Shown: positions 1 to 64,000 of the stretch, piece by piece
How positions within the stretch are numbered: position 1 is the first letter of the stretch
Layout of the letters: every line of letters begins with the position of its first letter
Origin: Spirochaetae bacterium HGW-Spirochaetae-4
Lineage (GTDB): Bacteria > Spirochaetota > Spirochaetia > Sphaerochaetales > Sphaerochaetaceae
Assembly: GCA_002839335.1 (NCBI GenBank)
Contig: PGXU01000012.1
Coordinates: 1 to 64,000 of the forward strand
Direction of reading: 5' to 3'
Length of the DNA: 64,000 nucleotides
The notes under the pieces: model-generated
What the model was told of the DNA's origin: nothing
The model's database searches: none
The model's input: only the letters and a program-made list of their open reading frames with translations
Position numbers and translations under genes: made by a program

Positions 1-773
1 CAACCGCCTGCAACCGCCGCAGCGCAAAAGAAGAAGGAAGCCGACGAATAGTCTCCATTGACAACGGATTCGAACGGTGTATACCGCTGGTTCCCGGTAA
101 TGGTGAAGGTATCCATGGATTCGCTCGCTTCGTAGGTGATGTGCTGGGAATCCAACCAGGAGCGGGTCATGTGCACATATGGACGTTCATTGAGCAACGG
201 CACCGAGATTCGGCTGGTTCCAATTCCCAATGGACAGCCGAGCAACAATGCCGAAAGGTGTTGGCTGGTATGGCAGGTTATGCTGGTGGATCCACCCGTT
301 ATAGGTCCTGTGATGGTGAAGGGTGGATACCCCGGTCTACTATTGCTTGTAGGATAGTCAACCGTTACGCCCAGATCGGAAAGGGCTTGGAGCAACTCAC
401 CTACCGGTCTGTTCCTTAACTGGGCATCTCCGGTGAACGTGACTGCCGATCCGGTGGCCGCCGCCATACCGGCGGCGAGATACAGCGTGGTTCCCGAATT
501 GCCGCAGTCGACTGTGATTGAAGCAGGAAAGGTGATGGGGGCATCGACAGTGAGGGACGTCAATCCTTCTGTCGAAACGTCTGGGACGATGGTTGCCCCG
601 AAGGCACGGCACACCTCGATACACGAGCGGGTATCCTGGGAATCCAACGGGTTGTGGATAATACTGCGACCTTTGGCGAATGTCGCTACCAATAGAGCCC
701 GGATTGTCTGCGACTTCGAAGCCGGAACGGTGATCGTACCCGATATGGGAGTGCTGGTAAGCGTCTTGTCCAT
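1..773 (-). CDS. aroA: 3-phosphoshikimate 1-carboxyvinyltransferase (EPSP synthase), 3' part missing at window edge
   Basis: Own translation of minus strand from ATG at 773: MDKTLTSTPISGTITVPASKSQTIRALLVA...GNSGTTLYLAAG...GDAQLRNRPVGELLQAL...GDYSSASFFFCAAAV; open to window edge. Confidence 0.95.
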   Translation of the reverse strand, partial: MDKTLTSTPISGTITVPASKSQTIRALLVATFAKGRSIIHNPLDSQDTRSCIEVCRAFGATIVPDVSTEGLTSLTVDAPITFPASITVDCGNSGTTLYLAAGMAAATGSAVTFTGDAQLRNRPVGELLQALSDLGVTVDYPTSNSRPGYPPFTITGPITGGSTSITCHTSQHLSALLLGCPLGIGTSRISVPLLNERPYVHMTRSWLDSQHITYEASESMDTFTITGNQRYTPFESVVNGDYSSASFFFCAAAVAGG

Positions 774-819
774 GTGGCGACTATAGCTTTTTTTCCTGCT
801 GTTGGCAATGGAAAGGCGG

Positions 820-853
820 GATATGAAAAAGCTCCTGGCAGAACGCCAGGAGC
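820..853 (-). terminator. Rho-independent terminator downstream of oppA
   Basis: GCTCCTGGC-agaac-GCCAGGAGC stem (831-853) followed on the minus strand by TTTTT. Confidence 0.8.
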
Positions 854-878
854 TGTAAAAATCGTGAAAGGGGAACAA

Positions 879-2582
879 CTACTTGAGGTAGACGTCCTTG
901 GTCGGATGGTAGTCCATGGTGTTTGGATACCAGCCGCCCCACTTGGAGGTGTCGATCATGTTGTTGGTTGTGTAGTAGTACATCGGCATGAGAGCCTGAT
1001 CTTCGTTGATGAGGATGTCCTCGGCAGTCAAAAGGACTTCAAGACGGTCCGCACCACCCATCATGGCAGCTTCCTTGATCAGGATGTCGTACACTTCGTT
1101 GGAGTACTTTCCGCCGTTCATACCGGCACCGGTGATGAACATGTCGAGGAAGGTATTCGGATCCTGGTAGTCACCGACCCATCCGGCACGTGCGACTTGG
1201 AAGTCACCTTCGTTTCTGGATGAGAGGTAGGTTGCCCATTCCTGGTTCTCAAGCTCAATGGTAATATTGAGGTTGTTCTTCCATTCCTGCTGCAAGAATT
1301 CTGCGATAGCCTTGTGGCCTTCGCTTGTGTTGTAGAGCACAGCGGTCTTCGGGAAGCCTACACCATTCGGATAACCGGCTTCCGCGAGAAGCTTGCGGGC
1401 CTGCTCGACATCGAAGATAGGTTCGCCGAGGCCAGGATATCCAGCCATTTCAGGAACAATACCCCAAGCTGGGATCTGTCCGGCACGGGTGACCTGGTCG
1501 ACCAATGCCTGGCGGTCGAATGCCATGGAAAGGGCCTTTCTTACACGCACGTCATCGAAAGGAGATTTCTCGGTCTGGAACACATAGTAGTAGGTCGACA
1601 ACTGTGGTGCACGGTGGTAGTCGCGGCGCAAGGATGCGGCTTCGATCTGATCGAGGGGAACCGTGGTCATCCAGTCGACTTCACCATTAAGGTACATGTT
1701 GTAGGCGGTGTTGTTGTCGTCGATAGCATAGAAGACGACTTCGTCGAGCTTCACAGCTTCGCGATCCCAATACTTCTCGTTGGGAACGACTTTGATGTAG
1801 GACTGGGGAACCCATTCCTTCAAGACATAGGGGCCGTTACCGACAAAATTTTCTGGGAGTGTCCACTCGTCGCCAAACTTTTCAATGGCATGGAGGGGGA
1901 CAACCGCGAAGGAGTAGTGTGCCAAAGCACCAATTGCATACGGCAAGGGTCCGAGAAGATCCATCTGGAACGTCATCTCGTCAAGTGCGCGGATACCAAC
2001 AGCTTCCGGACCGGCATCACCAGAGTTGAACTCGGCTGCGCCCTTGAGGAACATTGCCGGGAACCATGCGTAGGGACTGGCAGTCGCGGGATCGAGCTCG
2101 CGGATCCATGAGTCTACGACAGTCTTGGCGGTGATCTTCACACCGTCGCTCCATACTGCATCGCGCAATTTGAAGGTGTACTGGGTCCCGTCATCGCTGG
2201 CAGTCCAGCTTTCGGCCAAGCCCGGGATACCTTCGGCGGTTTCCGGATCATAGGCAATCAGTCCTTCAAAAATCGCTTCATAGAGGCGATGTTCGGGAAC
2301 TCCCTGGATCTGGTGGGGATCGAGGCTCTCGGGCTCTGCGCCGTTGACCAATTTGAATACCACAGCATCCTTGGCAGCAGCAGGTGCGGCTGGAGCCGGA
2401 GCGGCTGGAGCAGCAGGTGCTGGAGTTACGGCGGCAGGAGCGGCTGGGGCAGCAGGTGCCGGAGCTGCGGGTGCAGCTGGTGTCTCAACCTTGGCGGCCT
2501 CTTCTTTCTTTCCACAGGAAACAAATAAGGCACCGACAAGGAGAATGATTAATGCAATTGATAGGACTTTTTTCATATACAT
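879..2582 (-). CDS. oppA: Oligopeptide ABC transporter substrate-binding lipoprotein with Ala/Pro-rich linker
   Basis: 567 aa; lipobox-like ...LFVSCGKKEE; SBP family 5 features (EPESLDPHQIQGVPEHRLYEAIFEGL; NGPYVLKEW). Confidence 0.93.
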   Translation of the reverse strand: MYMKKVLSIALIILLVGALFVSCGKKEEAAKVETPAAPAAPAPAAPAAPAAVTPAPAAPAAPAPAAPAAAKDAVVFKLVNGAEPESLDPHQIQGVPEHRLYEAIFEGLIAYDPETAEGIPGLAESWTASDDGTQYTFKLRDAVWSDGVKITAKTVVDSWIRELDPATASPYAWFPAMFLKGAAEFNSGDAGPEAVGIRALDEMTFQMDLLGPLPYAIGALAHYSFAVVPLHAIEKFGDEWTLPENFVGNGPYVLKEWVPQSYIKVVPNEKYWDREAVKLDEVVFYAIDDNNTAYNMYLNGEVDWMTTVPLDQIEAASLRRDYHRAPQLSTYYYVFQTEKSPFDDVRVRKALSMAFDRQALVDQVTRAGQIPAWGIVPEMAGYPGLGEPIFDVEQARKLLAEAGYPNGVGFPKTAVLYNTSEGHKAIAEFLQQEWKNNLNITIELENQEWATYLSSRNEGDFQVARAGWVGDYQDPNTFLDMFITGAGMNGGKYSNEVYDILIKEAAMMGGADRLEVLLTAEDILINEDQALMPMYYYTTNNMIDTSKWGGWYPNTMDYHPTKDVYLK

Positions 2583-2790
2583 ATCTCCTTATGAAAATAT
2601 ATGCGTTCACCATAGAGTACAGTAAAGATATGCAATAATCAAGAAAAATAAAAGAATCGATGGGATTCCGACAGGGTGCGTCGATTGGTGCCGTCCATAG
2701 TATTTTACATGCTGGCACTTTCCTTCTGCCGTGGTAACAGGTATATTTCACCTGTCGGCTTTGAGCCTGCAGTTTCAGGAGGTTCGTGGG

Positions 2791-3348
2791 ATGCGGATGA
2801 GGTTCAAACAGATGCCCAATGGGGTAGGTAGCTATGCGGTTTCGAATGCGACCCGCTGGTTCTATGCGCTATTTTGCCTGTTCATTGGATTGGGTTTTGC
2901 CTCTGTGCTTATCGATGGGGGTTTGACCACACCATCAATCGTACCGTTGGCCCTTTTCATCGTCAGCCTGATCGGTCTGGGGTACCGCGAATCATGGATG
3001 TTCGACCCGCATACACACACGGTCACCTATACGATCGGTTTTTATGGCCTGGTAAAACGTGAGACCTACCCGGCACCTTCCATTCGGATGTTGGAGATCA
3101 CCCATTTTGTGCGAGGAAGTTCTCCACATGAGACGAATGTGAGACCACGCGGTCGGAACAAGGCCATGCTCGTGTTCTCGTTGCATATGCAGGACGATTC
3201 CACGAAGGACATTGAGATTCTTCCCGAGCGGACCAGCGGTGGTAGGACCGAAGCCGCTGCCCAGGCCCTGGCTGCGATCATGGACCTGCCGTTCCACGCC
3301 GACCGGGAACCGGATATCTACCAGTCGGTTTCTGTCAGGGACGTGTAG
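2791..3348 (+). CDS. Hypothetical membrane protein (two predicted TM segments)
   Basis: In-frame ATG at 2791 preceded by aggaggttcg; hydrophobic stretches WFYALFCLFIGLGFASVLI and IVPLALFIVSLIGLGY. Confidence 0.7.
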   Translation: MRMRFKQMPNGVGSYAVSNATRWFYALFCLFIGLGFASVLIDGGLTTPSIVPLALFIVSLIGLGYRESWMFDPHTHTVTYTIGFYGLVKRETYPAPSIRMLEITHFVRGSSPHETNVRPRGRNKAMLVFSLHMQDDSTKDIEILPERTSGGRTEAAAQALAAIMDLPFHADREPDIYQSVSVRDV

Positions 3349-3354
3349 ATGCAA

Positions 3355-3381
3355 AAGGCGCCACAGCAACTGTAGCGCCTT
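3355..3381. terminator. Bidirectional terminator-like hairpin between convergent genes
   Basis: AAGGCGC...GCGCCTT inverted repeat between the + gene ending at 3348 and oppF ending at 3403. Confidence 0.5.
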
Positions 3382-3402
3382 GAAACAACACGGGAACGAA
3401 AA

Positions 3403-4467
3403 CTACTCGTACAACCAACAGGCTACCTCATGGTGTTCGTCCATCCGCTTCATGGGTGGAATGTTGGTCTTGCACTTCTCCATCTTGTACGGACAGCGGT
3501 CGTAGAAGTAACAACCGAAGCGCTCCTTGTTCGGGGACGGGACATCGCCGGTGAGGATTATGCGTTGCCGTTTCCTCTCGATCACCGGGTCGGGTATGGG
3601 AGCCGCTGAAAGCAAGGCTTTGGTATACGGATGCAGCGGATTCTTGTACAAGTCGCTGGAGCGGGAAAGCTCCATGATCTTGCCAAGATACATGACCGCC
3701 ACCCGGGTGCTGATATACTCGATGACCGCCAAGTCATGTGCGATGAAGACATAGGTGAGTCCCAGCTCCTTCTGCAGGTCATGCAGGAGGTTCAATATCT
3801 GCGATTGGATCGATACGTCGAGTGCGCTCACCGGTTCGTCCGCCAAGATGATTTTCGGATTGAGGGCCAATGCCCGTGCGATTCCAATCCGCTGGCGTTG
3901 TCCGCCGCTGAATTCGTGGGGGTACCTGTTCTTGAAAGCCCTGTTCAGACCAACCCGCTCCATGAGTTCCTCGACACGCTTTTCAATGACATCCCGAGTA
4001 ACGGAAGCGTCGAGCATGCCGCGCGTTCGATAGATCTCCAACGGTTCGGCAATGATGGTCCTCACGGTCATACGGGGATCCAGCGATGCGTACGGATCTT
4101 GGAAAATCATCTGGATATTCTTGCGGGCATCGAGCATCTGTTCCCTCGGGGCATTGACCAGGTCGATCCCGTCGAAGATCACGCTACCCGAAGTCGGCTT
4201 GTACAACTGGGCGATGGATCTGACTGTTGTCGATTTCCCACAACCCGACTCTCCGACGATTCCCAAAGTCTCGCCTTCGTTTACGGTAAACGAAATGCCA
4301 TCGACAGCCCGGACCGCACCGATCTGACGTTTCATGATGAAACCCGACTCTATGGGGAAATGCTGCTTGAGGTCCTTGACTTCCAGCAACGGTCTTTTTT
4401 CTGTTGTCTTACTCATGTGAGTGCTCCTTCTCGTCGATGAACAGCCAGCAAGAGACCTCGTGACCAT
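3403..4467 (-). CDS. oppF: Oligopeptide ABC transporter ATP-binding protein OppF
   Basis: Walker A GESGCGKST, signature LSGGQ-like FSGGQRQRIGIARAL, Walker B ILADEPVSALDVSIQ, C-terminal CYFYDRCPYKMEKC. Confidence 0.95.
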   Translation of the reverse strand: MVTRSLAGCSSTRRSTHMSKTTEKRPLLEVKDLKQHFPIESGFIMKRQIGAVRAVDGISFTVNEGETLGIVGESGCGKSTTVRSIAQLYKPTSGSVIFDGIDLVNAPREQMLDARKNIQMIFQDPYASLDPRMTVRTIIAEPLEIYRTRGMLDASVTRDVIEKRVEELMERVGLNRAFKNRYPHEFSGGQRQRIGIARALALNPKIILADEPVSALDVSIQSQILNLLHDLQKELGLTYVFIAHDLAVIEYISTRVAVMYLGKIMELSRSSDLYKNPLHPYTKALLSAAPIPDPVIERKRQRIILTGDVPSPNKERFGCYFYDRCPYKMEKCKTNIPPMKRMDEHHEVACWLYE

Positions 4468-5428
4468 TGCCCAGGTCCTTTGTGGGTGGGTATTGGGTCC
4501 GACAGATATCCATTGCCTTGTGGCAGCGGGGATGGAACGGGCAGCACGGAGGGAGGTCGATCACGTTCGGTGGTTGCCCCTCGATCGAGAATAGTTTTCC
4601 ATCGTGGGCCTTGTCCAAGCGGGGAACCGATTGAATAAGGCCATAGGTGTAGGGATGCGAGGGATTGGCATACAAGTCGTCGGTCTTTGCCTTCTCGACA
4701 ATTTTTCCCGCATACATGACACACACGGTATCGCACATCCCGGCCACTACGCCCAAATCGTGGGTAATGAGGATTACGGCGGTATCGAGCTTTTTCGAAA
4801 GCTCCTGGATCAATTCGAGTATCTGTGCCTGGATTGTCACATCCAGGGCCGTAGTCGGTTCGTCCGCAATCAGGATCTTGGCCTCGCAACTGAGGGCCAT
4901 GCCGATCATGACCCGTTGGCGCATACCACCGGAAAACTGGTGGGGATAGCTGTGGATACGCTCTTCGGCTGCGGGAATTCCAACCAGCTTGAGCATCTCG
5001 ATCGACTTTGCCAAGGCTTCCCTCCTCGACATGCTCTGGTGCAGTCTGATTGTTTCGATCATCTGTGTCGAAATTCTCAGGAAGGGATTGAGGCTGGTCA
5101 TGGGGTCTTGGAAAATCATGGAGATGTCGTTGCCCCGAAGATGGCGAAGCTCACCTTCGGAGAGCTTCAGGATGTCCTTTCCCTCGAACAGGACCTCACC
5201 TCCGACGATTTTTCCCGGAGGACTGGGGATGAGCCTCATGATGGAGAGGTTGGTCACCGATTTGCCGCTTCCCGATTCCCCAACGATTCCCAGGGTCTCA
5301 CCCTTGTTCAACGTGAAGGATATACCGTCGACTGCCTTTACTATACCGGCATCGGTCTTGAAGTAGGTCTGGAGGCCCTTGACCTCCAACAATCTCTTAT
5401 ATGTATCAGGTGATGTTGCATTCGTCAC
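4409..5428 (-). CDS. oppD: Oligopeptide ABC transporter ATP-binding protein OppD
   Basis: Walker A GESGSGKS, FSGGMRQRVMIGMAL, ILIADEPTTALDVTIQ, C-terminal CPFHPRCHKAMDIC. Confidence 0.95.
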   Translation of the reverse strand: MTNATSPDTYKRLLEVKGLQTYFKTDAGIVKAVDGISFTLNKGETLGIVGESGSGKSVTNLSIMRLIPSPPGKIVGGEVLFEGKDILKLSEGELRHLRGNDISMIFQDPMTSLNPFLRISTQMIETIRLHQSMSRREALAKSIEMLKLVGIPAAEERIHSYPHQFSGGMRQRVMIGMALSCEAKILIADEPTTALDVTIQAQILELIQELSKKLDTAVILITHDLGVVAGMCDTVCVMYAGKIVEKAKTDDLYANPSHPYTYGLIQSVPRLDKAHDGKLFSIEGQPPNVIDLPPCCPFHPRCHKAMDICRTQYPPTKDLGNGHEVSCWLFIDEKEHSHE

Positions 5429-5440
5429 TTTGAAATACTC

Positions 5441-7051
5441 CTATAACTGGTTCTTGCTCTGTGGGTCGAAGGCGTCGCGTAGTCCATCTCCAAGAAAGTT
5501 CATGGCGAACAGGAAGATGGTCATGGCTGCTGCCGGGAAGAACAATTTCCATGGATACAATGTCATGCCTCCGACAGCATCACCTACGAGTGATCCCCAC
5601 GACGCGTATGGAGCCTGGACACCAAGCCCAAGGAAGGAGAGGAACGATTCGGTCATGATGAACGAAGGAATCCTCAACGTGGAGAATACGATTATGACAC
5701 TCAACGAATTGGGTACCAGGTGCCTGAATATGATGCGCCAGGTGGGAGCCCCCATGGATCTGGCAGCTTCGATGAACTCCTGGTTCTTCAAGGACATGAT
5801 CTGTCCGCGGACCATTCTGCTGACGGTTAGCCAACTGATGATGGCCAAGGCGAAGAACAGGTTCAATATGTTCCGACCGAAGATGGCCATGGCGATGATT
5901 ACCAACAGCATATAAGGCAAGCCGTACATGATGTCGACGATACGCATGATGAAGTAGTCGACCTTGCCCCCGAGATATCCTGCCAACGCACCTAGGATAA
6001 TGCCGATGAATACGCTGGTTATGGTTCCAATAAAGCCGATGGCGATCGAGACCTGCCCACCATAGATGATTCTCGAAAGCATATCCCGGCCCTGGTAGTC
6101 TGTTCCGAGATAATAGCGGCGGTCATGCATTTTGGTAGCTTCGACATCCGCAGAGAGGGATCCTTGTATGATGATTTCCTTATCCAAAGGGAAAACCGCA
6201 CTTTCGTCGGTGGCAGCAACCTTCAGGTCCTTGCTGGCTATTTCCTTTGCACGGGAAGAAATCTTGGCCAATACATTTTCCTTTACCAGCTTATCGTGTT
6301 CCTTCTCCGACATGGATTCCAGTTCCTTGTCATAGAGGAGCAGGTATTCTTCCGGGGTCAAATCCGGATTCTGGGCCATGATGACCTTCACCAGTTGTTG
6401 TTCGATCTCACGTTCGTACTGTTCGCTGACGATTTCGACAGAAGTTCCGACCATTTCGGCATAGATTTCGACAACCTGTTCAACAGGAAGCTTCGCGACA
6501 TTGTCCTTCTTTCCTGTTTCCTGGTTGGTGTGCCACACCTTCTTGACGGTGATCTGCAAGTCTGTTTTAAGTTTTTTCTCAAGATTATCGATGGTCCGCT
6601 TTTCGGCGGAAGTGAAGGTGTAGGTCCCGTCGGCGATTTGTTCGGAACCGACGATGAACATGTAGTCCCATACCTTGTTCGCATTGCTGCTGTCGATCCA
6701 AGCCCACAGCATGTCATCCTCTTCGGGTGTGACCTTCAGGCGACCTTGCCGCCATGCTTGGGTATACAGGTCAGCCATCTTCTTTTCTGTCAGCAACTCT
6801 CCCGAAGTCTTGGAAAGCGAAGGTTTGAGGTGTTGGTGGTCGAGGATGATTTCATCATATGGATAGATGGGTAGAATCGGAGCGAGTATTGCCAACAGTA
6901 TGTATATGCTCACGATGACAACGCTTATGACTGCCATCTTGTTTTTCTTTAGCCTTCTCCAAGCATCCTTGGTGAGGCTGTTGCCTACGACAACCTGGTT
7001 GAACTCGTTGGTCGCCTCTAGCTTTGTCTTTTTCTTATTGAATAGGTTCAT
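5441..7051 (-). CDS. oppC: Oligopeptide ABC transporter permease OppC with long insertion after TM1
   Basis: 536 aa; C-terminal half is BPD_transp_1 (LGTDYQGRDMLSRIIYGGQVS; EAARSMGAPTWRIIFRHLVPN); about 240 extra residues between TM1 and the permease domain. Confidence 0.92.
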   Translation of the reverse strand: MNLFNKKKTKLEATNEFNQVVVGNSLTKDAWRRLKKNKMAVISVVIVSIYILLAILAPILPIYPYDEIILDHQHLKPSLSKTSGELLTEKKMADLYTQAWRQGRLKVTPEEDDMLWAWIDSSNANKVWDYMFIVGSEQIADGTYTFTSAEKRTIDNLEKKLKTDLQITVKKVWHTNQETGKKDNVAKLPVEQVVEIYAEMVGTSVEIVSEQYEREIEQQLVKVIMAQNPDLTPEEYLLLYDKELESMSEKEHDKLVKENVLAKISSRAKEIASKDLKVAATDESAVFPLDKEIIIQGSLSADVEATKMHDRRYYLGTDYQGRDMLSRIIYGGQVSIAIGFIGTITSVFIGIILGALAGYLGGKVDYFIMRIVDIMYGLPYMLLVIIAMAIFGRNILNLFFALAIISWLTVSRMVRGQIMSLKNQEFIEAARSMGAPTWRIIFRHLVPNSLSVIIVFSTLRIPSFIMTESFLSFLGLGVQAPYASWGSLVGDAVGGMTLYPWKLFFPAAAMTIFLFAMNFLGDGLRDAFDPQSKNQL

Positions 7052-7066
7052 TCGGCGTCTCCAATC

Positions 7067-8008
7067 CTATTTGTAGGTGATGCGTGGGTCTAGCAACGAG
7101 TAGACAATGTCAACAATGAAATTCATGATGACAAGAATTACCGAGTAGACGATAACAACGCCGACAATCAGGGTATAGTCACGATTGAAAGACGACTGCA
7201 CGAAGAATTTTCCCAGTCCGGGAATCCTGAAGACCTGTTCGACTACCACAGATCCTGTGATGATTCCGGCGAAGGCTGGGCCGAGATAACTGACGATCGG
7301 GAGCATGGCTCCTTTCATGGAATGCTTGAAAATGATTGCAGAGGGCTTCATCCCCTTGGCTTTCGCGGTTCTGATATAGTCGCTGCGGAGTGTTTCGAGC
7401 ATACTCGAGCGGGTAAGTCGCGCGATTGTCGCAAAATCTGCAAATGCCAATGTCACGGCGGGCAGGATAATGGTTTTCCAGCCATCCCCGGCGGTAAACC
7501 AACCCGAGGTTGGCAACCAGCCCAACCGCATTGCAAATACGTATTGCAGGACCGGTCCTATGACAAACAGTGGGACCGATATTCCCACCACGGCCAAGGC
7601 CATACTAAGGTAGTCCACCCAGGTGTTTTGCTTCACCGCCGCCAACATCCCGCTGGTGATGCCGAATATTATCGATAGGGAAATGGCTATGACTCCAAGG
7701 ATCATGGAGTTGGGTAAGCTCTGGAAAATATAGAAGTTGACGTCATGGTCCTTGTATCGGAAGGAAGGACCGAGGTCTCCCCGCAATACATCGAACATGT
7801 ACCGGCCATACTGGATCAAAAGTGGGTCGTCCATATGGTACTTGGCTTCGATATTCCGTTTGACGACTTCAGGCAAAGCTCGTTCGCCATCGAAGGGTCC
7901 GCCAGGAGCAACGCGGACAATGAAAAAACTGATGGTGATAATCACCAAGAGTGTCGGGATGATTCCTAACAGCCGTCTGATGATATATTTAGTCATTGGC
8001 AACCTCAC
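7067..8008 (-). CDS. oppB: Oligopeptide ABC transporter permease OppB
   Basis: MTKYIIRRLLGIIPTLLVIITISFFIVRVAPGGPFDGER...RTAKAKGMKPSAIIFKHSMKGAMLP typical OppB. Confidence 0.95.
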   Translation of the reverse strand: MRLPMTKYIIRRLLGIIPTLLVIITISFFIVRVAPGGPFDGERALPEVVKRNIEAKYHMDDPLLIQYGRYMFDVLRGDLGPSFRYKDHDVNFYIFQSLPNSMILGVIAISLSIIFGITSGMLAAVKQNTWVDYLSMALAVVGISVPLFVIGPVLQYVFAMRLGWLPTSGWFTAGDGWKTIILPAVTLAFADFATIARLTRSSMLETLRSDYIRTAKAKGMKPSAIIFKHSMKGAMLPIVSYLGPAFAGIITGSVVVEQVFRIPGLGKFFVQSSFNRDYTLIVGVVIVYSVILVIMNFIVDIVYSLLDPRITYK

Positions 8009-8276
8009 GACAATGAGAAAGATGATATGCGCACATGCAGACCGATAGTATACGATGCCGCATAGTTATGCAAGTAAACGGATATACCATGGAGAGATGC
8101 CCCGTCAACAAAAATCGTACGGAACGGCGCCGAATGATAAGATTCGTAAAACTTAAACTGCTATAAGATAGATTTTTGGAACAGTACCCCACAAAGTTGG
8201 TGATAAGTGTCCAAAATAATGACGTATCGATATCAAATATTGAACAGATAAAGAAATGGAACGGAATGAGGAAAAA

Positions 8277-8311
8277 ATTTCTGAAAAAACGAATTGGTTT
8301 TCTTCAGAAAT
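8277..8311. other. Long intergenic inverted repeat (hairpin)
   Basis: TTTCTGAA-AAAAC-gaattg-GTTTT-c-TTCAGAAA: 13 paired bases with one bulge, no T tract immediately downstream. Confidence 0.5.
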
Positions 8312-8594
8312 AGGAAGGTTTCGACCGATGGATTCTCAAAAATGTCCTGTTGTAATCACTCCGTAGTATCCATGCATGTTCTGCACTGGATGCAGCCTCT
8401 GCGTATTCTGCCAAGTGGATAGTCGATGCACGTGTGTGGAAAATTGGATTTGAAACAAAAAGAACAGGTATAAAATGCCAAACAAACCCTTGTCGAAGTT
8501 TTATTTATACAATTTCAAGGAATTTGTAGTTGTTATCTCTTTCAACCTCATTTATACTGCATACAATATGTGTATTTGCATAAGGAGGAATTTG

Positions 8595-9215
8595 ATGAAA
8601 AAGCACGTGATGCTTGCATTGCTGATTTTGTTTCTTGGTTCGTCGTTCGTATTCGCTGGAGCTTTCGGTGCTGGCGTGAGCGCTGGTGGAAGTTTGTCGT
8701 TTGTTGATTCTACTTCAACAGATACTGAAGGAACACCGCGTTATGGTTTCACCGGTGGTGTTTTTGGCGAATTTGCCTTCTATTCGATTGAAAATGTGGT
8801 TGACTTCTCGGCCCAGCCAGGTGTCTATTACGCCATGAAAGGTTATAACCAAACTGCACCGTCAGAAGTTGAAGCTGTCATCAACTACATTGAAATTCCA
8901 GTGTTGTTGAAAGCGAGTGTGCCATTGAACCTCCCAGTTCAGCCCTATATCTTGGTTGGTCCCGCTCTCAGTGTTAAGTTGAATTCTGAATGGACCCCCA
9001 ATGCATTGGAAGGGGCTTCGGAACTTAATGAAGAACTGACTCTTCTTGATTACGGTATAGTGATGGGTGCTGGTGTTGATCTTGACATGGGTATTTCTAT
9101 CGATGCCCGTTTTAATTTGGGTTTGAGCCAAATCACAAAGGGGAGCACATACTTGGAAACACAAGAAATGAAGAACCGCTACGTTTCTCTCATGGTCAGC
9201 TACAACATCCTGTAG
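8595..9215 (+). CDS. Outer-membrane beta-barrel protein (PorT/OmpW-like)
   Basis: Signal peptide MKKHVMLALLILFLGSSFVFAGAFG; RBS aaggagg; alternating beta pattern, C-terminal YVSLMVSYNIL. Confidence 0.75.
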   Translation: MKKHVMLALLILFLGSSFVFAGAFGAGVSAGGSLSFVDSTSTDTEGTPRYGFTGGVFGEFAFYSIENVVDFSAQPGVYYAMKGYNQTAPSEVEAVINYIEIPVLLKASVPLNLPVQPYILVGPALSVKLNSEWTPNALEGASELNEELTLLDYGIVMGAGVDLDMGISIDARFNLGLSQITKGSTYLETQEMKNRYVSLMVSYNIL

Positions 9216-9240
9216 TTCTAGTTTCCTTACTTGCATACAA

Positions 9241-9272
9241 GGCCATCGTGGAGCAATCCGCGGTGGCCTTTT
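9241..9272 (+). terminator. Rho-independent terminator
   Basis: GGCCATCGTGGAGCAATCCGCGGTGGCC stem followed by TTTT. Confidence 0.8.
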
Positions 9273-9355
9273 CCATCTGTCCATATCCCCTTGACAGTCG
9301 TCGGCAAGTTGGACCAGACTTGCCGTTGCACCCTTTGGGGCATGTGGAGGAAGCG

Positions 9356-10720
9356 ATGGTCGATATCGGTGGAAAGCGGATATATGTGGAGAATCTCGGT
9401 TGCGCGAAAAATCAGGTCGATGCCGAAATCATGGTCAATGAATTGGTCGAGGCCGGCTGTATCGCAGTCGAGAATGCAGACGATGCCGATGTCATATTGG
9501 TCAACACGTGCGGATTCATCGAATCGGCCCGTGCCGAATCGGTGGAGACTTTCTTTGGCTTGCGCGAGCAGTATCCTAATGCCAAGGTTGTCATGACCGG
9601 GTGTCTTTCCCAGCGCTACGGCAAGGAACTGGAGAAGGAACTGACCGAAGCCGACGGCATATTCGGGAACAGGGACCTGAGCCATATCACCACGTTGGTA
9701 CGCCGGATCTATGCCGGCGAGCGGGCTATCGATCTGCCGGCGTATCCCCTGATCACCGAAGAGAGCGACAAGCGGGGCAAGTTGTTCAATTTCCCCGGCA
9801 GTGCATATCTGAAGATATCCGAAGGTTGCAACCACCGGTGCCGATACTGCGCCATTCCCGTAATCCGGGGCAATCTGCGCAGCCGTCCGTCCGATGCGAT
9901 TATCGAAGACGCGAAACGGCTCATCGGCAGCGGAATCAAGGAATTGAACCTGATTGCGCAGGACCTGGCCGCATACGGTACCGACCAGGGAGACAATACT
10001 TCGAAATTCCTTGAACTGCTGCAGGCTCTGGCGGCATTGGAAGGCGATTTCCGCCTCCGTATGCTCTATATCCATCCCGATGCCTTTCCTGCCGAGCTCC
10101 CTGCCTTGGTTGCCGCGACACCCAAGATCATTCCCTACTTCGATATCCCCTTCCAACATGCCCACCCCGATGTATTGCGGCCTATGGGTAGGATGGGGGA
10201 TCGCGAAACCTATCTGGAATTGATCGCATCGATTAGGGCAGTGGTGCCCGACGCTACATTGCGATCCACATTCATGCTCGGCTTCACAGGAGAAACGCCG
10301 GAGACCGTCATGGAACTACAGCGGTTTGTCAAGGAAGCCCAACTCGATTGGGTCGGCTCGTTCGTCTACTCCCGGGAAGAGGATACTCCTGCCTACAAGG
10401 ACCGGACTGCGGCCGAACACAAGACTATTAGCAAAAAGGCAGCGAAGTGGCAGAAGGAGCTTGAGGCTATCCAGGAACCCATAACCGCGCAGCGCTTGCA
10501 GCGGTTTGTGGGAACCGTGCAGGATGTCCTGATCGAAGAACTGGTGGAGGGCGAGGATCTTGCGATCGGAAGGACACCCCACCAAGCTCCCGAGGTCGAC
10601 GGCTTGACAGTGGTCATGGGACGGAGCCTTGTTCCCGGAGAAATCGTACGATGTGGTATCTCCCGTGTGAACGGGATTGACCTGGAGGCGATTCCGGTCG
10701 GTTCGGAGGGATCCCGGTGA
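9356..10720 (+). CDS. rimO: Ribosomal protein S12 methylthiotransferase RimO
   Basis: IYVENLGCAKNQVDAEIMVNELV; radical-SAM CNHRCRYCAIP; C-terminal TRAM. ORF-track start (9248) lies inside the preceding terminator; ATG 9356 has a ggagg RBS. Confidence 0.95.
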   Translation: MVDIGGKRIYVENLGCAKNQVDAEIMVNELVEAGCIAVENADDADVILVNTCGFIESARAESVETFFGLREQYPNAKVVMTGCLSQRYGKELEKELTEADGIFGNRDLSHITTLVRRIYAGERAIDLPAYPLITEESDKRGKLFNFPGSAYLKISEGCNHRCRYCAIPVIRGNLRSRPSDAIIEDAKRLIGSGIKELNLIAQDLAAYGTDQGDNTSKFLELLQALAALEGDFRLRMLYIHPDAFPAELPALVAATPKIIPYFDIPFQHAHPDVLRPMGRMGDRETYLELIASIRAVVPDATLRSTFMLGFTGETPETVMELQRFVKEAQLDWVGSFVYSREEDTPAYKDRTAAEHKTISKKAAKWQKELEAIQEPITAQRLQRFVGTVQDVLIEELVEGEDLAIGRTPHQAPEVDGLTVVMGRSLVPGEIVRCGISRVNGIDLEAIPVGSEGSR

Positions 10721-12981
10721 GTCGTATCGATACGTATCTGAATGAACTGAACGAACCCCAACGTGAGGCTGTATTGGAAAATAGCCGGCCCCTGCTGGTA
10801 CTTGCCGGAGCAGGGTCGGGCAAGACACGCGTCATCACGACCAAAATCGCCTATGCTGTGGAAGTCCTTGGACTCCGGCCTTGGGAAATTTTGGCTGTGA
10901 CCTTTACCAACCGTGCCGCGAAAGAGATGAAGGATCGCGTCACCGACATGCTCGAGGGTATCGATGTGTCGGACATGCAGATCAGAACGTTCCACTCGTT
11001 CGGGGCCTGGTTGTTGCGCCGGTATGGCAGCAGCATCGGTCTGAGCAACACCTTCAGCATCTACGACGACGAGGATTCCCTGTCGGTGCTCGCCTCCTGT
11101 TATCCCGAGAGCAAGAAGGCGGAACTGTCACCCGTGGCTAAGGCCATTTCGTTGGCAAAGGATATGGGATTGGATCCCGAAAGCCCCGAATTGGCTGATT
11201 TCAGACGCGACCACGTGTTCCGCAAGCAGTTCGCCGATTATGAGAAGAAGTTGCGGCAAGTGGGGAATGTGGACTTCGCCGATCTCATCGGTCGGTCCAT
11301 CGAGTTGATCGAATCGGACAAGCAGGTCGCCGCCATGGTGCACCGAAGGTTCAAGATGGTGCTGGTCGACGAATATCAGGACTCGAACATGTCGCAATTC
11401 AAGTTGCTCAAGTCGCTGGTCGGACCACACACGTTCGTATGCGTTGTCGGTGACGATGACCAGAGCATCTACCGTTTCCGCGGGGCCGAGGTCGAGAATA
11501 TCCTTTCGTTCCCCGATGTCTATCCCAATACACGGGTAGTGAAGCTCGAACAAAACTACCGGTCCACGAAGAACATTTTAGCACTTGCCAGCAAGGTCAT
11601 CTCCCGCAATACCGGGCGACACCCGAAGACATTGTGGACCGACAAGGACGGGGGCGAGCCGTGCAAGCTCATCCATGTCTCGGATGAACGGGCCGAAGCA
11701 TTGCGTGTGGCTATGGAATTGCGCAGGAACGGCAAGTATGACGATGCGGCGGTCCTGTACCGCACCAATGCCCAGTCGGTGGCTTTCGAGACGCTGTTCA
11801 CCCAGTCGGGAATTCCCTACAAGGTGATTGGAGCACTGCGATTCTATGATCGGGAGGAGATAAAGGATGCCCTTGCGCTTCTCTATATCCTCATGAACCG
11901 CAACGATGAAGTCAATTTCAAGCGGATGGTGAACAAGCCCACACGGGGTCTCGGGGGAGTGTCCATCGACAAGGTCCTCGACGTGGCCTTTAGTCGTTCA
12001 TGTGATCTGATCACCGCCTTGCACACCTCGGTCGAGGAAGGCCTCCTTACCGGAAAGGCCGCGACCGGAGCGGCCAAGTTCGCCTCGTTGTTCGATGGGG
12101 CCGAGCTGAAACTGCAGGAAAGCAACTCCGAAGCCTTGCGGTACCTGCTGGAGGAATCGGGAGTGGTAGAGCATTTCAAGGAACAGGATATCCGCAACAA
12201 GACCGATAAGACGGACAACCTCGGAACCTTGGTCTCAACCGTCGGGGAATATCCTGCGGGCAAGGAAGGCTTGGGATTGTTCCTCGAGTCCTTGATGCTC
12301 GATCCGACCATGATCGGCCACAAGGACCCGTCGGACAAGGCCGGCGTATCCCTCATAACCATGCACAATACGAAGGGGCTGGAATTCGACCGTGTGTTTA
12401 TCACAGGATTGGAAGAGGGGGTATTCCCCGGCAGGTCGAGTGAAAGCGATGCCGATATCGAGGAAGAGCGCCGCATCTTCTATGTGGCGATCACACGGGC
12501 CCGCAAGGAGGTGTTCCTGCTTGCCTGTAGCCGTAGGACCATGTGGGGCAAGACCGCCTATCAGACTCCATCGCGATTTCTCCAGGAGATTCCCAGGGAT
12601 CTGGTGGAGACCGAGGGAGCCAAACGGGAGTCTTCGGTATTCTCTGCCGGTTACGGAGGATTCGGGGCATTGGATGCCAAACGCATGCGTGGCGATGCCT
12701 ATAGTCCCGCAGTTCGGAAGGGGACCGGTCGCAATGCGAATATCATCCTCTCTCCGGTGAAGGATTTCACTTCCAAAGGTGTTCAGTCGAACTCGGCTGG
12801 GGATGCAAGCGGGGCGTTTTCCTTGGGTGATAGGGTGTATCACGATGCGTTCGGAGAGGGTGAGGTCCAGGGTATCAAGACGATCCGGGGGAAGGAGATG
12901 GTGGATGTTCGGTTCGCGACCGGCAAGATCTCCACGTTCTTTTCCGACAAGGCTCCGCTTGAGAAATTGGCCCGTGACTGA
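10717..12981 (+). CDS. UvrD/PcrA/Rep-family ATP-dependent DNA helicase
   Basis: LNEPQREAVLENSRPLLVLAGAGSGKTRVITTKIAY; VDEYQDSN; DDDQSIYRFRGA; TMHNTKGLEFDRVFITGLEEGVFP. Confidence 0.95.
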   Translation: MSRIDTYLNELNEPQREAVLENSRPLLVLAGAGSGKTRVITTKIAYAVEVLGLRPWEILAVTFTNRAAKEMKDRVTDMLEGIDVSDMQIRTFHSFGAWLLRRYGSSIGLSNTFSIYDDEDSLSVLASCYPESKKAELSPVAKAISLAKDMGLDPESPELADFRRDHVFRKQFADYEKKLRQVGNVDFADLIGRSIELIESDKQVAAMVHRRFKMVLVDEYQDSNMSQFKLLKSLVGPHTFVCVVGDDDQSIYRFRGAEVENILSFPDVYPNTRVVKLEQNYRSTKNILALASKVISRNTGRHPKTLWTDKDGGEPCKLIHVSDERAEALRVAMELRRNGKYDDAAVLYRTNAQSVAFETLFTQSGIPYKVIGALRFYDREEIKDALALLYILMNRNDEVNFKRMVNKPTRGLGGVSIDKVLDVAFSRSCDLITALHTSVEEGLLTGKAATGAAKFASLFDGAELKLQESNSEALRYLLEESGVVEHFKEQDIRNKTDKTDNLGTLVSTVGEYPAGKEGLGLFLESLMLDPTMIGHKDPSDKAGVSLITMHNTKGLEFDRVFITGLEEGVFPGRSSESDADIEEERRIFYVAITRARKEVFLLACSRRTMWGKTAYQTPSRFLQEIPRDLVETEGAKRESSVFSAGYGGFGALDAKRMRGDAYSPAVRKGTGRNANIILSPVKDFTSKGVQSNSAGDASGAFSLGDRVYHDAFGEGEVQGIKTIRGKEMVDVRFATGKISTFFSDKAPLEKLARD

Positions 12982-12982
12982 T

Positions 12983-13828
12983 ATGATGCATTTCATGGGT
13001 AGACAAAACGACCTTCCTCCCTATACTATGCCTCTTGTCGTCCGTGCGCGTGAGTACCATTTGTACGATCGCGAAGGCAAACGATACATCGATTTTTTTC
13101 AGAACCATGGTAGGGCTATTCTGGGTCATAGGCCCGATGGAATATTACGTGCAATGAAAAGTACCGCTTCGCGTGGCCTTCTTGCCGAATATCCCTCGGT
13201 TTATCCCGGAAGGCTCGAAAAGATAGTGGAACAGTTGCTGCCCGGTTACCGCGTCGTCCGTCTGTATGACAGTCGACGGTATGCGGTGGAGGCTTTGCGA
13301 CAGGTGTTCGGTCCGGATGATGCTCCACTCGTCATCGCCGATCCTGCGCTTGCCGATATCGCCACCGGTCGAACCGTAGCCTTCTGGCGCCCCTTTCTTG
13401 CAGATGTTGAGGTCAATGCCGAGGTCCTCATCCCAATCCTTCCTTTCCCAGGGAATTTTATCTGCGAGATGGTTTGTGCCAAGGATCCGACGGTTGCCGA
13501 TCAGCTTCCTCCCTCGGACGCCATTTCTCCGCTGGTCATCGACCTGATGGTCAAGACAATTGGAGACTTGTTGTCGATGGATGAGAAGCAACGGAAGCGA
13601 TTTTTCCGAAAGACGTATCTGCATGCACTCATGCGGCGGACATGCGGTCCCTACTGCATGACGTCCTTGGATGATGCGGATTACCGGAAGTTCCATGCCG
13701 CGGCATTCGATGCAGGTGTGCTTCTTCCGCCGACGCAGGACGCGCCGATCATCATCCCTCCGGTGTTCACTGAGGGGGAGGTTGCCCGGTTTTTGCCGAT
13801 CGCCGAGGAGTTTCTTGGGAAAAGGTGA
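12983..13828 (+). CDS. Short aminotransferase class III-like protein (HemL-like N-terminus)
   Basis: Start ATG 12983 just after helicase stop. LPLVVRAREYHLYDREGKRYIDFFQNHGRAILGHRPDGILRAMKSTASRGLLAEYPS resembles the class III N-terminus; only 281 aa. Confidence 0.6.
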   Translation: MMHFMGRQNDLPPYTMPLVVRAREYHLYDREGKRYIDFFQNHGRAILGHRPDGILRAMKSTASRGLLAEYPSVYPGRLEKIVEQLLPGYRVVRLYDSRRYAVEALRQVFGPDDAPLVIADPALADIATGRTVAFWRPFLADVEVNAEVLIPILPFPGNFICEMVCAKDPTVADQLPPSDAISPLVIDLMVKTIGDLLSMDEKQRKRFFRKTYLHALMRRTCGPYCMTSLDDADYRKFHAAAFDAGVLLPPTQDAPIIIPPVFTEGEVARFLPIAEEFLGKR

Positions 13829-13843
13829 ATCTATCGCCATGTA

Positions 13844-13872
13844 TTGACATACATTGGGAAAATGTGTAACTA
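13844..13872 (+). promoter_or_regulatory. Predicted sigma-70 promoter of rplM-rpsI
   Basis: TTGACA 13844-13849, 17 nt, TAACTA at 13867-13872 with an upstream TGTG. Confidence 0.5.
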
Positions 13873-13899
13873 TACACCGCTGATTGCGGAATAATACGC

Positions 13900-13920
13900 G
13901 AGAGAGGTACGTCCTCTCTT
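13900..13920 (+). promoter_or_regulatory. Hairpin in rplM 5' UTR (possible L13 leader)
   Basis: AGAGAGG-tacgt-CCTCTCT about 20 nt upstream of the rplM ATG. Confidence 0.4.
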
Positions 13921-13938
13921 GAACATAGGGTTATGTAG

Positions 13939-14367
13939 ATGAAGACTATTTTTGTAAAACCGGCAACGATCGTAAAGAAATGGTATCTGATCGATGCTGA
14001 AGGAAAGGAATTGGGTCGTGTGGCAGTTGCTGCCGCGCGTATTCTTCGTGGCAAGAACAAGCCTGAGTATGTCCCTCACCAGGACATGGGCGACTTCGTT
14101 ATCGTCATCAATGCTGCGAAGGCCGCGTTGACCGGCAACAAGTACGAAGACAAGATGTATTACCGCCACTCCAATTACCCGGGTGGTTTGACTACAGAGT
14201 CGTATGCAGACATGGTAGTCCGCAAGCCGACCTTCCCGATGGAGCACGCTGTTAAAGGAATGCTTCCCAAGGGTGCATTGGGGAACAAGTTGTTCACCAA
14301 CATGAAAGTGTATGCGGGCGATGTCCATCCGCATGCGGCACAGCAACCCATCCAGGTGGAAATCTAA
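13939..14367 (+). CDS. rplM: 50S ribosomal protein L13
   Basis: KTIFVKPATIVKKWYLIDAEGKELGRVAVAAARILRGKNKPEYVPHQDMGDFVIVINA. Confidence 0.98.
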   Translation: MKTIFVKPATIVKKWYLIDAEGKELGRVAVAAARILRGKNKPEYVPHQDMGDFVIVINAAKAALTGNKYEDKMYYRHSNYPGGLTTESYADMVVRKPTFPMEHAVKGMLPKGALGNKLFTNMKVYAGDVHPHAAQQPIQVEI

Positions 14368-14382
14368 GGCAGGAGCAGGAAA

Positions 14383-14799
14383 GTGGCAACTAAGAAAAGC
14401 GAGAAACAGAATGTGAATCTTGGACTCGGTACCGGTCGTCGCAAGACAGCCGTTGCCCGTGTATATCTTCGCGATGGCGAAGGCAAAATAACCATCAACG
14501 GCCGCAATGTGGACGAGTACTTCGGTAATCCCCTGTACGTCTACATGGTAAAGCAGCCACTTGATGTGACCGACAACATGAACAAGTTCGACTTGGTGAT
14601 CAACGTCAACGGCGGTGGTCCCACAGGTCAAGCCGGTGCTTGCCGTCATGGCATCGCACGTGCATTGGTCGCACACGACGAGGCCAATCGTCCGGTGCTC
14701 CATGCAAACGGGTTCATGACCCGAGACTCGCGCATGGTCGAGCGCAAGAAGTTCGGTCAGCCCGGAGCACGCCGCAAGTTCCAGTTCTCCAAGCGTTAA
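14383..14799 (+). CDS. rpsI: 30S ribosomal protein S9 (GTG start)
   Basis: [26 protein letters not shown]...[25 protein letters not shown]. Confidence 0.98.
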
Positions 14800-14814
14800 G
14801 CGCGGGGAGGTTGG

Positions 14815-15420
14815 ATGGCGTACGCCACCATACGGAGAGGAGCTTCGCAGGACGGTTATTTTGCCGTCCCTGTCGAGGGCTCCTCTTTTTTCATATCCCC
14901 AGGTCAACTTGCTCATTTTTCTTTGCATGACGGCCAGGAGCTTACCGAAGCGGAATTCAACACATTGCGCCAGCACCTGGTTGGCATGCGTTGCCGCCAA
15001 AAGGCCATGGATCTGTTGGCAATGCGGGAGCATGGGCGTAAGGAACTCGAATTGAAATTGCGTCGTAAGGAGTTTCCTTCCGACACCATCGCCGAACAGC
15101 TTGATCGGCTCGAGGAGGAAAACCTGCTCAGCGACCAACGGTTTGCCTTTCAGTTCATAGTTTCCAGGCAACGGAAAAATCCAGAGGGACGACATGTGCT
15201 GGTCCTGCGGCTCATGCAGCGCGGAATCGACCGCACCATTGCCGAATCAGTGGCTGGACAGTGGTTTTCGGACGAAGAGGCGGCACATGATGCCCTCCAC
15301 CGTGCGGCTGCGAGAAGTCTTCGCAAGAAGCAGGTAGACCATACCCAACTGAGAGCCGAGTTGTACAAGAAGGGTTTCACGGCAGCCGAAATCTCAAACT
15401 TCATGGATGAATTAAACTAG
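14815..15420 (+). CDS. recX: RecX-family regulatory protein
   Basis: AMDLLAMREHGRKELELKLRRKEFPSDTIAEQLDRLEEENLLSDQRFAFQFIVSRQRKNPEGRHVL: RecX helical repeats. Confidence 0.85.
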   Translation: MAYATIRRGASQDGYFAVPVEGSSFFISPGQLAHFSLHDGQELTEAEFNTLRQHLVGMRCRQKAMDLLAMREHGRKELELKLRRKEFPSDTIAEQLDRLEEENLLSDQRFAFQFIVSRQRKNPEGRHVLVLRLMQRGIDRTIAESVAGQWFSDEEAAHDALHRAAARSLRKKQVDHTQLRAELYKKGFTAAEISNFMDELN

Positions 15421-15498
15421 TATTTCCCTACGCCTTCACCAGGTTTTTTCAATCCCATGGAAGGGTAAAAATCCGTATGCTACAATAATACCGAGACT

Positions 15499-16278
15499 AT
15501 GGGAAAGGATTATTGTGAACAGGTATCGTTTCCTCCAATCAGAAAGGCAACCGTAGACCTTTTGTCCGTGGCCGTGCATAAGCATATGATTCATGGCATG
15601 ATCGAGGTCGATGTGACAGATTGCAGGTCCCGGTTTCGTGCGATGAGGACACAAGGCAAAGAGATCCCGTCCCTCACCAGTTATATCATATACTGCTGTG
15701 CGAAAGTCGTGTCCAAGGACAAGATGTTGCATGCATACCGTACACTGGGAAACCGTCTGGTCCTATTCGACGATGTCGATGTGAGTCTGCCTATAGAGAG
15801 ATCCGTTAATGGCCAACTTGAAGTTGTTCCCTCGATCGTTCGTGCGGCGAACAGCAAAACGGTCGGTGAGATCAGCAGGGAAATTGAACAGAGTAGGCAA
15901 CTTCCCATGCAAGGAAACGAGATGTTGAGAGGAATGCGGTTATTTCTTTTGATTCCCGGTGTGTTGCGACGACTACTGTTTCGTCTGATGGGACGGATGC
16001 CGCGAAGTCTGAAAGACAAATTCGGTACTGTAATGGTCACTTCTGTCGGCATGTTCGGACACGGTGCGGGATGGGGTTTTCCTATTGCGACCCATACATT
16101 GAATATTGCGATTGGAAGTATTGTCAAAAGGTTGGAGTTGGTCGGTGGTGGGGTCAAACAACGGGAATTCCTCTGTCTGACAGTGAGTTTCGATCACGAT
16201 ATCGTCGACGGGGCTCCTGCCGCCCGGTTCATTTATCGGTTGAAACGTATGGTCGAACGGTGTGAAGGGTTGGAGTGA
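15499..16278 (+). CDS. Stand-alone 2-oxoacid dehydrogenase acyltransferase (E2/CAT-fold) catalytic domain protein
   Basis: FGTVMVTSVGMFGHGAGWGFPI...LCLTVSFDHDIVDGAPAARFIYRLKRM contains HxxxDG; no lipoyl or PSBD segment. Confidence 0.75.
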   Translation: MGKDYCEQVSFPPIRKATVDLLSVAVHKHMIHGMIEVDVTDCRSRFRAMRTQGKEIPSLTSYIIYCCAKVVSKDKMLHAYRTLGNRLVLFDDVDVSLPIERSVNGQLEVVPSIVRAANSKTVGEISREIEQSRQLPMQGNEMLRGMRLFLLIPGVLRRLLFRLMGRMPRSLKDKFGTVMVTSVGMFGHGAGWGFPIATHTLNIAIGSIVKRLELVGGGVKQREFLCLTVSFDHDIVDGAPAARFIYRLKRMVERCEGLE

Positions 16279-16283
16279 AAAAA

Positions 16284-16309
16284 GGCCACCCACCGAAGCG
16301 GGTAGCCGG
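16284..16309 (-). terminator. Terminator of eno
   Basis: GGCTACCCGCTTCGGTGGGTGGCC followed by TTTTTT on the minus strand. Confidence 0.75.
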
Positions 16310-16344
16310 AATCTCTAACGGTTCATCTTATAATCGCAGGATAA

Positions 16345-17655
<1,311 letters not shown>

Positions 17656-17753
17656 CTATGTAACGTTATGTACAAAATATCGTTGTTTTCGTATCGATTG
17701 TCAAGGCGACAGGACTATTCGCGGACAAGTCCCTTTTCAAATGGGTATGGGGC

Positions 17754-18740
17754 ATGTACACTGTGGGCATGGATAGTCATGACGAACCAACCGGATACAC
17801 ATTGCCACCTCTTTCCGATGAATTTCTCTTCCAGGTAATCTTCTGCATGGAGGACCAGGCCAATGAGTATTGTGTCGACCTGAAGGACGGGATCATCACC
17901 GAGACGGCGTTCGTGGCGGACCGGCGCGAGATCGATCCCCAGCGATTCCTGGACTTGCCGCCGTGGTATCCGTCCGATGGGTTCAGGACAATGGAGAAGT
18001 TCGTGTCGACGTTGCGCAATCCGATCTACCGGGAACGGCTACGGCAGGTGCTCCAGTCGGGCAAAGGGGTCTTCAGGCAATTCAAGGATGTCCTGCATGA
18101 GCAATCCTCGTTGGAGCGCTTGTGGTACTATTATAAGGATAGGGAGATCAGACGCAGGATATTCCATTGGTATGAACGGCATGACGAGGCTTTCAGACTC
18201 GCGCGATTGGGTGAGGAGGCTCCAGAGGACGGTCCGGGCGAGTTGATCCGTGAGGATTTCGCCATAGTGACCGATGCGGGACCGTATCTCGAAGACATCG
18301 AGTCGGCGGGTGCGAGGATTGTCGAACGCCTGCATGCATCGGGCCAACGGACAGACTTGCATATCGCAGTCCAGGTGCGCGAGGCATGGAAAGAGCATGT
18401 CGATGACAAGCACGTCGTTGCGCTGTCCCTGAGCGGTCAGTTCGTCGCGTTCATCCGTTATCGGGTGTATGTGGATGAGGGGGTGGCGGTCATTCGTTGC
18501 TATGCGGTGGAAGGGGAGTTCCAGGGGCTGGGAGTCTTCCATTATCTGTTCGACAGTTTGTGTGCGCAACTCAACAATCAAGGGATTCGGGAAGTCGTGG
18601 TGAGGCTGGCTGGTGAATCGATTAAAATCGAGCATATGTTCGAATCGGTCAATCCGGTGAACCTTACCAGGACTATTTCGATTTCAGTTCCGCAGTGGTG
18701 CGATGATATTCCGAATATTGAACAATCTTCATTTGTATAA
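17754..18740 (+). CDS. UPF0158-family protein with C-terminal GNAT-like acetyltransferase domain
   Basis: N-terminal EYCVDLKDGIITE...DGFRTMEKFVSTLRNPIYRERLRQVLQSGKGVFRQFKDVL...ERLWYYYKDREIRRRIFHWY resembles UPF0158; C-terminal AVIRCYAVEGEFQGLGVFHYLFDSLCAQL resembles the GNAT acetyl-CoA region. Confidence 0.65.
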   Translation: MYTVGMDSHDEPTGYTLPPLSDEFLFQVIFCMEDQANEYCVDLKDGIITETAFVADRREIDPQRFLDLPPWYPSDGFRTMEKFVSTLRNPIYRERLRQVLQSGKGVFRQFKDVLHEQSSLERLWYYYKDREIRRRIFHWYERHDEAFRLARLGEEAPEDGPGELIREDFAIVTDAGPYLEDIESAGARIVERLHASGQRTDLHIAVQVREAWKEHVDDKHVVALSLSGQFVAFIRYRVYVDEGVAVIRCYAVEGEFQGLGVFHYLFDSLCAQLNNQGIREVVVRLAGESIKIEHMFESVNPVNLTRTISISVPQWCDDIPNIEQSSFV

Positions 18741-18899
18741 TTATTCAAATATTGCATGAATTTTCACATCTTACACACATAAAACCGACATCAAAATTGC
18801 CATTTTTTTGTGGATAGCGTAGAATTTGTTTTGAAAAATGTGATTTGCATGGTTTTTATATAGAACGCATGTAACTATTCAATCGAATATGAATTTAAC

Positions 18900-18928
18900 T
18901 TGACAGGTATATGGGGCGTTGTTATAAT
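18900..18928 (+). promoter_or_regulatory. Consensus sigma-70 promoter of outer-membrane protein gene
   Basis: TTGACA (18900-18905), 17-nt spacer, TATAAT (18923-18928); AT-rich upstream. Confidence 0.85.
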
Positions 18929-18997
18929 CCGTCTTGTATAACGAGAAAAGGGAAGAAGCGGGTCTTTGAGCCTGTCCCGAATTTTTTTGGAGGAAGT

Positions 18998-20248
18998 ATG
19001 AAGAAAATTTCTGCAGTACTTTTGGTTCTAGTACTCGTGGGCAGTGTGGCTTTCGCCGGCTTCACGGGTTCGGCAACGACTGGGTTTGGTTATAATTTGG
19101 ATTCAGGTGCAGTAGGTTTCATTACGCAGAGCCAAGCTGTATCCGTTGATGTCACTTTCTTGAGTGAGATTGGTAGTGCAAAGGGCGAAGGCGATATTTA
19201 TGCTGAAATCAATGCGACTTTAGATTTCAAATTTGATAACGCTGACGAAGACACATTACATGATGCTGATGAGATTGATGTTGAGTTCGAAATCACCAGT
19301 GCAAAGATTATCGCTGAGAACTGGTACGTTGGTATTCTTGAAGCTCTAGATGCTCCAAACTTTGCCAAATCTGCAATCGAAAGCAAAGATCGAACTTCTG
19401 CTGATAACGATCTTGGCTATTCTTTTGACGAAGACAAGACTGATTGGGCAGACGTCCAAGCTTCTGCGTACTTTGGAAAGGTAGCTGGAGTTGAAATTGG
19501 TTTCAGTGATTATGTTGCAAGTGTCGGTTTTCTTGGCAATCTGAAAGATGATCCTGTAACATATGACCTTTACGGAACTTTGACCACTCCTGCATTTGAA
19601 GTTGGTGATGGTCTGACAGTACAGGCTGGAGTAGCTGGATTGCTTGCTGACGATAACAATGCTGGTTCCGGATCAGTGAAATTTGCTTACGAAATGGACG
19701 ATGTGAAAGCAAGTGTCGCGGCAGACGTAGTCTATGATGGTGGTGTTGAAGCCGATGTTGCTCTTGCTGCTGCTTATGATGTCTACAGCTTGGATGTTTA
19801 TTTTGCTACAGTCGAATCCTATAACAAGGTTGATACTGCAACAACAAATCTCCTTTCTGCCAAAGTCGTTGTCGACCTCGATCCTCTTACAGTCACCGTC
19901 ACTGGCAAGAACTTGTTGAATACTCAGGCTTTGAGTGGTTCGGTCAAGTACCAAGTCAACGATGAGCTTGCTGTCACCGGTCGTGGCGCCTACACACTCG
20001 ATGATTCCTCTTGGAATGGTGGAGCTGATGTTGAGTACAAGACTGCTGATTACACTGCAAAGCTCGGTGGAACATTCTATAGCACAGACAAGATTAAGTT
20101 GAATGCATCTGTTGAATCCACAACCATGATTCCTGGTGCAACTCTCAAATTGGCTTATGCTGGCGATGACGTTACTGAAGTCGATGCAGCAACAGAAGAC
20201 AATGGTAACCTCGGTAAAGTTCTTGCTTCTGTCAAAATTGCATTCTAA
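18998..20248 (+). CDS. Predicted outer-membrane beta-barrel (porin-like) protein
   Basis: ATG 18998 with tggaggaag RBS; signal peptide MKKISAVLLVLVLVGSVAFAGF; repeated amphipathic beta strands; C-terminal GKVLASVKIAF. Confidence 0.75.
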   Translation: MKKISAVLLVLVLVGSVAFAGFTGSATTGFGYNLDSGAVGFITQSQAVSVDVTFLSEIGSAKGEGDIYAEINATLDFKFDNADEDTLHDADEIDVEFEITSAKIIAENWYVGILEALDAPNFAKSAIESKDRTSADNDLGYSFDEDKTDWADVQASAYFGKVAGVEIGFSDYVASVGFLGNLKDDPVTYDLYGTLTTPAFEVGDGLTVQAGVAGLLADDNNAGSGSVKFAYEMDDVKASVAADVVYDGGVEADVALAAAYDVYSLDVYFATVESYNKVDTATTNLLSAKVVVDLDPLTVTVTGKNLLNTQALSGSVKYQVNDELAVTGRGAYTLDDSSWNGGADVEYKTADYTAKLGGTFYSTDKIKLNASVESTTMIPGATLKLAYAGDDVTEVDAATEDNGNLGKVLASVKIAF

Positions 20249-20273
20249 ACAAACCACTCCAAATGGTTTACTT

Positions 20274-20300
20274 AAAGGCCGCCCACTCGGGCGGTCTTTT
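20274..20300 (+). terminator. Rho-independent terminator
   Basis: GGCCGCCC-actc-GGGCGGTC followed by TTTT. Confidence 0.85.
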
Positions 20301-20358
20301 AACGTCCATGGAACTATCTCGTTGAGCGCTTCAAAATACCCTTGAATTATTCCCCTTA

Positions 20359-20379
20359 CATAATTATATTATAATTATG
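20359..20379. promoter_or_regulatory. Perfect palindrome overlapping original brnT start codon (candidate BrnA operator)
   Basis: CATAATTATA-T-TATAATTATG, 10-bp arms with 1-nt centre; last ATG is the inferred brnT start. Confidence 0.55.
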
Positions 20380-20871
20380 ATACAGTTCGAGTGAGACGAG
20401 CAGAAGGCAATTCAGAATGAACATAAGCATCATGTAGCCTTTTTGGAAGCGAAGAGTGTATTTTATGATCTTGGTGCCTTATTAATACACGATCCGGACC
20501 ACTCGGACAGCAAGGATAGGTTTATGATTCTCGGTATTAGCCAGAAACTTCATATGTTGGTTGTCTGTCATTGTTACCGATTGGAGAATGATGTTGTAAG
20601 AATTATATCTGCCAGACAAGCAACCAAGAATGAGATGATGTACTATCGTAGAGGTAACGGAATGAGAGATGAATATGATTTCAGTTCAGCACGGGAGAAT
20701 CCATATATCCCAAAACTCAAGAAACAGATAACCATCCGGCTTGATGCTCAAACCATCGAATATTTCAAGTTGATGGCAGAAGAAACCGGTATCACCTACC
20801 AGAACTTGATCAATCAATATCTTGCCGAGTGTGCGAAAAACAAAAAGTCATACCACTATACTTTTACATAA
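20377..20871 (+). pseudogene. brnTA: BrnT-like toxin joined in frame to BrnA-like antitoxin, with premature TGA at codon 6
   Basis: Own translation: MIQFE*DEQKAIQNEHKHHVAFLEAKSVFYDLGALLIHDPDHSDSKDRFMILGISQK...RIISARQATKNE (BrnT), then MRDEYDFSSARENPYIPKLKKQITIRLDAQTIEYFKLMAEETGITYQNLINQYLAECA (BrnA) with no stop between. Confidence 0.75.
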
Positions 20872-20925
20872 AAAAATATGGAGGTCATACACTGACCTCC
20901 AACTATACACATACATCCGTCGAGC

Positions 20926-23169
20926 TTATGCTTTCTTTTTGACTACTTTCCTCATGGGTTTTTCCAGCTCACGGGGCTGCATCCTAACAATCGCCTTGCG
21001 GTGCTTGATCAGGTAACAGTAATGGATCTTCTGATCCCGGATAAAGTCATCCCCAATGGTCTGCGCAGTAATCTCCTCAACGTCATATTCTTCCTCAAGC
21101 TCCGGATCGATGGAGAACTTTCGGAAATTGGTCGAGAATATCAATGTGCCCTGTTGGGACAAATGCTTCATGGTCGCATGCACCAACCTGGTTTGGTCAC
21201 GATCCACATCGAATTCCCTGCGCATCTTCGAATTGCTGAAGGTAGGGGGATCGCAGAATATCAAGTCGTACATATCGTATGTCGAGCGCAACCATTCGAT
21301 GCAATCTTCCTTGTAGAAGAAATGGTTCATACCCTCGAATCCGTTCATCCTCATATTCCTGATCGCCCAGTCTAGGTAGGTCGATGAGGCGTCGACGGAG
21401 ACCGTGCTGAGGGCCCCGCCAGCTGCCGCATGCACCGTTGCCGTCCCCGTATAGGAGAACAGGTTGAGGAAGCGCTTGCCCTCGGCCATTTCCTCGATCA
21501 TCTTACGGACCGGACGATGGTCCAGGAATATCCCCGTATCGAGATAATCGGTGAAGTTGACCATGAACATGTGCCCGTGTTCGCGAATGATAAAGAACTT
21601 TCCGGCCGATGAAAGCTTTTCGTACTGACTGAGACCTTTCTGCTCGCGCCGCTGTTTCACAAAGATCATCTCGCGCTCGATTCCCATCACACGCTCGGTC
21701 GCATCGATCAGTTCTTCGAGGCGCCGTTCGGCATCATCCGGATCAATGGTCGACGGTGGGGCATACTCCTGCAGATGCAGGTATTTGCCATCATACCAGT
21801 CGATGGCAGCCGAGTATTCGGGCATATCGGCATCGTAGATTCGGTAGGAGGTTACTCCCTGGGCTTCCATGAGCGGTTTGATCCTCGAAAGGTTCTTCTT
21901 CAACCGGTTGTACGCCATTTCCGCACCGGGAGTGAGAGGTTGAGCCAGCCGTTCCTTCTTGCGTTGGACAGCCTTGTCTATCATCTCCTGCCGCTGCTCG
22001 CGGGTGAACACGAGATAATGCGCCAACTGGGCTTCCAGTGGACCGTTATACAAGGAGTTGGTCCGATCCGGCTTCATATCGACATAGCTGAGCAGTTCCT
22101 TGTCGCCACAGAGAATGCTTACACGCCAACCGGGAAACAGGGTATTGAACTGCTTGCCCAGGGAGAGGTAGAGCGCTTCAATGGAGTCGCCACTAGCCAT
22201 GCGAACCCCATACGGAGGATCGGTGATAGCATAGTGGATGCCTTCGGGAACATCTTCCTCGGTGATCGAGGTGAAATCCTTGAGCTCGAACGAAAGCACA
22301 CTCTCGAGCCCGGCATTCTTGGCATGGAGCCGGCACAACCGGATCGCCTCGGGGTCGTTGTCCCATCCGATGATCCTGACATCCCGCTGCATACCGATCT
22401 TTTGTCTCTCGTAGGCCTCGTCCAACACCTCTTCCCAAATATCGGGATCGTGCATGTCGAGCTTGAGGAACGCGAAACGGTTGTTGTCCAGTAGTCCCGG
22501 GGCCGTATCGGTAGCCATGAGGGCCGCCTCGATGGGAATCGTACCGGAACCGCAGAACGGGTCGAGCAACAGGGCTGGTGCGCCGTCAAGCACTGTCTTG
22601 TACCAATCGCTTCGAACCAATACCGCAGAGGCGAGGTTTTCCTTGAGGACCGCACCGGTATCGCCTTCTCGGTAGCCGCGCTTGTGCAACGACTTGCCCG
22701 AGAAATCAAGATACCAGGTGACCGCATCGTGTTCGAAGTGGACATGGAACGTCACATCGGGATTGTCGAATTCGACCGTCGGGCGCTCGCCCTCATGACG
22801 CTCCTTGAGCCGATCCACAATGGCATCCTTGAGTCTGATTGCCCCGAACGTGGTCTTCTTCAACCACGGACAGTTCATGGCTGTTACCGTGACGGTGAAC
22901 GTCTTCGTCGGATCAAGCCAGGTTTCCCAAGGTATTTGCATGGAGGACTCGTAGAATTCATCGGGACCGAACAACTCGTCATCCTGGGCTATGCCCAGCA
23001 TGAGACGGGTCGAGATCCGTGTCTGCAAACAAAAGCGGTAGGCGGTGGCGAGGTCTGCCTCGAACTCCACACCGGCATTGACCAGATGAACTTCGGTAGC
23101 GCCGGCATCTTTTGCCTCTTGGGCGACCATGTCGTTCTGGTTGGCGGCAGCAGCCGCAAAGTATATCAT
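20926..23169 (-). CDS. rlmL: Bifunctional 23S rRNA (guanine-2445-N2)/(guanine-2069-N7) methyltransferase RlmKL
   Basis: THUMP region, AITDPPYGVRM, LLDPFCGSGTIPIEAALMA; second MTase domain FLNLFSYTGTATVHAAAGG, LIFCDPPTFSNSK. Confidence 0.92.
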   Translation of the reverse strand: MIYFAAAAANQNDMVAQEAKDAGATEVHLVNAGVEFEADLATAYRFCLQTRISTRLMLGIAQDDELFGPDEFYESSMQIPWETWLDPTKTFTVTVTAMNCPWLKKTTFGAIRLKDAIVDRLKERHEGERPTVEFDNPDVTFHVHFEHDAVTWYLDFSGKSLHKRGYREGDTGAVLKENLASAVLVRSDWYKTVLDGAPALLLDPFCGSGTIPIEAALMATDTAPGLLDNNRFAFLKLDMHDPDIWEEVLDEAYERQKIGMQRDVRIIGWDNDPEAIRLCRLHAKNAGLESVLSFELKDFTSITEEDVPEGIHYAITDPPYGVRMASGDSIEALYLSLGKQFNTLFPGWRVSILCGDKELLSYVDMKPDRTNSLYNGPLEAQLAHYLVFTREQRQEMIDKAVQRKKERLAQPLTPGAEMAYNRLKKNLSRIKPLMEAQGVTSYRIYDADMPEYSAAIDWYDGKYLHLQEYAPPSTIDPDDAERRLEELIDATERVMGIEREMIFVKQRREQKGLSQYEKLSSAGKFFIIREHGHMFMVNFTDYLDTGIFLDHRPVRKMIEEMAEGKRFLNLFSYTGTATVHAAAGGALSTVSVDASSTYLDWAIRNMRMNGFEGMNHFFYKEDCIEWLRSTYDMYDLIFCDPPTFSNSKMRREFDVDRDQTRLVHATMKHLSQQGTLIFSTNFRKFSIDPELEEEYDVEEITAQTIGDDFIRDQKIHYCYLIKHRKAIVRMQPRELEKPMRKVVKKKA

Positions 23170-23178
23170 AAGGACTCC

Positions 23179-24102
23179 TTACTGCAATAATGTGTCCAAT
23201 TCATCTTTTCCGAAGGGATACACGGACCCGCAATTGAAACAATGCAGTTCCAAGGGGAACGGACCCTCTGCCAGGATAGCTGTCCTTTCATCCTGCGGAA
23301 GTGATCGGAGATAATCGGCGAACCGTTTGCGGTCGCACGGACATGAGAATCCATACGGCAAATGCTCCAGATGACGCGGATCGGAAGCGGCGAACACCTC
23401 TTCCACGAAGTCCGCTCCGGACTTTCCTTCCGACAGGAATTTTCCAAGCGAAGGCATGTTCGCACAGGTCATTTCCAGTTCTTCCAGTTGGGCATCGTCC
23501 GAACCGGGCAGATTCTGAAGGAACAAACCGCCGGCACCCACCACACGACCTTCCCGGTCGAATTGGATGCTCAGTGAAACCACCGAGGGGGTCTGTTCGG
23601 AAATTAGGAAATATTCGGCCAAATCCTTGGCGATACTGCCGTGTTGGAGCATCACCTGGCCAGTGAACGGAGACTTCTTTCCTTCCAGCAATTTCGTCAC
23701 GGTAAGGAAACCGGGGCCGAAGAACGGGGAGAGGTCGAAACTTTCCAGGGGTTTGTCGATGGGAATGGGGACTTCCTTCAAATATCCCCTTACTGCGCCG
23801 ATAGCCCAGGCTTCGATATAGACACCCTTGATCGGGCCCCCGCATTCTATGGATAGTTGCACCCGGTCGTCACCTTTTACTGTCGACGCCAACAGGCCGC
23901 CGGCCAGATAGCCATGGCCGAGTACCAAGGTTTCAAGGATCCCCAGATTGTGGTTTGCACGCATCTGGTTTACTACTCCTGTTCCCTGGAGCACAACCGC
24001 ACGGATCGAACCGTCGTTCAGCAGGAAAACATCCCTTCCATCTTCAGGAAGGGATTGTATATGGGAACGTAAGAAATCATCTTCAATAGGTTTGCGAATC
24101 AT
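23179..24102 (-). CDS. hslO: Hsp33 redox-regulated chaperone
   Basis: HslO fold; C-terminal Zn motif SCPCDRKRF...LHCFNCGSVYPF (CxC...CxxC). Confidence 0.92.
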   Translation of the reverse strand: MIRKPIEDDFLRSHIQSLPEDGRDVFLLNDGSIRAVVLQGTGVVNQMRANHNLGILETLVLGHGYLAGGLLASTVKGDDRVQLSIECGGPIKGVYIEAWAIGAVRGYLKEVPIPIDKPLESFDLSPFFGPGFLTVTKLLEGKKSPFTGQVMLQHGSIAKDLAEYFLISEQTPSVVSLSIQFDREGRVVGAGGLFLQNLPGSDDAQLEELEMTCANMPSLGKFLSEGKSGADFVEEVFAASDPRHLEHLPYGFSCPCDRKRFADYLRSLPQDERTAILAEGPFPLELHCFNCGSVYPFGKDELDTLLQ

Positions 24103-24113
24103 AGTGGTATAGA

Positions 24114-26123
24114 TTACGCAACAACACCATTTTGTGCAAGCGTTTGGAACTCGTCTCCGTCGATAACTTCTTTCTCCAAGAGAATTGCCGTTATTTTTTC
24201 CAAGACTTCCCGATTTTTTCCCAACTTCTCCAGGACAGTCTTGTAGCGCTCGTTCACAATTCGTGCCGTCTCACTATCTATGTATTCTTGGGCGACTTCC
24301 GAATATTCACGGGCTCCACCCAACCCTTGGCTGGTCGTGGATGGTAGCGTTATGTTCCTGTAGCGCTCGCTCATACCGAATTCGGTGATCATACGGCGTA
24401 CCATGTCGCTTGCCCGGCTGATATCGTTTCCCGCACCGGTGGAAATCTCTCCGAAAATTAGTTCTTCGGCAGCCCTGCCTCCCATGAGTGTATCGATATT
24501 TCCAAGCAGCTCGCTTTCGCTCATGAGGAACCGGTCCTCTGTGGGATACTGCAATGTATATCCGAGCGCTCCAAGCCCACGGGGAATGATCGATATCTTC
24601 GAAACGGGAGGCGCACCAATTGTGGTATAGGCGGTGAGCGCATGACCCGTCTCATGGTATGCGACCTTCTTGCGTTCGTCATCGGTCAGGATCCTGCTTT
24701 TGCGTTGCAAGCCGGCGACAGATTTCTCGATCGCTTCCTCGAAGTCGGATTGGTTGACGGTCTTTCTTCCGGAACGGACGGCCATGAGTGCCGCCTCGTT
24801 TGCGATATTCGCAAGGTCGGCTCCGGCTAGGCCAGCGGCAGACTGTGCGATTTTGCGCAAGTCTACGCCATCGGCTATCTTGATTCCCTTCGTATGGATC
24901 TTCAGGATTGCCAAGCGCCCATCCAGATCAGGTTTGTCCACCAGGACCTGGCGGTCGAAACGACCCGGCCTCAACAAAGCCTGGTCAAGGATTTCGGGGC
25001 GGTTGGTTGCAGCGATAATGATGACCCCGGTGCGCGAGTCGAACCCATCCATCTCGACCAACAGCTGGTTGAGCGTCTGTTCGCGCTCGTCGTTGCCACC
25101 GAAGCCGGCCTGGCTTCTGGTACGGCCGATCGCGTCTATCTCATCGATGAATATGATACAGGGTGATTTTTCCCTTGCCTGCCTGAACAGGTCACGTACA
25201 CGGGCCGCACCGACACCGACGAACATCTCGACAAAGTCTGCGCCACTCATACGGAAGAAGGGAACCCCCGCTTCACCGGCCACAGCCTTTGCCAACAGGG
25301 TCTTTCCGGTTCCAGGAGGACCGACCAGCAGAACTCCCTTGGGAATCTTGCCTCCGATTTCCGTATACTTGTCCGGATTCTTCAGGAAGTCGACCACCTC
25401 CTCCAACTCGAGTTTGCTCTCATCCGCACCTGCGACATCCTTGAACCGTACCCCCGTATCTCCCTCGGCTACGATCTTCGCCTTGTTCTGGTTGAAGGAG
25501 AGGACACCTTGGCCGCCTCCCTGTCCCATCTTCGCGAACACGAAGCGCCAGATCGCAAGGAATATCAGCATGGGAAGGATATAGCTGAGCAGCGATGAGA
25601 AGAGACTTGGAGTCTCGGGCGCCGTCGCATAATATTCGATTCCGGCTTCGTCCAACAATGGTATGAAAGTCGGATCGTCCAAGGCATATGTGGAGAAGGA
25701 TTGGATATCAGGCGTCTGTTGGGTCAATCCCTGCAAGCCTGTGGTCTGTACGGTATTCACCACTTGCTCTCGGCTTATGGTGTACCCGACATACTTGTTC
25801 TCCTGGATCTCGACCCGGACGATCTGGCCGGACCGGATCATGTTCTTGAACTGGTTGTAATCGACCGCAGTCACATTCGTGTTGCGCATCAGATACGTGT
25901 TGATCATCATCATCGCAAGAATGATGAAGATAAAGTACCAGAACGAGAACTTGAAGCGCTTTCCAAAAATGGAGAATTTCCCATTGTCCTTGTGGATGCC
26001 CGGCTCTTTTTCTGGGCAAGGTTTGTTCTTGCCCATCTGATTGGGCTTCTGTTTGTCCTGGCATTCCGAATCTTTCTCTGTCATGTACACCTCATAGGCC
26101 GTCACCTGGTTGTGACGTGCCAC
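24114..26123 (-). CDS. ftsH: ATP-dependent zinc metalloprotease FtsH
   Basis: [60 protein letters not shown] zinc motif. Confidence 0.97.
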
Positions 26124-26184
26124 CTACAATATACACTTCCTGCCGGCAATCGACAAACCGGCGATTGTGGCCTATAGTCACCAT

Positions 26185-26928
26185 ATGAAATTGTCTGGAT
26201 CTGTTGTGGTGGTCACCGGAGCCTCCGACCGCTTGGGACGCATGCTCGCCCTCGGATTGGCTGCGCGTGGAGCCAAGGTGGTGGTGCATTGCCATACCCA
26301 AACCGGAAGTGCCGACAAGACCGTTGCCCTCATACAGGAACGTGGAGGGACTGCGTTTCGACTATCCGCCGACCTGACGAGTATGGAAGGTATCGAAGCC
26401 TTGGCCGCATCGCCTGTCGAACATTTCGGACGGTGGGATGCCCTGGTCAACTCTGCCTCGGTATTCCGTACGATTGGTATCGGGGAAGTTGGAGAGGCTG
26501 ATTGGCAACTTGACCAGGACCTTCACCAGAGGGCTCCATTCTTCCTTTCGAAAGCCTTGTATCGGTTTCGCGAGACCGTCGAGGTAGCGGAAACGCCTGC
26601 TTGTGTGGTGAATATCACCGACACGGGGGTCCGCCGTCCGACTGCGAGCCGTCCATCGTACTACTGCGCAAAATCTGCACTTGAAAGCCAGGCACGGATA
26701 CTTGGGGTGGCCTTCGCTCCGCTGGTACGGGTAAATACCGTGGCTCCTGGGGCTGTCATACCGGCAGTTCAAGCCGATGAAACGTATTTTGCACAGTTGA
26801 AGAAACGGTTGCCGCTAGGCAGGTTGGCATCACCCGAGGACGTGGTGGATGCGGTTATCTTCTTGTTCGAGAACGATTCAATCACGGGCCAAACAATAGC
26901 GGTTGACGGTGGCGAACACCTGTTGTAG
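26185..26928 (+). CDS. Short-chain dehydrogenase/reductase (pteridine reductase/FolM-like)
   Basis: [64 protein letters not shown]. Confidence 0.85.
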   Translation: MKLSGSVVVVTGASDRLGRMLALGLAARGAKVVVHCHTQTGSADKTVALIQERGGTAFRLSADLTSMEGIEALAASPVEHFGRWDALVNSASVFRTIGIGEVGEADWQLDQDLHQRAPFFLSKALYRFRETVEVAETPACVVNITDTGVRRPTASRPSYYCAKSALESQARILGVAFAPLVRVNTVAPGAVIPAVQADETYFAQLKKRLPLGRLASPEDVVDAVIFLFENDSITGQTIAVDGGEHLL

Positions 26929-26945
26929 ATTCTGCAGAAGATAAG

Positions 26946-26962
26946 TGTGAAAAATTTTCACA
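26946..26962. promoter_or_regulatory. Palindromic element 1 (candidate enhancer)
   Basis: TGTGAAAA-A-TTTTCACA; fits TGTGAA-N5-TTCACA. Confidence 0.55.
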
Positions 26963-27011
26963 TCCTGAAATCGATGGAAGAGCTTGCGCAGCATATATGG
27001 CAACGGATTGG

Positions 27012-27028
27012 TGTGAAAGTTATTCACA
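27012..27028. promoter_or_regulatory. Palindromic element 2 (candidate enhancer)
   Basis: TGTGAA-AGTTA-TTCACA; same geometry as element 1, 66 bp downstream. Confidence 0.55.
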
Positions 27029-27109
27029 GGAACTCAAAAAGGACTTTGACCACCAGTATTGTGTTGATTGTGTGTATTTTGCCAGACAAAGTCGACGATA
27101 CGGCTCGAT

Positions 27110-27124
27110 TGGCATACTATCTGC
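27110..27124 (+). promoter_or_regulatory. Predicted sigma-54 (-24/-12) promoter of efflux/two-component operon
   Basis: TGGCATACTATCTGC: GG and GC separated by 10 nt, as in TGGCAC-N5-TTGC. Confidence 0.55.
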
Positions 27125-27168
27125 ATGAATGTGGGAAATAACTGTTAACATATGGTAAAGGAAAACAA

Positions 27169-28608
27169 ATGGGAAACAAACGACTCATTGGTCTAATCGG
27201 TATCTGCCTGCTTGCGCTCGCATCGTTGGGTGCCGCGGATTTGGATACGATCGTAGACCAGTCCAAGCAAAACAGCAGCACAATCCAATTGATAGAGTTG
27301 AGTAAACAGAACAGCGACTTGTCGGTTGCCATGGGCGAGGTGCAGGAAACCACCGGTATCGAGGTTTCGGGGGATCTCTCCTATAAGGATGGAGCATTGG
27401 TATCAAGTGGGAAAGACAGCCTTTTGTTGTCGCCTTCTGTTGTCATTACCTTGCCCAATGATGGGAAAACCAAGATTACCGTCGGAGCCGACTCGATCAG
27501 CCGGTCGTTGACCAACGACAATTTCTGGAGTGCCGATCCGAGTGTGGGCATCTCGCACACGATAACATTCGGTGATTCGGGGGATATCCTCAGCGACTTG
27601 CAACTTGCAAAGCAAAAGCTTGAGATCGATCAGACCTACCGCCAGCGCATCTATGATTTCGAATCCTCCATCTACACCAAGATATCCGAGATCGTCACCT
27701 ACGAAATGAATCTGCTCAATGCCGAGAAGGATATCCTTATCCAAAAGACAAAGATCGACAATGCCTTGAAGTTGAAGACCACAGCTGTCGGTTCCTCCAC
27801 ATTCCGGAACATGGAACTGGAGTTGGCCAAACTGGAAAACTCCAAGTCATCGATCCAACAGAAACTGGTCATGGCAAAAACACAATACATGCAACTGACC
27901 GGCATGGAGTGGGACGGTGTCGGCTCGATACGGCAAGCCGACCTCTCCTTCGCGTTCATGCCGACCGGTGACACTACGGTAATCACCGCCGCCCTCGAAC
28001 TAGAGATCGCAAAAGAGGAATTGGCCTTGCGACAGAGGAATACCGTCATATCGGGAAATTCACGCACGGTTCCCAGCCTTACGGTTGGCGGCAGTACCGG
28101 ACTTTCCTATACCGAAGCAATCGCCACCACGTTGTTCTATGAATTGGGTGCCCAAGCGCTTTACAGTGCGAACAACTTTACCACAGGAGCCTCTGTGAAC
28201 CTGGATATTTCGGATAGCGGAGCCATTACCCCCTCGCTCACTATCAGCGGCAGTTGGAGGAACAATCCCACCATCGCCAACGATGTATTGGAAATCCAGA
28301 GCTTGCAGAACAACATCACCATAGCTGGAATCGACTATCAGGAAGCCATGTTGGACTACCAGATAAACGCGAACCAGCTTGAAGCCGACATCCTCAGCCA
28401 TCAGTTGGAGACCGAACAGTTCGAACAGACAGCTGTTTATCGCCAGCAGGTCTTGGACGAGGCTCTCCAAGCGTTTGCGAAGGGTCTGATAACCCAAACC
28501 GAAGTTGACCAAGCCCGTCTGGATGCAGAGTTGACCACCTATGAACGCACCATCTACGCACTTGAGGCGTTGGTTCTTGAAAACCGGGCGAAAGCCCTGC
28601 AATTGTAA
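27169..28608 (+). CDS. TolC-like outer-membrane efflux protein
   Basis: Signal peptide; paired coiled-coil OEP repeats; C-terminal VLDEALQAFAKGLITQTEVDQARLDAELTTYERTIYALEALVLENRAKAL. Confidence 0.8.
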   Translation: MGNKRLIGLIGICLLALASLGAADLDTIVDQSKQNSSTIQLIELSKQNSDLSVAMGEVQETTGIEVSGDLSYKDGALVSSGKDSLLLSPSVVITLPNDGKTKITVGADSISRSLTNDNFWSADPSVGISHTITFGDSGDILSDLQLAKQKLEIDQTYRQRIYDFESSIYTKISEIVTYEMNLLNAEKDILIQKTKIDNALKLKTTAVGSSTFRNMELELAKLENSKSSIQQKLVMAKTQYMQLTGMEWDGVGSIRQADLSFAFMPTGDTTVITAALELEIAKEELALRQRNTVISGNSRTVPSLTVGGSTGLSYTEAIATTLFYELGAQALYSANNFTTGASVNLDISDSGAITPSLTISGSWRNNPTIANDVLEIQSLQNNITIAGIDYQEAMLDYQINANQLEADILSHQLETEQFEQTAVYRQQVLDEALQAFAKGLITQTEVDQARLDAELTTYERTIYALEALVLENRAKALQL

Positions 28609-28629
28609 TCAAAGAGAGGATACACGATC

Positions 28630-29796
28630 ATGAGTCCCAATACGAATTCCACTGCGAATCCCAACAACAATACCGAAGATAGGGTCAGGGCCAACTTGAA
28701 GAAGAAGCTGCGAAAAAAGCGGATCAAACGTCTCATCACGTGGGCTGTGGTTGTCGTAATTCTCGGCATTGCGGTATTCAGCTACCAATTCTACAAAACC
28801 AACGGACGTATGCCATTCACCAGTGCCGACAAGGCGGCTGCCGAACAAGCTGCCACCGCCACACAAGAAACCACGGTACGGGAGATCGAATTCTCCCAGA
28901 CTATCGACATAAGTGGAAACGTCGAGGCGTTCGAGACTCAGAAGGTGGTATTCCGGTCGACCGGTGCCGTAACCGGTGTCTTTGTGGAGGAAGGTGTGCA
29001 GGTGAAGAAGGGCGACCTGCTGGCGACTATCGACGATACCTCCCAATCCTATACCTTGGCGAATATCGAATCGCAGATCGAGGAGGCGAAACTGCAAGGT
29101 TCAGTGCGTCAGCTTGAATTGCTGGAGATGCAGAAGACCATGGCTGTCAATAATCTCGACTACACGAAAGCCTATGCGAATTTCGATGGCGTGGTGGCCT
29201 CGGTCTCGGTGGATGAAGGCGACTACTTCGAAGCTGGAGATGCGGCCATGGTCATTATAGACCGCAGCAAGCTCAAGGCTACCGTGGAAATCGATGAGAT
29301 CGATATCCAGAGCGTCCAGACGGGAATGACGGCACAATTGACCTTCGATTCCATACCGGGTGCGACGATAGACGCGACTGTCACCTACATTCCCATGCTC
29401 GGTCGAACCACCAGCCAGGGAATCGGCGTCTTGGATGTCGAGATTGTCATAGAGGATCCTCCAACCGCACTGGCTCCCGGCTTCACCTTCGCAGGAACCA
29501 TCAGTGCAGATGAAGTGAAGAAGATGTTGGTGCTTCCGACTTCGGCGATAGTTTCCAATCGGCGTGGTTCGGATACGGTTCGGAAAAAGGGTGCCGACGG
29601 GAATCCCGTGGCGGTAGAGGTGACCACCAACTACTTGGGTGAAGGCATGAGTGAAATCCTTTCGGGAGATTTGAAGGTAGGCGATGTCGTGTTGATGGGA
29701 GAACCCTCCGACAGTATGTTCAATATGGGAATTCCTGGGGCCACAACCAATGAACCGGGAAGTGGACCAGGAGCTGGTCTGCGGAACGCACTGTAG
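28630..29796 (+). CDS. MacA/HlyD-like periplasmic adaptor subunit
   Basis: Single [30 protein letters not shown] biotinyl-lipoyl-like domain; [23 protein letters not shown]. Confidence 0.88.
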
Positions 29797-29807
29797 GGAG
29801 CACGAAT

Positions 29808-30482
29808 ATGGCAAAAGCAGTAATTTCTCTGTACGATGTGCGTCGCTACTTTGTGATGGGCGAGTTTGTCGTCAAGGCCCTCGATGGTGTGACACTCTCA
29901 ATAGAAGAGGGTGAGTTCACCGCCATAACCGGACCCTCGGGCTCCGGCAAATCGACCCTCATGAATTTGATCGGATGTCTTGATACACCGACAGATGGCA
30001 TTATCCAGATCGACGGGGAGGAGACGTTGGGTATGAGCGAAGCCGAGCTTGCTTATATCCGCAACCAAAAAGTCGGGTTTGTATTCCAGCAATTCAACCT
30101 TTTGGGAAAGATCAACGCGTTGGAGAACGTCATGACGCCCTTGCTGTATGCGGGTGTAAGTGTGAAGGAGCGGCGCGAACGGGCGAAGTCGGCCTTGGAG
30201 CGGGTTGGGTTGGGCGATCGCATGAAGCATCGGCCGAACGAACTCTCCGGTGGGCAAAAACAACGAGTCGCGGTAGCCCGTGCATTGGTGAACAACCCGT
30301 CCATCCTGTTGGCCGACGAACCTACCGGTGCGCTCGATACCCATACCGGACGTCAGATCATGGAACTGTTCGAAGAGTTGAATGCCGAAGGTCGGACCGT
30401 AATTCTGGTTACCCATGACCATGATATCGCCATGCGTGCACGTCGGCAGGTACATGTCCGCGACGGCCATTTGGAGGGTTAG
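29808..30482 (+). CDS. MacB/LolD-type ABC transporter ATP-binding protein
   Basis: [58 protein letters not shown]. Confidence 0.95.
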
Positions 30483-31664
30483 ATGATCTGGGAAAACATA
30501 AAACTGGCATTGAAGGATATGATGGCGAGCAAGATGCGCACGCTGCTCTCCCTGCTCGGTATCGTCATCGGTGTCGCCTCGGTCATAGCTATCCTCACCT
30601 TGGGCCAAAGCGCGACCAAGAGCATCACCCAGACAATCGTGGAGGGTGGGTTGGAGATGGTGACGATTTTTCCCGTGCGTTCCGAAAAGGCCGCCAATGA
30701 ATTCACCGAGGATTTCGGAGAACGTCTCGTTGCCAATGTCTCCGATATCAAGACGGTCCTGCCGGTCAATTCCAGTACCGCAACCATCCGTATCGGACAA
30801 AATTCCCTATCGGCCACGGTGACCGGTGTCCTCTCCTCGTATGCCGAGATTCTCGACTATGAAGTATCGGAGGGTGCCTTCTTTTCGCTATCGGACAATA
30901 TGGCCAACCGCCAGGTGGTTGTATTGGGCTCCGATATCGCCGAGGAATTGTTCCCCGATGGCAATGCTATCGGCGAATATGTGAGCATTTTCCGCAACCA
31001 GGCCAAAAGCTACCAGGTGGTCGGGGTCATGCAGGAAAAGGACGCCTCGTTCAACCTCCAGTTCAACGGAAGCGTATTCATTCCCTACAACACCTATGCT
31101 CAACGCTATATCAAGCCCACCATTGTCGGTTCGTATGTGGTCCGGGTAGCCGATGGGGCCGATGCCCTCGCTGTTTCCGATGCGATCACCGAATACCTCG
31201 ATGCGACTGTCGGATCCGATGCCTACCGTGTCTTTTCGCCGGCAAGCCTGGCAGATATGGCCGAACAGATCACCGGTACGTTCAGCTCGTTCCTGGCCGC
31301 GATCGCAGCCATATCGCTGCTGGTCGGTGGAATCGGGATCATGAATATCATGCTGGTATCGGTCGCGGAACGCACCCGTGAAATCGGTGTGCGCAAGGCG
31401 ATGGGAGCTTCTCCGTGGACAATTATGGGACAATTCATAACCGAGGCTATCGTACTTACCATAACTGGTGGTATCATAGGGATAGGTCTTGGAACACTGC
31501 TGAGCTGGCTCGTGGCCGATATTGTCGGCTGGAACCTCTATATTTCCTATACTTCGTTCCTGTTCGCTGCCGGATTCTCAACCCTCGTAGGTGTATTCTT
31601 CGGGTGGTATCCTGCCATGAAGGCCTCCAGACTTGATCCAATCGAGGCGTTGAACTATGAGTAG
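30483..31664 (+). CDS. MacB-type ABC transporter permease
   Basis: KMRTLLSLLGIVIGVASVIAILTLGQ; GGIGIMNIMLVSVAERTREIGVRKAMGAS; PAMKASRLDPIEALNYE. Confidence 0.93.
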   Translation: MIWENIKLALKDMMASKMRTLLSLLGIVIGVASVIAILTLGQSATKSITQTIVEGGLEMVTIFPVRSEKAANEFTEDFGERLVANVSDIKTVLPVNSSTATIRIGQNSLSATVTGVLSSYAEILDYEVSEGAFFSLSDNMANRQVVVLGSDIAEELFPDGNAIGEYVSIFRNQAKSYQVVGVMQEKDASFNLQFNGSVFIPYNTYAQRYIKPTIVGSYVVRVADGADALAVSDAITEYLDATVGSDAYRVFSPASLADMAEQITGTFSSFLAAIAAISLLVGGIGIMNIMLVSVAERTREIGVRKAMGASPWTIMGQFITEAIVLTITGGIIGIGLGTLLSWLVADIVGWNLYISYTSFLFAAGFSTLVGVFFGWYPAMKASRLDPIEALNYE

Positions 31665-32961
31665 TGCACGACGGTGGTCCTTCATTGAGGGCAAAGAACA
31701 GATTTTCGTTGTCGGGGGACTTCTTTTTCTCTTTGTGTTGCTGGTCACCCTGGTGCTGTTCCTCTCCCAACTGATAATCGAGAAGGAGAACACCCTCATG
31801 CAATTCGAGGCGGAACGTGGATTCGCCTCCTCGACCCTGCTGTTGTTGCAGGAGGAGCACTCGCGGGCCTTGGAGGCCATGCAGGAAGGAAATGTGCGGG
31901 GAATCGGTGTCTACTCCAATGCCGGTCGACTCATGCTTGGTCTCGGTTCGGTGCCCAATACCTTGCCACTCGAACGTTTCAACGATATCTGGCGCAATAG
32001 GAACGCGAACCAATGGAACCAGGGAGTGGCGACCTACAACAAGGATACCGGCATGATCGAATATATCCGTTTCAGCCGGCTCACCATCCAAGTGGAGACA
32101 GGGGATATCATGTTGGAGGAAGATGGTTTCCTCCCATCGCCGTTGACCTTCCCCGATGTCCTCTACATCCTTTTCGATGGTCAGGATTATTTCCGCAAGG
32201 TCATGCTGGTACGGTTCTTCAGTGCGGCGGCGGTGCTTGGCTTGTTGGCTTTCCACCTGCTCGTCTACAGTATCTATCGCAACAACCGCAAGTACCGCGA
32301 GACCTTGGCGAAACAAGAGAGTCTGGTAAATCTCGGCGAGGCTGCCCGGACACTGGCACATGAGATAAAGAATCCGTTGAGCGCGATAACCTTGCAGATG
32401 GCCTTGTTGAAGAAGACCTTGCCGGCATCATCCAAGGAAGACCTCATGGTCATCGACCAGGAAGTGCAGAGGTTGACCCAGCTGACCAACAAGGTCTCCG
32501 ATTTCCTGCGCAACCCCGTGGGCATGCCCGAGAAACTCGATATCGTGGCGTTGCTGGAATCGTTGCAACATACCTTCCATGGGAAACTACAGTTCGTTCC
32601 CGGTTCATTGCATCATGCCTATATCCATTTCGACTCCGACCGGGCCCGTTCGGTGTTCGAGAACCTGATCAAGAATGCGCTCGAAAGTTGCATCGATTGC
32701 GATCCCGAAGTAGAAGTGGAAGTCAGCCGGGACAAGCGGCATTTGATACATATCGCTGTTCGCGATCGGGGGGAAGGAATCCCCGAGCAAAACCTGGAAA
32801 AGATATTCGACCCGTTCTTCACCACAAAGATCCATGGTTCCGGAATCGGTCTGGCAATCTGCCGCCAATTCATCCGTGCCCGTGGTGGGAACCTGAAGCT
32901 CTACGCACGGGAAGGCGGTGGCACGGTTGCCGAAGTCATCCTTCCGTCGGTGCATATATAG
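31657..32961 (+). CDS. Membrane sensor histidine kinase
   Basis: Two TM helices; H-box LAHEIKNPLSAITLQMALL; N-box FENLIKNAL; GSGIGLAICRQFIRARGGNL. Confidence 0.92.
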   Translation: MSSARRWSFIEGKEQIFVVGGLLFLFVLLVTLVLFLSQLIIEKENTLMQFEAERGFASSTLLLLQEEHSRALEAMQEGNVRGIGVYSNAGRLMLGLGSVPNTLPLERFNDIWRNRNANQWNQGVATYNKDTGMIEYIRFSRLTIQVETGDIMLEEDGFLPSPLTFPDVLYILFDGQDYFRKVMLVRFFSAAAVLGLLAFHLLVYSIYRNNRKYRETLAKQESLVNLGEAARTLAHEIKNPLSAITLQMALLKKTLPASSKEDLMVIDQEVQRLTQLTNKVSDFLRNPVGMPEKLDIVALLESLQHTFHGKLQFVPGSLHHAYIHFDSDRARSVFENLIKNALESCIDCDPEVEVEVSRDKRHLIHIAVRDRGEGIPEQNLEKIFDPFFTTKIHGSGIGLAICRQFIRARGGNLKLYAREGGGTVAEVILPSVHI

Positions 32962-32970
32962 GGGAAAGCC

Positions 32971-34341
32971 ATGAGAATCCTGATTGTCGACGATGAATAC
33001 AATATCCGTGAATTGATGCGCAAATACCTGGGTCTTGAAGGACTTGAGAGCGATGGTGCCGAGAACGGACTTTCCGCACAGCGGTTGTTGCGCGAGCACC
33101 ACTACGACGCTTGTCTGGTCGATCTGAAAATGCCCGGTATGGACGGCATCAGCCTGATCCGATGGATCCGCCAAGAGGGGTTCCGCATGCCCGTCATCAT
33201 GATCAGTGCGCATGGTGAGATCCACGATGCGGTCACCGCTTTGAAAGAAGGTGCACAGGACTATATCGTCAAGCCATTCGACCCCGAGGAGCTGACCATA
33301 CGGTTGCGCAAGCTTATGGAAGTCCAACAGTTGCGGACTCTTGTGGAGACGAAGACACGTTCGACCGAGGGAATAGACGAGGGCCTCATCGGAGACTCTC
33401 CTCCCATGTGCAAGATTCGGGAAATCATCTCCCGTATTGCCGACTCCCCGGCAACAGTGCTGGTGACCGGAGAGAGTGGGACCGGCAAAGAGGTTGTTGC
33501 CCGGCAGATCCATGGAGTCTCCGCGCTTGCCGAGGGACCGTTTGTCGCCATCAATATCGGGGGTGTACCGGAAAACCTGTTGGAAAGCGAGTTGTTTGGC
33601 TATGAAAAGGGTGCGTTCACCGGTGCGGTAGGTCGCAAGATAGGTATGTTCGAGCTGGCGAGCGGGGGTACGTTGTTCCTCGATGAGATCGGGGATATGC
33701 CGATGACACTGCAGGTCAAGATGCTGCGTGTCCTGCAGGAGCGCAAGATCACCCGATTGGGTGGGACCTCTCCCATTCCGATCAATGCCCGTATCATTGC
33801 CGCGACGAACAAGAAGCTCGAGGAGATGGTCCATGAGGGTTCTTTCCGTGAGGACCTCTTCTATCGGCTCAATGTGGTACGTATCGAGCTACCTCCCTTG
33901 CGGGACCGCAAGGAGGACATTCCGTTGCTCACCGGAGTCATACTCAACAAACTCAACCGTCAGATGGGACACCGTGTTGAAGGGCTGTCTCCCGAAGCGA
34001 TCGACGCACTGAAAGCCCATCCGTTCTACGGTAATGTCCGCGAACTGGAGAATATCCTTGAACGTGCGGTCATTTTCGCCGATGGCCCGATCATCAAGCC
34101 CGATGTCCTCGAGTTGCGAAGCAGTATTTCCCGGCCCGGCACCGATTCGGGACAATCCAACAGTACCTTGATAGTCCAGGATGACAATGGGGAGGCCCGC
34201 AGTCTCAAGGAACTTGAAGTGGAAGCTATCATCCGGGCTTTGCATCGGTGGGAAGGGAATCGGACTCGTGCCGCAGAGGAGTTGGGTATTTCCCGCAGGA
34301 CCTTGATAAACAAGATCGCGGAATATCGGCTGGATCTTTAA
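32971..34341 (+). CDS. NtrC-family sigma-54-dependent response regulator
   Basis: REC (ILIVDDEYNIRELMRKY...CLVDLKMPGMDG); AAA+ GESGTGKEVVARQIH, ESELFGYEKGAFTGA; C-terminal Fis-type HTH ELGISRRTLINKIAEYRLDL. Confidence 0.95.
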   Translation: MRILIVDDEYNIRELMRKYLGLEGLESDGAENGLSAQRLLREHHYDACLVDLKMPGMDGISLIRWIRQEGFRMPVIMISAHGEIHDAVTALKEGAQDYIVKPFDPEELTIRLRKLMEVQQLRTLVETKTRSTEGIDEGLIGDSPPMCKIREIISRIADSPATVLVTGESGTGKEVVARQIHGVSALAEGPFVAINIGGVPENLLESELFGYEKGAFTGAVGRKIGMFELASGGTLFLDEIGDMPMTLQVKMLRVLQERKITRLGGTSPIPINARIIAATNKKLEEMVHEGSFREDLFYRLNVVRIELPPLRDRKEDIPLLTGVILNKLNRQMGHRVEGLSPEAIDALKAHPFYGNVRELENILERAVIFADGPIIKPDVLELRSSISRPGTDSGQSNSTLIVQDDNGEARSLKELEVEAIIRALHRWEGNRTRAAEELGISRRTLINKIAEYRLDL

Positions 34342-34343
34342 AC
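34287..34343 (+). repeat. 57-bp exact direct repeat, copy 1 (inside 3' end of NtrC-type gene)
   Basis: tatttcccgcaggaccttgataaacaagatcgcggaatatcggctggatctttaaac, identical to 41784-41840. Confidence 0.95.
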
Positions 34344-34346
34344 CAT

Positions 34347-34364
34347 AATACCACAAAGGGTATA
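34347..34364. promoter_or_regulatory. HipB-operator-like palindrome after repeat copy 1
   Basis: AATACC-ACAAAG-GGTATA; one mismatch to TATACC-N6-GGTATA found upstream of hipB. Confidence 0.45.
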
Positions 34365-34471
34365 TGCTATTAATGAACCTATAGTGTTGGTGATGGTGCC
34401 CCGATATGGGGTGCAAGGGTGGATTGACTTCCAATGGTCACTCTCCTGAGCGAGTGCAGGCAACGTAAGGA

Positions 34472-34554
34472 TCCATACCTCGCCCCTTGGGGCGCGGCAG
34501 AGGGGGTGAAGTATCCGGGGTCCAGGGCGTGCCCTAGGGTGGGGAGACTTTTCA
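34472..34554. repeat. GC-rich structured repeat, copy A
   Basis: TCCATACCTCGCCCCTTGGGGC...AGGGCgtGCCCT...GAGACTTTTCA; resembles copy B at 47415-47496. Confidence 0.45.
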
Positions 34555-34697
34555 ATTTTTACAGGAAAAAATTACGTCTGTTATACCTTCGGAAAAATTG
34601 TATAGCAACAATATGAATGATGATGTAATTCTCCAGTCAATAAGCTTTCTTGTGTTTTTCTTGCAAATTCGAAGTAGTCGTTTATAAGATAGAAAGC

Positions 34698-35606
34698 ATG
34701 TCAGGTAGTCAGTTCTTTACCTATTTAACGTATGGTACCCGTGATGAGGCTTGGAAAATATTCTGCACCAAAGTGGGAAACCTACGCATGGAGCCGGACG
34801 AGAATTATCGCGAAGTATGGCAGGAACACTGGAAGGGTATTGGTAAGCCTTGGGAAGAGGGGACCTTGCGCCATGAATTCCAATGCATCTACATTACCCA
34901 AGGGACCGGATGGTTCAGCTATAAAGGGAAGAAACACCGTATCGTGCCAGGTACTATCATTACCCTTGTCCCCGGAATCCGCTATTGGTACGAGCCCGAC
35001 GACAACTCCAGTTGGACCGAGTACGTTGTGGGCTTCAAGGGTGAATATCCCGAGGATTTGCAACGATTGGGTTACTTCTCCGACGATAACGTAATCAAAG
35101 ATGTCGGACTTCGGGAAAGCTTCGTCGGAATATTCACCGAATTGGTGGAGATAGCAAAGGAACAAAGGGCAGGTTTCCAACACGTACTTGGTTCGGATAT
35201 CATGGTACTGTTGGCTAAAATCAACTACCAGACACAACAGGATTCACAACTTCACGAGCATGAACTTGAACTGATCGAGCACGCGAAAATAAAATTCCAA
35301 GAACATCTTTATTCTACTTTGGATATTGAATCCATGGCCTGTTCGATGAACGTCTCATACACAACCTTCCGCGACATCTTCAAGAAGTATTCGGACTTGT
35401 CACCTTACCAGTATTTTCTTCAGATGAAGCTTAATAAAGCCAAAGAATTGCTATCTGAGGGAAATCTCACCGTAAAGGAAGTCTCGTTCAAACTCGCTTT
35501 TGATAACCCATACTACTTCTCCCGATTCTTCAAGAAAAAGTCTGGAGTCTCTCCCTCGAGGTGGAATGGTAGGGAGATCGAAACTGATTTGGACTTCCTG
35601 GAATAG
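34698..35606 (+). CDS. AraC-family transcriptional regulator
   Basis: C-terminal double HTH: TLDIESMACSMNVSYTTFRDIFKKYSDLSPYQYFLQMKLNKAKELL...VKEVSFKLAFDNPYYFSRFFKKKSGVSPSRW. Confidence 0.93.
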   Translation: MSGSQFFTYLTYGTRDEAWKIFCTKVGNLRMEPDENYREVWQEHWKGIGKPWEEGTLRHEFQCIYITQGTGWFSYKGKKHRIVPGTIITLVPGIRYWYEPDDNSSWTEYVVGFKGEYPEDLQRLGYFSDDNVIKDVGLRESFVGIFTELVEIAKEQRAGFQHVLGSDIMVLLAKINYQTQQDSQLHEHELELIEHAKIKFQEHLYSTLDIESMACSMNVSYTTFRDIFKKYSDLSPYQYFLQMKLNKAKELLSEGNLTVKEVSFKLAFDNPYYFSRFFKKKSGVSPSRWNGREIETDLDFLE

Positions 35607-35628
35607 CTCTCTCCGACATCATAAATTT

Positions 35629-35657
35629 TGTGCATACATTCACCAAATTATGTGCAT
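35629..35657. promoter_or_regulatory. Candidate AraC-type direct-repeat half-sites
   Basis: TGTGCAT at 35629-35635 and 35651-35657, spacing 22 bp, in the intergenic region before the ABC operon. Confidence 0.45.
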
Positions 35658-35756
35658 GGTATATTCTCCCATACCATTTAAGCTATAGGTGCGGGATCAT
35701 GACCAATAGAGCAGCAACACAAGCCAGGGGTCACGCTGCCAGGGAGGACCACAGCT

Positions 35757-37244
35757 ATGGCACAGAATATGTTCTTGAGAATGCACAATGTTTCCAAGAC
35801 GTTTCCCGGTGTGAAAGCATTGAAAAACATCGATCTTGAAGTCGAATACGGCGAGATACATGCACTCATCGGTGAAAATGGGGCGGGGAAGTCGACCCTC
35901 ATCAAGATTCTGTCGGGAGTCTACCAACCGGATGAAGGAGCTGAGATCATCATCGATGGAGTGGTCCAAAAGACAATCACCCCCTTGGATTCACTGAAAC
36001 GTGGTATTGCTGTCATCTATCAGGATTTCTCACTATTCCCAAACCTCTCCGTTGCCGAGAACATCGCGATGGTATCGCGGGTCGAAAAACGGAAGAAGAT
36101 TGTTAATTGGCGTGAAACAAACCAAATAGCTCGATCTGCACTGGACAAACTAGGATTGAGGATACCCCTCTCCAAGACACTCTCCGAGCTTTCGGTCGCC
36201 AAACAACAACTTGTGGCCATCGCCCGAGCATTGGTGAACGACGCAAAACTAATCGTCATGGATGAACCGACCAGTGCACTCTCACGTGGGGAGGTTGAAT
36301 CACTCTTCTCCATCATCAGGAACCTGAAGGAGCAAGGGATATCCATCCTCTTCATTAGCCACAAGTTGGACGAACTGTTCGCAATTTCTGACCGCTTCTC
36401 CATTCTCAGAGACGGAAAGTACGTCGGAACATTCGGCGAAGATGAACTGGATGACGATCGGCTTATTTCCCTAATGGTCGGACGCAAAATCGAATATAAA
36501 ATTTTCGAAAAGCGGACTTTGGTCGACCCGATCTTCGAAGTACGTAACCTCAGCAAGGCAGGTAACTTCAAAGACATCTCCTTCACCCTCCACCGAGGTG
36601 AAATTCTTGGTATCACCGGTCTCGTTGGAGCTGGCCGGTCAGAGTTGGCCCAAGCCATCTTCGGACTCAACCCAAGCGATAGCGGCGAACTGATCCTCGA
36701 GGGCAAGAGACTTCAGGTGAACGCCCCCGAACAGGCAGTCCAACATGGCATCTCCTACATCCCAGAGAACCGACTTACCGAAGGGCTCATCCTCAAGAAA
36801 ACTATGAGTGACAATATCTGTCTGACTGTACTCAAGCAAATCTCCAGTAGACATGGTTTGATTGAAAAGGCGGCACAAAATAAACTGGTGGAGAAGTGGA
36901 TCGAAGAGATGCACATCAGGCCCAATATACCCAATATGATTACATCCAAGCTTTCAGGAGGCAACCAACAACGGGTTGTGTTATCCAAATGGCTCGCTAC
37001 CGATCCTAAGGTGCTGATTGTTGACGAACCTACCAACGGCATCGATATCGGCGCCAAAGCAGACATCCACCAACTGCTCAGAGATCTCTCAGAACAAGGC
37101 ATGTCCATCATCGTCATCTCTTCGGAGCTTCCAGAGATATTGGCGATAGGAGACCGGGTACTCGTAATGCGGCGGGGAAAGATTGCAGCGACTTTGGATG
37201 GCAAGAACCTCACTCAAGAAGAAATCATGAAAGAGGCTTTGTAA
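35757..37244 (+). CDS. Sugar ABC transporter ATP-binding protein (RbsA/MglA type, two ATPase domains)
   Basis: GENGAGKSTLIKILSGVYQPDEG; second half GLVGAGRSELAQAIFGL; LSGGNQQRVVLSKWLATDPKVLIVDEPTNGIDIGAK. Confidence 0.95.
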   Translation: MAQNMFLRMHNVSKTFPGVKALKNIDLEVEYGEIHALIGENGAGKSTLIKILSGVYQPDEGAEIIIDGVVQKTITPLDSLKRGIAVIYQDFSLFPNLSVAENIAMVSRVEKRKKIVNWRETNQIARSALDKLGLRIPLSKTLSELSVAKQQLVAIARALVNDAKLIVMDEPTSALSRGEVESLFSIIRNLKEQGISILFISHKLDELFAISDRFSILRDGKYVGTFGEDELDDDRLISLMVGRKIEYKIFEKRTLVDPIFEVRNLSKAGNFKDISFTLHRGEILGITGLVGAGRSELAQAIFGLNPSDSGELILEGKRLQVNAPEQAVQHGISYIPENRLTEGLILKKTMSDNICLTVLKQISSRHGLIEKAAQNKLVEKWIEEMHIRPNIPNMITSKLSGGNQQRVVLSKWLATDPKVLIVDEPTNGIDIGAKADIHQLLRDLSEQGMSIIVISSELPEILAIGDRVLVMRRGKIAATLDGKNLTQEEIMKEAL

Positions 37245-37245
37245 G

Positions 37246-38313
37246 ATGAACAACATTTTTTCACAAATCAAACGGAGCAAGGAAATGGGCATCCTAGCGA
37301 TCCTGGTGGTGATTTCCATCATCATTTCGGCTTTCAACAGCTCGTTTCTCACCTTTGGCAATCTTCTGGATGTGGTGAAGAGCAATATCGTTTTAGGTAT
37401 CATGTCGATGGGAATGCTCCTGGTGTTACTCACCGGCGGTATCGATGTCTCGATTGCATCAGTCATTTCTGCGGTAACAGTGATTATCGGTCGGTTCATG
37501 GTCGACTACTCATCCAATATTTTCCTCATTTTCGTGGTGGGTGTTGTCGCAGGATCACTTATGGGACTGATTAATGGTTTGCTGATAGCTAAACTTAAAA
37601 TTCCACCTATCGTTGCCACGTTGGGAACTATGAGTGTGATATTCGGATTGGTCCTCTACCTCACAAACGGGAACTGGATCACCGGTATCCCCCAGAATTT
37701 CATCGACTTCGGTCGTGTAACCATCGGGCAATTTCCTGTCGCGGGAAGTGACCAAATCCAAGGTATTCCGATACAATTCCTTTTCCTCTTGTTCGCTATA
37801 GCTCTTACTTGGTTCATCTTGAAATACACAATGATCGGTAGAGGTATCTACGCTATTGGCGGCAACAGAGATTCGGCTGAACGTATTGGCATGAACAGCG
37901 AAAATATAACCTTGTTTATCTACACCTATGAGGGCTTCCTCATCGGTCTCGCGGGAGTTGTGCACACTTCGATTATGCGACAGGTGGACCCCAACGCCTT
38001 CATCGGATTCGAGATCCAAGTCATTGCGGCAGTCGTGCTTGGTGGAGCTAGTGTCCTTGGTGGTTATGGTTCGGTGTCAGGAACCATCATTGGCGTCTCT
38101 CTCTTTTGCATAATCAACAATGGGCTGATTCTCATGCATATTCCCACCTTCTGGCAGAAGATAGTAGTTGGTATTGTATTGATTACATCCATCAGCTTCG
38201 ATGTCATCCAGAAGCGTATGCACGACAAGAAAAATATCAAGGTTGATATTGACGAATCCGAATCTTCGTTTAAGAGACTCGGCGTAGCCGAAAAATCGAC
38301 AAGCCAAGCGTAG
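37246..38313 (+). CDS. Sugar ABC transporter permease (RbsC type) 1
   Basis: GMLLVLLTGGIDVSIASVISAVTVIIGRF; YAIGGNRDSAERIGMNSENI; VIAAVVLGGASVLGGYGSVSGTIIGV. Confidence 0.93.
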   Translation: MNNIFSQIKRSKEMGILAILVVISIIISAFNSSFLTFGNLLDVVKSNIVLGIMSMGMLLVLLTGGIDVSIASVISAVTVIIGRFMVDYSSNIFLIFVVGVVAGSLMGLINGLLIAKLKIPPIVATLGTMSVIFGLVLYLTNGNWITGIPQNFIDFGRVTIGQFPVAGSDQIQGIPIQFLFLLFAIALTWFILKYTMIGRGIYAIGGNRDSAERIGMNSENITLFIYTYEGFLIGLAGVVHTSIMRQVDPNAFIGFEIQVIAAVVLGGASVLGGYGSVSGTIIGVSLFCIINNGLILMHIPTFWQKIVVGIVLITSISFDVIQKRMHDKKNIKVDIDESESSFKRLGVAEKSTSQA

Positions 38314-38337
38314 ATAAGGTACACAGAGGAGTAACCC

Positions 38338-39408
38338 ATGAACAAGGATATACAAAAGAAAACCAAACAGACAGAGACGCCACAGGAAGAGAACCGAATG
38401 CGCCGATTGGTGAAGAAGGTACACTTGGAGACAAAAGAGCTGGTGCTCCTCCAGATTCTCATCGGTGTATTCCTGCTCATGTCGATCCTTTCTCCGGGTC
38501 GGTTTCTCAGTGTCTATAACCTTCAGTCCATGGCTTACCAGTTCCCCGAATTCGGTATATTCGCCCTTGCGATGATGGTCATTGTGGTCACTGGCGGAAT
38601 CAACCTCTCCATCACCTATAGTGCGACCTTATCCTCAATCCTCGGTGCAGTCGTCCTAGTCTCCTTGAACAATCTCGGTGTCCCACCCCTTGTGACCATT
38701 GTGATAGGTGTGCTGGTAATCATTATAATCTCCATCGCGTGCGGAGCCCTCAACGGCCTCATTGTTGCTTATATTGGTATCACTCCAATGCTGGCGACGT
38801 TGGGAACCATGACGCTCTTCGAGGGAATAGCCTTGAACATCACCAAAGGGGGGGCTATATCGGGCTTCCCTGACATGTTCCAGTGGTTCGGCAATAGCGC
38901 TATCCTTGGAATCCCGGTGCCATTGCTAATATTTGTACTGGTCATCATTGCCACTTATTTTATTCTCCAACGAAGTAGTTTCGGAGCTAAGGTGTACATG
39001 ATTGGATGCAACCCGACGGCAACCCGATTCTCGGGAGTCAATGTCAGAAAGGTCCTGTTCCTGCTCTACATCTATTCGGGAATCCTCACCGGATTCGCAG
39101 GCATCATCATGGCATCGCGCTACAACTCGGCCAAGGAGTCCTACGGCTATACTTACCTCTTGCAAAGTGTAGCGGCCGCGGTCCTTGGCGGAACCGACAT
39201 CTCCGGTGGCTTCGGTAAGGTCTTCGGTACAGTCGTCTCGGTGCTCATCCTCCAGGTCATCTCGAGCGGTCTGAATATTTTCGGAGTGAACCGCTTCATC
39301 ACTGATGTCATCATGGGGATGATTCTCATCGTCGTGCTCACCATCAACTTCGTGAACAACAGAATGGAAGAGAAAGCGTTGCTAAGCAAGAAGGTAGTCA
39401 CAGCTTGA
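38338..39408 (+). CDS. Sugar ABC transporter permease (RbsC type) 2
   Basis: MMVIVVTGGINLSITYSATLSSILGAV; YMIGCNPTATRFSGVNV; VAAAVLGGTDISGGFGKVFGTV. Confidence 0.93.
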   Translation: MNKDIQKKTKQTETPQEENRMRRLVKKVHLETKELVLLQILIGVFLLMSILSPGRFLSVYNLQSMAYQFPEFGIFALAMMVIVVTGGINLSITYSATLSSILGAVVLVSLNNLGVPPLVTIVIGVLVIIIISIACGALNGLIVAYIGITPMLATLGTMTLFEGIALNITKGGAISGFPDMFQWFGNSAILGIPVPLLIFVLVIIATYFILQRSSFGAKVYMIGCNPTATRFSGVNVRKVLFLLYIYSGILTGFAGIIMASRYNSAKESYGYTYLLQSVAAAVLGGTDISGGFGKVFGTVVSVLILQVISSGLNIFGVNRFITDVIMGMILIVVLTINFVNNRMEEKALLSKKVVTA

Positions 39409-39484
39409 TTCGCTGACTTGCGATGCGATTTGGTTTGAAAAAACCCTGTTAGGGTTTGGAAATATTTTTCAAAAGGAGAAAAAC

Positions 39485-40492
39485 ATGAAGAAACTGGTAC
39501 TCAAAGCAACAATCCTTACCATGGCACTTCTGATGGTTGGTTCTGTTGTTTTCGCGCAGGGCCAGACAGCTGCACAAGATGATGAAATCACCATCGTTGT
39601 CATGCCGAAGTTGGTTGGAATTCCGTACTTCAATGCATCCGAAGTCGGTGCGAAGCAAGCTGGTGAAGACTTGGGTGTGAATGTCATCTACACCGGACCT
39701 TCCACAGCAGATGCTGCCCAGCAGGTCAGGATGATCGAAGACTTGATCGCAAAGGGTGTCGATGCCATTGCTGTCGCTCCCAACGACCCTGCTGCCTTGA
39801 CACCTGTTCTGCGTAAAGCGAAACAGGCTGGAATCCTCGTCCTCGACTGGGATACCCCTGCCGACCAAAGTGTCGTCGATTTGTCTGTTCATCAGATTGA
39901 TGACAAGGAGTATGGCCAACATATCTGGGACTTGTTGGTCGAGGAGATGGGTGATACCGGAGACTATGCAGTCGTTACCGGTGGACTTTCAGCTGCCAAT
40001 TTGAATGGGTGGATCGATCATGGTTTGGCGTACGCCAAAACGCAGTATCCCAAATTGAATCTGGTCACCGATCGTGTTCCCACCGATGAGAAACAGCAGA
40101 TCGCCTACCAGAAGACGCTGGATTTGTTGAAGGCTTATCCGTCTCTCAAGGGTGTTGTCGGTGTCAGCACACCTGCTCCTCTCGGTGCAGCTCAGGCTGT
40201 TCAGGAAAAGGGTGTCGCACAAAAAGTCGCAGTTGTCGGAACCGCTTTGCCGACCGATTCGAAGCCTTACCTTGAAGATGGCTCACTCCGCGTGGCAACC
40301 TTATGGGATCCCTCGAAGCTCGGTTATCTGACGGTGTTTCTTGCAAAGGAAATGTTGGAAGGAAAGAAACCTGTTGATGGCCAAGATGTACCTAATGTCG
40401 GAAAGATTACCGTTTGGGAAGACGGGAAAACAGTCATCATGGGACCACCAACAGATTTCACGAAAGACAATGCAGGTCAGTTCAGCTTCTAG
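39485..40492 (+). CDS. Sugar ABC transporter substrate-binding protein (RhaS/LsrB-like)
   Basis: Signal peptide; IVVMPKLVGIPYFNASEVGAKQAGEDLGVNVIYTGPSTADAAQQVRMIEDLIAKGVDAIAVAPNDP. Confidence 0.9.
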   Translation: MKKLVLKATILTMALLMVGSVVFAQGQTAAQDDEITIVVMPKLVGIPYFNASEVGAKQAGEDLGVNVIYTGPSTADAAQQVRMIEDLIAKGVDAIAVAPNDPAALTPVLRKAKQAGILVLDWDTPADQSVVDLSVHQIDDKEYGQHIWDLLVEEMGDTGDYAVVTGGLSAANLNGWIDHGLAYAKTQYPKLNLVTDRVPTDEKQQIAYQKTLDLLKAYPSLKGVVGVSTPAPLGAAQAVQEKGVAQKVAVVGTALPTDSKPYLEDGSLRVATLWDPSKLGYLTVFLAKEMLEGKKPVDGQDVPNVGKITVWEDGKTVIMGPPTDFTKDNAGQFSF

Positions 40493-40526
40493 GTTATACT
40501 GAAAACGTCATTAATGTCATTATGTT

Positions 40527-40563
40527 GAAACAGGCTTGTCCGCATTTTGGGCAAGCCTGTTTC
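40527..40563 (+). terminator. Strong intra-operon hairpin (attenuator or mRNA-stabilising element)
   Basis: GAAACAGGCTTGTCC-gcatttt-GGGCAAGCCTGTTTC, 15-bp stem with one G-U, between the SBP and epimerase genes. Confidence 0.65.
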
Positions 40564-40594
40564 CAAATTACTCGAACTGTCAAGGAGGAAAGCT

Positions 40595-41458
40595 ATGCGA
40601 AAGGTAGGAATCTACTATGCGTTCTGGACGCACGAATGGGATGTCGATTTTGTTCCTTTCATCAAGAAAGTGGGAAAATTGGGCTTTGACCAACTCGAAC
40701 TGAACGGTGGGACGATTGTACATATGAAAGCGCAGGAACAACGCGATCTGAAACAACTTGCAGACGATCAAGGTATTACACTCTCCTACGGTATTGGCCT
40801 CCAAAAGTTCTTTGATGTCGCATCTTTGGATGAAACGGTTCGTCGATGTGGCCTCGATTTTATGAAGAAGATGATCGATTCGGTAGCCAATATGGGTGGT
40901 GGCATGATTGGGGGAACTATCCATGGATACTGGCCTTCCACATTGCCCGAAGAACTTGATTCTAAAGAGTCATGTTGGGCCCAGAGCATTAAAAGCATGA
41001 AGGAATTGGCCCCGTATGCCGGCGACCATAATGTTTTGCTCAATGTCGAAGTCATCAACCGATTCGAACAGTTCTTGGTGAACGACAGTCATGAGGCATT
41101 GGCTTATGTCCAAGAAGTCGATCATCCTTCTTGCCGTATTTTGCTCGATACATTCCACATGAACATTGAAGAGGATTCGTTCGGGGATGCTATCCGTCGG
41201 GTTGGACCCTACTTGGCAGCTTTCCATCTGGGAGAGACCAATCGAAAGACTCCCGGAACAGGTCGCATACCATGGGTTGAGATCAAGCAAGCGTTGGATG
41301 ATATCGGTTTCGATGGTCCCATGGTGATGGAACCATTTGTCATGCAAGGAGGACAGATAGGACGGGACATCGGTGTATGGAGAGATATCGTGAAAGATCC
41401 CGATCTCGATGCGTTGGCATCTGAATCGGCTAAATTCGTACGGGAGAATCTGGTCTAA
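40595..41458 (+). CDS. D-tagatose/D-psicose 3-epimerase-like sugar epimerase (AP endonuclease-2 TIM barrel)
   Basis: VGIYYAFWTHEWDVDFVPFIKKVGKLGFDQLELNG; LNVEVINRFEQFLVND; ILLDTFHMNIEEDSFGDAIRRVGPYLAAFHLGETNRKTPGTGRIPW. Confidence 0.88.
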   Translation: MRKVGIYYAFWTHEWDVDFVPFIKKVGKLGFDQLELNGGTIVHMKAQEQRDLKQLADDQGITLSYGIGLQKFFDVASLDETVRRCGLDFMKKMIDSVANMGGGMIGGTIHGYWPSTLPEELDSKESCWAQSIKSMKELAPYAGDHNVLLNVEVINRFEQFLVNDSHEALAYVQEVDHPSCRILLDTFHMNIEEDSFGDAIRRVGPYLAAFHLGETNRKTPGTGRIPWVEIKQALDDIGFDGPMVMEPFVMQGGQIGRDIGVWRDIVKDPDLDALASESAKFVRENLV

Positions 41459-41650
41459 GTTTTTGCAACTATCAAAGGGAATATGTCTTATAACAATTGG
41501 GGTCTTGTTTTCCAGTAATCATTATCTGCATTGACATCTTCCAGGACATATAAACAGTCGTGGAACATCACTATTCGATGAATTTTTAAAACTACTTATC
41601 GCGGGGTATCTACTGGGTCTCTAAACCATAGCGTATCAGAAATATCCCTT

Positions 41651-41687
41651 GAATTATCCGATATTATCCGAAATTATCCGATCGGAT
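41651..41687. repeat. Three tandem 10-bp repeats ending in a 12-bp palindrome
   Basis: gaATTATCCG atATTATCCG aaATTATCCG then ATCCGATCGGAT palindrome (41676-41687). Confidence 0.6.
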
Positions 41688-41689
41688 CG

Positions 41690-41838
41690 AATTCCTGGAC
41701 CCGGGAATTTTCTATACCCCCATCAATCCTGAGGATCTCAAGGCGGACCTGCCACGAAGTATCGGTTCTCCCGACACTTTGGCTATTTCCCGCAGGACCT
41801 TGATAAACAAGATCGCGGAATATCGGCTGGATCTTTAA
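41690..41838 (+). pseudogene. NtrC-type regulator 3'-end remnant (chimeric fragment)
   Basis: Frame reads EFLDPGIFYTPINPEDLKADLPRSIGSPDTLAISRRTLINKIAEYRLDL*; the end is identical to the regulator at 32971-34341. Confidence 0.7.
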
Positions 41839-41840
41839 AC
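41784..41840 (+). repeat. 57-bp exact direct repeat, copy 2
   Basis: Identical to 34287-34343. Confidence 0.95.
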
Positions 41841-41858
41841 TATACCGTATCGGGTATA
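41841..41858. promoter_or_regulatory. HipB operator-like palindrome O1
   Basis: TATACC-GTATCG-GGTATA. Confidence 0.7.
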
Positions 41859-41880
41859 AAAAGTTCGTTTCCACCAATAA

Positions 41881-41898
41881 TATACCATAACGGGTATA
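41881..41898. promoter_or_regulatory. HipB operator-like palindrome O2
   Basis: TATACC-ATAACG-GGTATA. Confidence 0.7.
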
Positions 41899-41921
41899 AA
41901 AATTGTAAAGATGCTTTACAT

Positions 41922-41939
41922 TATACCCGTTCAGGTGTA
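41922..41939. promoter_or_regulatory. HipB operator-like palindrome O3
   Basis: TATACC-CGTTCA-GGTGTA (one mismatch), just upstream of hipB. Confidence 0.6.
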
Positions 41940-41949
41940 TTACTGAAAC

Positions 41950-42192
41950 ATGATGACAATCGGTGAGTACATAAAGTTCCGTAGACGACAAGCTGGACTG
42001 ACCCAAGAGGAGTTTGCCTTCCGTTCGGGATTGGGACTTCGTTTTGTACGTGATCTGGAGCAGAACAAACCGACCGTACGTTTGGACAAGGTGAATCAAG
42101 CCTTGGGCATGTTCGGTATGCGGGCAGGCCCCGTACCCGCACAACGGAAACAGCCGGAGTTGGAAGGTGGTGGCAATGACACTACTTCGTGA
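41950..42192 (+). CDS. hipB: HipB-like XRE-family antitoxin/regulator
   Basis: MTIGEYIKFRRRQAGLTQEEFAFRSGLGLRFVRDLEQNKPTVRLDKVNQALGMFGM. Confidence 0.88.
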   Translation: MMTIGEYIKFRRRQAGLTQEEFAFRSGLGLRFVRDLEQNKPTVRLDKVNQALGMFGMRAGPVPAQRKQPELEGGGNDTTS

Positions 42193-42508
42193 GGCTGTAG
42201 TCCAGTACGACGCACAGGAGGCGGGTGTTCTCCAGGAAACAGATGAAGGGTATGTATTCACCTATTCGATCGGGTATGTACAAAATCCCGAGTCCAAACC
42301 TATTAGCCTTACGATGGGTTTTCGGGAAGAGGCGTACCATAGCGACACACTGTTTCCCTTCTTCGATGGGCTTATTCCCGAGGGGTGGTTGTTGGAAGTC
42401 GTCTGTGCGAATTGGAAGCTGGACCGTAGGGACCGCATGGGCCTGCTCATGACAGCGTGCAAGGATTGTATCGGTGCCGTATCTGTCCATGGCAAGGTGG
42501 CAGGATGA
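42176..42508 (+). CDS. hipS: HipS-like protein (stand-alone HipA N-terminal subdomain)
   Basis: ATG 42176 overlapping hipB end; FPFFDGLIPEGWLLE...RMGLLMTACKDCIGAVSV matches the HipA N-1 domain; 110 aa. Confidence 0.83.
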   Translation: MTLLREAVVQYDAQEAGVLQETDEGYVFTYSIGYVQNPESKPISLTMGFREEAYHSDTLFPFFDGLIPEGWLLEVVCANWKLDRRDRMGLLMTACKDCIGAVSVHGKVAG

Positions 42509-43470
42509 ACAGCCGGTGTCTCTATTGTGGTGAACCATTGGCCGAAAATCGGCCGGATGGGTGGCATCGGAAGTGTACCGTGGGATTTTTCCATACCGAC
42601 AGCGTTCCAGAAATACCCATTACCCAAAAGTCCCTATCGACATACGTGGAGAAATCGATTGGCAAATCATCTGCATTCGTTCCCGGTGTCCAGCAAAAAG
42701 TATCGGTTCACATAGAGCACCAGGATGGCGGGAACTTCCGCTTTACCATGGTGGGCAAGCCCCAAGGGTTTATCCTGAAACCGGGATCCGAAACCTATCC
42801 CCAATTGCCGGAGTGTGAAGCTGTGACCATGCGGTTGGCGCAAGTATTCGGATTGTCTACGGTACCGTTTGCCTTGATCCGGTTGCCCGACTCGACTCTG
42901 GCATATATAAGCAAGCGCATCGACAGGAAATGGCAGGGCCAGACTATCGTCGGAAAAATTGCCATGGAAGATTTCTGCCAGCTTTCAGGCAGGATGACAG
43001 AAGACAAATATCGAAGTTCGTATGAAAAGTGTGCGACGATACTAAGCGAATACTCGGTACAACCAGGTCTGGATATCACCGAATTTTTCATGCGTCTCAT
43101 ATTTTCGTTCATAACTGGAAATAGCGATATGCATCTGAAGAACTTTTCACTCATTGAACAGCCGTGGGGCTGGACCCTTTCTCCTGCATACGATTTATTG
43201 AACACGACATTGCTCCTCCCTGAAGACCAGGAGGAAACGGCCCTAACACTCAATGGAAAGAAGCGAAGGTTGTTCCGCAAGGATTTCATTCATTTCGGTG
43301 GCCACATTGGAGTCCCGTCCCGGGCGGTTCACCGCATCTTCAGGCACGTGGAACAACTTCTGCCCGATATGCTGAGAACCATCGATGATTCCCATTTGTC
43401 TCCTGTCTTGAAAGTCGAATATGCCCGGCTCTTACAGGAACGTTCAATGCGACTGGCCGATACGTTTTAA
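42505..43470 (+). CDS. hipT: HipT-like serine/threonine kinase toxin
   Basis: ATGA overlap with hipS stop; N-terminal CLYCGEPL...WHRKC; loop SSAFVPGVQQKVS; catalytic GNSDMHLKNFSL and AYDLLNT. Confidence 0.85.
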   Translation: MNSRCLYCGEPLAENRPDGWHRKCTVGFFHTDSVPEIPITQKSLSTYVEKSIGKSSAFVPGVQQKVSVHIEHQDGGNFRFTMVGKPQGFILKPGSETYPQLPECEAVTMRLAQVFGLSTVPFALIRLPDSTLAYISKRIDRKWQGQTIVGKIAMEDFCQLSGRMTEDKYRSSYEKCATILSEYSVQPGLDITEFFMRLIFSFITGNSDMHLKNFSLIEQPWGWTLSPAYDLLNTTLLLPEDQEETALTLNGKKRRLFRKDFIHFGGHIGVPSRAVHRIFRHVEQLLPDMLRTIDDSHLSPVLKVEYARLLQERSMRLADTF

Positions 43471-43537
43471 CCATTGACCACACTTGGAATCAGCACGTAC
43501 ACTAGCTGTACGTCCAGATAGATAAGGAGCACAGACA

Positions 43538-45325
43538 ATGGAAAAGTTGCCACATTGGAACCTGCAGAGCATATATCCCGCGATAGAGAGTCCCGAATTC
43601 GAACAAGACCTTGCCAACTTGGTGCCTCTGGTCGACAAGCTTCGCAGCCAACTTGGCAATCTCGATGCACAGCATGCCGATTTCCCCACATGGTTGCTTG
43701 CCCTATTGGAAACCTACCAGACCATGCTCGATACCATTGAGACCCTCAATGCATATGCCAGTGCACTGGTAACGGTGAATACCAACGATGAAGTGGCAAT
43801 GCGGGGCCTGAATCGTGTCGAGGAAGCCGATTTGGCTATCAAGGCAATCCATGTCCAGGTGATCAACACCTTGGCACACCACCGGCAATCGGTTCGCGAT
43901 TCCATCAAACACGATGAGCGGATCGCCCCATTCCATTTTGTGCTTGAAGAGTTGCTTGAGGAACAGGAACACACCATGGGTGAAGCCGAGGAAGCCTTGG
44001 CAGCCGACCTGAACCGGAGTGGGGCCGATGCGTGGGGTAGGTTGCAGGAAGCTGTCTCATCCAATGCGGATACGCTCTGGAATGCACAGACCGGTGAACG
44101 CAAGACGGTCATCCAGTTGCGGTCCCTTGCCTTCGAGGCCGATCGCACTATCCGGAAGAAAGCCTTCGATACCGAACTGGCCGTATGGAAACAACACGAG
44201 GTTGCCTTTGCGTATGCGATCAACGGTGTGAAGGGAACCACCATCACCTTGGACAAACGTCGGGGATATCGCGATCCCTTGCAACGGGCAACCATGCAGG
44301 CGCGGATTGACGATGCGGTACTTTCCGCACTTATCGGTACCATCGAGAAGAATCTCGAGGTATTCCGCCGGTACCTTCGGGCGAAAGCACATTGCCTCGG
44401 TCTGAAGAAACTAGCGTTCTTCGACTTGTTCGCACCGGTCGGAGACTTGGACAAACGGTATTCGTACGACGAGGCCAGGACGTTCATCGTGGAGAACTTC
44501 AGCAATTTCCACCCGCCTTTGGGCAGCTTTGCCGAAATGGCCTTTGAGAAGGGCTGGATCGATTGCGAGCCGAGGGCAGGCAAGGTCGGTGGTGCGTACT
44601 GCACATCATTTCCGCTTCGGAAGGAGACCCGGATCCTCGCCAACTTCGACCACAGTTTCGATGGGGTTTCGACAATCGCCCATGAACTGGGACATGCCTA
44701 CCACGACCAGATCACCAGCGGATTGCCTGCGCTTCTTCGCCATTATCCCATGACATTGGCCGAGACCGCTTCGATCTTCAGTCAGTTCATCATTTTCAAG
44801 GGGGCGCTCAAGGAAGCCTCTGAGCAACAGCAGCTTGCGCTGATCGAAAGTTTCCTGCAAGATGCGACCCAAACCTGTGTCGATATCCTCAGCCGATTCT
44901 ATTTCGAGCGGGAATTGTTCCGCGTACGGGTCGAGGGGGATATTATGGCAGGGCAACTATCTGCTATGATGGTGGATGCCCAGAAAGCCAGCTATGGCAA
45001 TACCTTGGATGAACAGGCCTTGCATCCCTACATGTGGGCGGTAAAGGGACATTACTATAGCAGCGACCTCTCGTTCTACAACTTCCCGTATGCCTTCGGG
45101 CAACTGTTCGGTCTTGGTGTCTATAGTCTGGCACAAGCCGATCCGGCGAATTTTGGAGCCAGGTACGACGCGTTGCTGTTGCAGACTGGGCAAGATACCG
45201 CTTCCGCGGTTACCGCATCTGTCGGTTGTGATATTACCACTGAAGACTTCTGGCAACAGAGTGTGGATGTCATCTCCAGCTACGTTGATGAATTTTGTCG
45301 GCTTGCCGGCTATACAGGAGTATGA
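43538..45325 (+). CDS. pepF: M3-family oligoendopeptidase (PepF/M3)
   Basis: FDGVSTIAHELGHAYHDQ (HExxH); YNFPYAFGQLFGLGVYSLAQ. Confidence 0.93.
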   Translation: MEKLPHWNLQSIYPAIESPEFEQDLANLVPLVDKLRSQLGNLDAQHADFPTWLLALLETYQTMLDTIETLNAYASALVTVNTNDEVAMRGLNRVEEADLAIKAIHVQVINTLAHHRQSVRDSIKHDERIAPFHFVLEELLEEQEHTMGEAEEALAADLNRSGADAWGRLQEAVSSNADTLWNAQTGERKTVIQLRSLAFEADRTIRKKAFDTELAVWKQHEVAFAYAINGVKGTTITLDKRRGYRDPLQRATMQARIDDAVLSALIGTIEKNLEVFRRYLRAKAHCLGLKKLAFFDLFAPVGDLDKRYSYDEARTFIVENFSNFHPPLGSFAEMAFEKGWIDCEPRAGKVGGAYCTSFPLRKETRILANFDHSFDGVSTIAHELGHAYHDQITSGLPALLRHYPMTLAETASIFSQFIIFKGALKEASEQQQLALIESFLQDATQTCVDILSRFYFERELFRVRVEGDIMAGQLSAMMVDAQKASYGNTLDEQALHPYMWAVKGHYYSSDLSFYNFPYAFGQLFGLGVYSLAQADPANFGARYDALLLQTGQDTASAVTASVGCDITTEDFWQQSVDVISSYVDEFCRLAGYTGV

Positions 45326-45331
45326 AAAAGC

Positions 45332-46507
45332 ATGGAATTGCGACTTGAAATTGAAAAATTGGTCTCCAAAGGCGACGGCCTCGCCCGTCACGAAGGGAAA
45401 ACGATATTTGTCACGGGAGCACTCCCGGGTGAGACGGTTCTTGCGGAAACGATTGAGGACAAGGGAGACTACTCCCGCGCGGAAGTAGTCGAGATCGTCA
45501 CAGCATCACCTGATCGTGTCGTTCCCGCATGCCCACATTACGGAGTGTGCGGTGGTTGCGATATGCAGCATGCCACTACCGAAGCCCAAGCTGTCCAGAA
45601 GTCTTCGATAGTGAAAGAGAACCTGCTGCGAATAGGCGGCATCGATACCGATAGCCAGACCGAGGGCATCACCACCTATCCCGTTGCTTCGGCCCAGGGT
45701 TGGGGATACCGGACCAGGGTGAAGTTCCATGTGGATCTTGAGCAGAAGAAGGCGGGTTTCCTAGGTCGTAAAAGCAATGATCTCGTCGATATCCGCCACT
45801 GTCCGATCCTGTGCGATTCATTGAACAGGTTGTTGGATGAGAAGCGCCCATTGTTGTTCAGGGCAGCGCAGATGCGTCAGAAAAGTGAAATTTGGCAAAA
45901 GCGCAATGCATTGATAGAGGTGCCCGCATTCGCCGGTGATATGAAAGTCTCGCTCAGTACACAGGAAGTCGCCGTTGAAGTTGCGGGAAAGACGCTGTGG
46001 GCCGATTCCAATGTATTCTTCCAGGCAAACCGACATGTGTTGCCGGCAATGGTCGATTTTGTGAAGGACCACGTCGAGGGGAAGACCATTGTCGACCTCT
46101 ATGCCGGAGTCGGTACCTTCGCTGCCTTTGTCGAAGGTCCGGACAGACAAGTCGTAGCGGTAGAGCGGGACAAGCGTTGCCTCCAGCTGGCCGAGAAGAA
46201 TCTCTCCCATACCGAATTTTTCCCACAGACGGCTGAACATTGGGTCCGCATGCAGAAGGACCGGCAGGTCGATACGGTGATCGTGGACCCGCCGAGGACA
46301 GGTTTGGATGCGAAGGTCATCAACGCGATCTGCAGTTGGAAGCCGTCGTCTGTTGTCTATGTCTCCTGCGATAGCGTCACGTTGGCCCGTGATTGCAAGC
46401 GGTTTGCCGAAAAGGGGTTCAAGGTGAAGGCCCTGCAGGTGTTCGACCTCTATCCGCAGACTTCGCATGTTGAGTCGGCCGTGCTGATATCGAGGGTGGA
46501 TAGCTAG
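45332..46507 (+). CDS. 23S rRNA (uracil-5-)-methyltransferase, RlmD/RumA-like
   Basis: TRAM; Fe-S CPHYGVCGGCDMQH; DLYAGVGTFA; VDTVIVDPPRTGLDAKVI; VYVSCDSVTLARD. Confidence 0.9.
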   Translation: MELRLEIEKLVSKGDGLARHEGKTIFVTGALPGETVLAETIEDKGDYSRAEVVEIVTASPDRVVPACPHYGVCGGCDMQHATTEAQAVQKSSIVKENLLRIGGIDTDSQTEGITTYPVASAQGWGYRTRVKFHVDLEQKKAGFLGRKSNDLVDIRHCPILCDSLNRLLDEKRPLLFRAAQMRQKSEIWQKRNALIEVPAFAGDMKVSLSTQEVAVEVAGKTLWADSNVFFQANRHVLPAMVDFVKDHVEGKTIVDLYAGVGTFAAFVEGPDRQVVAVERDKRCLQLAEKNLSHTEFFPQTAEHWVRMQKDRQVDTVIVDPPRTGLDAKVINAICSWKPSSVVYVSCDSVTLARDCKRFAEKGFKVKALQVFDLYPQTSHVESAVLISRVDS

Positions 46508-46542
46508 CACTATAGGTATCGTAGTGGGGGAGGACGTTTTCG

Positions 46543-47412
46543 ATGGAATTGGCGGTGTATTACTTTTCCGGGACGGGAAATACCTATATATTGGCAAACC
46601 AGATCGCAGATAAATTCGAAACGACCCCCATTTCGATTCCGAGGGTCATGCACAGGGGTAAGATACATGTCGATTCGCAGGACATGTGCATTGTGTTCCC
46701 TTCCTACATGGCAACTCTGTCGGGATTGCCGCTGATAGTCGAAAGATTTGTCAGGAACATAGACAACCTCGGAGAAGTCACACTATTTGCGGTCTGCAAT
46801 TGCGGGGGGTACGAAATCGTCAATGCGCTCCCCTCCTTGCACCGGCTTAGGCAGATTGTCGAATCCTGCAACGGAAAGCTGTATGCGGAGCATTCTCTGA
46901 GACTTCCCATGAACAACCTGGATTATGACCATATTCCGATTCCCATAAACAGGGATAGTGAAGATATAATCCGAAAAGCAACAATACAAACGGACCGAAT
47001 CTGCACCATGATACGTCAACGACGTAGGACACGGTTCACATTTCCCAAGGAACTGTTCTTCCTAATAATGAAACCGATGTATGGCTTGATCAACAATGCC
47101 GTCATACGGGAACTGAAGATTCGCGCACACGAACCGGATGACAGTCGTTTGCACTACGATGAATTGATACCGTTGACCGACAAGAGCATTGTTGTCGATG
47201 GTACATGCACCGGTTGTGGAATCTGTGCGAAGGTCTGTCCTGTGGGCAATATCAAGCTGGTGGACCGGAAGCCGGAATTCCTGCATGCATGCGAAATGTG
47301 TTTTGCCTGCGACGAATGGTGCCCGAAAGGGTCCATACACCATTGGAGTAGGGCAAATGGGGTCAAGTACCACCATCCTGAAGTTACCATCAAGGATATG
47401 CTCGGCAGATGA
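46543..47412 (+). CDS. EFR1-type flavodoxin/ferredoxin fusion protein
   Basis: YYFSGTGNTYILANQIADKF flavodoxin start; CTGCGICAKVCPVGNI and CEMCFACDEWCPKGSIHH 4Fe-4S motifs. Confidence 0.87.
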   Translation: MELAVYYFSGTGNTYILANQIADKFETTPISIPRVMHRGKIHVDSQDMCIVFPSYMATLSGLPLIVERFVRNIDNLGEVTLFAVCNCGGYEIVNALPSLHRLRQIVESCNGKLYAEHSLRLPMNNLDYDHIPIPINRDSEDIIRKATIQTDRICTMIRQRRRTRFTFPKELFFLIMKPMYGLINNAVIRELKIRAHEPDDSRLHYDELIPLTDKSIVVDGTCTGCGICAKVCPVGNIKLVDRKPEFLHACEMCFACDEWCPKGSIHHWSRANGVKYHHPEVTIKDMLGR

Positions 47413-47414
47413 AC

Positions 47415-47496
47415 TCCATACCTCGCTCCTTGGGGCAACAAAGGAGGCGAAGCCTCCACTTTCCTGGGTTTGACCTGGGGGTATTGAGACCTTTCA
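47415..47496. repeat. GC-rich structured repeat, copy B
   Basis: TCCATACCTCGCTCCTTGGGGC...GGAGGCgaaGCCTCC...GAGACCTTTCA. Confidence 0.45.
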
Positions 47497-47622
47497 TTTG
47501 GAATACCGTAATCGTCGAATGAAGGATTCCGTCATTCTTATATGATAAATTGTTTCCTATTGGCATACATTTTCCTTAATTTGTAGACACTTATGCTTTA
47601 TAGTGTAGCCCAAGGAGCTCGG

Positions 47623-48456
47623 ATGGACAACGAATTGGGTGAAATTGTTCAAATCGCAGCAAGCGTCTATGGCTCGGATATCTCCAAGTATGATGACATG
47701 TTTCTGAATCAAGTAGTGGAGAAAAGATTCGCATTTGCAAATGTCGCCAATATCTCCGAGTATGTTCAGTATGTCTCGAATAATCCCGATGAGGCTGGTG
47801 CACTACTCCAATCATTGAATATTACCCATACGGATTTTTTTAGAAATCCCCTTACGTTCGCACATCTGGAGCAATGGATCTTCCCAAGTATTCTGGAGGG
47901 GAAACCAGAAGCCAGTGAGTTGCGCATATGGTCCGCGGGATGTTCCTCGGGACAGGAACCGTATTCGATTGCAATGCTGGTTGAAAACATCCATACAAGG
48001 AAATCGAGATCCTTGCGTTACCGTATCATTGCCACGGATATCTCTGGCTCGGCGCTGATTCAGGCTAGCAAGGGCGAATACCGAGAAGATGAAATCCAGA
48101 GGATCCGGGTGAAGGACTTGAGGGATTTTTTCATCAAGACAGGCGATACGTATACGGTAAGCGACCGTTTGAAGCAGCACGTGGGATTTTCGACCTACGA
48201 TTTGTTGGACACCCGGTATTCCTGTCCGCAGGAGAGTATATTTGGCAATTTCGATCTTGTTGTATGTAGCAATATGTTGTTCTATTACAAACCAAACCAC
48301 CAGCAATACATCGTGAGGAAGCTGATCGACTCCATGGACAGGTTTGGATATCTGGTAACAGGGGAAGCGGAACGGCATATTGTTGAAAATTTCAACGAAT
48401 TGTATCAGGTTGCCCCACCATCACCCATTTACAAAAAAAGAAGAGGTGTGCGATGA
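47623..48456 (+). CDS. CheR-family protein-glutamate methyltransferase
   Basis: NITHTDFFRNPLTFAHLEQWIFPSI; RIWSAGCSSGQEPYSIAMLV; FDLVVCSNMLFYYKP. Confidence 0.9.
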   Translation: MDNELGEIVQIAASVYGSDISKYDDMFLNQVVEKRFAFANVANISEYVQYVSNNPDEAGALLQSLNITHTDFFRNPLTFAHLEQWIFPSILEGKPEASELRIWSAGCSSGQEPYSIAMLVENIHTRKSRSLRYRIIATDISGSALIQASKGEYREDEIQRIRVKDLRDFFIKTGDTYTVSDRLKQHVGFSTYDLLDTRYSCPQESIFGNFDLVVCSNMLFYYKPNHQQYIVRKLIDSMDRFGYLVTGEAERHIVENFNELYQVAPPSPIYKKRRGVR

Positions 48457-51425
48457 AATTGAAGGACCTAAAGATATCCAAGCAGATAAATATCTATTTC
48501 GGGGCGGTCTTTTTGGTTGTGGCGATTCTGGTGGTAAACTCCTTTATGTACGTGGATGCGTTATGGAAAAACACCTCCGGCCTGTACAACAATCCCTTGG
48601 CTGTCCGACGGGCAGTTGGGGATCTCAAAGTAGATGTCCTGTTGATACACAGGGACATGCGGCAGCTGCCCTTCGAGGATAACCAACAGGAAATTGAGAA
48701 CCTCCTCGGTAATATCGAGACGTATGTAGCGGATATGGATCGGCAACTGGCTATCCTATATGACAGGTATTTGGGCCCACAAAGCGATATTGACGAAGTT
48801 TTCGAAGCTTTGACCCGCTGGGAAGCAATTCGGAATGAAACGGTTCGACTGCTACGTGCAGGGTATGTCGAGGAAGTGGAGGAAAGGGTCAAATCCAGCG
48901 GAGTTGGAGGTGCACAAACAGATCTAATTCTAAATCACCTGACAGATATCAGCGATTTCGCAATTGTCAAGGGCGACGATTTTTTTCAGACTGCCCAGGA
49001 ACACAGAAACCAAATTATGCTACAAATGATATTCCTATGCGTGGGGCTCCTTATCCTGTTGATGGTGATTGGTTTGTACCTGCGCAAGGGTATCCTTCCT
49101 CCATTGGTGAAGCTGACCAATGCAACCGAAGCAATCAATCGGGGGAGATTGGATACACGTATCCGTAGTATGTCTCCGAACGAGCTGGGTGAGCTCTCGA
49201 GGGCATTCGACGCAATGTCCGAGACTATCCAAAGGGAGATAGAAAACAAGGAAAAGGCTGCCCGTATTTCGGCAGTCATGTTTAGTCACGGAACTCTTCG
49301 TACCTTCTGCAAGGAACTATTGAAAAATCTTCTGGAAATGACCGCTTCACAAATAGGCGCAATATATTTCCTTGATGATACGAAAAGCCGTTTCGAGCGT
49401 TATGAGTCGCTCGGTGCCAATCAGGATAGTCTCAGATCCTTTTCCGTTATTGAAAGGGAAGGCGAATTCGGCGCAGTGCTTGCTTCGAAGAAAATGCAAC
49501 ATGTAACGAATATTCCCTCGGATGCCCAGGTGGTATTCCCCACTGTCAGTGGAGATTACAAGGCAAAGGAAATTGTCACGATACCGATTGCTCAAGGGGA
49601 TGAGATAATTTCTGTGATTTCGTTGGCGAGTATCAAGAGATATTCGATGGATTCAATCCAGCTGATCTCCACTTTGGTAAATGAAATAACGGCAAGCCTC
49701 AATGCGGTCATGTCTTCGCAACGGATACTCGAGTTTTCGCAAAAACTGCAAGCTACGAATGCCGAACTTGAACAGCAGGCAAGGGAATTGGAGATGCAGG
49801 CAGATGAACTCGCCGAGCAGAATGCCGAACTCGAGATGCAAAAGAAACAGCTGGATGAAGCCAGTCGGCTCAAGACAAACTTCCTATCGAATATGAGCCA
49901 TGAATTGCGCACACCGCTCAACTCGGTAATTGCCCTCTCAGGAGTACTCGGGCGTAGGCTCACCGACAAGATTCCGGCAGAGGAGCGCAGTTATCTGGAA
50001 ATAATCGAACGAAATGGAAGGAATCTTCTGACAATGATCAACGACATCCTCGATATCTCGCGAATCGAGGCAGGGCGCGAGGAAATTGAGATCACACGGT
50101 TCAACACCAACGATACGATTTCCGAAGTGGTGTCGATGATACAACCACAAGCACAGCAGCACAATATCGAGTTGCTTCACACCTCGGGTGATAGCGGTAC
50201 AACCATCGAAACCGATGTCTCCAAATTTCGGCACATTCTGCAAAACCTGGTTGGCAATGCGGTGAAGTTCACCGAGGCTGGATCGGTGGAGATTTCCTCA
50301 AAGCAAATCGACAATAGCATTGCAATATCTGTGAAGGACACCGGAATCGGTATTTCTGAAGAGTCCATTCCGCATATATTCGATGAGTTCCGGCAAGCCG
50401 ACGGTAGTACGTCCAGAAGATTCGGAGGTACCGGATTGGGTCTGGCCATTGCAAAGAAATACGCCAATCTGCTTGGAGGAATCATTACTGTGACAAGCAC
50501 TCCCGGTGTGGGTTCGGAATTCACGTTGACGCTCCCATTGCAATATATTGGTGGACAACACCGGTCGGAACAATCGGAGATCGCGACCGATACGAATGGA
50601 AGAATCCAATCCATACAACAGAATGTACAGGGTATGATGGGCAAGACAATTCTGCTGGTCGAGGACAATGAATCGGCAATCATTCAAATCAAGGATCTTG
50701 TGGAAGACTTGGGATGCCAAGTCCATGTTGCCCATGATGCGATCGAGGCGTTCGCAATCATCGATCAGACAATACCCGATGCCATGATACTCGATCTGAT
50801 GATGCCGGATGTCGATGGATTCAAAATGCTCGGGATGCTTCGCAACGCCGAACCGACCGCCCATATCCCCGTTCTGATTCTGACAGCAAAACATATCACC
50901 AAAGATGAGCTGAAATTCCTCAAACGGAATAATATCCATCAACTCATACAGAAGGGCGATGTCAAACGGTTGGAACTCCAGCATGCGGTTTCTTCCATGT
51001 TGTATCCCGAAAAGCCGAAAGACAGACAGGAGACAGGGAAATATCGAACATTCGTGGGCAAGCCTGTCGTGCTGGTGGTTGAGGACAATATGGACAATAT
51101 GACTACTGTAAAAGCACTCTTAGGGGAGAACCATATCGTGCTGGAGGCCTCGAATGCCCGCGAAGGCATGGATTTGGCAAAAGAACGGTTGCCCAACCTG
51201 ATCCTTATGGACATTGAAATGCCGGACATAAACGGTATAGAAGCTTTCAGGAAGATACGGCGAATGCCCCAGACACAACATATACCAGTTGTTGCGTTGA
51301 CTGCCAGCGTCATGAAGCATGAACGTGAGACAATCCTGTCACATGGGTTTGATGCCTTTATCGCAAAACCGATCATTGCGAGTGATTTCTTTCAAGTGAT
51401 TGACGGGGTTCTCTATGGAAAATAG
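48453..51425 (+). CDS. Hybrid sensor kinase (TM-sensor-HAMP-GAF-like-HisKA-HATPase-REC-REC)
   Basis: HAMP NRGRLDTRIRSMSPNELGELSRAFDAM; MSHELRTPLNSVIALSGVL; GTGLGLAIAKKYANLLGG; two receiver domains (ILLVEDNES..., VVLVVEDNMDN...). Confidence 0.93.
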   Translation: MKLKDLKISKQINIYFGAVFLVVAILVVNSFMYVDALWKNTSGLYNNPLAVRRAVGDLKVDVLLIHRDMRQLPFEDNQQEIENLLGNIETYVADMDRQLAILYDRYLGPQSDIDEVFEALTRWEAIRNETVRLLRAGYVEEVEERVKSSGVGGAQTDLILNHLTDISDFAIVKGDDFFQTAQEHRNQIMLQMIFLCVGLLILLMVIGLYLRKGILPPLVKLTNATEAINRGRLDTRIRSMSPNELGELSRAFDAMSETIQREIENKEKAARISAVMFSHGTLRTFCKELLKNLLEMTASQIGAIYFLDDTKSRFERYESLGANQDSLRSFSVIEREGEFGAVLASKKMQHVTNIPSDAQVVFPTVSGDYKAKEIVTIPIAQGDEIISVISLASIKRYSMDSIQLISTLVNEITASLNAVMSSQRILEFSQKLQATNAELEQQARELEMQADELAEQNAELEMQKKQLDEASRLKTNFLSNMSHELRTPLNSVIALSGVLGRRLTDKIPAEERSYLEIIERNGRNLLTMINDILDISRIEAGREEIEITRFNTNDTISEVVSMIQPQAQQHNIELLHTSGDSGTTIETDVSKFRHILQNLVGNAVKFTEAGSVEISSKQIDNSIAISVKDTGIGISEESIPHIFDEFRQADGSTSRRFGGTGLGLAIAKKYANLLGGIITVTSTPGVGSEFTLTLPLQYIGGQHRSEQSEIATDTNGRIQSIQQNVQGMMGKTILLVEDNESAIIQIKDLVEDLGCQVHVAHDAIEAFAIIDQTIPDAMILDLMMPDVDGFKMLGMLRNAEPTAHIPVLILTAKHITKDELKFLKRNNIHQLIQKGDVKRLELQHAVSSMLYPEKPKDRQETGKYRTFVGKPVVLVVEDNMDNMTTVKALLGENHIVLEASNAREGMDLAKERLPNLILMDIEMPDINGIEAFRKIRRMPQTQHIPVVALTASVMKHERETILSHGFDAFIAKPIIASDFFQVIDGVLYGK

Positions 51426-54129
51426 GAAGATCAGAATATTGGCAATCGATGACAATAGGGACAATCTGGTCACTTTGAAGGCATTGATACAGGATGAGTT
51501 TCCTGAAGCTGCGGTATCGATAGCCCAAAATGGCAGGGAAGGACTTGAACTCGCCGCTGCCGAGGATCCCGATATAATCCTGCTTGATATCATTATGCCG
51601 GCAATGGATGGATTTGAGGTTTGTACGAGGCTGAAGAGCGACCAGAAGCTGCGCGATATACCTGTTGTTTTTCTTACTGCCATCAAAGGCGATAAGGAGA
51701 GTCGCATCAAGGCATTGGAAAGTGGAGCCGAGGCATTCCTTGCCAAGCCTATTGATGAAATCGAATTGATTGCCCAGATTCGTGCCATGATGAAGATACG
51801 GGAATCCAATATCCAAAAGCGCACTGAAAAGGAGTCGCTCGCCGCATTGGTCGAGGAGAAGACCAGGGAACTGCAGGACTCGAACAGGAAGACCTTGCGA
51901 TTGTTGGAAGCGGTAAGGCGGGAACAGTCATTGATCCAGGCGATATTCGACAGTATCCCGGGATATCTGTACGTCTATGATGAGGAGGGAAAGCTCATAC
52001 GATGGAACAGGAAGCATGAGACAATGACTGGATTTTCCGCTGAAGAACTGTCCCATATGACTCTTGGGAAATGGTTCAATCAAGAAGATCTCGTCAGAGT
52101 CAATGCCGCTGTCCGTGACGTGTTCGAAAAAGGTTATGGAGAGGTGGAAGCACACCTAATTTTGAAAAACGGAAAAATGATGCTTACACGCTCGAGCGGG
52201 GCTCCCCTCGAATGGAACGGACACAAATACTTTACCGGTATCGGTGTGGACATCACGGAACAGAAGAGGATCCATGAGGCGTTCTTGGAATCCCAATCGA
52301 TTCTGAGAGCTGCTTTCGAAAACAGTCAGGCGGGCATAGCGATCGCCGATGCTCCGGATGGCAAACTCCGATATGTCAACAAGGCTGGTCTTCTCATCCG
52401 GAACAAATCGGAACAGGAGATAGTACAGGACATCGATATCCATAAGTATGCTGAAAGTTGGAGGATAATGCACCTTGATGGTACACCCTACGCGGAAGAG
52501 GATGTTCCTTTGGCAAGGGCGATTCTCAAGGGTGAGACCTGCAGCGAAGAGTTCATTATCAGACGGGACACTCTGGAGGATCGGTATGTGCTTGCGAACG
52601 CAGCTCCTATCAGAGACTCCCATAATGCTATCAAGGCCGGTATTGTGGTCTTTCTCGATATCACCGAACGCAAGATCATGGAATTGCAGCTTCAGCAAAA
52701 TATGGATGATCTGCTGGAATCACAACGGATCGCACATTTGGGAACATGGCGGATGAATTTGGAGACGAATCAGGTTGTGTGGTCGGCTGAATTGTACAAG
52801 ATGTATGGATTCGATCCATCGGAACCACCTCCACCCTACCCGGAGCATATGAAATTGTTCACACCTGAAAGTTGGAAGAAATTGTCGACAGCTCTTGAAC
52901 ACACGAGTACTACAGGACTTCCATACGAGGTTGAACTCGAGACTGTGGCTGCAGACGGCCGGCATGGGTGGATGTGGGCGCGGGGGGAGGCGGTCAAGAA
53001 TTCCAATGGCGATATCACCGAACTATGGGGAGCCGCCCAGGATATCACCGAACGCAAGAAAACCGAAAGCGAACTGTTGTATTTGAGCTATCACGACCAT
53101 CTGACGGAATTGTACAACAGGAGATTCTTCGAAGAGGAGCTGGTAAGGCTGGATACGGTTGAGAATCTCCCATTGTCTGTCATCATGTGCGATGTCAACG
53201 GTCTGAAACTGGTCAACGATTCCTTCGGGCACGATTCGGGGGATGCGCTCCTCAGGAATGCCGCAAAGACAATCGGCTGCGTCTGTAGGGAAGGAGACGT
53301 CATCGCAAGGATTGGAGGCGACGAATTTGTCGTTGTCCTACCCAAGACCTCCGCTGAGGAGACGGTTCTGATCGCAAACCGGATAAAGGAGTTGGCATCC
53401 AAGGAAAAAGTTGCCAATATCGAGTTGTCGATCTCCTATGGATACGAAACCAAGACAACTGACAAGCAATCTATACTCGAGATAGTGGCGAATGCGGAGA
53501 ACCACATGTACCGTCACAAGCTGTACGAGCGTTCAAGCATACGTAGCAAGACGATAGACCTGATCATGAACACGTTGTTCGAGAAGAGCAACCGGGAAGC
53601 GATGCATTCGAATAGGGTCAGTCGGCATTGCCAGTCGATCGCAACCAAGATGGGCTTCAACAAGGACGCGGCCAACCAGATGAAGATCGCCGGGCTCATC
53701 CATGATATCGGAAAGATTGGTGTCGATGAGAAGATATTGAACAAGCCGGGACAACTGACTATCGACGAACGGAGGGATATCGAGAGGCACCCCGAGATCG
53801 GTTGGAAAATATTGAGCTCCACCAACGAATTCTCGGAGTTGGCGCAGTTTGTGTTGAACCATCACGAGCGGTGGGATGGCAGCGGGTATCCGAACGGACT
53901 CAAGGGCGAGGCGATACAGGTCGAGGCAAGGATTATCGGTGTCGCCGACGCATATGATGCAATGACAAGCGAGCGAAGCTATAAAAAGGGTATGAGCCAG
54001 GAGGATGCGGTTATCGAACTGAAGAGGTGCTCCGGAACGCAATTCGATCCATATATAGTGAATGTGTTTGTGAGCTTGGTGTTGCCGGGCACCACCGGCC
54101 ACAAGCGGGTAAACCTTCGTCCGATATGA
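51415..54129 (+). CDS. REC-PAS-PAS-PAS-GGDEF-HD-GYP c-di-GMP signalling protein
   Basis: REC IRILAIDDNRDNL; PAS/PAC repeats; CREGDVIARIGGDEFVVVLP; HDIGKIGVDE...HHERWDGSGYPNGL. Confidence 0.93.
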   Translation: MENRKIRILAIDDNRDNLVTLKALIQDEFPEAAVSIAQNGREGLELAAAEDPDIILLDIIMPAMDGFEVCTRLKSDQKLRDIPVVFLTAIKGDKESRIKALESGAEAFLAKPIDEIELIAQIRAMMKIRESNIQKRTEKESLAALVEEKTRELQDSNRKTLRLLEAVRREQSLIQAIFDSIPGYLYVYDEEGKLIRWNRKHETMTGFSAEELSHMTLGKWFNQEDLVRVNAAVRDVFEKGYGEVEAHLILKNGKMMLTRSSGAPLEWNGHKYFTGIGVDITEQKRIHEAFLESQSILRAAFENSQAGIAIADAPDGKLRYVNKAGLLIRNKSEQEIVQDIDIHKYAESWRIMHLDGTPYAEEDVPLARAILKGETCSEEFIIRRDTLEDRYVLANAAPIRDSHNAIKAGIVVFLDITERKIMELQLQQNMDDLLESQRIAHLGTWRMNLETNQVVWSAELYKMYGFDPSEPPPPYPEHMKLFTPESWKKLSTALEHTSTTGLPYEVELETVAADGRHGWMWARGEAVKNSNGDITELWGAAQDITERKKTESELLYLSYHDHLTELYNRRFFEEELVRLDTVENLPLSVIMCDVNGLKLVNDSFGHDSGDALLRNAAKTIGCVCREGDVIARIGGDEFVVVLPKTSAEETVLIANRIKELASKEKVANIELSISYGYETKTTDKQSILEIVANAENHMYRHKLYERSSIRSKTIDLIMNTLFEKSNREAMHSNRVSRHCQSIATKMGFNKDAANQMKIAGLIHDIGKIGVDEKILNKPGQLTIDERRDIERHPEIGWKILSSTNEFSELAQFVLNHHERWDGSGYPNGLKGEAIQVEARIIGVADAYDAMTSERSYKKGMSQEDAVIELKRCSGTQFDPYIVNVFVSLVLPGTTGHKRVNLRPI

Positions 54130-54223
54130 TAAGTCTGTCTCGGTCGGTTGTTTCTTGTTTACCCTTTCGGGACCTGCATGTACTATACTATATGACAAGC
54201 TTTCTGAGACCGAAGACAAGGGG

Positions 54224-55363
54224 ATGTTGATTGTGGACAAGGCGCTGATGAAACGGATTCTCTCACTCATGGTAATCGGAATAGTCCTTTACTGGGCTTT
54301 GACCAACCATATCACTGTGCTGATCCTGAGCAGGAGAATATTTTCGGTTCTCAGTCCCCTGATTGCCGGAGGGGCGATCGCCTTCATCCTCAATGTACCG
54401 ATGCGCTCATTGGAACGTCGGGTTTTTCGTAGGGGCAAACCAGGTATTCGCCGGAGCCTCTCGATTATACTTACATACCTGTTGGTGGTCCTGGTGCTTT
54501 CGCTGGTATTGTTGATCGTAATTCCGGAACTCGTTTCTGCGATCGAAATTCTCGGGACAAGTATTCCAACCTTCCTCGACAGCTTGAGGGTCTATGGGGA
54601 TTCGCTCGCAGAACGGTATCCCGATATAGGTTTCTGGCTTTCCGAATTGGATATTTCTTGGAATACCATGAAAACCGATGTACTCGACTTTCTCAAGAAG
54701 AGTTCCTCCACATTGGTTGGTTCTACTGTCGGCCTGGCTACCAGCCTGGTCAATGGTGTGGTCAATTTCATACTGGGGTTGGTATTTTCCGTCTACATGT
54801 TGGCACGAAAGGAGCATCTCACCCGTCAAATCAAACGGTTGCTCTCCGCCTATATTTCGGAAGAACGGGTTGGAAGAATCCTGCATGCGGGAGCTCTGGT
54901 GAATTCGACATTCAGCCGCTTCGTCGCAGGGGCTTGCACGGAGGCTGTCATCCTTGGTCTGATGTTCCTGGTAACCATGTTGGTGTTCCGTTTTCCCTAT
55001 GCGGTGCTGGTCGCAGCCTTGGTTTCGGTCTCCGCGCTCATTCCTATCGTAGGAGCGTTCCTTGCGGCGCTGGTGGGCATGTTGCTCATGCTGGTTTCCG
55101 ATCCCATGCAAGCTGTCTGGTTCTTGGTCCTGTTCCTTGTGCTCCAGCAAATCGAAGGAAACCTGATCTACCCGAGGGTCGTCGGCGATTCGATAGGACT
55201 ACCCGCCCTTTGGGTCCTGGCAGCGGTAATGATCGGTGGTAGTTTGTTCGGTGTCCTGGGCATGCTCGCGGGCGTGCCGTTTGCGGCAGTTATCTACGTA
55301 TTGATACGCGAGTCGGTGACACAACGTCTGGCAAAGCGTGATGCGCAACCGGGTACCAGTTGA
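54224..55363 (+). CDS. AI-2E family (PerM) transporter
   Basis: Multi-TM; FVAGACTEAVILGLMFLVTMLVFRFPYAVLVAALVSVSALIPIVGAFLAALVGMLLML...QQIEGNLIYPRVVG. Confidence 0.88.
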   Translation: MLIVDKALMKRILSLMVIGIVLYWALTNHITVLILSRRIFSVLSPLIAGGAIAFILNVPMRSLERRVFRRGKPGIRRSLSIILTYLLVVLVLSLVLLIVIPELVSAIEILGTSIPTFLDSLRVYGDSLAERYPDIGFWLSELDISWNTMKTDVLDFLKKSSSTLVGSTVGLATSLVNGVVNFILGLVFSVYMLARKEHLTRQIKRLLSAYISEERVGRILHAGALVNSTFSRFVAGACTEAVILGLMFLVTMLVFRFPYAVLVAALVSVSALIPIVGAFLAALVGMLLMLVSDPMQAVWFLVLFLVLQQIEGNLIYPRVVGDSIGLPALWVLAAVMIGGSLFGVLGMLAGVPFAAVIYVLIRESVTQRLAKRDAQPGTS

Positions 55364-55365
55364 AC

Positions 55366-56046
55366 ATGATGGATAAGCCGAGGGAAAAAAGGCCTGTTTG
55401 GCGCACGGTTCTGAACATGACTCCGTTGGTCGCACTGGCTGTGCTCGTTACGATATTCGTTCTGAGAAACGGAGTTTCGACGATCGATGCGCTGGTCGAG
55501 AGTTTCAGTGAACATCCATGGATCACCGCAGCGGCTTTCATGGGTCTGTTCCTGCTCAAATCGATTTCCTTCGGATTGCCCTTCACATTGCTGTATATAG
55601 GAGCGGGAAATATCTTTCCCCTCGGTTGGGCCATGGTGGTCAATGTGTGCGGTATTGTGGTGAATATGCAAATTCCTTATCTTTTGGGCCGGTTCTCCGG
55701 TGGCAGCGCAGTGGAACGCCTGTTGGGCAAGTTTCCAAGCCTAGGCAAGTTCGAAGCCTACAGCAGGGATTCGGCATTGCTCTTCACCTTTATGGTGAAG
55801 TTCATCGGTAAGGTTCCACATGAAATCACCAATGCACTTTTGGGTTCTCTCAAGATTCCTTACCTGGCCTATTTGGCAGGTGGGGTGCTTGGATTGCTTC
55901 CCACTATGGTCGCCACCACGTTGGTCGGCAAGGGCCTGGATAACCCCGGCTCCCCATTGTTCATAATTTCGATAGTGGTCGTGGTCTTGCTTCTCGTGGT
56001 TTCATTCCTATTGTATCGCCGTCAAATTGATTCCAATTCACCGTGA
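55366..56046 (+). CDS. TVP38/TMEM64 (DedA-like) membrane protein
   Basis: YIGAGNIFPLGWAMVVNVCGIVVNMQIPYLLGRFSG; VKFIGKVPHEITNALLGSLKIPYLAYLAGGVLG. Confidence 0.78.
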   Translation: MMDKPREKRPVWRTVLNMTPLVALAVLVTIFVLRNGVSTIDALVESFSEHPWITAAAFMGLFLLKSISFGLPFTLLYIGAGNIFPLGWAMVVNVCGIVVNMQIPYLLGRFSGGSAVERLLGKFPSLGKFEAYSRDSALLFTFMVKFIGKVPHEITNALLGSLKIPYLAYLAGGVLGLLPTMVATTLVGKGLDNPGSPLFIISIVVVVLLLVVSFLLYRRQIDSNSP

Positions 56047-56091
56047 TTCGGACTATACTGGCATGTGGCATTGCAACTTGGAGGAATTTTC

Positions 56092-56628
56092 ATGGATTTC
56101 TTGCAAAACCTTGGTATCTGGATCTACTTTGTCATCTTTTTTGGAAAGATACTTGAAGTTACGGTTTCCACCATTCGAATGGTCCTTATCAATCGTGGTG
56201 AACGGGTCAAGGGAACCATCGTCGCATTCTTCGACAGCTTGCTGTGGTTGTTGATTACGGGAACTGTTTTGCAGGGATTTCAAGAGGACCCCCTACGGAT
56301 GGTGGTTTTCGCACTTGCATTTGCGGTCGGCAACTACATGGGATCCTGGTTCGAGGACAAGTTGGCATTCGGTCTCAGCTCGGTACAGGTGATCGTCCCC
56401 GAATCTCCCGAAAGCAAAGATTTGGCGAATTCCTTGCGGAAAGAAAATTTCGCTGTGACAGTCATGAAAGGTACCGGACGGAACGGGAATCGCGACCTGT
56501 TGCTTCTGCATCTCAAACGAAAACGGATTGCCCAGGCGGTCAGCCTCATCAATACCAAGCTTCCGGGAGCAGTTATTGTAGTCAACGACTCCAAGATTAT
56601 CAGCGGCGGATATATTTCCAGAAAGTAA
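56092..56628 (+). CDS. DUF2179/UPF0316-family membrane protein
   Basis: FGKILEVTVSTIRMVLINRGERVKGTIVAFFDSLLWLLITGTVL; GNYMGSWFEDKLAFG. Confidence 0.78.
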   Translation: MDFLQNLGIWIYFVIFFGKILEVTVSTIRMVLINRGERVKGTIVAFFDSLLWLLITGTVLQGFQEDPLRMVVFALAFAVGNYMGSWFEDKLAFGLSSVQVIVPESPESKDLANSLRKENFAVTVMKGTGRNGNRDLLLLHLKRKRIAQAVSLINTKLPGAVIVVNDSKIISGGYISRK

Positions 56629-56734
56629 TCATCATTTACCCAATCTTTACCTATCGTTCAGCTTGAGCATATGGACACGCAGTATCCTTCGGTTAGAAAC
56701 CAAACAAGAGCCGATGAGCTCGAAGGAGAACTGT

Positions 56735-57193
56735 ATGGTTACGAAGAAAAACGTATTGGTCATGGTCCTGGTGCTTCTCATGGTCGCTGCTACTGTCAGC
56801 GCCGGTGTGATGGGTAGAGGAAGTTTTGGAGCTGGTGCCGTTGTCGCGTCGACAACAGACGGTGACGATGTGACCCGTCCTATCCAACGCTGGCAGACGC
56901 TCGATGCCGAGACACTTGCCGATTGTCCCCTGTATGATGGAGAAGATTTCGATAACGAAGCTTTCCTCCTCCTCCAGGAAGAACGTGCCGCATTCCGTGA
57001 CGAAATGCAAAACAACCGGAATATCGCTGCCCGGCAGTCCTATGGCACCATGGGCATGCAAGGCCGCTATGCGGTGCAATCCGCACCAGTAATGTCGAAT
57101 CGTGGTCCAGCAAGAGGGAACCAGGGTGCAGGACGTTCGCCCATGAATCAGAACTATGGCGGAGCCTCTTTCGGTCCCGTGTGGTCCCGGTAA
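56735..57193 (+). CDS. Hypothetical secreted protein
   Basis: Signal peptide MVTKKNVLVMVLVLLMVAATVSAGV; Gly/Asn-rich C-terminus. Confidence 0.65.
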   Translation: MVTKKNVLVMVLVLLMVAATVSAGVMGRGSFGAGAVVASTTDGDDVTRPIQRWQTLDAETLADCPLYDGEDFDNEAFLLLQEERAAFRDEMQNNRNIAARQSYGTMGMQGRYAVQSAPVMSNRGPARGNQGAGRSPMNQNYGGASFGPVWSR

Positions 57194-57219
57194 GTACCCT
57201 TAGGGTATAGGAGGCTGTC

Positions 57220-57867
57220 ATGGCTAAAAGAATTCTGACAATTGCTACAATGGCGGTATTGTTGATACTTGCAATGGGTACCCTCGCGGCACAAGGTGCG
57301 GTGGAGTATATGGAGGAAAATCCCGGATCGACGACTGTCCCAAGTGGTCCAGAGACAGCTGCGACGTCTCCTGTATCCATCGATGAAGGTATCCTGCTGA
57401 TGCGGGAGGAAGAAAAGTTGGCACGCGATGTCTATCTCGCATTGTATGAGAAGTGGGGTATCAAGACGTTTGCCAATATCGCACGGAGCGAACAGCAACA
57501 CATGGATGCGGTCGCACTCTTGCTTGCGAGCAAAGGCATTGAGGATCCGGTCGCCAATGCCGAGGTCGGTGAATTCACCAATCCGAAGATCGCAGCGCTG
57601 TACGATGAGTTGGTTACCCTCGGATATACTTCCGCGCTCGATGCTTTGACTGTCGGTGCAATAATCGAGGACCTGGATATCTACGATTTGCAGGAATTGC
57701 TGGCCGAAACCGACGATGCCGATACTGTCCGTGTCTATAGCGCGCTGCTGCGCGGTTCGGAGAACCATATGCGTTCCTTCGCCGGTTTGTTGAACCGTTT
57801 TGGAAAGCCCTACGAGGCGCAATATATTTCCAATGAACGGTTGACAGAGATCTTGACCGGTCGTTGA
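57220..57867 (+). CDS. Secreted DUF2202 (ferritin-like) protein
   Basis: EEGILLMREEEKLARDVYLALYEKWGIKTFANIARSEQQHMDAVALLL...YDELVTLGYTSALDALTVGAIIEDLDIYDLQELL; signal peptide. Confidence 0.87.
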   Translation: MAKRILTIATMAVLLILAMGTLAAQGAVEYMEENPGSTTVPSGPETAATSPVSIDEGILLMREEEKLARDVYLALYEKWGIKTFANIARSEQQHMDAVALLLASKGIEDPVANAEVGEFTNPKIAALYDELVTLGYTSALDALTVGAIIEDLDIYDLQELLAETDDADTVRVYSALLRGSENHMRSFAGLLNRFGKPYEAQYISNERLTEILTGR

Positions 57868-57926
57868 CCGAACTCTTTCTACAGAAGAATTGGGGTGTTC
57901 CAAGCGAATTGCGGGGGACACCCCTT

Positions 57927-57946
57927 ACTATTGTCTTGACAATAGT
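57927..57946. promoter_or_regulatory. Palindrome overlapping promoter -35 (candidate PadR operator)
   Basis: ACTATTGTC-TT-GACAATAGT; contains TTGACA; just upstream of padR. Confidence 0.65.
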
Positions 57947-57971
57947 GTATGCCATACAGTAAGATGCGGGT

Positions 57972-58325
57972 ATGAAAGAATCTGATCAGGATGCGTTTCA
58001 AAAGAACTTTGCGAATTTAAGCCTCGAGTTGCGCAGGGGAACCTTGGTGTTGAGCGTATTGAGCCAGTTGCGCAAGCCCCAATATGGTTACTCGTTGGTT
58101 GAGGAGCTGGGAGCAAAGGGAATCCAGGCAGAACCAGGAACCTTGTACCCATTGCTCAGACGACTCGAAGCACAGCAATTGTTGGACAGCATGTGGGAAA
58201 CTTCGGGCTCCAAACCCCGCAAGTATTACGTTCTGACAGACAATGGCCGGCATATGTTGGACCTGCTCTCCCAGGAATGGCAGACGATTACCAAGCATAT
58301 GATCGGTTTGCTCAAGGAGGAGTGA
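57972..58325 (+). CDS. PadR-family transcriptional regulator
   Basis: LRRGTLVLSVLSQLRKPQYGYSLVEELGAKGIQAEPGTLYPLLRRLEAQQLLDSMWETSGSKPRKYYVLTDNGRHML. Confidence 0.93.
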   Translation: MKESDQDAFQKNFANLSLELRRGTLVLSVLSQLRKPQYGYSLVEELGAKGIQAEPGTLYPLLRRLEAQQLLDSMWETSGSKPRKYYVLTDNGRHMLDLLSQEWQTITKHMIGLLKEE

Positions 58326-58330
58326 CAAGA

Positions 58331-59341
58331 ATGGGTGGAGTACATGATAATTTGGTGGAAAGGTATGTCTATGCGGTGACCAAGCGGTTGCCGACCGCCC
58401 AACGGCAAGATGTGTCCATGGAATTGCACTCCTTGATCGATGAAATGGTCCAGAACCGACCGGAAGACCCTGAATCTGTGGTCACGGTGTTGATGGAAAT
58501 GGGAGACCCTGCGGAACTTGCGGATCGGTACCGTGGGGTGCAGCGGCATCTGATCGGTTCCGGGTACTTCGATTTCTATATACTTGTATTGAAGATTGTC
58601 GGATTTGCGGTGAGTCTCGGTATAGTGATTTCACTCGCGATAGGCTTTGCCTTCAATCCGCCCGAATCGGTAGGATCCATAATTGGAAACATGGTCGGTA
58701 CGTTGTTCGCAGCCTATGCCCAGGCATTCGCCTGGATAACAGCGACATTCGCCATCATGGAATGGAACCAGCGGAGGTTGGGAAAATCCGAACGGTTGGA
58801 ACAGTGGTCGTTGGACGATCTTCCCGATATTCCCCAGAAGTCGGCGATAATTCCCCACAGCGAGCCGATTGTGTCGCTCGTCTTCCTCGTTGTGGTTTTT
58901 GCGATCTTGAATGCATCCTCCTGGCTCCTCAAGGTTACCCAGATCGAAAACTATACACACTTCATCAATCCCTTTGTTCCTGAAGTATTCAAACGGGTGC
59001 TTATCCTGTTCAATCTCACCATCGCGATAGCAATGGGTATAGAGTTCGCAAAACTGTATAGTGGGGTCCAGACCAAACGCCTTGCCTTGCTCACCATCGG
59101 ACTCAAGCTTCTCTCCCTGTGCATTTCCCTGTACATCGTTGCTGGCACCGGTATTTGGAATCCCGATTTTGCCATCCAGATGGCACAAGTATTTGGTGAG
59201 GGTACCGGCGCAAACCCATTCTTCCAAAAATTCTGGAACAATCTGCCGACATTCCTGGTGGTGGTCATGATCTTCGGCTATGTAGTCGAGACTATCCAAA
59301 CGGTGTGGCGGACCTGGAATTTGAGATTTCCAGAAAAATGA
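58331..59341 (+). CDS. HAAS/DUF1700-like membrane protein paired with PadR
   Basis: LVERYVYAVTKRLPTAQRQDVSMELHSLIDEMVQ...VLMEMGDPAELADRYRG, then multiple TM helices. Confidence 0.75.
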   Translation: MGGVHDNLVERYVYAVTKRLPTAQRQDVSMELHSLIDEMVQNRPEDPESVVTVLMEMGDPAELADRYRGVQRHLIGSGYFDFYILVLKIVGFAVSLGIVISLAIGFAFNPPESVGSIIGNMVGTLFAAYAQAFAWITATFAIMEWNQRRLGKSERLEQWSLDDLPDIPQKSAIIPHSEPIVSLVFLVVVFAILNASSWLLKVTQIENYTHFINPFVPEVFKRVLILFNLTIAIAMGIEFAKLYSGVQTKRLALLTIGLKLLSLCISLYIVAGTGIWNPDFAIQMAQVFGEGTGANPFFQKFWNNLPTFLVVVMIFGYVVETIQTVWRTWNLRFPEK

Positions 59342-59384
59342 CACGTGACAGTTTTTACCTGGTAACCAAAAACTATCCGTGTCA
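59339..59384. terminator. Bidirectional terminator-like nested inverted repeat
   Basis: TGACACG-tgac-AGTTTTT-acctggtaacc-AAAAACT-atc-CGTGTCA between convergent genes. Confidence 0.65.
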
Positions 59385-59404
59385 GTTGAGATGATGAGAA
59401 ACGA

Positions 59405-61306
59405 TTATGCTTTCTTCTTCTTGGTAATCAACGAAACCACCACCAAAGCGATGAAGCTGAGAGGGATCGAGATAATCGCCGGATTGTCGAGTCCGATTGG
59501 TGAACTCGCCGGATCCATCCCGTACCGCACGAACATGCTAGGCGATACCAGAATGATGGCCAAGGAAGAGACCATGCCAACCAGAACCGAAGCTACAATA
59601 CCCTTGGCGGTCGTCTTTTTCCAGAAAAGCATCATGATAATGGCAGGGAAGTTCGCCGAAGCTGCGATTGAGAAGGCCAACCCGACGAGAAAGGAGACAT
59701 TCATCCCCTCGAACAGTATGCCAAGCACAATCGCGATGCCTCCCACCACTATGGCAGCAATCTTCCCAATCACCACACGCTGTTCATCGGTGATGTCACG
59801 TCTACGGAAGAGGCTTTTCATCATATCGTGTGCTACGGCTCCCGAAGCAGCTACAATCAAACCGGAGACGGTTCCAAGCACAGTTGCGAACGCGATGGCT
59901 GAGATTACTGCGAACAACAAAACGCCAAACGATTTCGCCAACAGTGGGGCACTCATATTGCTGTTCTGCACATCGATCACTCCGTTCACCATCGCACCAA
60001 AACCGATATACAACGTGAGCACATAGAAGAATCCGATAGCGGCGATTGCAAGAATAGTAGATTTGCGGGCATCCTTCGGACTTGGAACCGTATAGTAACG
60101 GATAAGCACATGCGGTAGAGCCGAGGTGCCAAAGAACAATGCCACCATGAGGGATACGAAATTCAACTTCGAAAGAGGGGTGGATCCCTTATCCACCTTG
60201 AACTCCAAACCTGGTCGCATAAGTTCGGTTCCTGCCGTTGGCTCTTGGTACCAAAGCGCTACAGATTCATCTTCGAAGGTAAAGGAAATACCGATAAAAC
60301 GGATTACCGTGCTATCTTCAATGGTCTCTATGTACGTAAAGGGTCCAATCGGACCTGTGGCTGAAACTTCTTCTCCATTGACAATCAAGGTGTCCACATG
60401 ACCCACCTGATAGAAGGCTTCAGCTTCCTTAGGCAATCCATTGTATAAAGTCACGGAACCCGGAGCCGATACCACAGTGAGTGTTTCAGTCAGGAGAGCC
60501 TTTCCACTTGTGGTATCGCTGAGATACCATCGTTCCACTTCGTCCCGTTCGAGCCGCACGAACGTATGCCCTTTGGCTGTGACTTCACCGGTTATGCTAT
60601 AACCCGGTTCATCAATCCCGATGATCTTTCCATCCTGTATCGAACCTGTGAGGGTGACAAACTCATGGTAGCTTTCCGAAGGTGAGGTCGCAAGACCTTT
60701 GCCTAGGATGGCAATGACCAGCACGAGCGAGAAAACAATAAGGAGTGTTCCTTTGATAAACTGTACGTAGGTGGTGGCCTTCATTCCTGCAGTAGCCACG
60801 ATGAATATGACCAGACCACCGACAAAAACCACACCCACCCAATGGGGGAATCCCAACAACGGGGTGACAAGCGCGCCAGCTCCGACCATCTGTGGGATCA
60901 GATAGAAAATGGAGACCACCAAGGTGCTTATTCCCGCCACCAAACGGATGGTAGGATAATTGAAATGGGAATCAAGAGCATCGGCGAAGGTGAACTTGCC
61001 CAATCGTTTCAGAGGTTCGGCGATGACGAACAAGGCAACGATCCAACCGGCAAGATACCCAATGGAATACAGGAAACCGTCGTAACCAGAAAGCGCGATC
61101 ATACCGCAGATTCCTAGGAACGAGGCAGCGGAAAGGTAATCACCCGCGAACGCCACTCCATTGATAGTCCAGGGGATGGTTCCCCCGGCGGCGAAATACC
61201 CTTTGGACGAGGAGGCCTGCCGCGAGAAATATATGGAAATAGCCAGCACGATTATTACTATGATGGAGAACAGCAAAGTTGCTAGGATTGATGGATCATA
61301 CGTCAT
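59405..61306 (-). CDS. Sodium:solute symporter (cation/acetate ActP-like) with inserted domain
   Basis: SSKGYFAAGGTIPWTINGVAFAGDYLSAASFLGICGMIALSGYDGFLYSIGYLAGW; GTSALPHVLIRYYTVPSPKDARKS; about 170-residue insertion. Confidence 0.9.
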   Translation of the reverse strand: MTYDPSILATLLFSIIVIIVLAISIYFSRQASSSKGYFAAGGTIPWTINGVAFAGDYLSAASFLGICGMIALSGYDGFLYSIGYLAGWIVALFVIAEPLKRLGKFTFADALDSHFNYPTIRLVAGISTLVVSIFYLIPQMVGAGALVTPLLGFPHWVGVVFVGGLVIFIVATAGMKATTYVQFIKGTLLIVFSLVLVIAILGKGLATSPSESYHEFVTLTGSIQDGKIIGIDEPGYSITGEVTAKGHTFVRLERDEVERWYLSDTTSGKALLTETLTVVSAPGSVTLYNGLPKEAEAFYQVGHVDTLIVNGEEVSATGPIGPFTYIETIEDSTVIRFIGISFTFEDESVALWYQEPTAGTELMRPGLEFKVDKGSTPLSKLNFVSLMVALFFGTSALPHVLIRYYTVPSPKDARKSTILAIAAIGFFYVLTLYIGFGAMVNGVIDVQNSNMSAPLLAKSFGVLLFAVISAIAFATVLGTVSGLIVAASGAVAHDMMKSLFRRRDITDEQRVVIGKIAAIVVGGIAIVLGILFEGMNVSFLVGLAFSIAASANFPAIIMMLFWKKTTAKGIVASVLVGMVSSLAIILVSPSMFVRYGMDPASSPIGLDNPAIISIPLSFIALVVVSLITKKKKA

Positions 61307-61620
61307 TTCCCGGCCCCCTTGCTACTTGTAGCCTCGGCTTGCTTTGCCAAAATCTCATACTCATGTTCTTTCTTTGTGCAGACGGCGTTGTAGGCCAAGC
61401 CCATGATGATGGCAAGGAGGATGAGTCCGAACCCATAGCTCACCGCGAGATTCAAACCCAGCAGAACCTTCACCTTCATCAACTGCGGGGCAAAGGTGTT
61501 GATAAGCACAAAGCCAACGAAGGCTGCGCCGTAAATCGCAAAAAACCTGAGCCCGATTTTTGTTTTGTAATCCGACAATGCTGTTTCTTCCTGGTATTCC
61601 ACTGCAGGTCCATGTTCCAT
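61303..61620 (-). CDS. DUF485-family membrane protein (symporter partner)
   Basis: RFFAIYGAAFVGFVLINTFAPQLMKVKVLLGLNLAVSYGFGLILLAIIMGLAYNAVC; ATGA-type overlap with the symporter gene. Confidence 0.85.
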   Translation of the reverse strand: MEHGPAVEYQEETALSDYKTKIGLRFFAIYGAAFVGFVLINTFAPQLMKVKVLLGLNLAVSYGFGLILLAIIMGLAYNAVCTKKEHEYEILAKQAEATSSKGAGK

Positions 61621-61803
61621 GGGTAGCTCCTCGAGATTAATCTGACAAATCCCTAATTTATGACAATATCATATCCTGGAGTTAACTGTTACTAAAAATA
61701 TGACAATTGTATAATGAAATTGTGAAGTGGTGCCAAGAGGTTTGCGACATCCTGATTTTCGCTTCCGTGTCCGCACCTTCTGTCCGATCCGCTCCAAGCT
61801 CAG

Positions 61804-62349
61804 TCACAAGGTTCTGTTGGTACAGCTCACCAATTTGGAATCAGTGAGGCAAGCTATTTCCTCGAGTGTCTGCGGCACCTTGGGAAAAATCTGCTTCTGC
61901 TGCAGCAGATGAGTGGTGATCCAATCAAGGGTCAGAGGCAGGTTGGGACTTGCGGCAAGCAGCAATTGGGCAAGCTTTTGGTAGACGCGCCTGTAGGCAG
62001 GCAGATCAGACTCTTGCATCGTTGCGTTTTTAAAAATTATTGAGAGTTCACGTTGCGTGCTGATGTTTCCGATAAGCGTGAAGACGTCTTCGTGCTTCAA
62101 GTGGATATCGTAATGATAGCCCCTTTCACCCACACTAAGGGTTGGAATGAATCCTAAATGGAATACAGAGCTGTCCAAACCTGCTTTGAACAAATAGCCA
62201 CCGTTGGTTGTAAGTGTGCGAGGCTCAAGTGCGGATGTCAACGTGCCGAGCACCACTTCGAAGGGTAATGCCTTGCGATTGAACAGCCACCGGTTGATTT
62301 CTTCTGTAATGGGTTCATTTTGCGGTGAAGTCCGTAGATTTTCCTGCAT
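61804..62349 (-). CDS. Hypothetical protein (181 aa)
   Basis: Uninterrupted ORF; no family recognised. Confidence 0.5.
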   Translation of the reverse strand: MQENLRTSPQNEPITEEINRWLFNRKALPFEVVLGTLTSALEPRTLTTNGGYLFKAGLDSSVFHLGFIPTLSVGERGYHYDIHLKHEDVFTLIGNISTQRELSIIFKNATMQESDLPAYRRVYQKLAQLLLAASPNLPLTLDWITTHLLQQKQIFPKVPQTLEEIACLTDSKLVSCTNRTL

Positions 62350-62462
62350 GCCAAGATATCCGCACGGATGAGGAATCCTGTCAAGTCATACCAATAGGCC
62401 ATGACTGAAAAAGAACATCTTGTACAGGCCACTAGTGACCAAAAGGAAAATATTTTGAATTT

Positions 62463-62476
62463 TTGACCTACGTCAA
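62463..62476. promoter_or_regulatory. Crp/Fnr-type palindrome upstream of metal-transport genes
   Basis: TTGAC-CTAC-GTCAA. Confidence 0.4.
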
Positions 62477-62533
62477 GGAAACTATCGGTACCAGGGTGTA
62501 CAACAGGGTATCTGTTAAACAAGGAGGTGCTGT

Positions 62534-62749
62534 ATGAAGCACATTACATTGCAACTGGAAACCCTGACTTGTCCGAGTTGTATGGCGAAGATCGATGGTA
62601 TGATGAAGAAGACCGACGGTGTCGTGAAAGCCGAGGTCCTGTTCAACTCGTCCCGTGTGAAGGCCGAGATCGACGAAAGTATCGTTTCCACCGCACAAGT
62701 CAAGCAGCGCATAGAAGCTCTCGGCTACAAGGTGCTCGGGGAAAAATAA
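62534..62749 (+). CDS. Heavy-metal-associated (HMA) domain protein
   Basis: KHITLQLETLTCPSCMAKIDGMMKKTDGVVKAEVLFNSSRVKAEIDE: HMA CxxC. Confidence 0.92.
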   Translation: MKHITLQLETLTCPSCMAKIDGMMKKTDGVVKAEVLFNSSRVKAEIDESIVSTAQVKQRIEALGYKVLGEK

Positions 62750-62750
62750 T

Positions 62751-64000
62751 ATGCACAAGACCTCCACCCTGATTGTGGCTACAGTTCTCGTCGTTGCATC
62801 GTTCATCTTGCATCGTCTCTATGGATATCTTCCCGTCACCATTGCTGTTATGCTCGCATCGACAGCCTTGGCGGGATATCCGGTTGTCCGCAAGGCAATC
62901 GGTGCCTTGCGATACCGCATTGTCGGTATCGAAGTGCTCGTATCGGTTGCGACTATCGGTGCCGTGATAATCGGCGAGTACTGGGAAGCCGCTGCGGTCA
63001 CCTACCTGTTCCTGTTTGGCGGATACCTTGAGGCCAAGACATTGGAGAAGACACGTTCATCGATCAAGGCATTGCTGAATCTTGCTCCTGAGACGGCTCG
63101 GATCGTCAAGAACGGCAAGGAAGAGGTAGTCGACCCCAAGTCGGTGGTACAGGGTGACAGGGTCATTGTCAAACCGGGTGAACGGATTGCCGTGGACGGA
63201 ACGGTTGAGGATGGCCTTGCGTATGTGAACCAGTCGACGGTGACCGGCGAGTCGCTTCCTGTGGAACGCCAGGTGGGACAACAGGTTTTTGCCGGAACTG
63301 TCGTCGAATCGGGCTATCTGATCGTAGAGGCGGAAAAAGTCGGGGACCAGACTACTTTTGCCCGTATCCTGGAACTCGTCGAAGAGGCGCAGGATGCGAA
63401 GGCGAAGACACAGAAGTTCCTGGAACGGTTCTCGCAATACTACACGCCTGGAATCATGGTCCTTTCGCTGGCATTGTTCCTGTTTACCCGCGATATCCGT
63501 CTCTCGCTTACATTACTGGTTATCGCATGTCCGGGGGCCTTGGTCATCAGTGCCCCGGTCTCGATAGTCGCAGGAATCGGAAACGGTGCGAAAAAGGGTA
63601 TCCTGGTAAAGGGTGGCGATGTCATGGAACGGCTGGGTACTGTCCGGGCGATTGCCTTCGACAAGACCGGAACCGTAACCAAGGGAGAGCCCGAGGTTGT
63701 TTCCCTGCAAGCATTCGATATCGATCGTGACGAACTGTTGGCCATCGCGGCCAGCGGCGAGACCTATGCCGAGCATCCGATAGCCAAAGCTATCGTCGGG
63801 TATGGTGCCAAGCGGTTGTCCCAAGATATCCGGATTCCCGAGGAGACGAATCCTATTGCTGGAAAAGGTGTTGTCTTTGTCTTGGGAGGCAAGACCTATC
63901 TGCTTGGCAATAGGGCCCTGTTTGCCGATCATGGAATATCCTTGGAGATGTATGAACCGGCAATCCGGGCCGAAGAGGAATTGGCGCGGACTGTCGTGAT
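62751..64000 (+). CDS. Heavy-metal P1B-type ATPase (truncated by window end)
   Basis: Own translation from ATG 62751: PETARIVKNGKEEVVDPKSVVQGDRVIVKPGERIAVDG; TGESLPVER; CPGALVISAPVSIVAGIGNGAKKGILVKGG; AFDKTGTVTKG. Confidence 0.93.
   Translation, partial: MHKTSTLIVATVLVVASFILHRLYGYLPVTIAVMLASTALAGYPVVRKAIGALRYRIVGIEVLVSVATIGAVIIGEYWEAAAVTYLFLFGGYLEAKTLEKTRSSIKALLNLAPETARIVKNGKEEVVDPKSVVQGDRVIVKPGERIAVDGTVEDGLAYVNQSTVTGESLPVERQVGQQVFAGTVVESGYLIVEAEKVGDQTTFARILELVEEAQDAKAKTQKFLERFSQYYTPGIMVLSLALFLFTRDIRLSLTLLVIACPGALVISAPVSIVAGIGNGAKKGILVKGGDVMERLGTVRAIAFDKTGTVTKGEPEVVSLQAFDIDRDELLAIAASGETYAEHPIAKAIVGYGAKRLSQDIRIPEETNPIAGKGVVFVLGGKTYLLGNRALFADHGISLEMYEPAIRAEEELARTVV

Follow-up and report, generated by a model that had tools for sequence, protein, structure and literature searches.

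Palindromes and a sigma-54-type promoter before an efflux pump/two-component operon recur at a putative small RNA gene across the Sphaerochaetaceae

The window analysed here, a 64-kb stretch of the genome of the spirochaete HGW-Spirochaetae-4 (family Sphaerochaetaceae), harbors on its forward (+) strand a row of six genes encoding a TolC-like outer membrane efflux protein (27169-28608; Pfam OEP, 2.3e-9), a membrane fusion (MacA/HlyD-like) protein (28630-29796; HlyD_D23, 4.2e-19), an ABC ATPase (29808-30482; ABC_tran, 3.7e-35), a MacB/FtsX-type permease (30483-31664; MacB_PCD, 9.6e-40, and FtsX, 4.3e-25), a histidine kinase (HK, 31657-32961; HisKA and HATPase_c) and an NtrC-type response regulator (RR, 32971-34341; receiver, Sigma54_activat at 3.3e-70, HTH_8), the latter being the proposed binder of the palindromes described below. 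Since the gaps between the genes measure 0-21 bp or are replaced by a short overlap, the six genes probably constitute one operon. By Pfam, the fusion protein, the MacB-type permease and the TolC-like protein of a MacAB-TolC pump are all present, and a single-chain MacB with fused ATPase is not, as ATPase and permease are two ORFs and the NCBIfam MacB model scores 248 of a cut-off of 966. The histidine kinase apparently possesses two membrane spans that flank an extracytoplasmic part. In agreement with the earlier sequence-only reading, the last gene encodes an enhancer-binding protein of the NtrC family, in which a receiver, an AAA+ domain with GAFTGA and a Fis-type HTH were found; its recognition helix (ISRRTLINKI in this genome) and GAFTGA are nearly invariant among the orthologues compared, and its scores fall below the NCBIfam equivalog cut-offs of NtrC (423.6/558.6), AtoC (477.1/714) and ZraR (358/760).

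The 3' end of the regulator gene is duplicated 7.5 kb downstream as a 66-bp direct repeat (97%), of which the unit at 34282-34347 encodes the recognition helix and stop codon, and the copy at 41779-41844 lies in noncoding DNA and is missing from the corresponding place in G001. A perfect palindrome TGTAAA-N5-TTTACA (41904-41920), embedded in a region of repeated ATACCGTATCGGGTATAA-like motifs directly before a small HTH gene (41950), looks like the operator of that gene.

Upstream of the pump operon, the palindrome TGTGAA-N5-TTCACA is present as two exact 17-bp copies, a distal one, TGTGAAAAATTTTCACA (26946-26962, +), and a proximal one, TGTGAAAGTTATTCACA (27012-27028, +), which are 66 bp apart from start to start and are the only exact matches in the window; the whole 3.6-Mb genome contains four, compared with about 0.2 expected from base composition. 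They are followed by a -24/-12 element, TGGCATACTATCTGC (27110-27124, +), with exact GG-N10-GC spacing. The transcription start is predicted at 27136 (+), 12 nt 3' of the C of the -12 box, which places the palindrome centres at -182 and -116, close to the distances of about 180 and 115 bp given before. The conserved sites thus lie within the upstream range of about 80-200 bp that is characteristic of enhancer-type sigma-54 promoters, and rpoN, on whose presence the proposal depended, was found in the genome on contig C26 (8.7e-53). A T-rich element, GATTGTGTGTATTTTG (27066-27081, +), revealed by aligning the promoters of five genera, lies between the enhancers and the promoter, about 30 bp before the -24 box, and may serve a DNA-bending protein or represent a third half-site. 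Two other interpretations of the palindromes were discarded: that of terminators, as they lack a T-run and the distal one is nearly loopless, and that of CRP/FNR sites, as both have the odd-centred spacing TGTGA-N7-TCACA instead of TGTGA-N6-TCACA, a difference from CRP to which attention had already been drawn.

Taken by itself, the -24/-12 match is not significant, with 12 equal-or-better sites in the window where about five are expected, and the reality of the element is therefore argued from its conservation at the homologous place in relatives and not from its score. TTGGCA(C/T)-N6-TGC occurs there in seven species of six genera. The other two species of the genus (G001 and G002) retain the full arrangement of two palindromes, 66-bp spacing and promoter, although the sequence between the palindromes has diverged in G002. 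The promoter is accompanied by a single exact palindrome in G003, by two degenerate palindromes 65 bp apart in G007 (TGTGTA-N5-TGCACA and TGCGCA-N5-TGCACA) and by one degenerate palindrome in G021 (CGTGCA-N5-TGCGCA), while in G017, where the contig stops just upstream, TGGCACGAGAACTGC is kept. The pair at exactly 66 bp was found in 3 of 139 family genomes, all from the genus of the window, and in none outside it. The pump-HK-RR operon of genus g3 (G004, G024) has neither the palindrome nor the -24/-12 element, and three RNA copies with palindrome/sigma-54-type promoters lie away from it; its promoter seems to have left the regulon or never to have joined it. In G039, which belongs to another family, a lone HK-RR pair is preceded by TGTGCAAAATCATCACA and TGGCATGAAACCTGC, i.e., palindrome plus -24/-12 element, and in G027 a palindrome, TGTGAAAATTTTTCACA, lies 53 bp before the histidine kinase gene, adjoining a -10-like TATAAT. 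Because of these last two arrangements autoregulation is likely, and the reading of the palindromes as enhancers of a sigma-54 promoter is well supported by the comparison.

The proposal of a self-contained circuit did not survive the family-wide comparison, which showed a separate putative small RNA (sRNA) gene, almost family-wide and present in the window's own genome, to be preceded by the same enhancer/promoter module. The pattern palindrome-N78-108-TGGCA-N7-TGC was encountered in 20 of 139 family genomes from 8 genera, and the reversed pattern in none. Outside genera g1 and g2, the pump operon is almost never what follows the module; a short segment of the putative RNA stands there instead, composed of a conserved CAGAGCAACAGTTTTTTTCATACCTCCTTTTAGTGTGA, a GC-rich hairpin and a T-run. 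A sequence-only model of the promoter and the RNA 5' part, run on the 139 family genomes, matched 130 of them at E<=0.01 and about 119 at E<=2e-6; weak matches (E of about 0.001-0.01) were left out of the RNA gene counts. In the window's genome (G000), the unannotated sigma-54-type sRNA gene is situated between a rhomboid-type gene and rlmE (C63:30368-30490; L203 1569-1690), with a model match of 4.5e-13 at C63:30368-30434, and two upstream sites, TGTGCATATGTTGCGCG and TGTAACATTTTTTCACA, start 154 and 125 bp upstream. This two-site layout, 28-29 bp apart, is shared by G001, G002, G005, G007, G022 and G032. Searched over 84,980 species, an exact pattern hit 78 contigs, all spirochaete by title, and Sphaerochaeta halotolerans and Bullifex porci are among the matching species.

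The predicted RNA is about 70-105 nt long, and its C63 copy should begin near 30395. A spacing of 14 nt between the -12 GC and AGAGCAAC is the commonest; with it the predicted +1 falls on the first conserved bases, as fits a sigma-54 start. In the window's genome the RNA folds at -32.2 kcal/mol (z -5.3). In an alignment built by sequence and not fitted to structure, the two RNA helices pair in 95.5% of cells, compared with 78% after shuffling and no more than 45% after sliding. The terminator stem covaries: among 22 copies, 11 of its 12 pairs show two-sided changes. The second hairpin, UCAUAC-CUCCUUUA-GUGUGA beside a U-run, displays CUCCUUU in its loop; it varies on one side only, without two-sided changes, so that covariation neither proves nor excludes it. 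The loop sequence CCUCCUUU, that of the 16S 3' end, the anti-Shine-Dalgarno (anti-SD), is complementary to Shine-Dalgarno (SD) sequences. In many genera the terminator loop is long (e.g., L203 about 1645-1665) and carries a conserved CUCUCCCCACCCC, a possible second pairing site, which is missing from short-loop genera. The CUCCUUU loop and, in many genera, the C-rich terminator loop as well would probably pair with SD regions of mRNAs and block translation; simultaneous pairing with SD and AUG was dismissed, since it would require an SD-AUG spacing of 1 nt. An Rfam search of the RNA loci returned no match, and the RNA is thus not assigned to the Qrr family. Its own promoter, the covarying terminator and conservation outside coding sequence are the features of a trans-acting sRNA.

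Alternatively, the RNA might be no free sRNA but a sigma-54-driven leader whose terminator controls the downstream gene, mostly rlmE. The RNA indeed lies near rlmE at 54 of 76 loci (near both the rhomboid-type gene and rlmE at 48) and, in the window's genome, upstream of rlmE in the same direction. However, 22 of the 76 loci are not near rlmE, in several genera at least two copies, all provided with a promoter and a terminator, stand in tandem, G002 has a second copy at a separate place in its genome, and conservation peaks in the RNA 5' part, away from the downstream start; a leader is therefore regarded as distinctly unlikely.

The link between palindrome and RNA promoter was assessed on 86 RNA copies from a scan that had set no palindrome condition. 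Of these, 67 have within the 260 bp upstream a palindrome that departs from TGYGMA-N5-TKCRCA at no more than one position, whereas shuffles gave an expectation of 0.61 and the reversed motif occurred at one copy. When inverted repeats were counted without a seed in 56 non-redundant upstream regions, some of which had come in via the palindrome pattern, TGTGA-N7-TCACA likewise ranked top (13 regions; shuffle maximum 3). Moreover, a matrix derived from the RNA-promoter sites, supportive rather than independent because its sites were chosen by a pattern seeded from the finding, ranks the distal palindrome first and the proximal one second in the 64-kb window (27.3 and 21.3; next 14.1). Such footprint conservation and family-wide association contradict a chance meeting of two AT-rich palindromes with a loose GG-N10-GC match, the probability of which is negligible despite the non-significance of the -24/-12 match alone. 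It is also highly improbable that the palindromes belong to a CRP/FNR-like or another sigma-70 regulator and stand before a -24/-12 promoter by coincidence: their half-site TGTGA is that of CRP, the G027 palindrome neighbors TATAAT, and palindromes occur in pairs before a conserved InlB-repeat gene that lacks a -24/-12 element, but the spacing is odd-centred N7 and not N6, and 67 of the 86 sigma-54-type RNA promoters have the palindrome, always upstream of the -24 box.

That InlB-repeat gene encodes an exported protein and is preceded by two palindromes with a separation of 20 bp (C116:9153-9189; L057 3154-3190), which are conserved as a pair in G001, degenerate in G021 and represented by three near-palindromes in G032. 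It was considered as a second sigma-54 target and rejected for want of the -24/-12 element; on its upstream sequence we read it as a case of the motif at a promoter of a different type. The fourth exact palindrome of the genome (C140:74637-74653; L058 3638-3654) stands before an AbrB-type membrane protein gene and is identical in G001, and no -24/-12 element was seen at this site.

The identity of the protein that binds the palindromes is the part of the reading held with the least certainty. Most likely it is the operon's own NtrC-type regulator, a choice that rests on the position of the palindromes before HK-RR units and on the pairing of regulator and RNA in G039 and G052. Palindromes precede an HK-RR unit in three arrangements; G039 and G052 represent two of the three out-of-family genomes with a 69-73% identical regulator, and they are the only ones among 24 out-of-family genomes with a good RNA match. 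Their three RNA copies have degenerate upstream sites only, which counts against the reading, as does the absence of the module from the g3 operon. The same enhancer/sigma-54 layout might instead be used by another NtrC-type activator of the genome (e.g., the conserved one at C113), or two activators might share the sites, the operon then being a target that is not autoregulated. The window's genome holds 13 matches to sigma-54 activators (12 of them strong), three family genomes (G005, G016, G035) have the RNA where no regulator of at least 50% identity was found, and two activators are known to share the sigma-54 sRNA promoter of Vibrio qrr1 (PMC10162802). Against such a binder speak the several HK-RR arrangements, the absence of palindromes near the start of the C113-type activator gene in 20 genomes and the HTHs of the remaining activators, which differ from that of the operon regulator; it appears rather unlikely. 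Six further family genomes have the regulator without a good RNA match. Co-occurrence of regulator and RNA within the family was accordingly abandoned as support, being not convincing, and is counted as evidence against; the mismatches may result partly from MAG incompleteness, because rpoN itself is missing from G035. The autoregulation first suggested for the operon has gained comparative support, while binding by its own regulator, in a genome with that many activators, is a proposal.

With the operon's own regulator as the favored binder, it is fairly probable that this protein, using the palindromes as enhancers, would activate the operon in some genera and the sigma-54-dependent sRNA family-wide. 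The inferred course runs from phosphorylation and binding through transcription to antisense action on target mRNAs. The membrane kinase would sense an envelope or export signal and phosphorylate the regulator, which would oligomerise on the tandem palindromes, so that the DNA loops to RNA polymerase-sigma-54 at 27110-27124. The GAFTGA-bearing AAA+ ring would then open the promoter and yield more TolC-MacAB-HK-RR, i.e., positive autoregulation. The same regulator would turn on the sigma-54-dependent RNA of about 70-105 nt elsewhere in the chromosome (C63), whose pairing with the SD regions of mRNAs would block translation. Our confidence is evenly divided on the broader picture of a Sphaerochaetaceae-wide export/envelope-stress regulon, in which the two-component system of the MacAB-TolC-like pump would drive, by way of sigma-54, its own operon in some genera and, in the family as a whole, single or tandem anti-SD sRNA genes that shut off the translation of selected mRNAs.

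The sigma-54 targets of free-living spirochaetes have been little described, and a defined enhancer motif, a promoter and a near-universal unannotated RNA in a whole family make the regulon directly testable. If true, another phylum would offer a second setting, after Vibrio Qrr, of an NtrC-type regulator driving several sRNA copies, and an efflux pump would be connected with the control of translation by RNA. A search for Sphaerochaeta with sigma-54 or small RNA returned nothing relevant, and no description of a family-wide pump/sRNA regulon was found in the literature searched, which excludes most subscription journals. AtcSR of Treponema denticola was considered as a known relative and set aside, as AtcS/AtcR is not a sigma-54 regulator of such kind (PMC12070737). 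There are precedents both for sRNAs driven by sigma-54 and for transporter/two-component operons under autoregulation; the combination, the RNA and the phylum appear new within that literature.

Among known systems, Qrr sRNAs occur in multiple copies in some Vibrionaceae species. The LuxO/RpoN-Qrr system of that family (PMC10162802) is alike in its NtrC-type regulator, upstream sites, sigma-54 promoters and short terminated RNAs, while the spirochaete RNA is unrelated in sequence (no Rfam match), carries an anti-SD loop, and has tandem copies at one locus and a link to a pump operon. AtoSC and ZraSR, which score best in NCBIfam for the kinase and the regulator, have the same domain order, but the spirochaete pair stays below the curated cut-offs, has pump genes in its operon and has a proposed RNA target. 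The NtrC binding site is TGCACC-N5-GGTGCA, and the sites described here share its 17-bp palindrome and 6-5-6 geometry, as expected of a Fis-type HTH dimer, with a different half-site, TGTGAA/TGTGCA. As in MacAB-TolC, fusion protein, ATPase, MacB-type permease and TolC-like protein occur together, although the spirochaete ATPase and permease are separate proteins. In BceRS-BceAB, a transporter works jointly with its two-component system. Such modules are mentioned in PMC12070737; the spirochaete system differs in its NtrC-type sigma-54 regulator and proposed additional RNA arm. The 'Cuckoo' type sRNAs of alpha-proteobacteria have CCUCCUCCC loops, and thus likewise a hairpin loop copying the anti-Shine-Dalgarno, often in several copies; the spirochaete RNA belongs to a different phylum, has a different sequence and possesses a sigma-54 promoter with enhancers.
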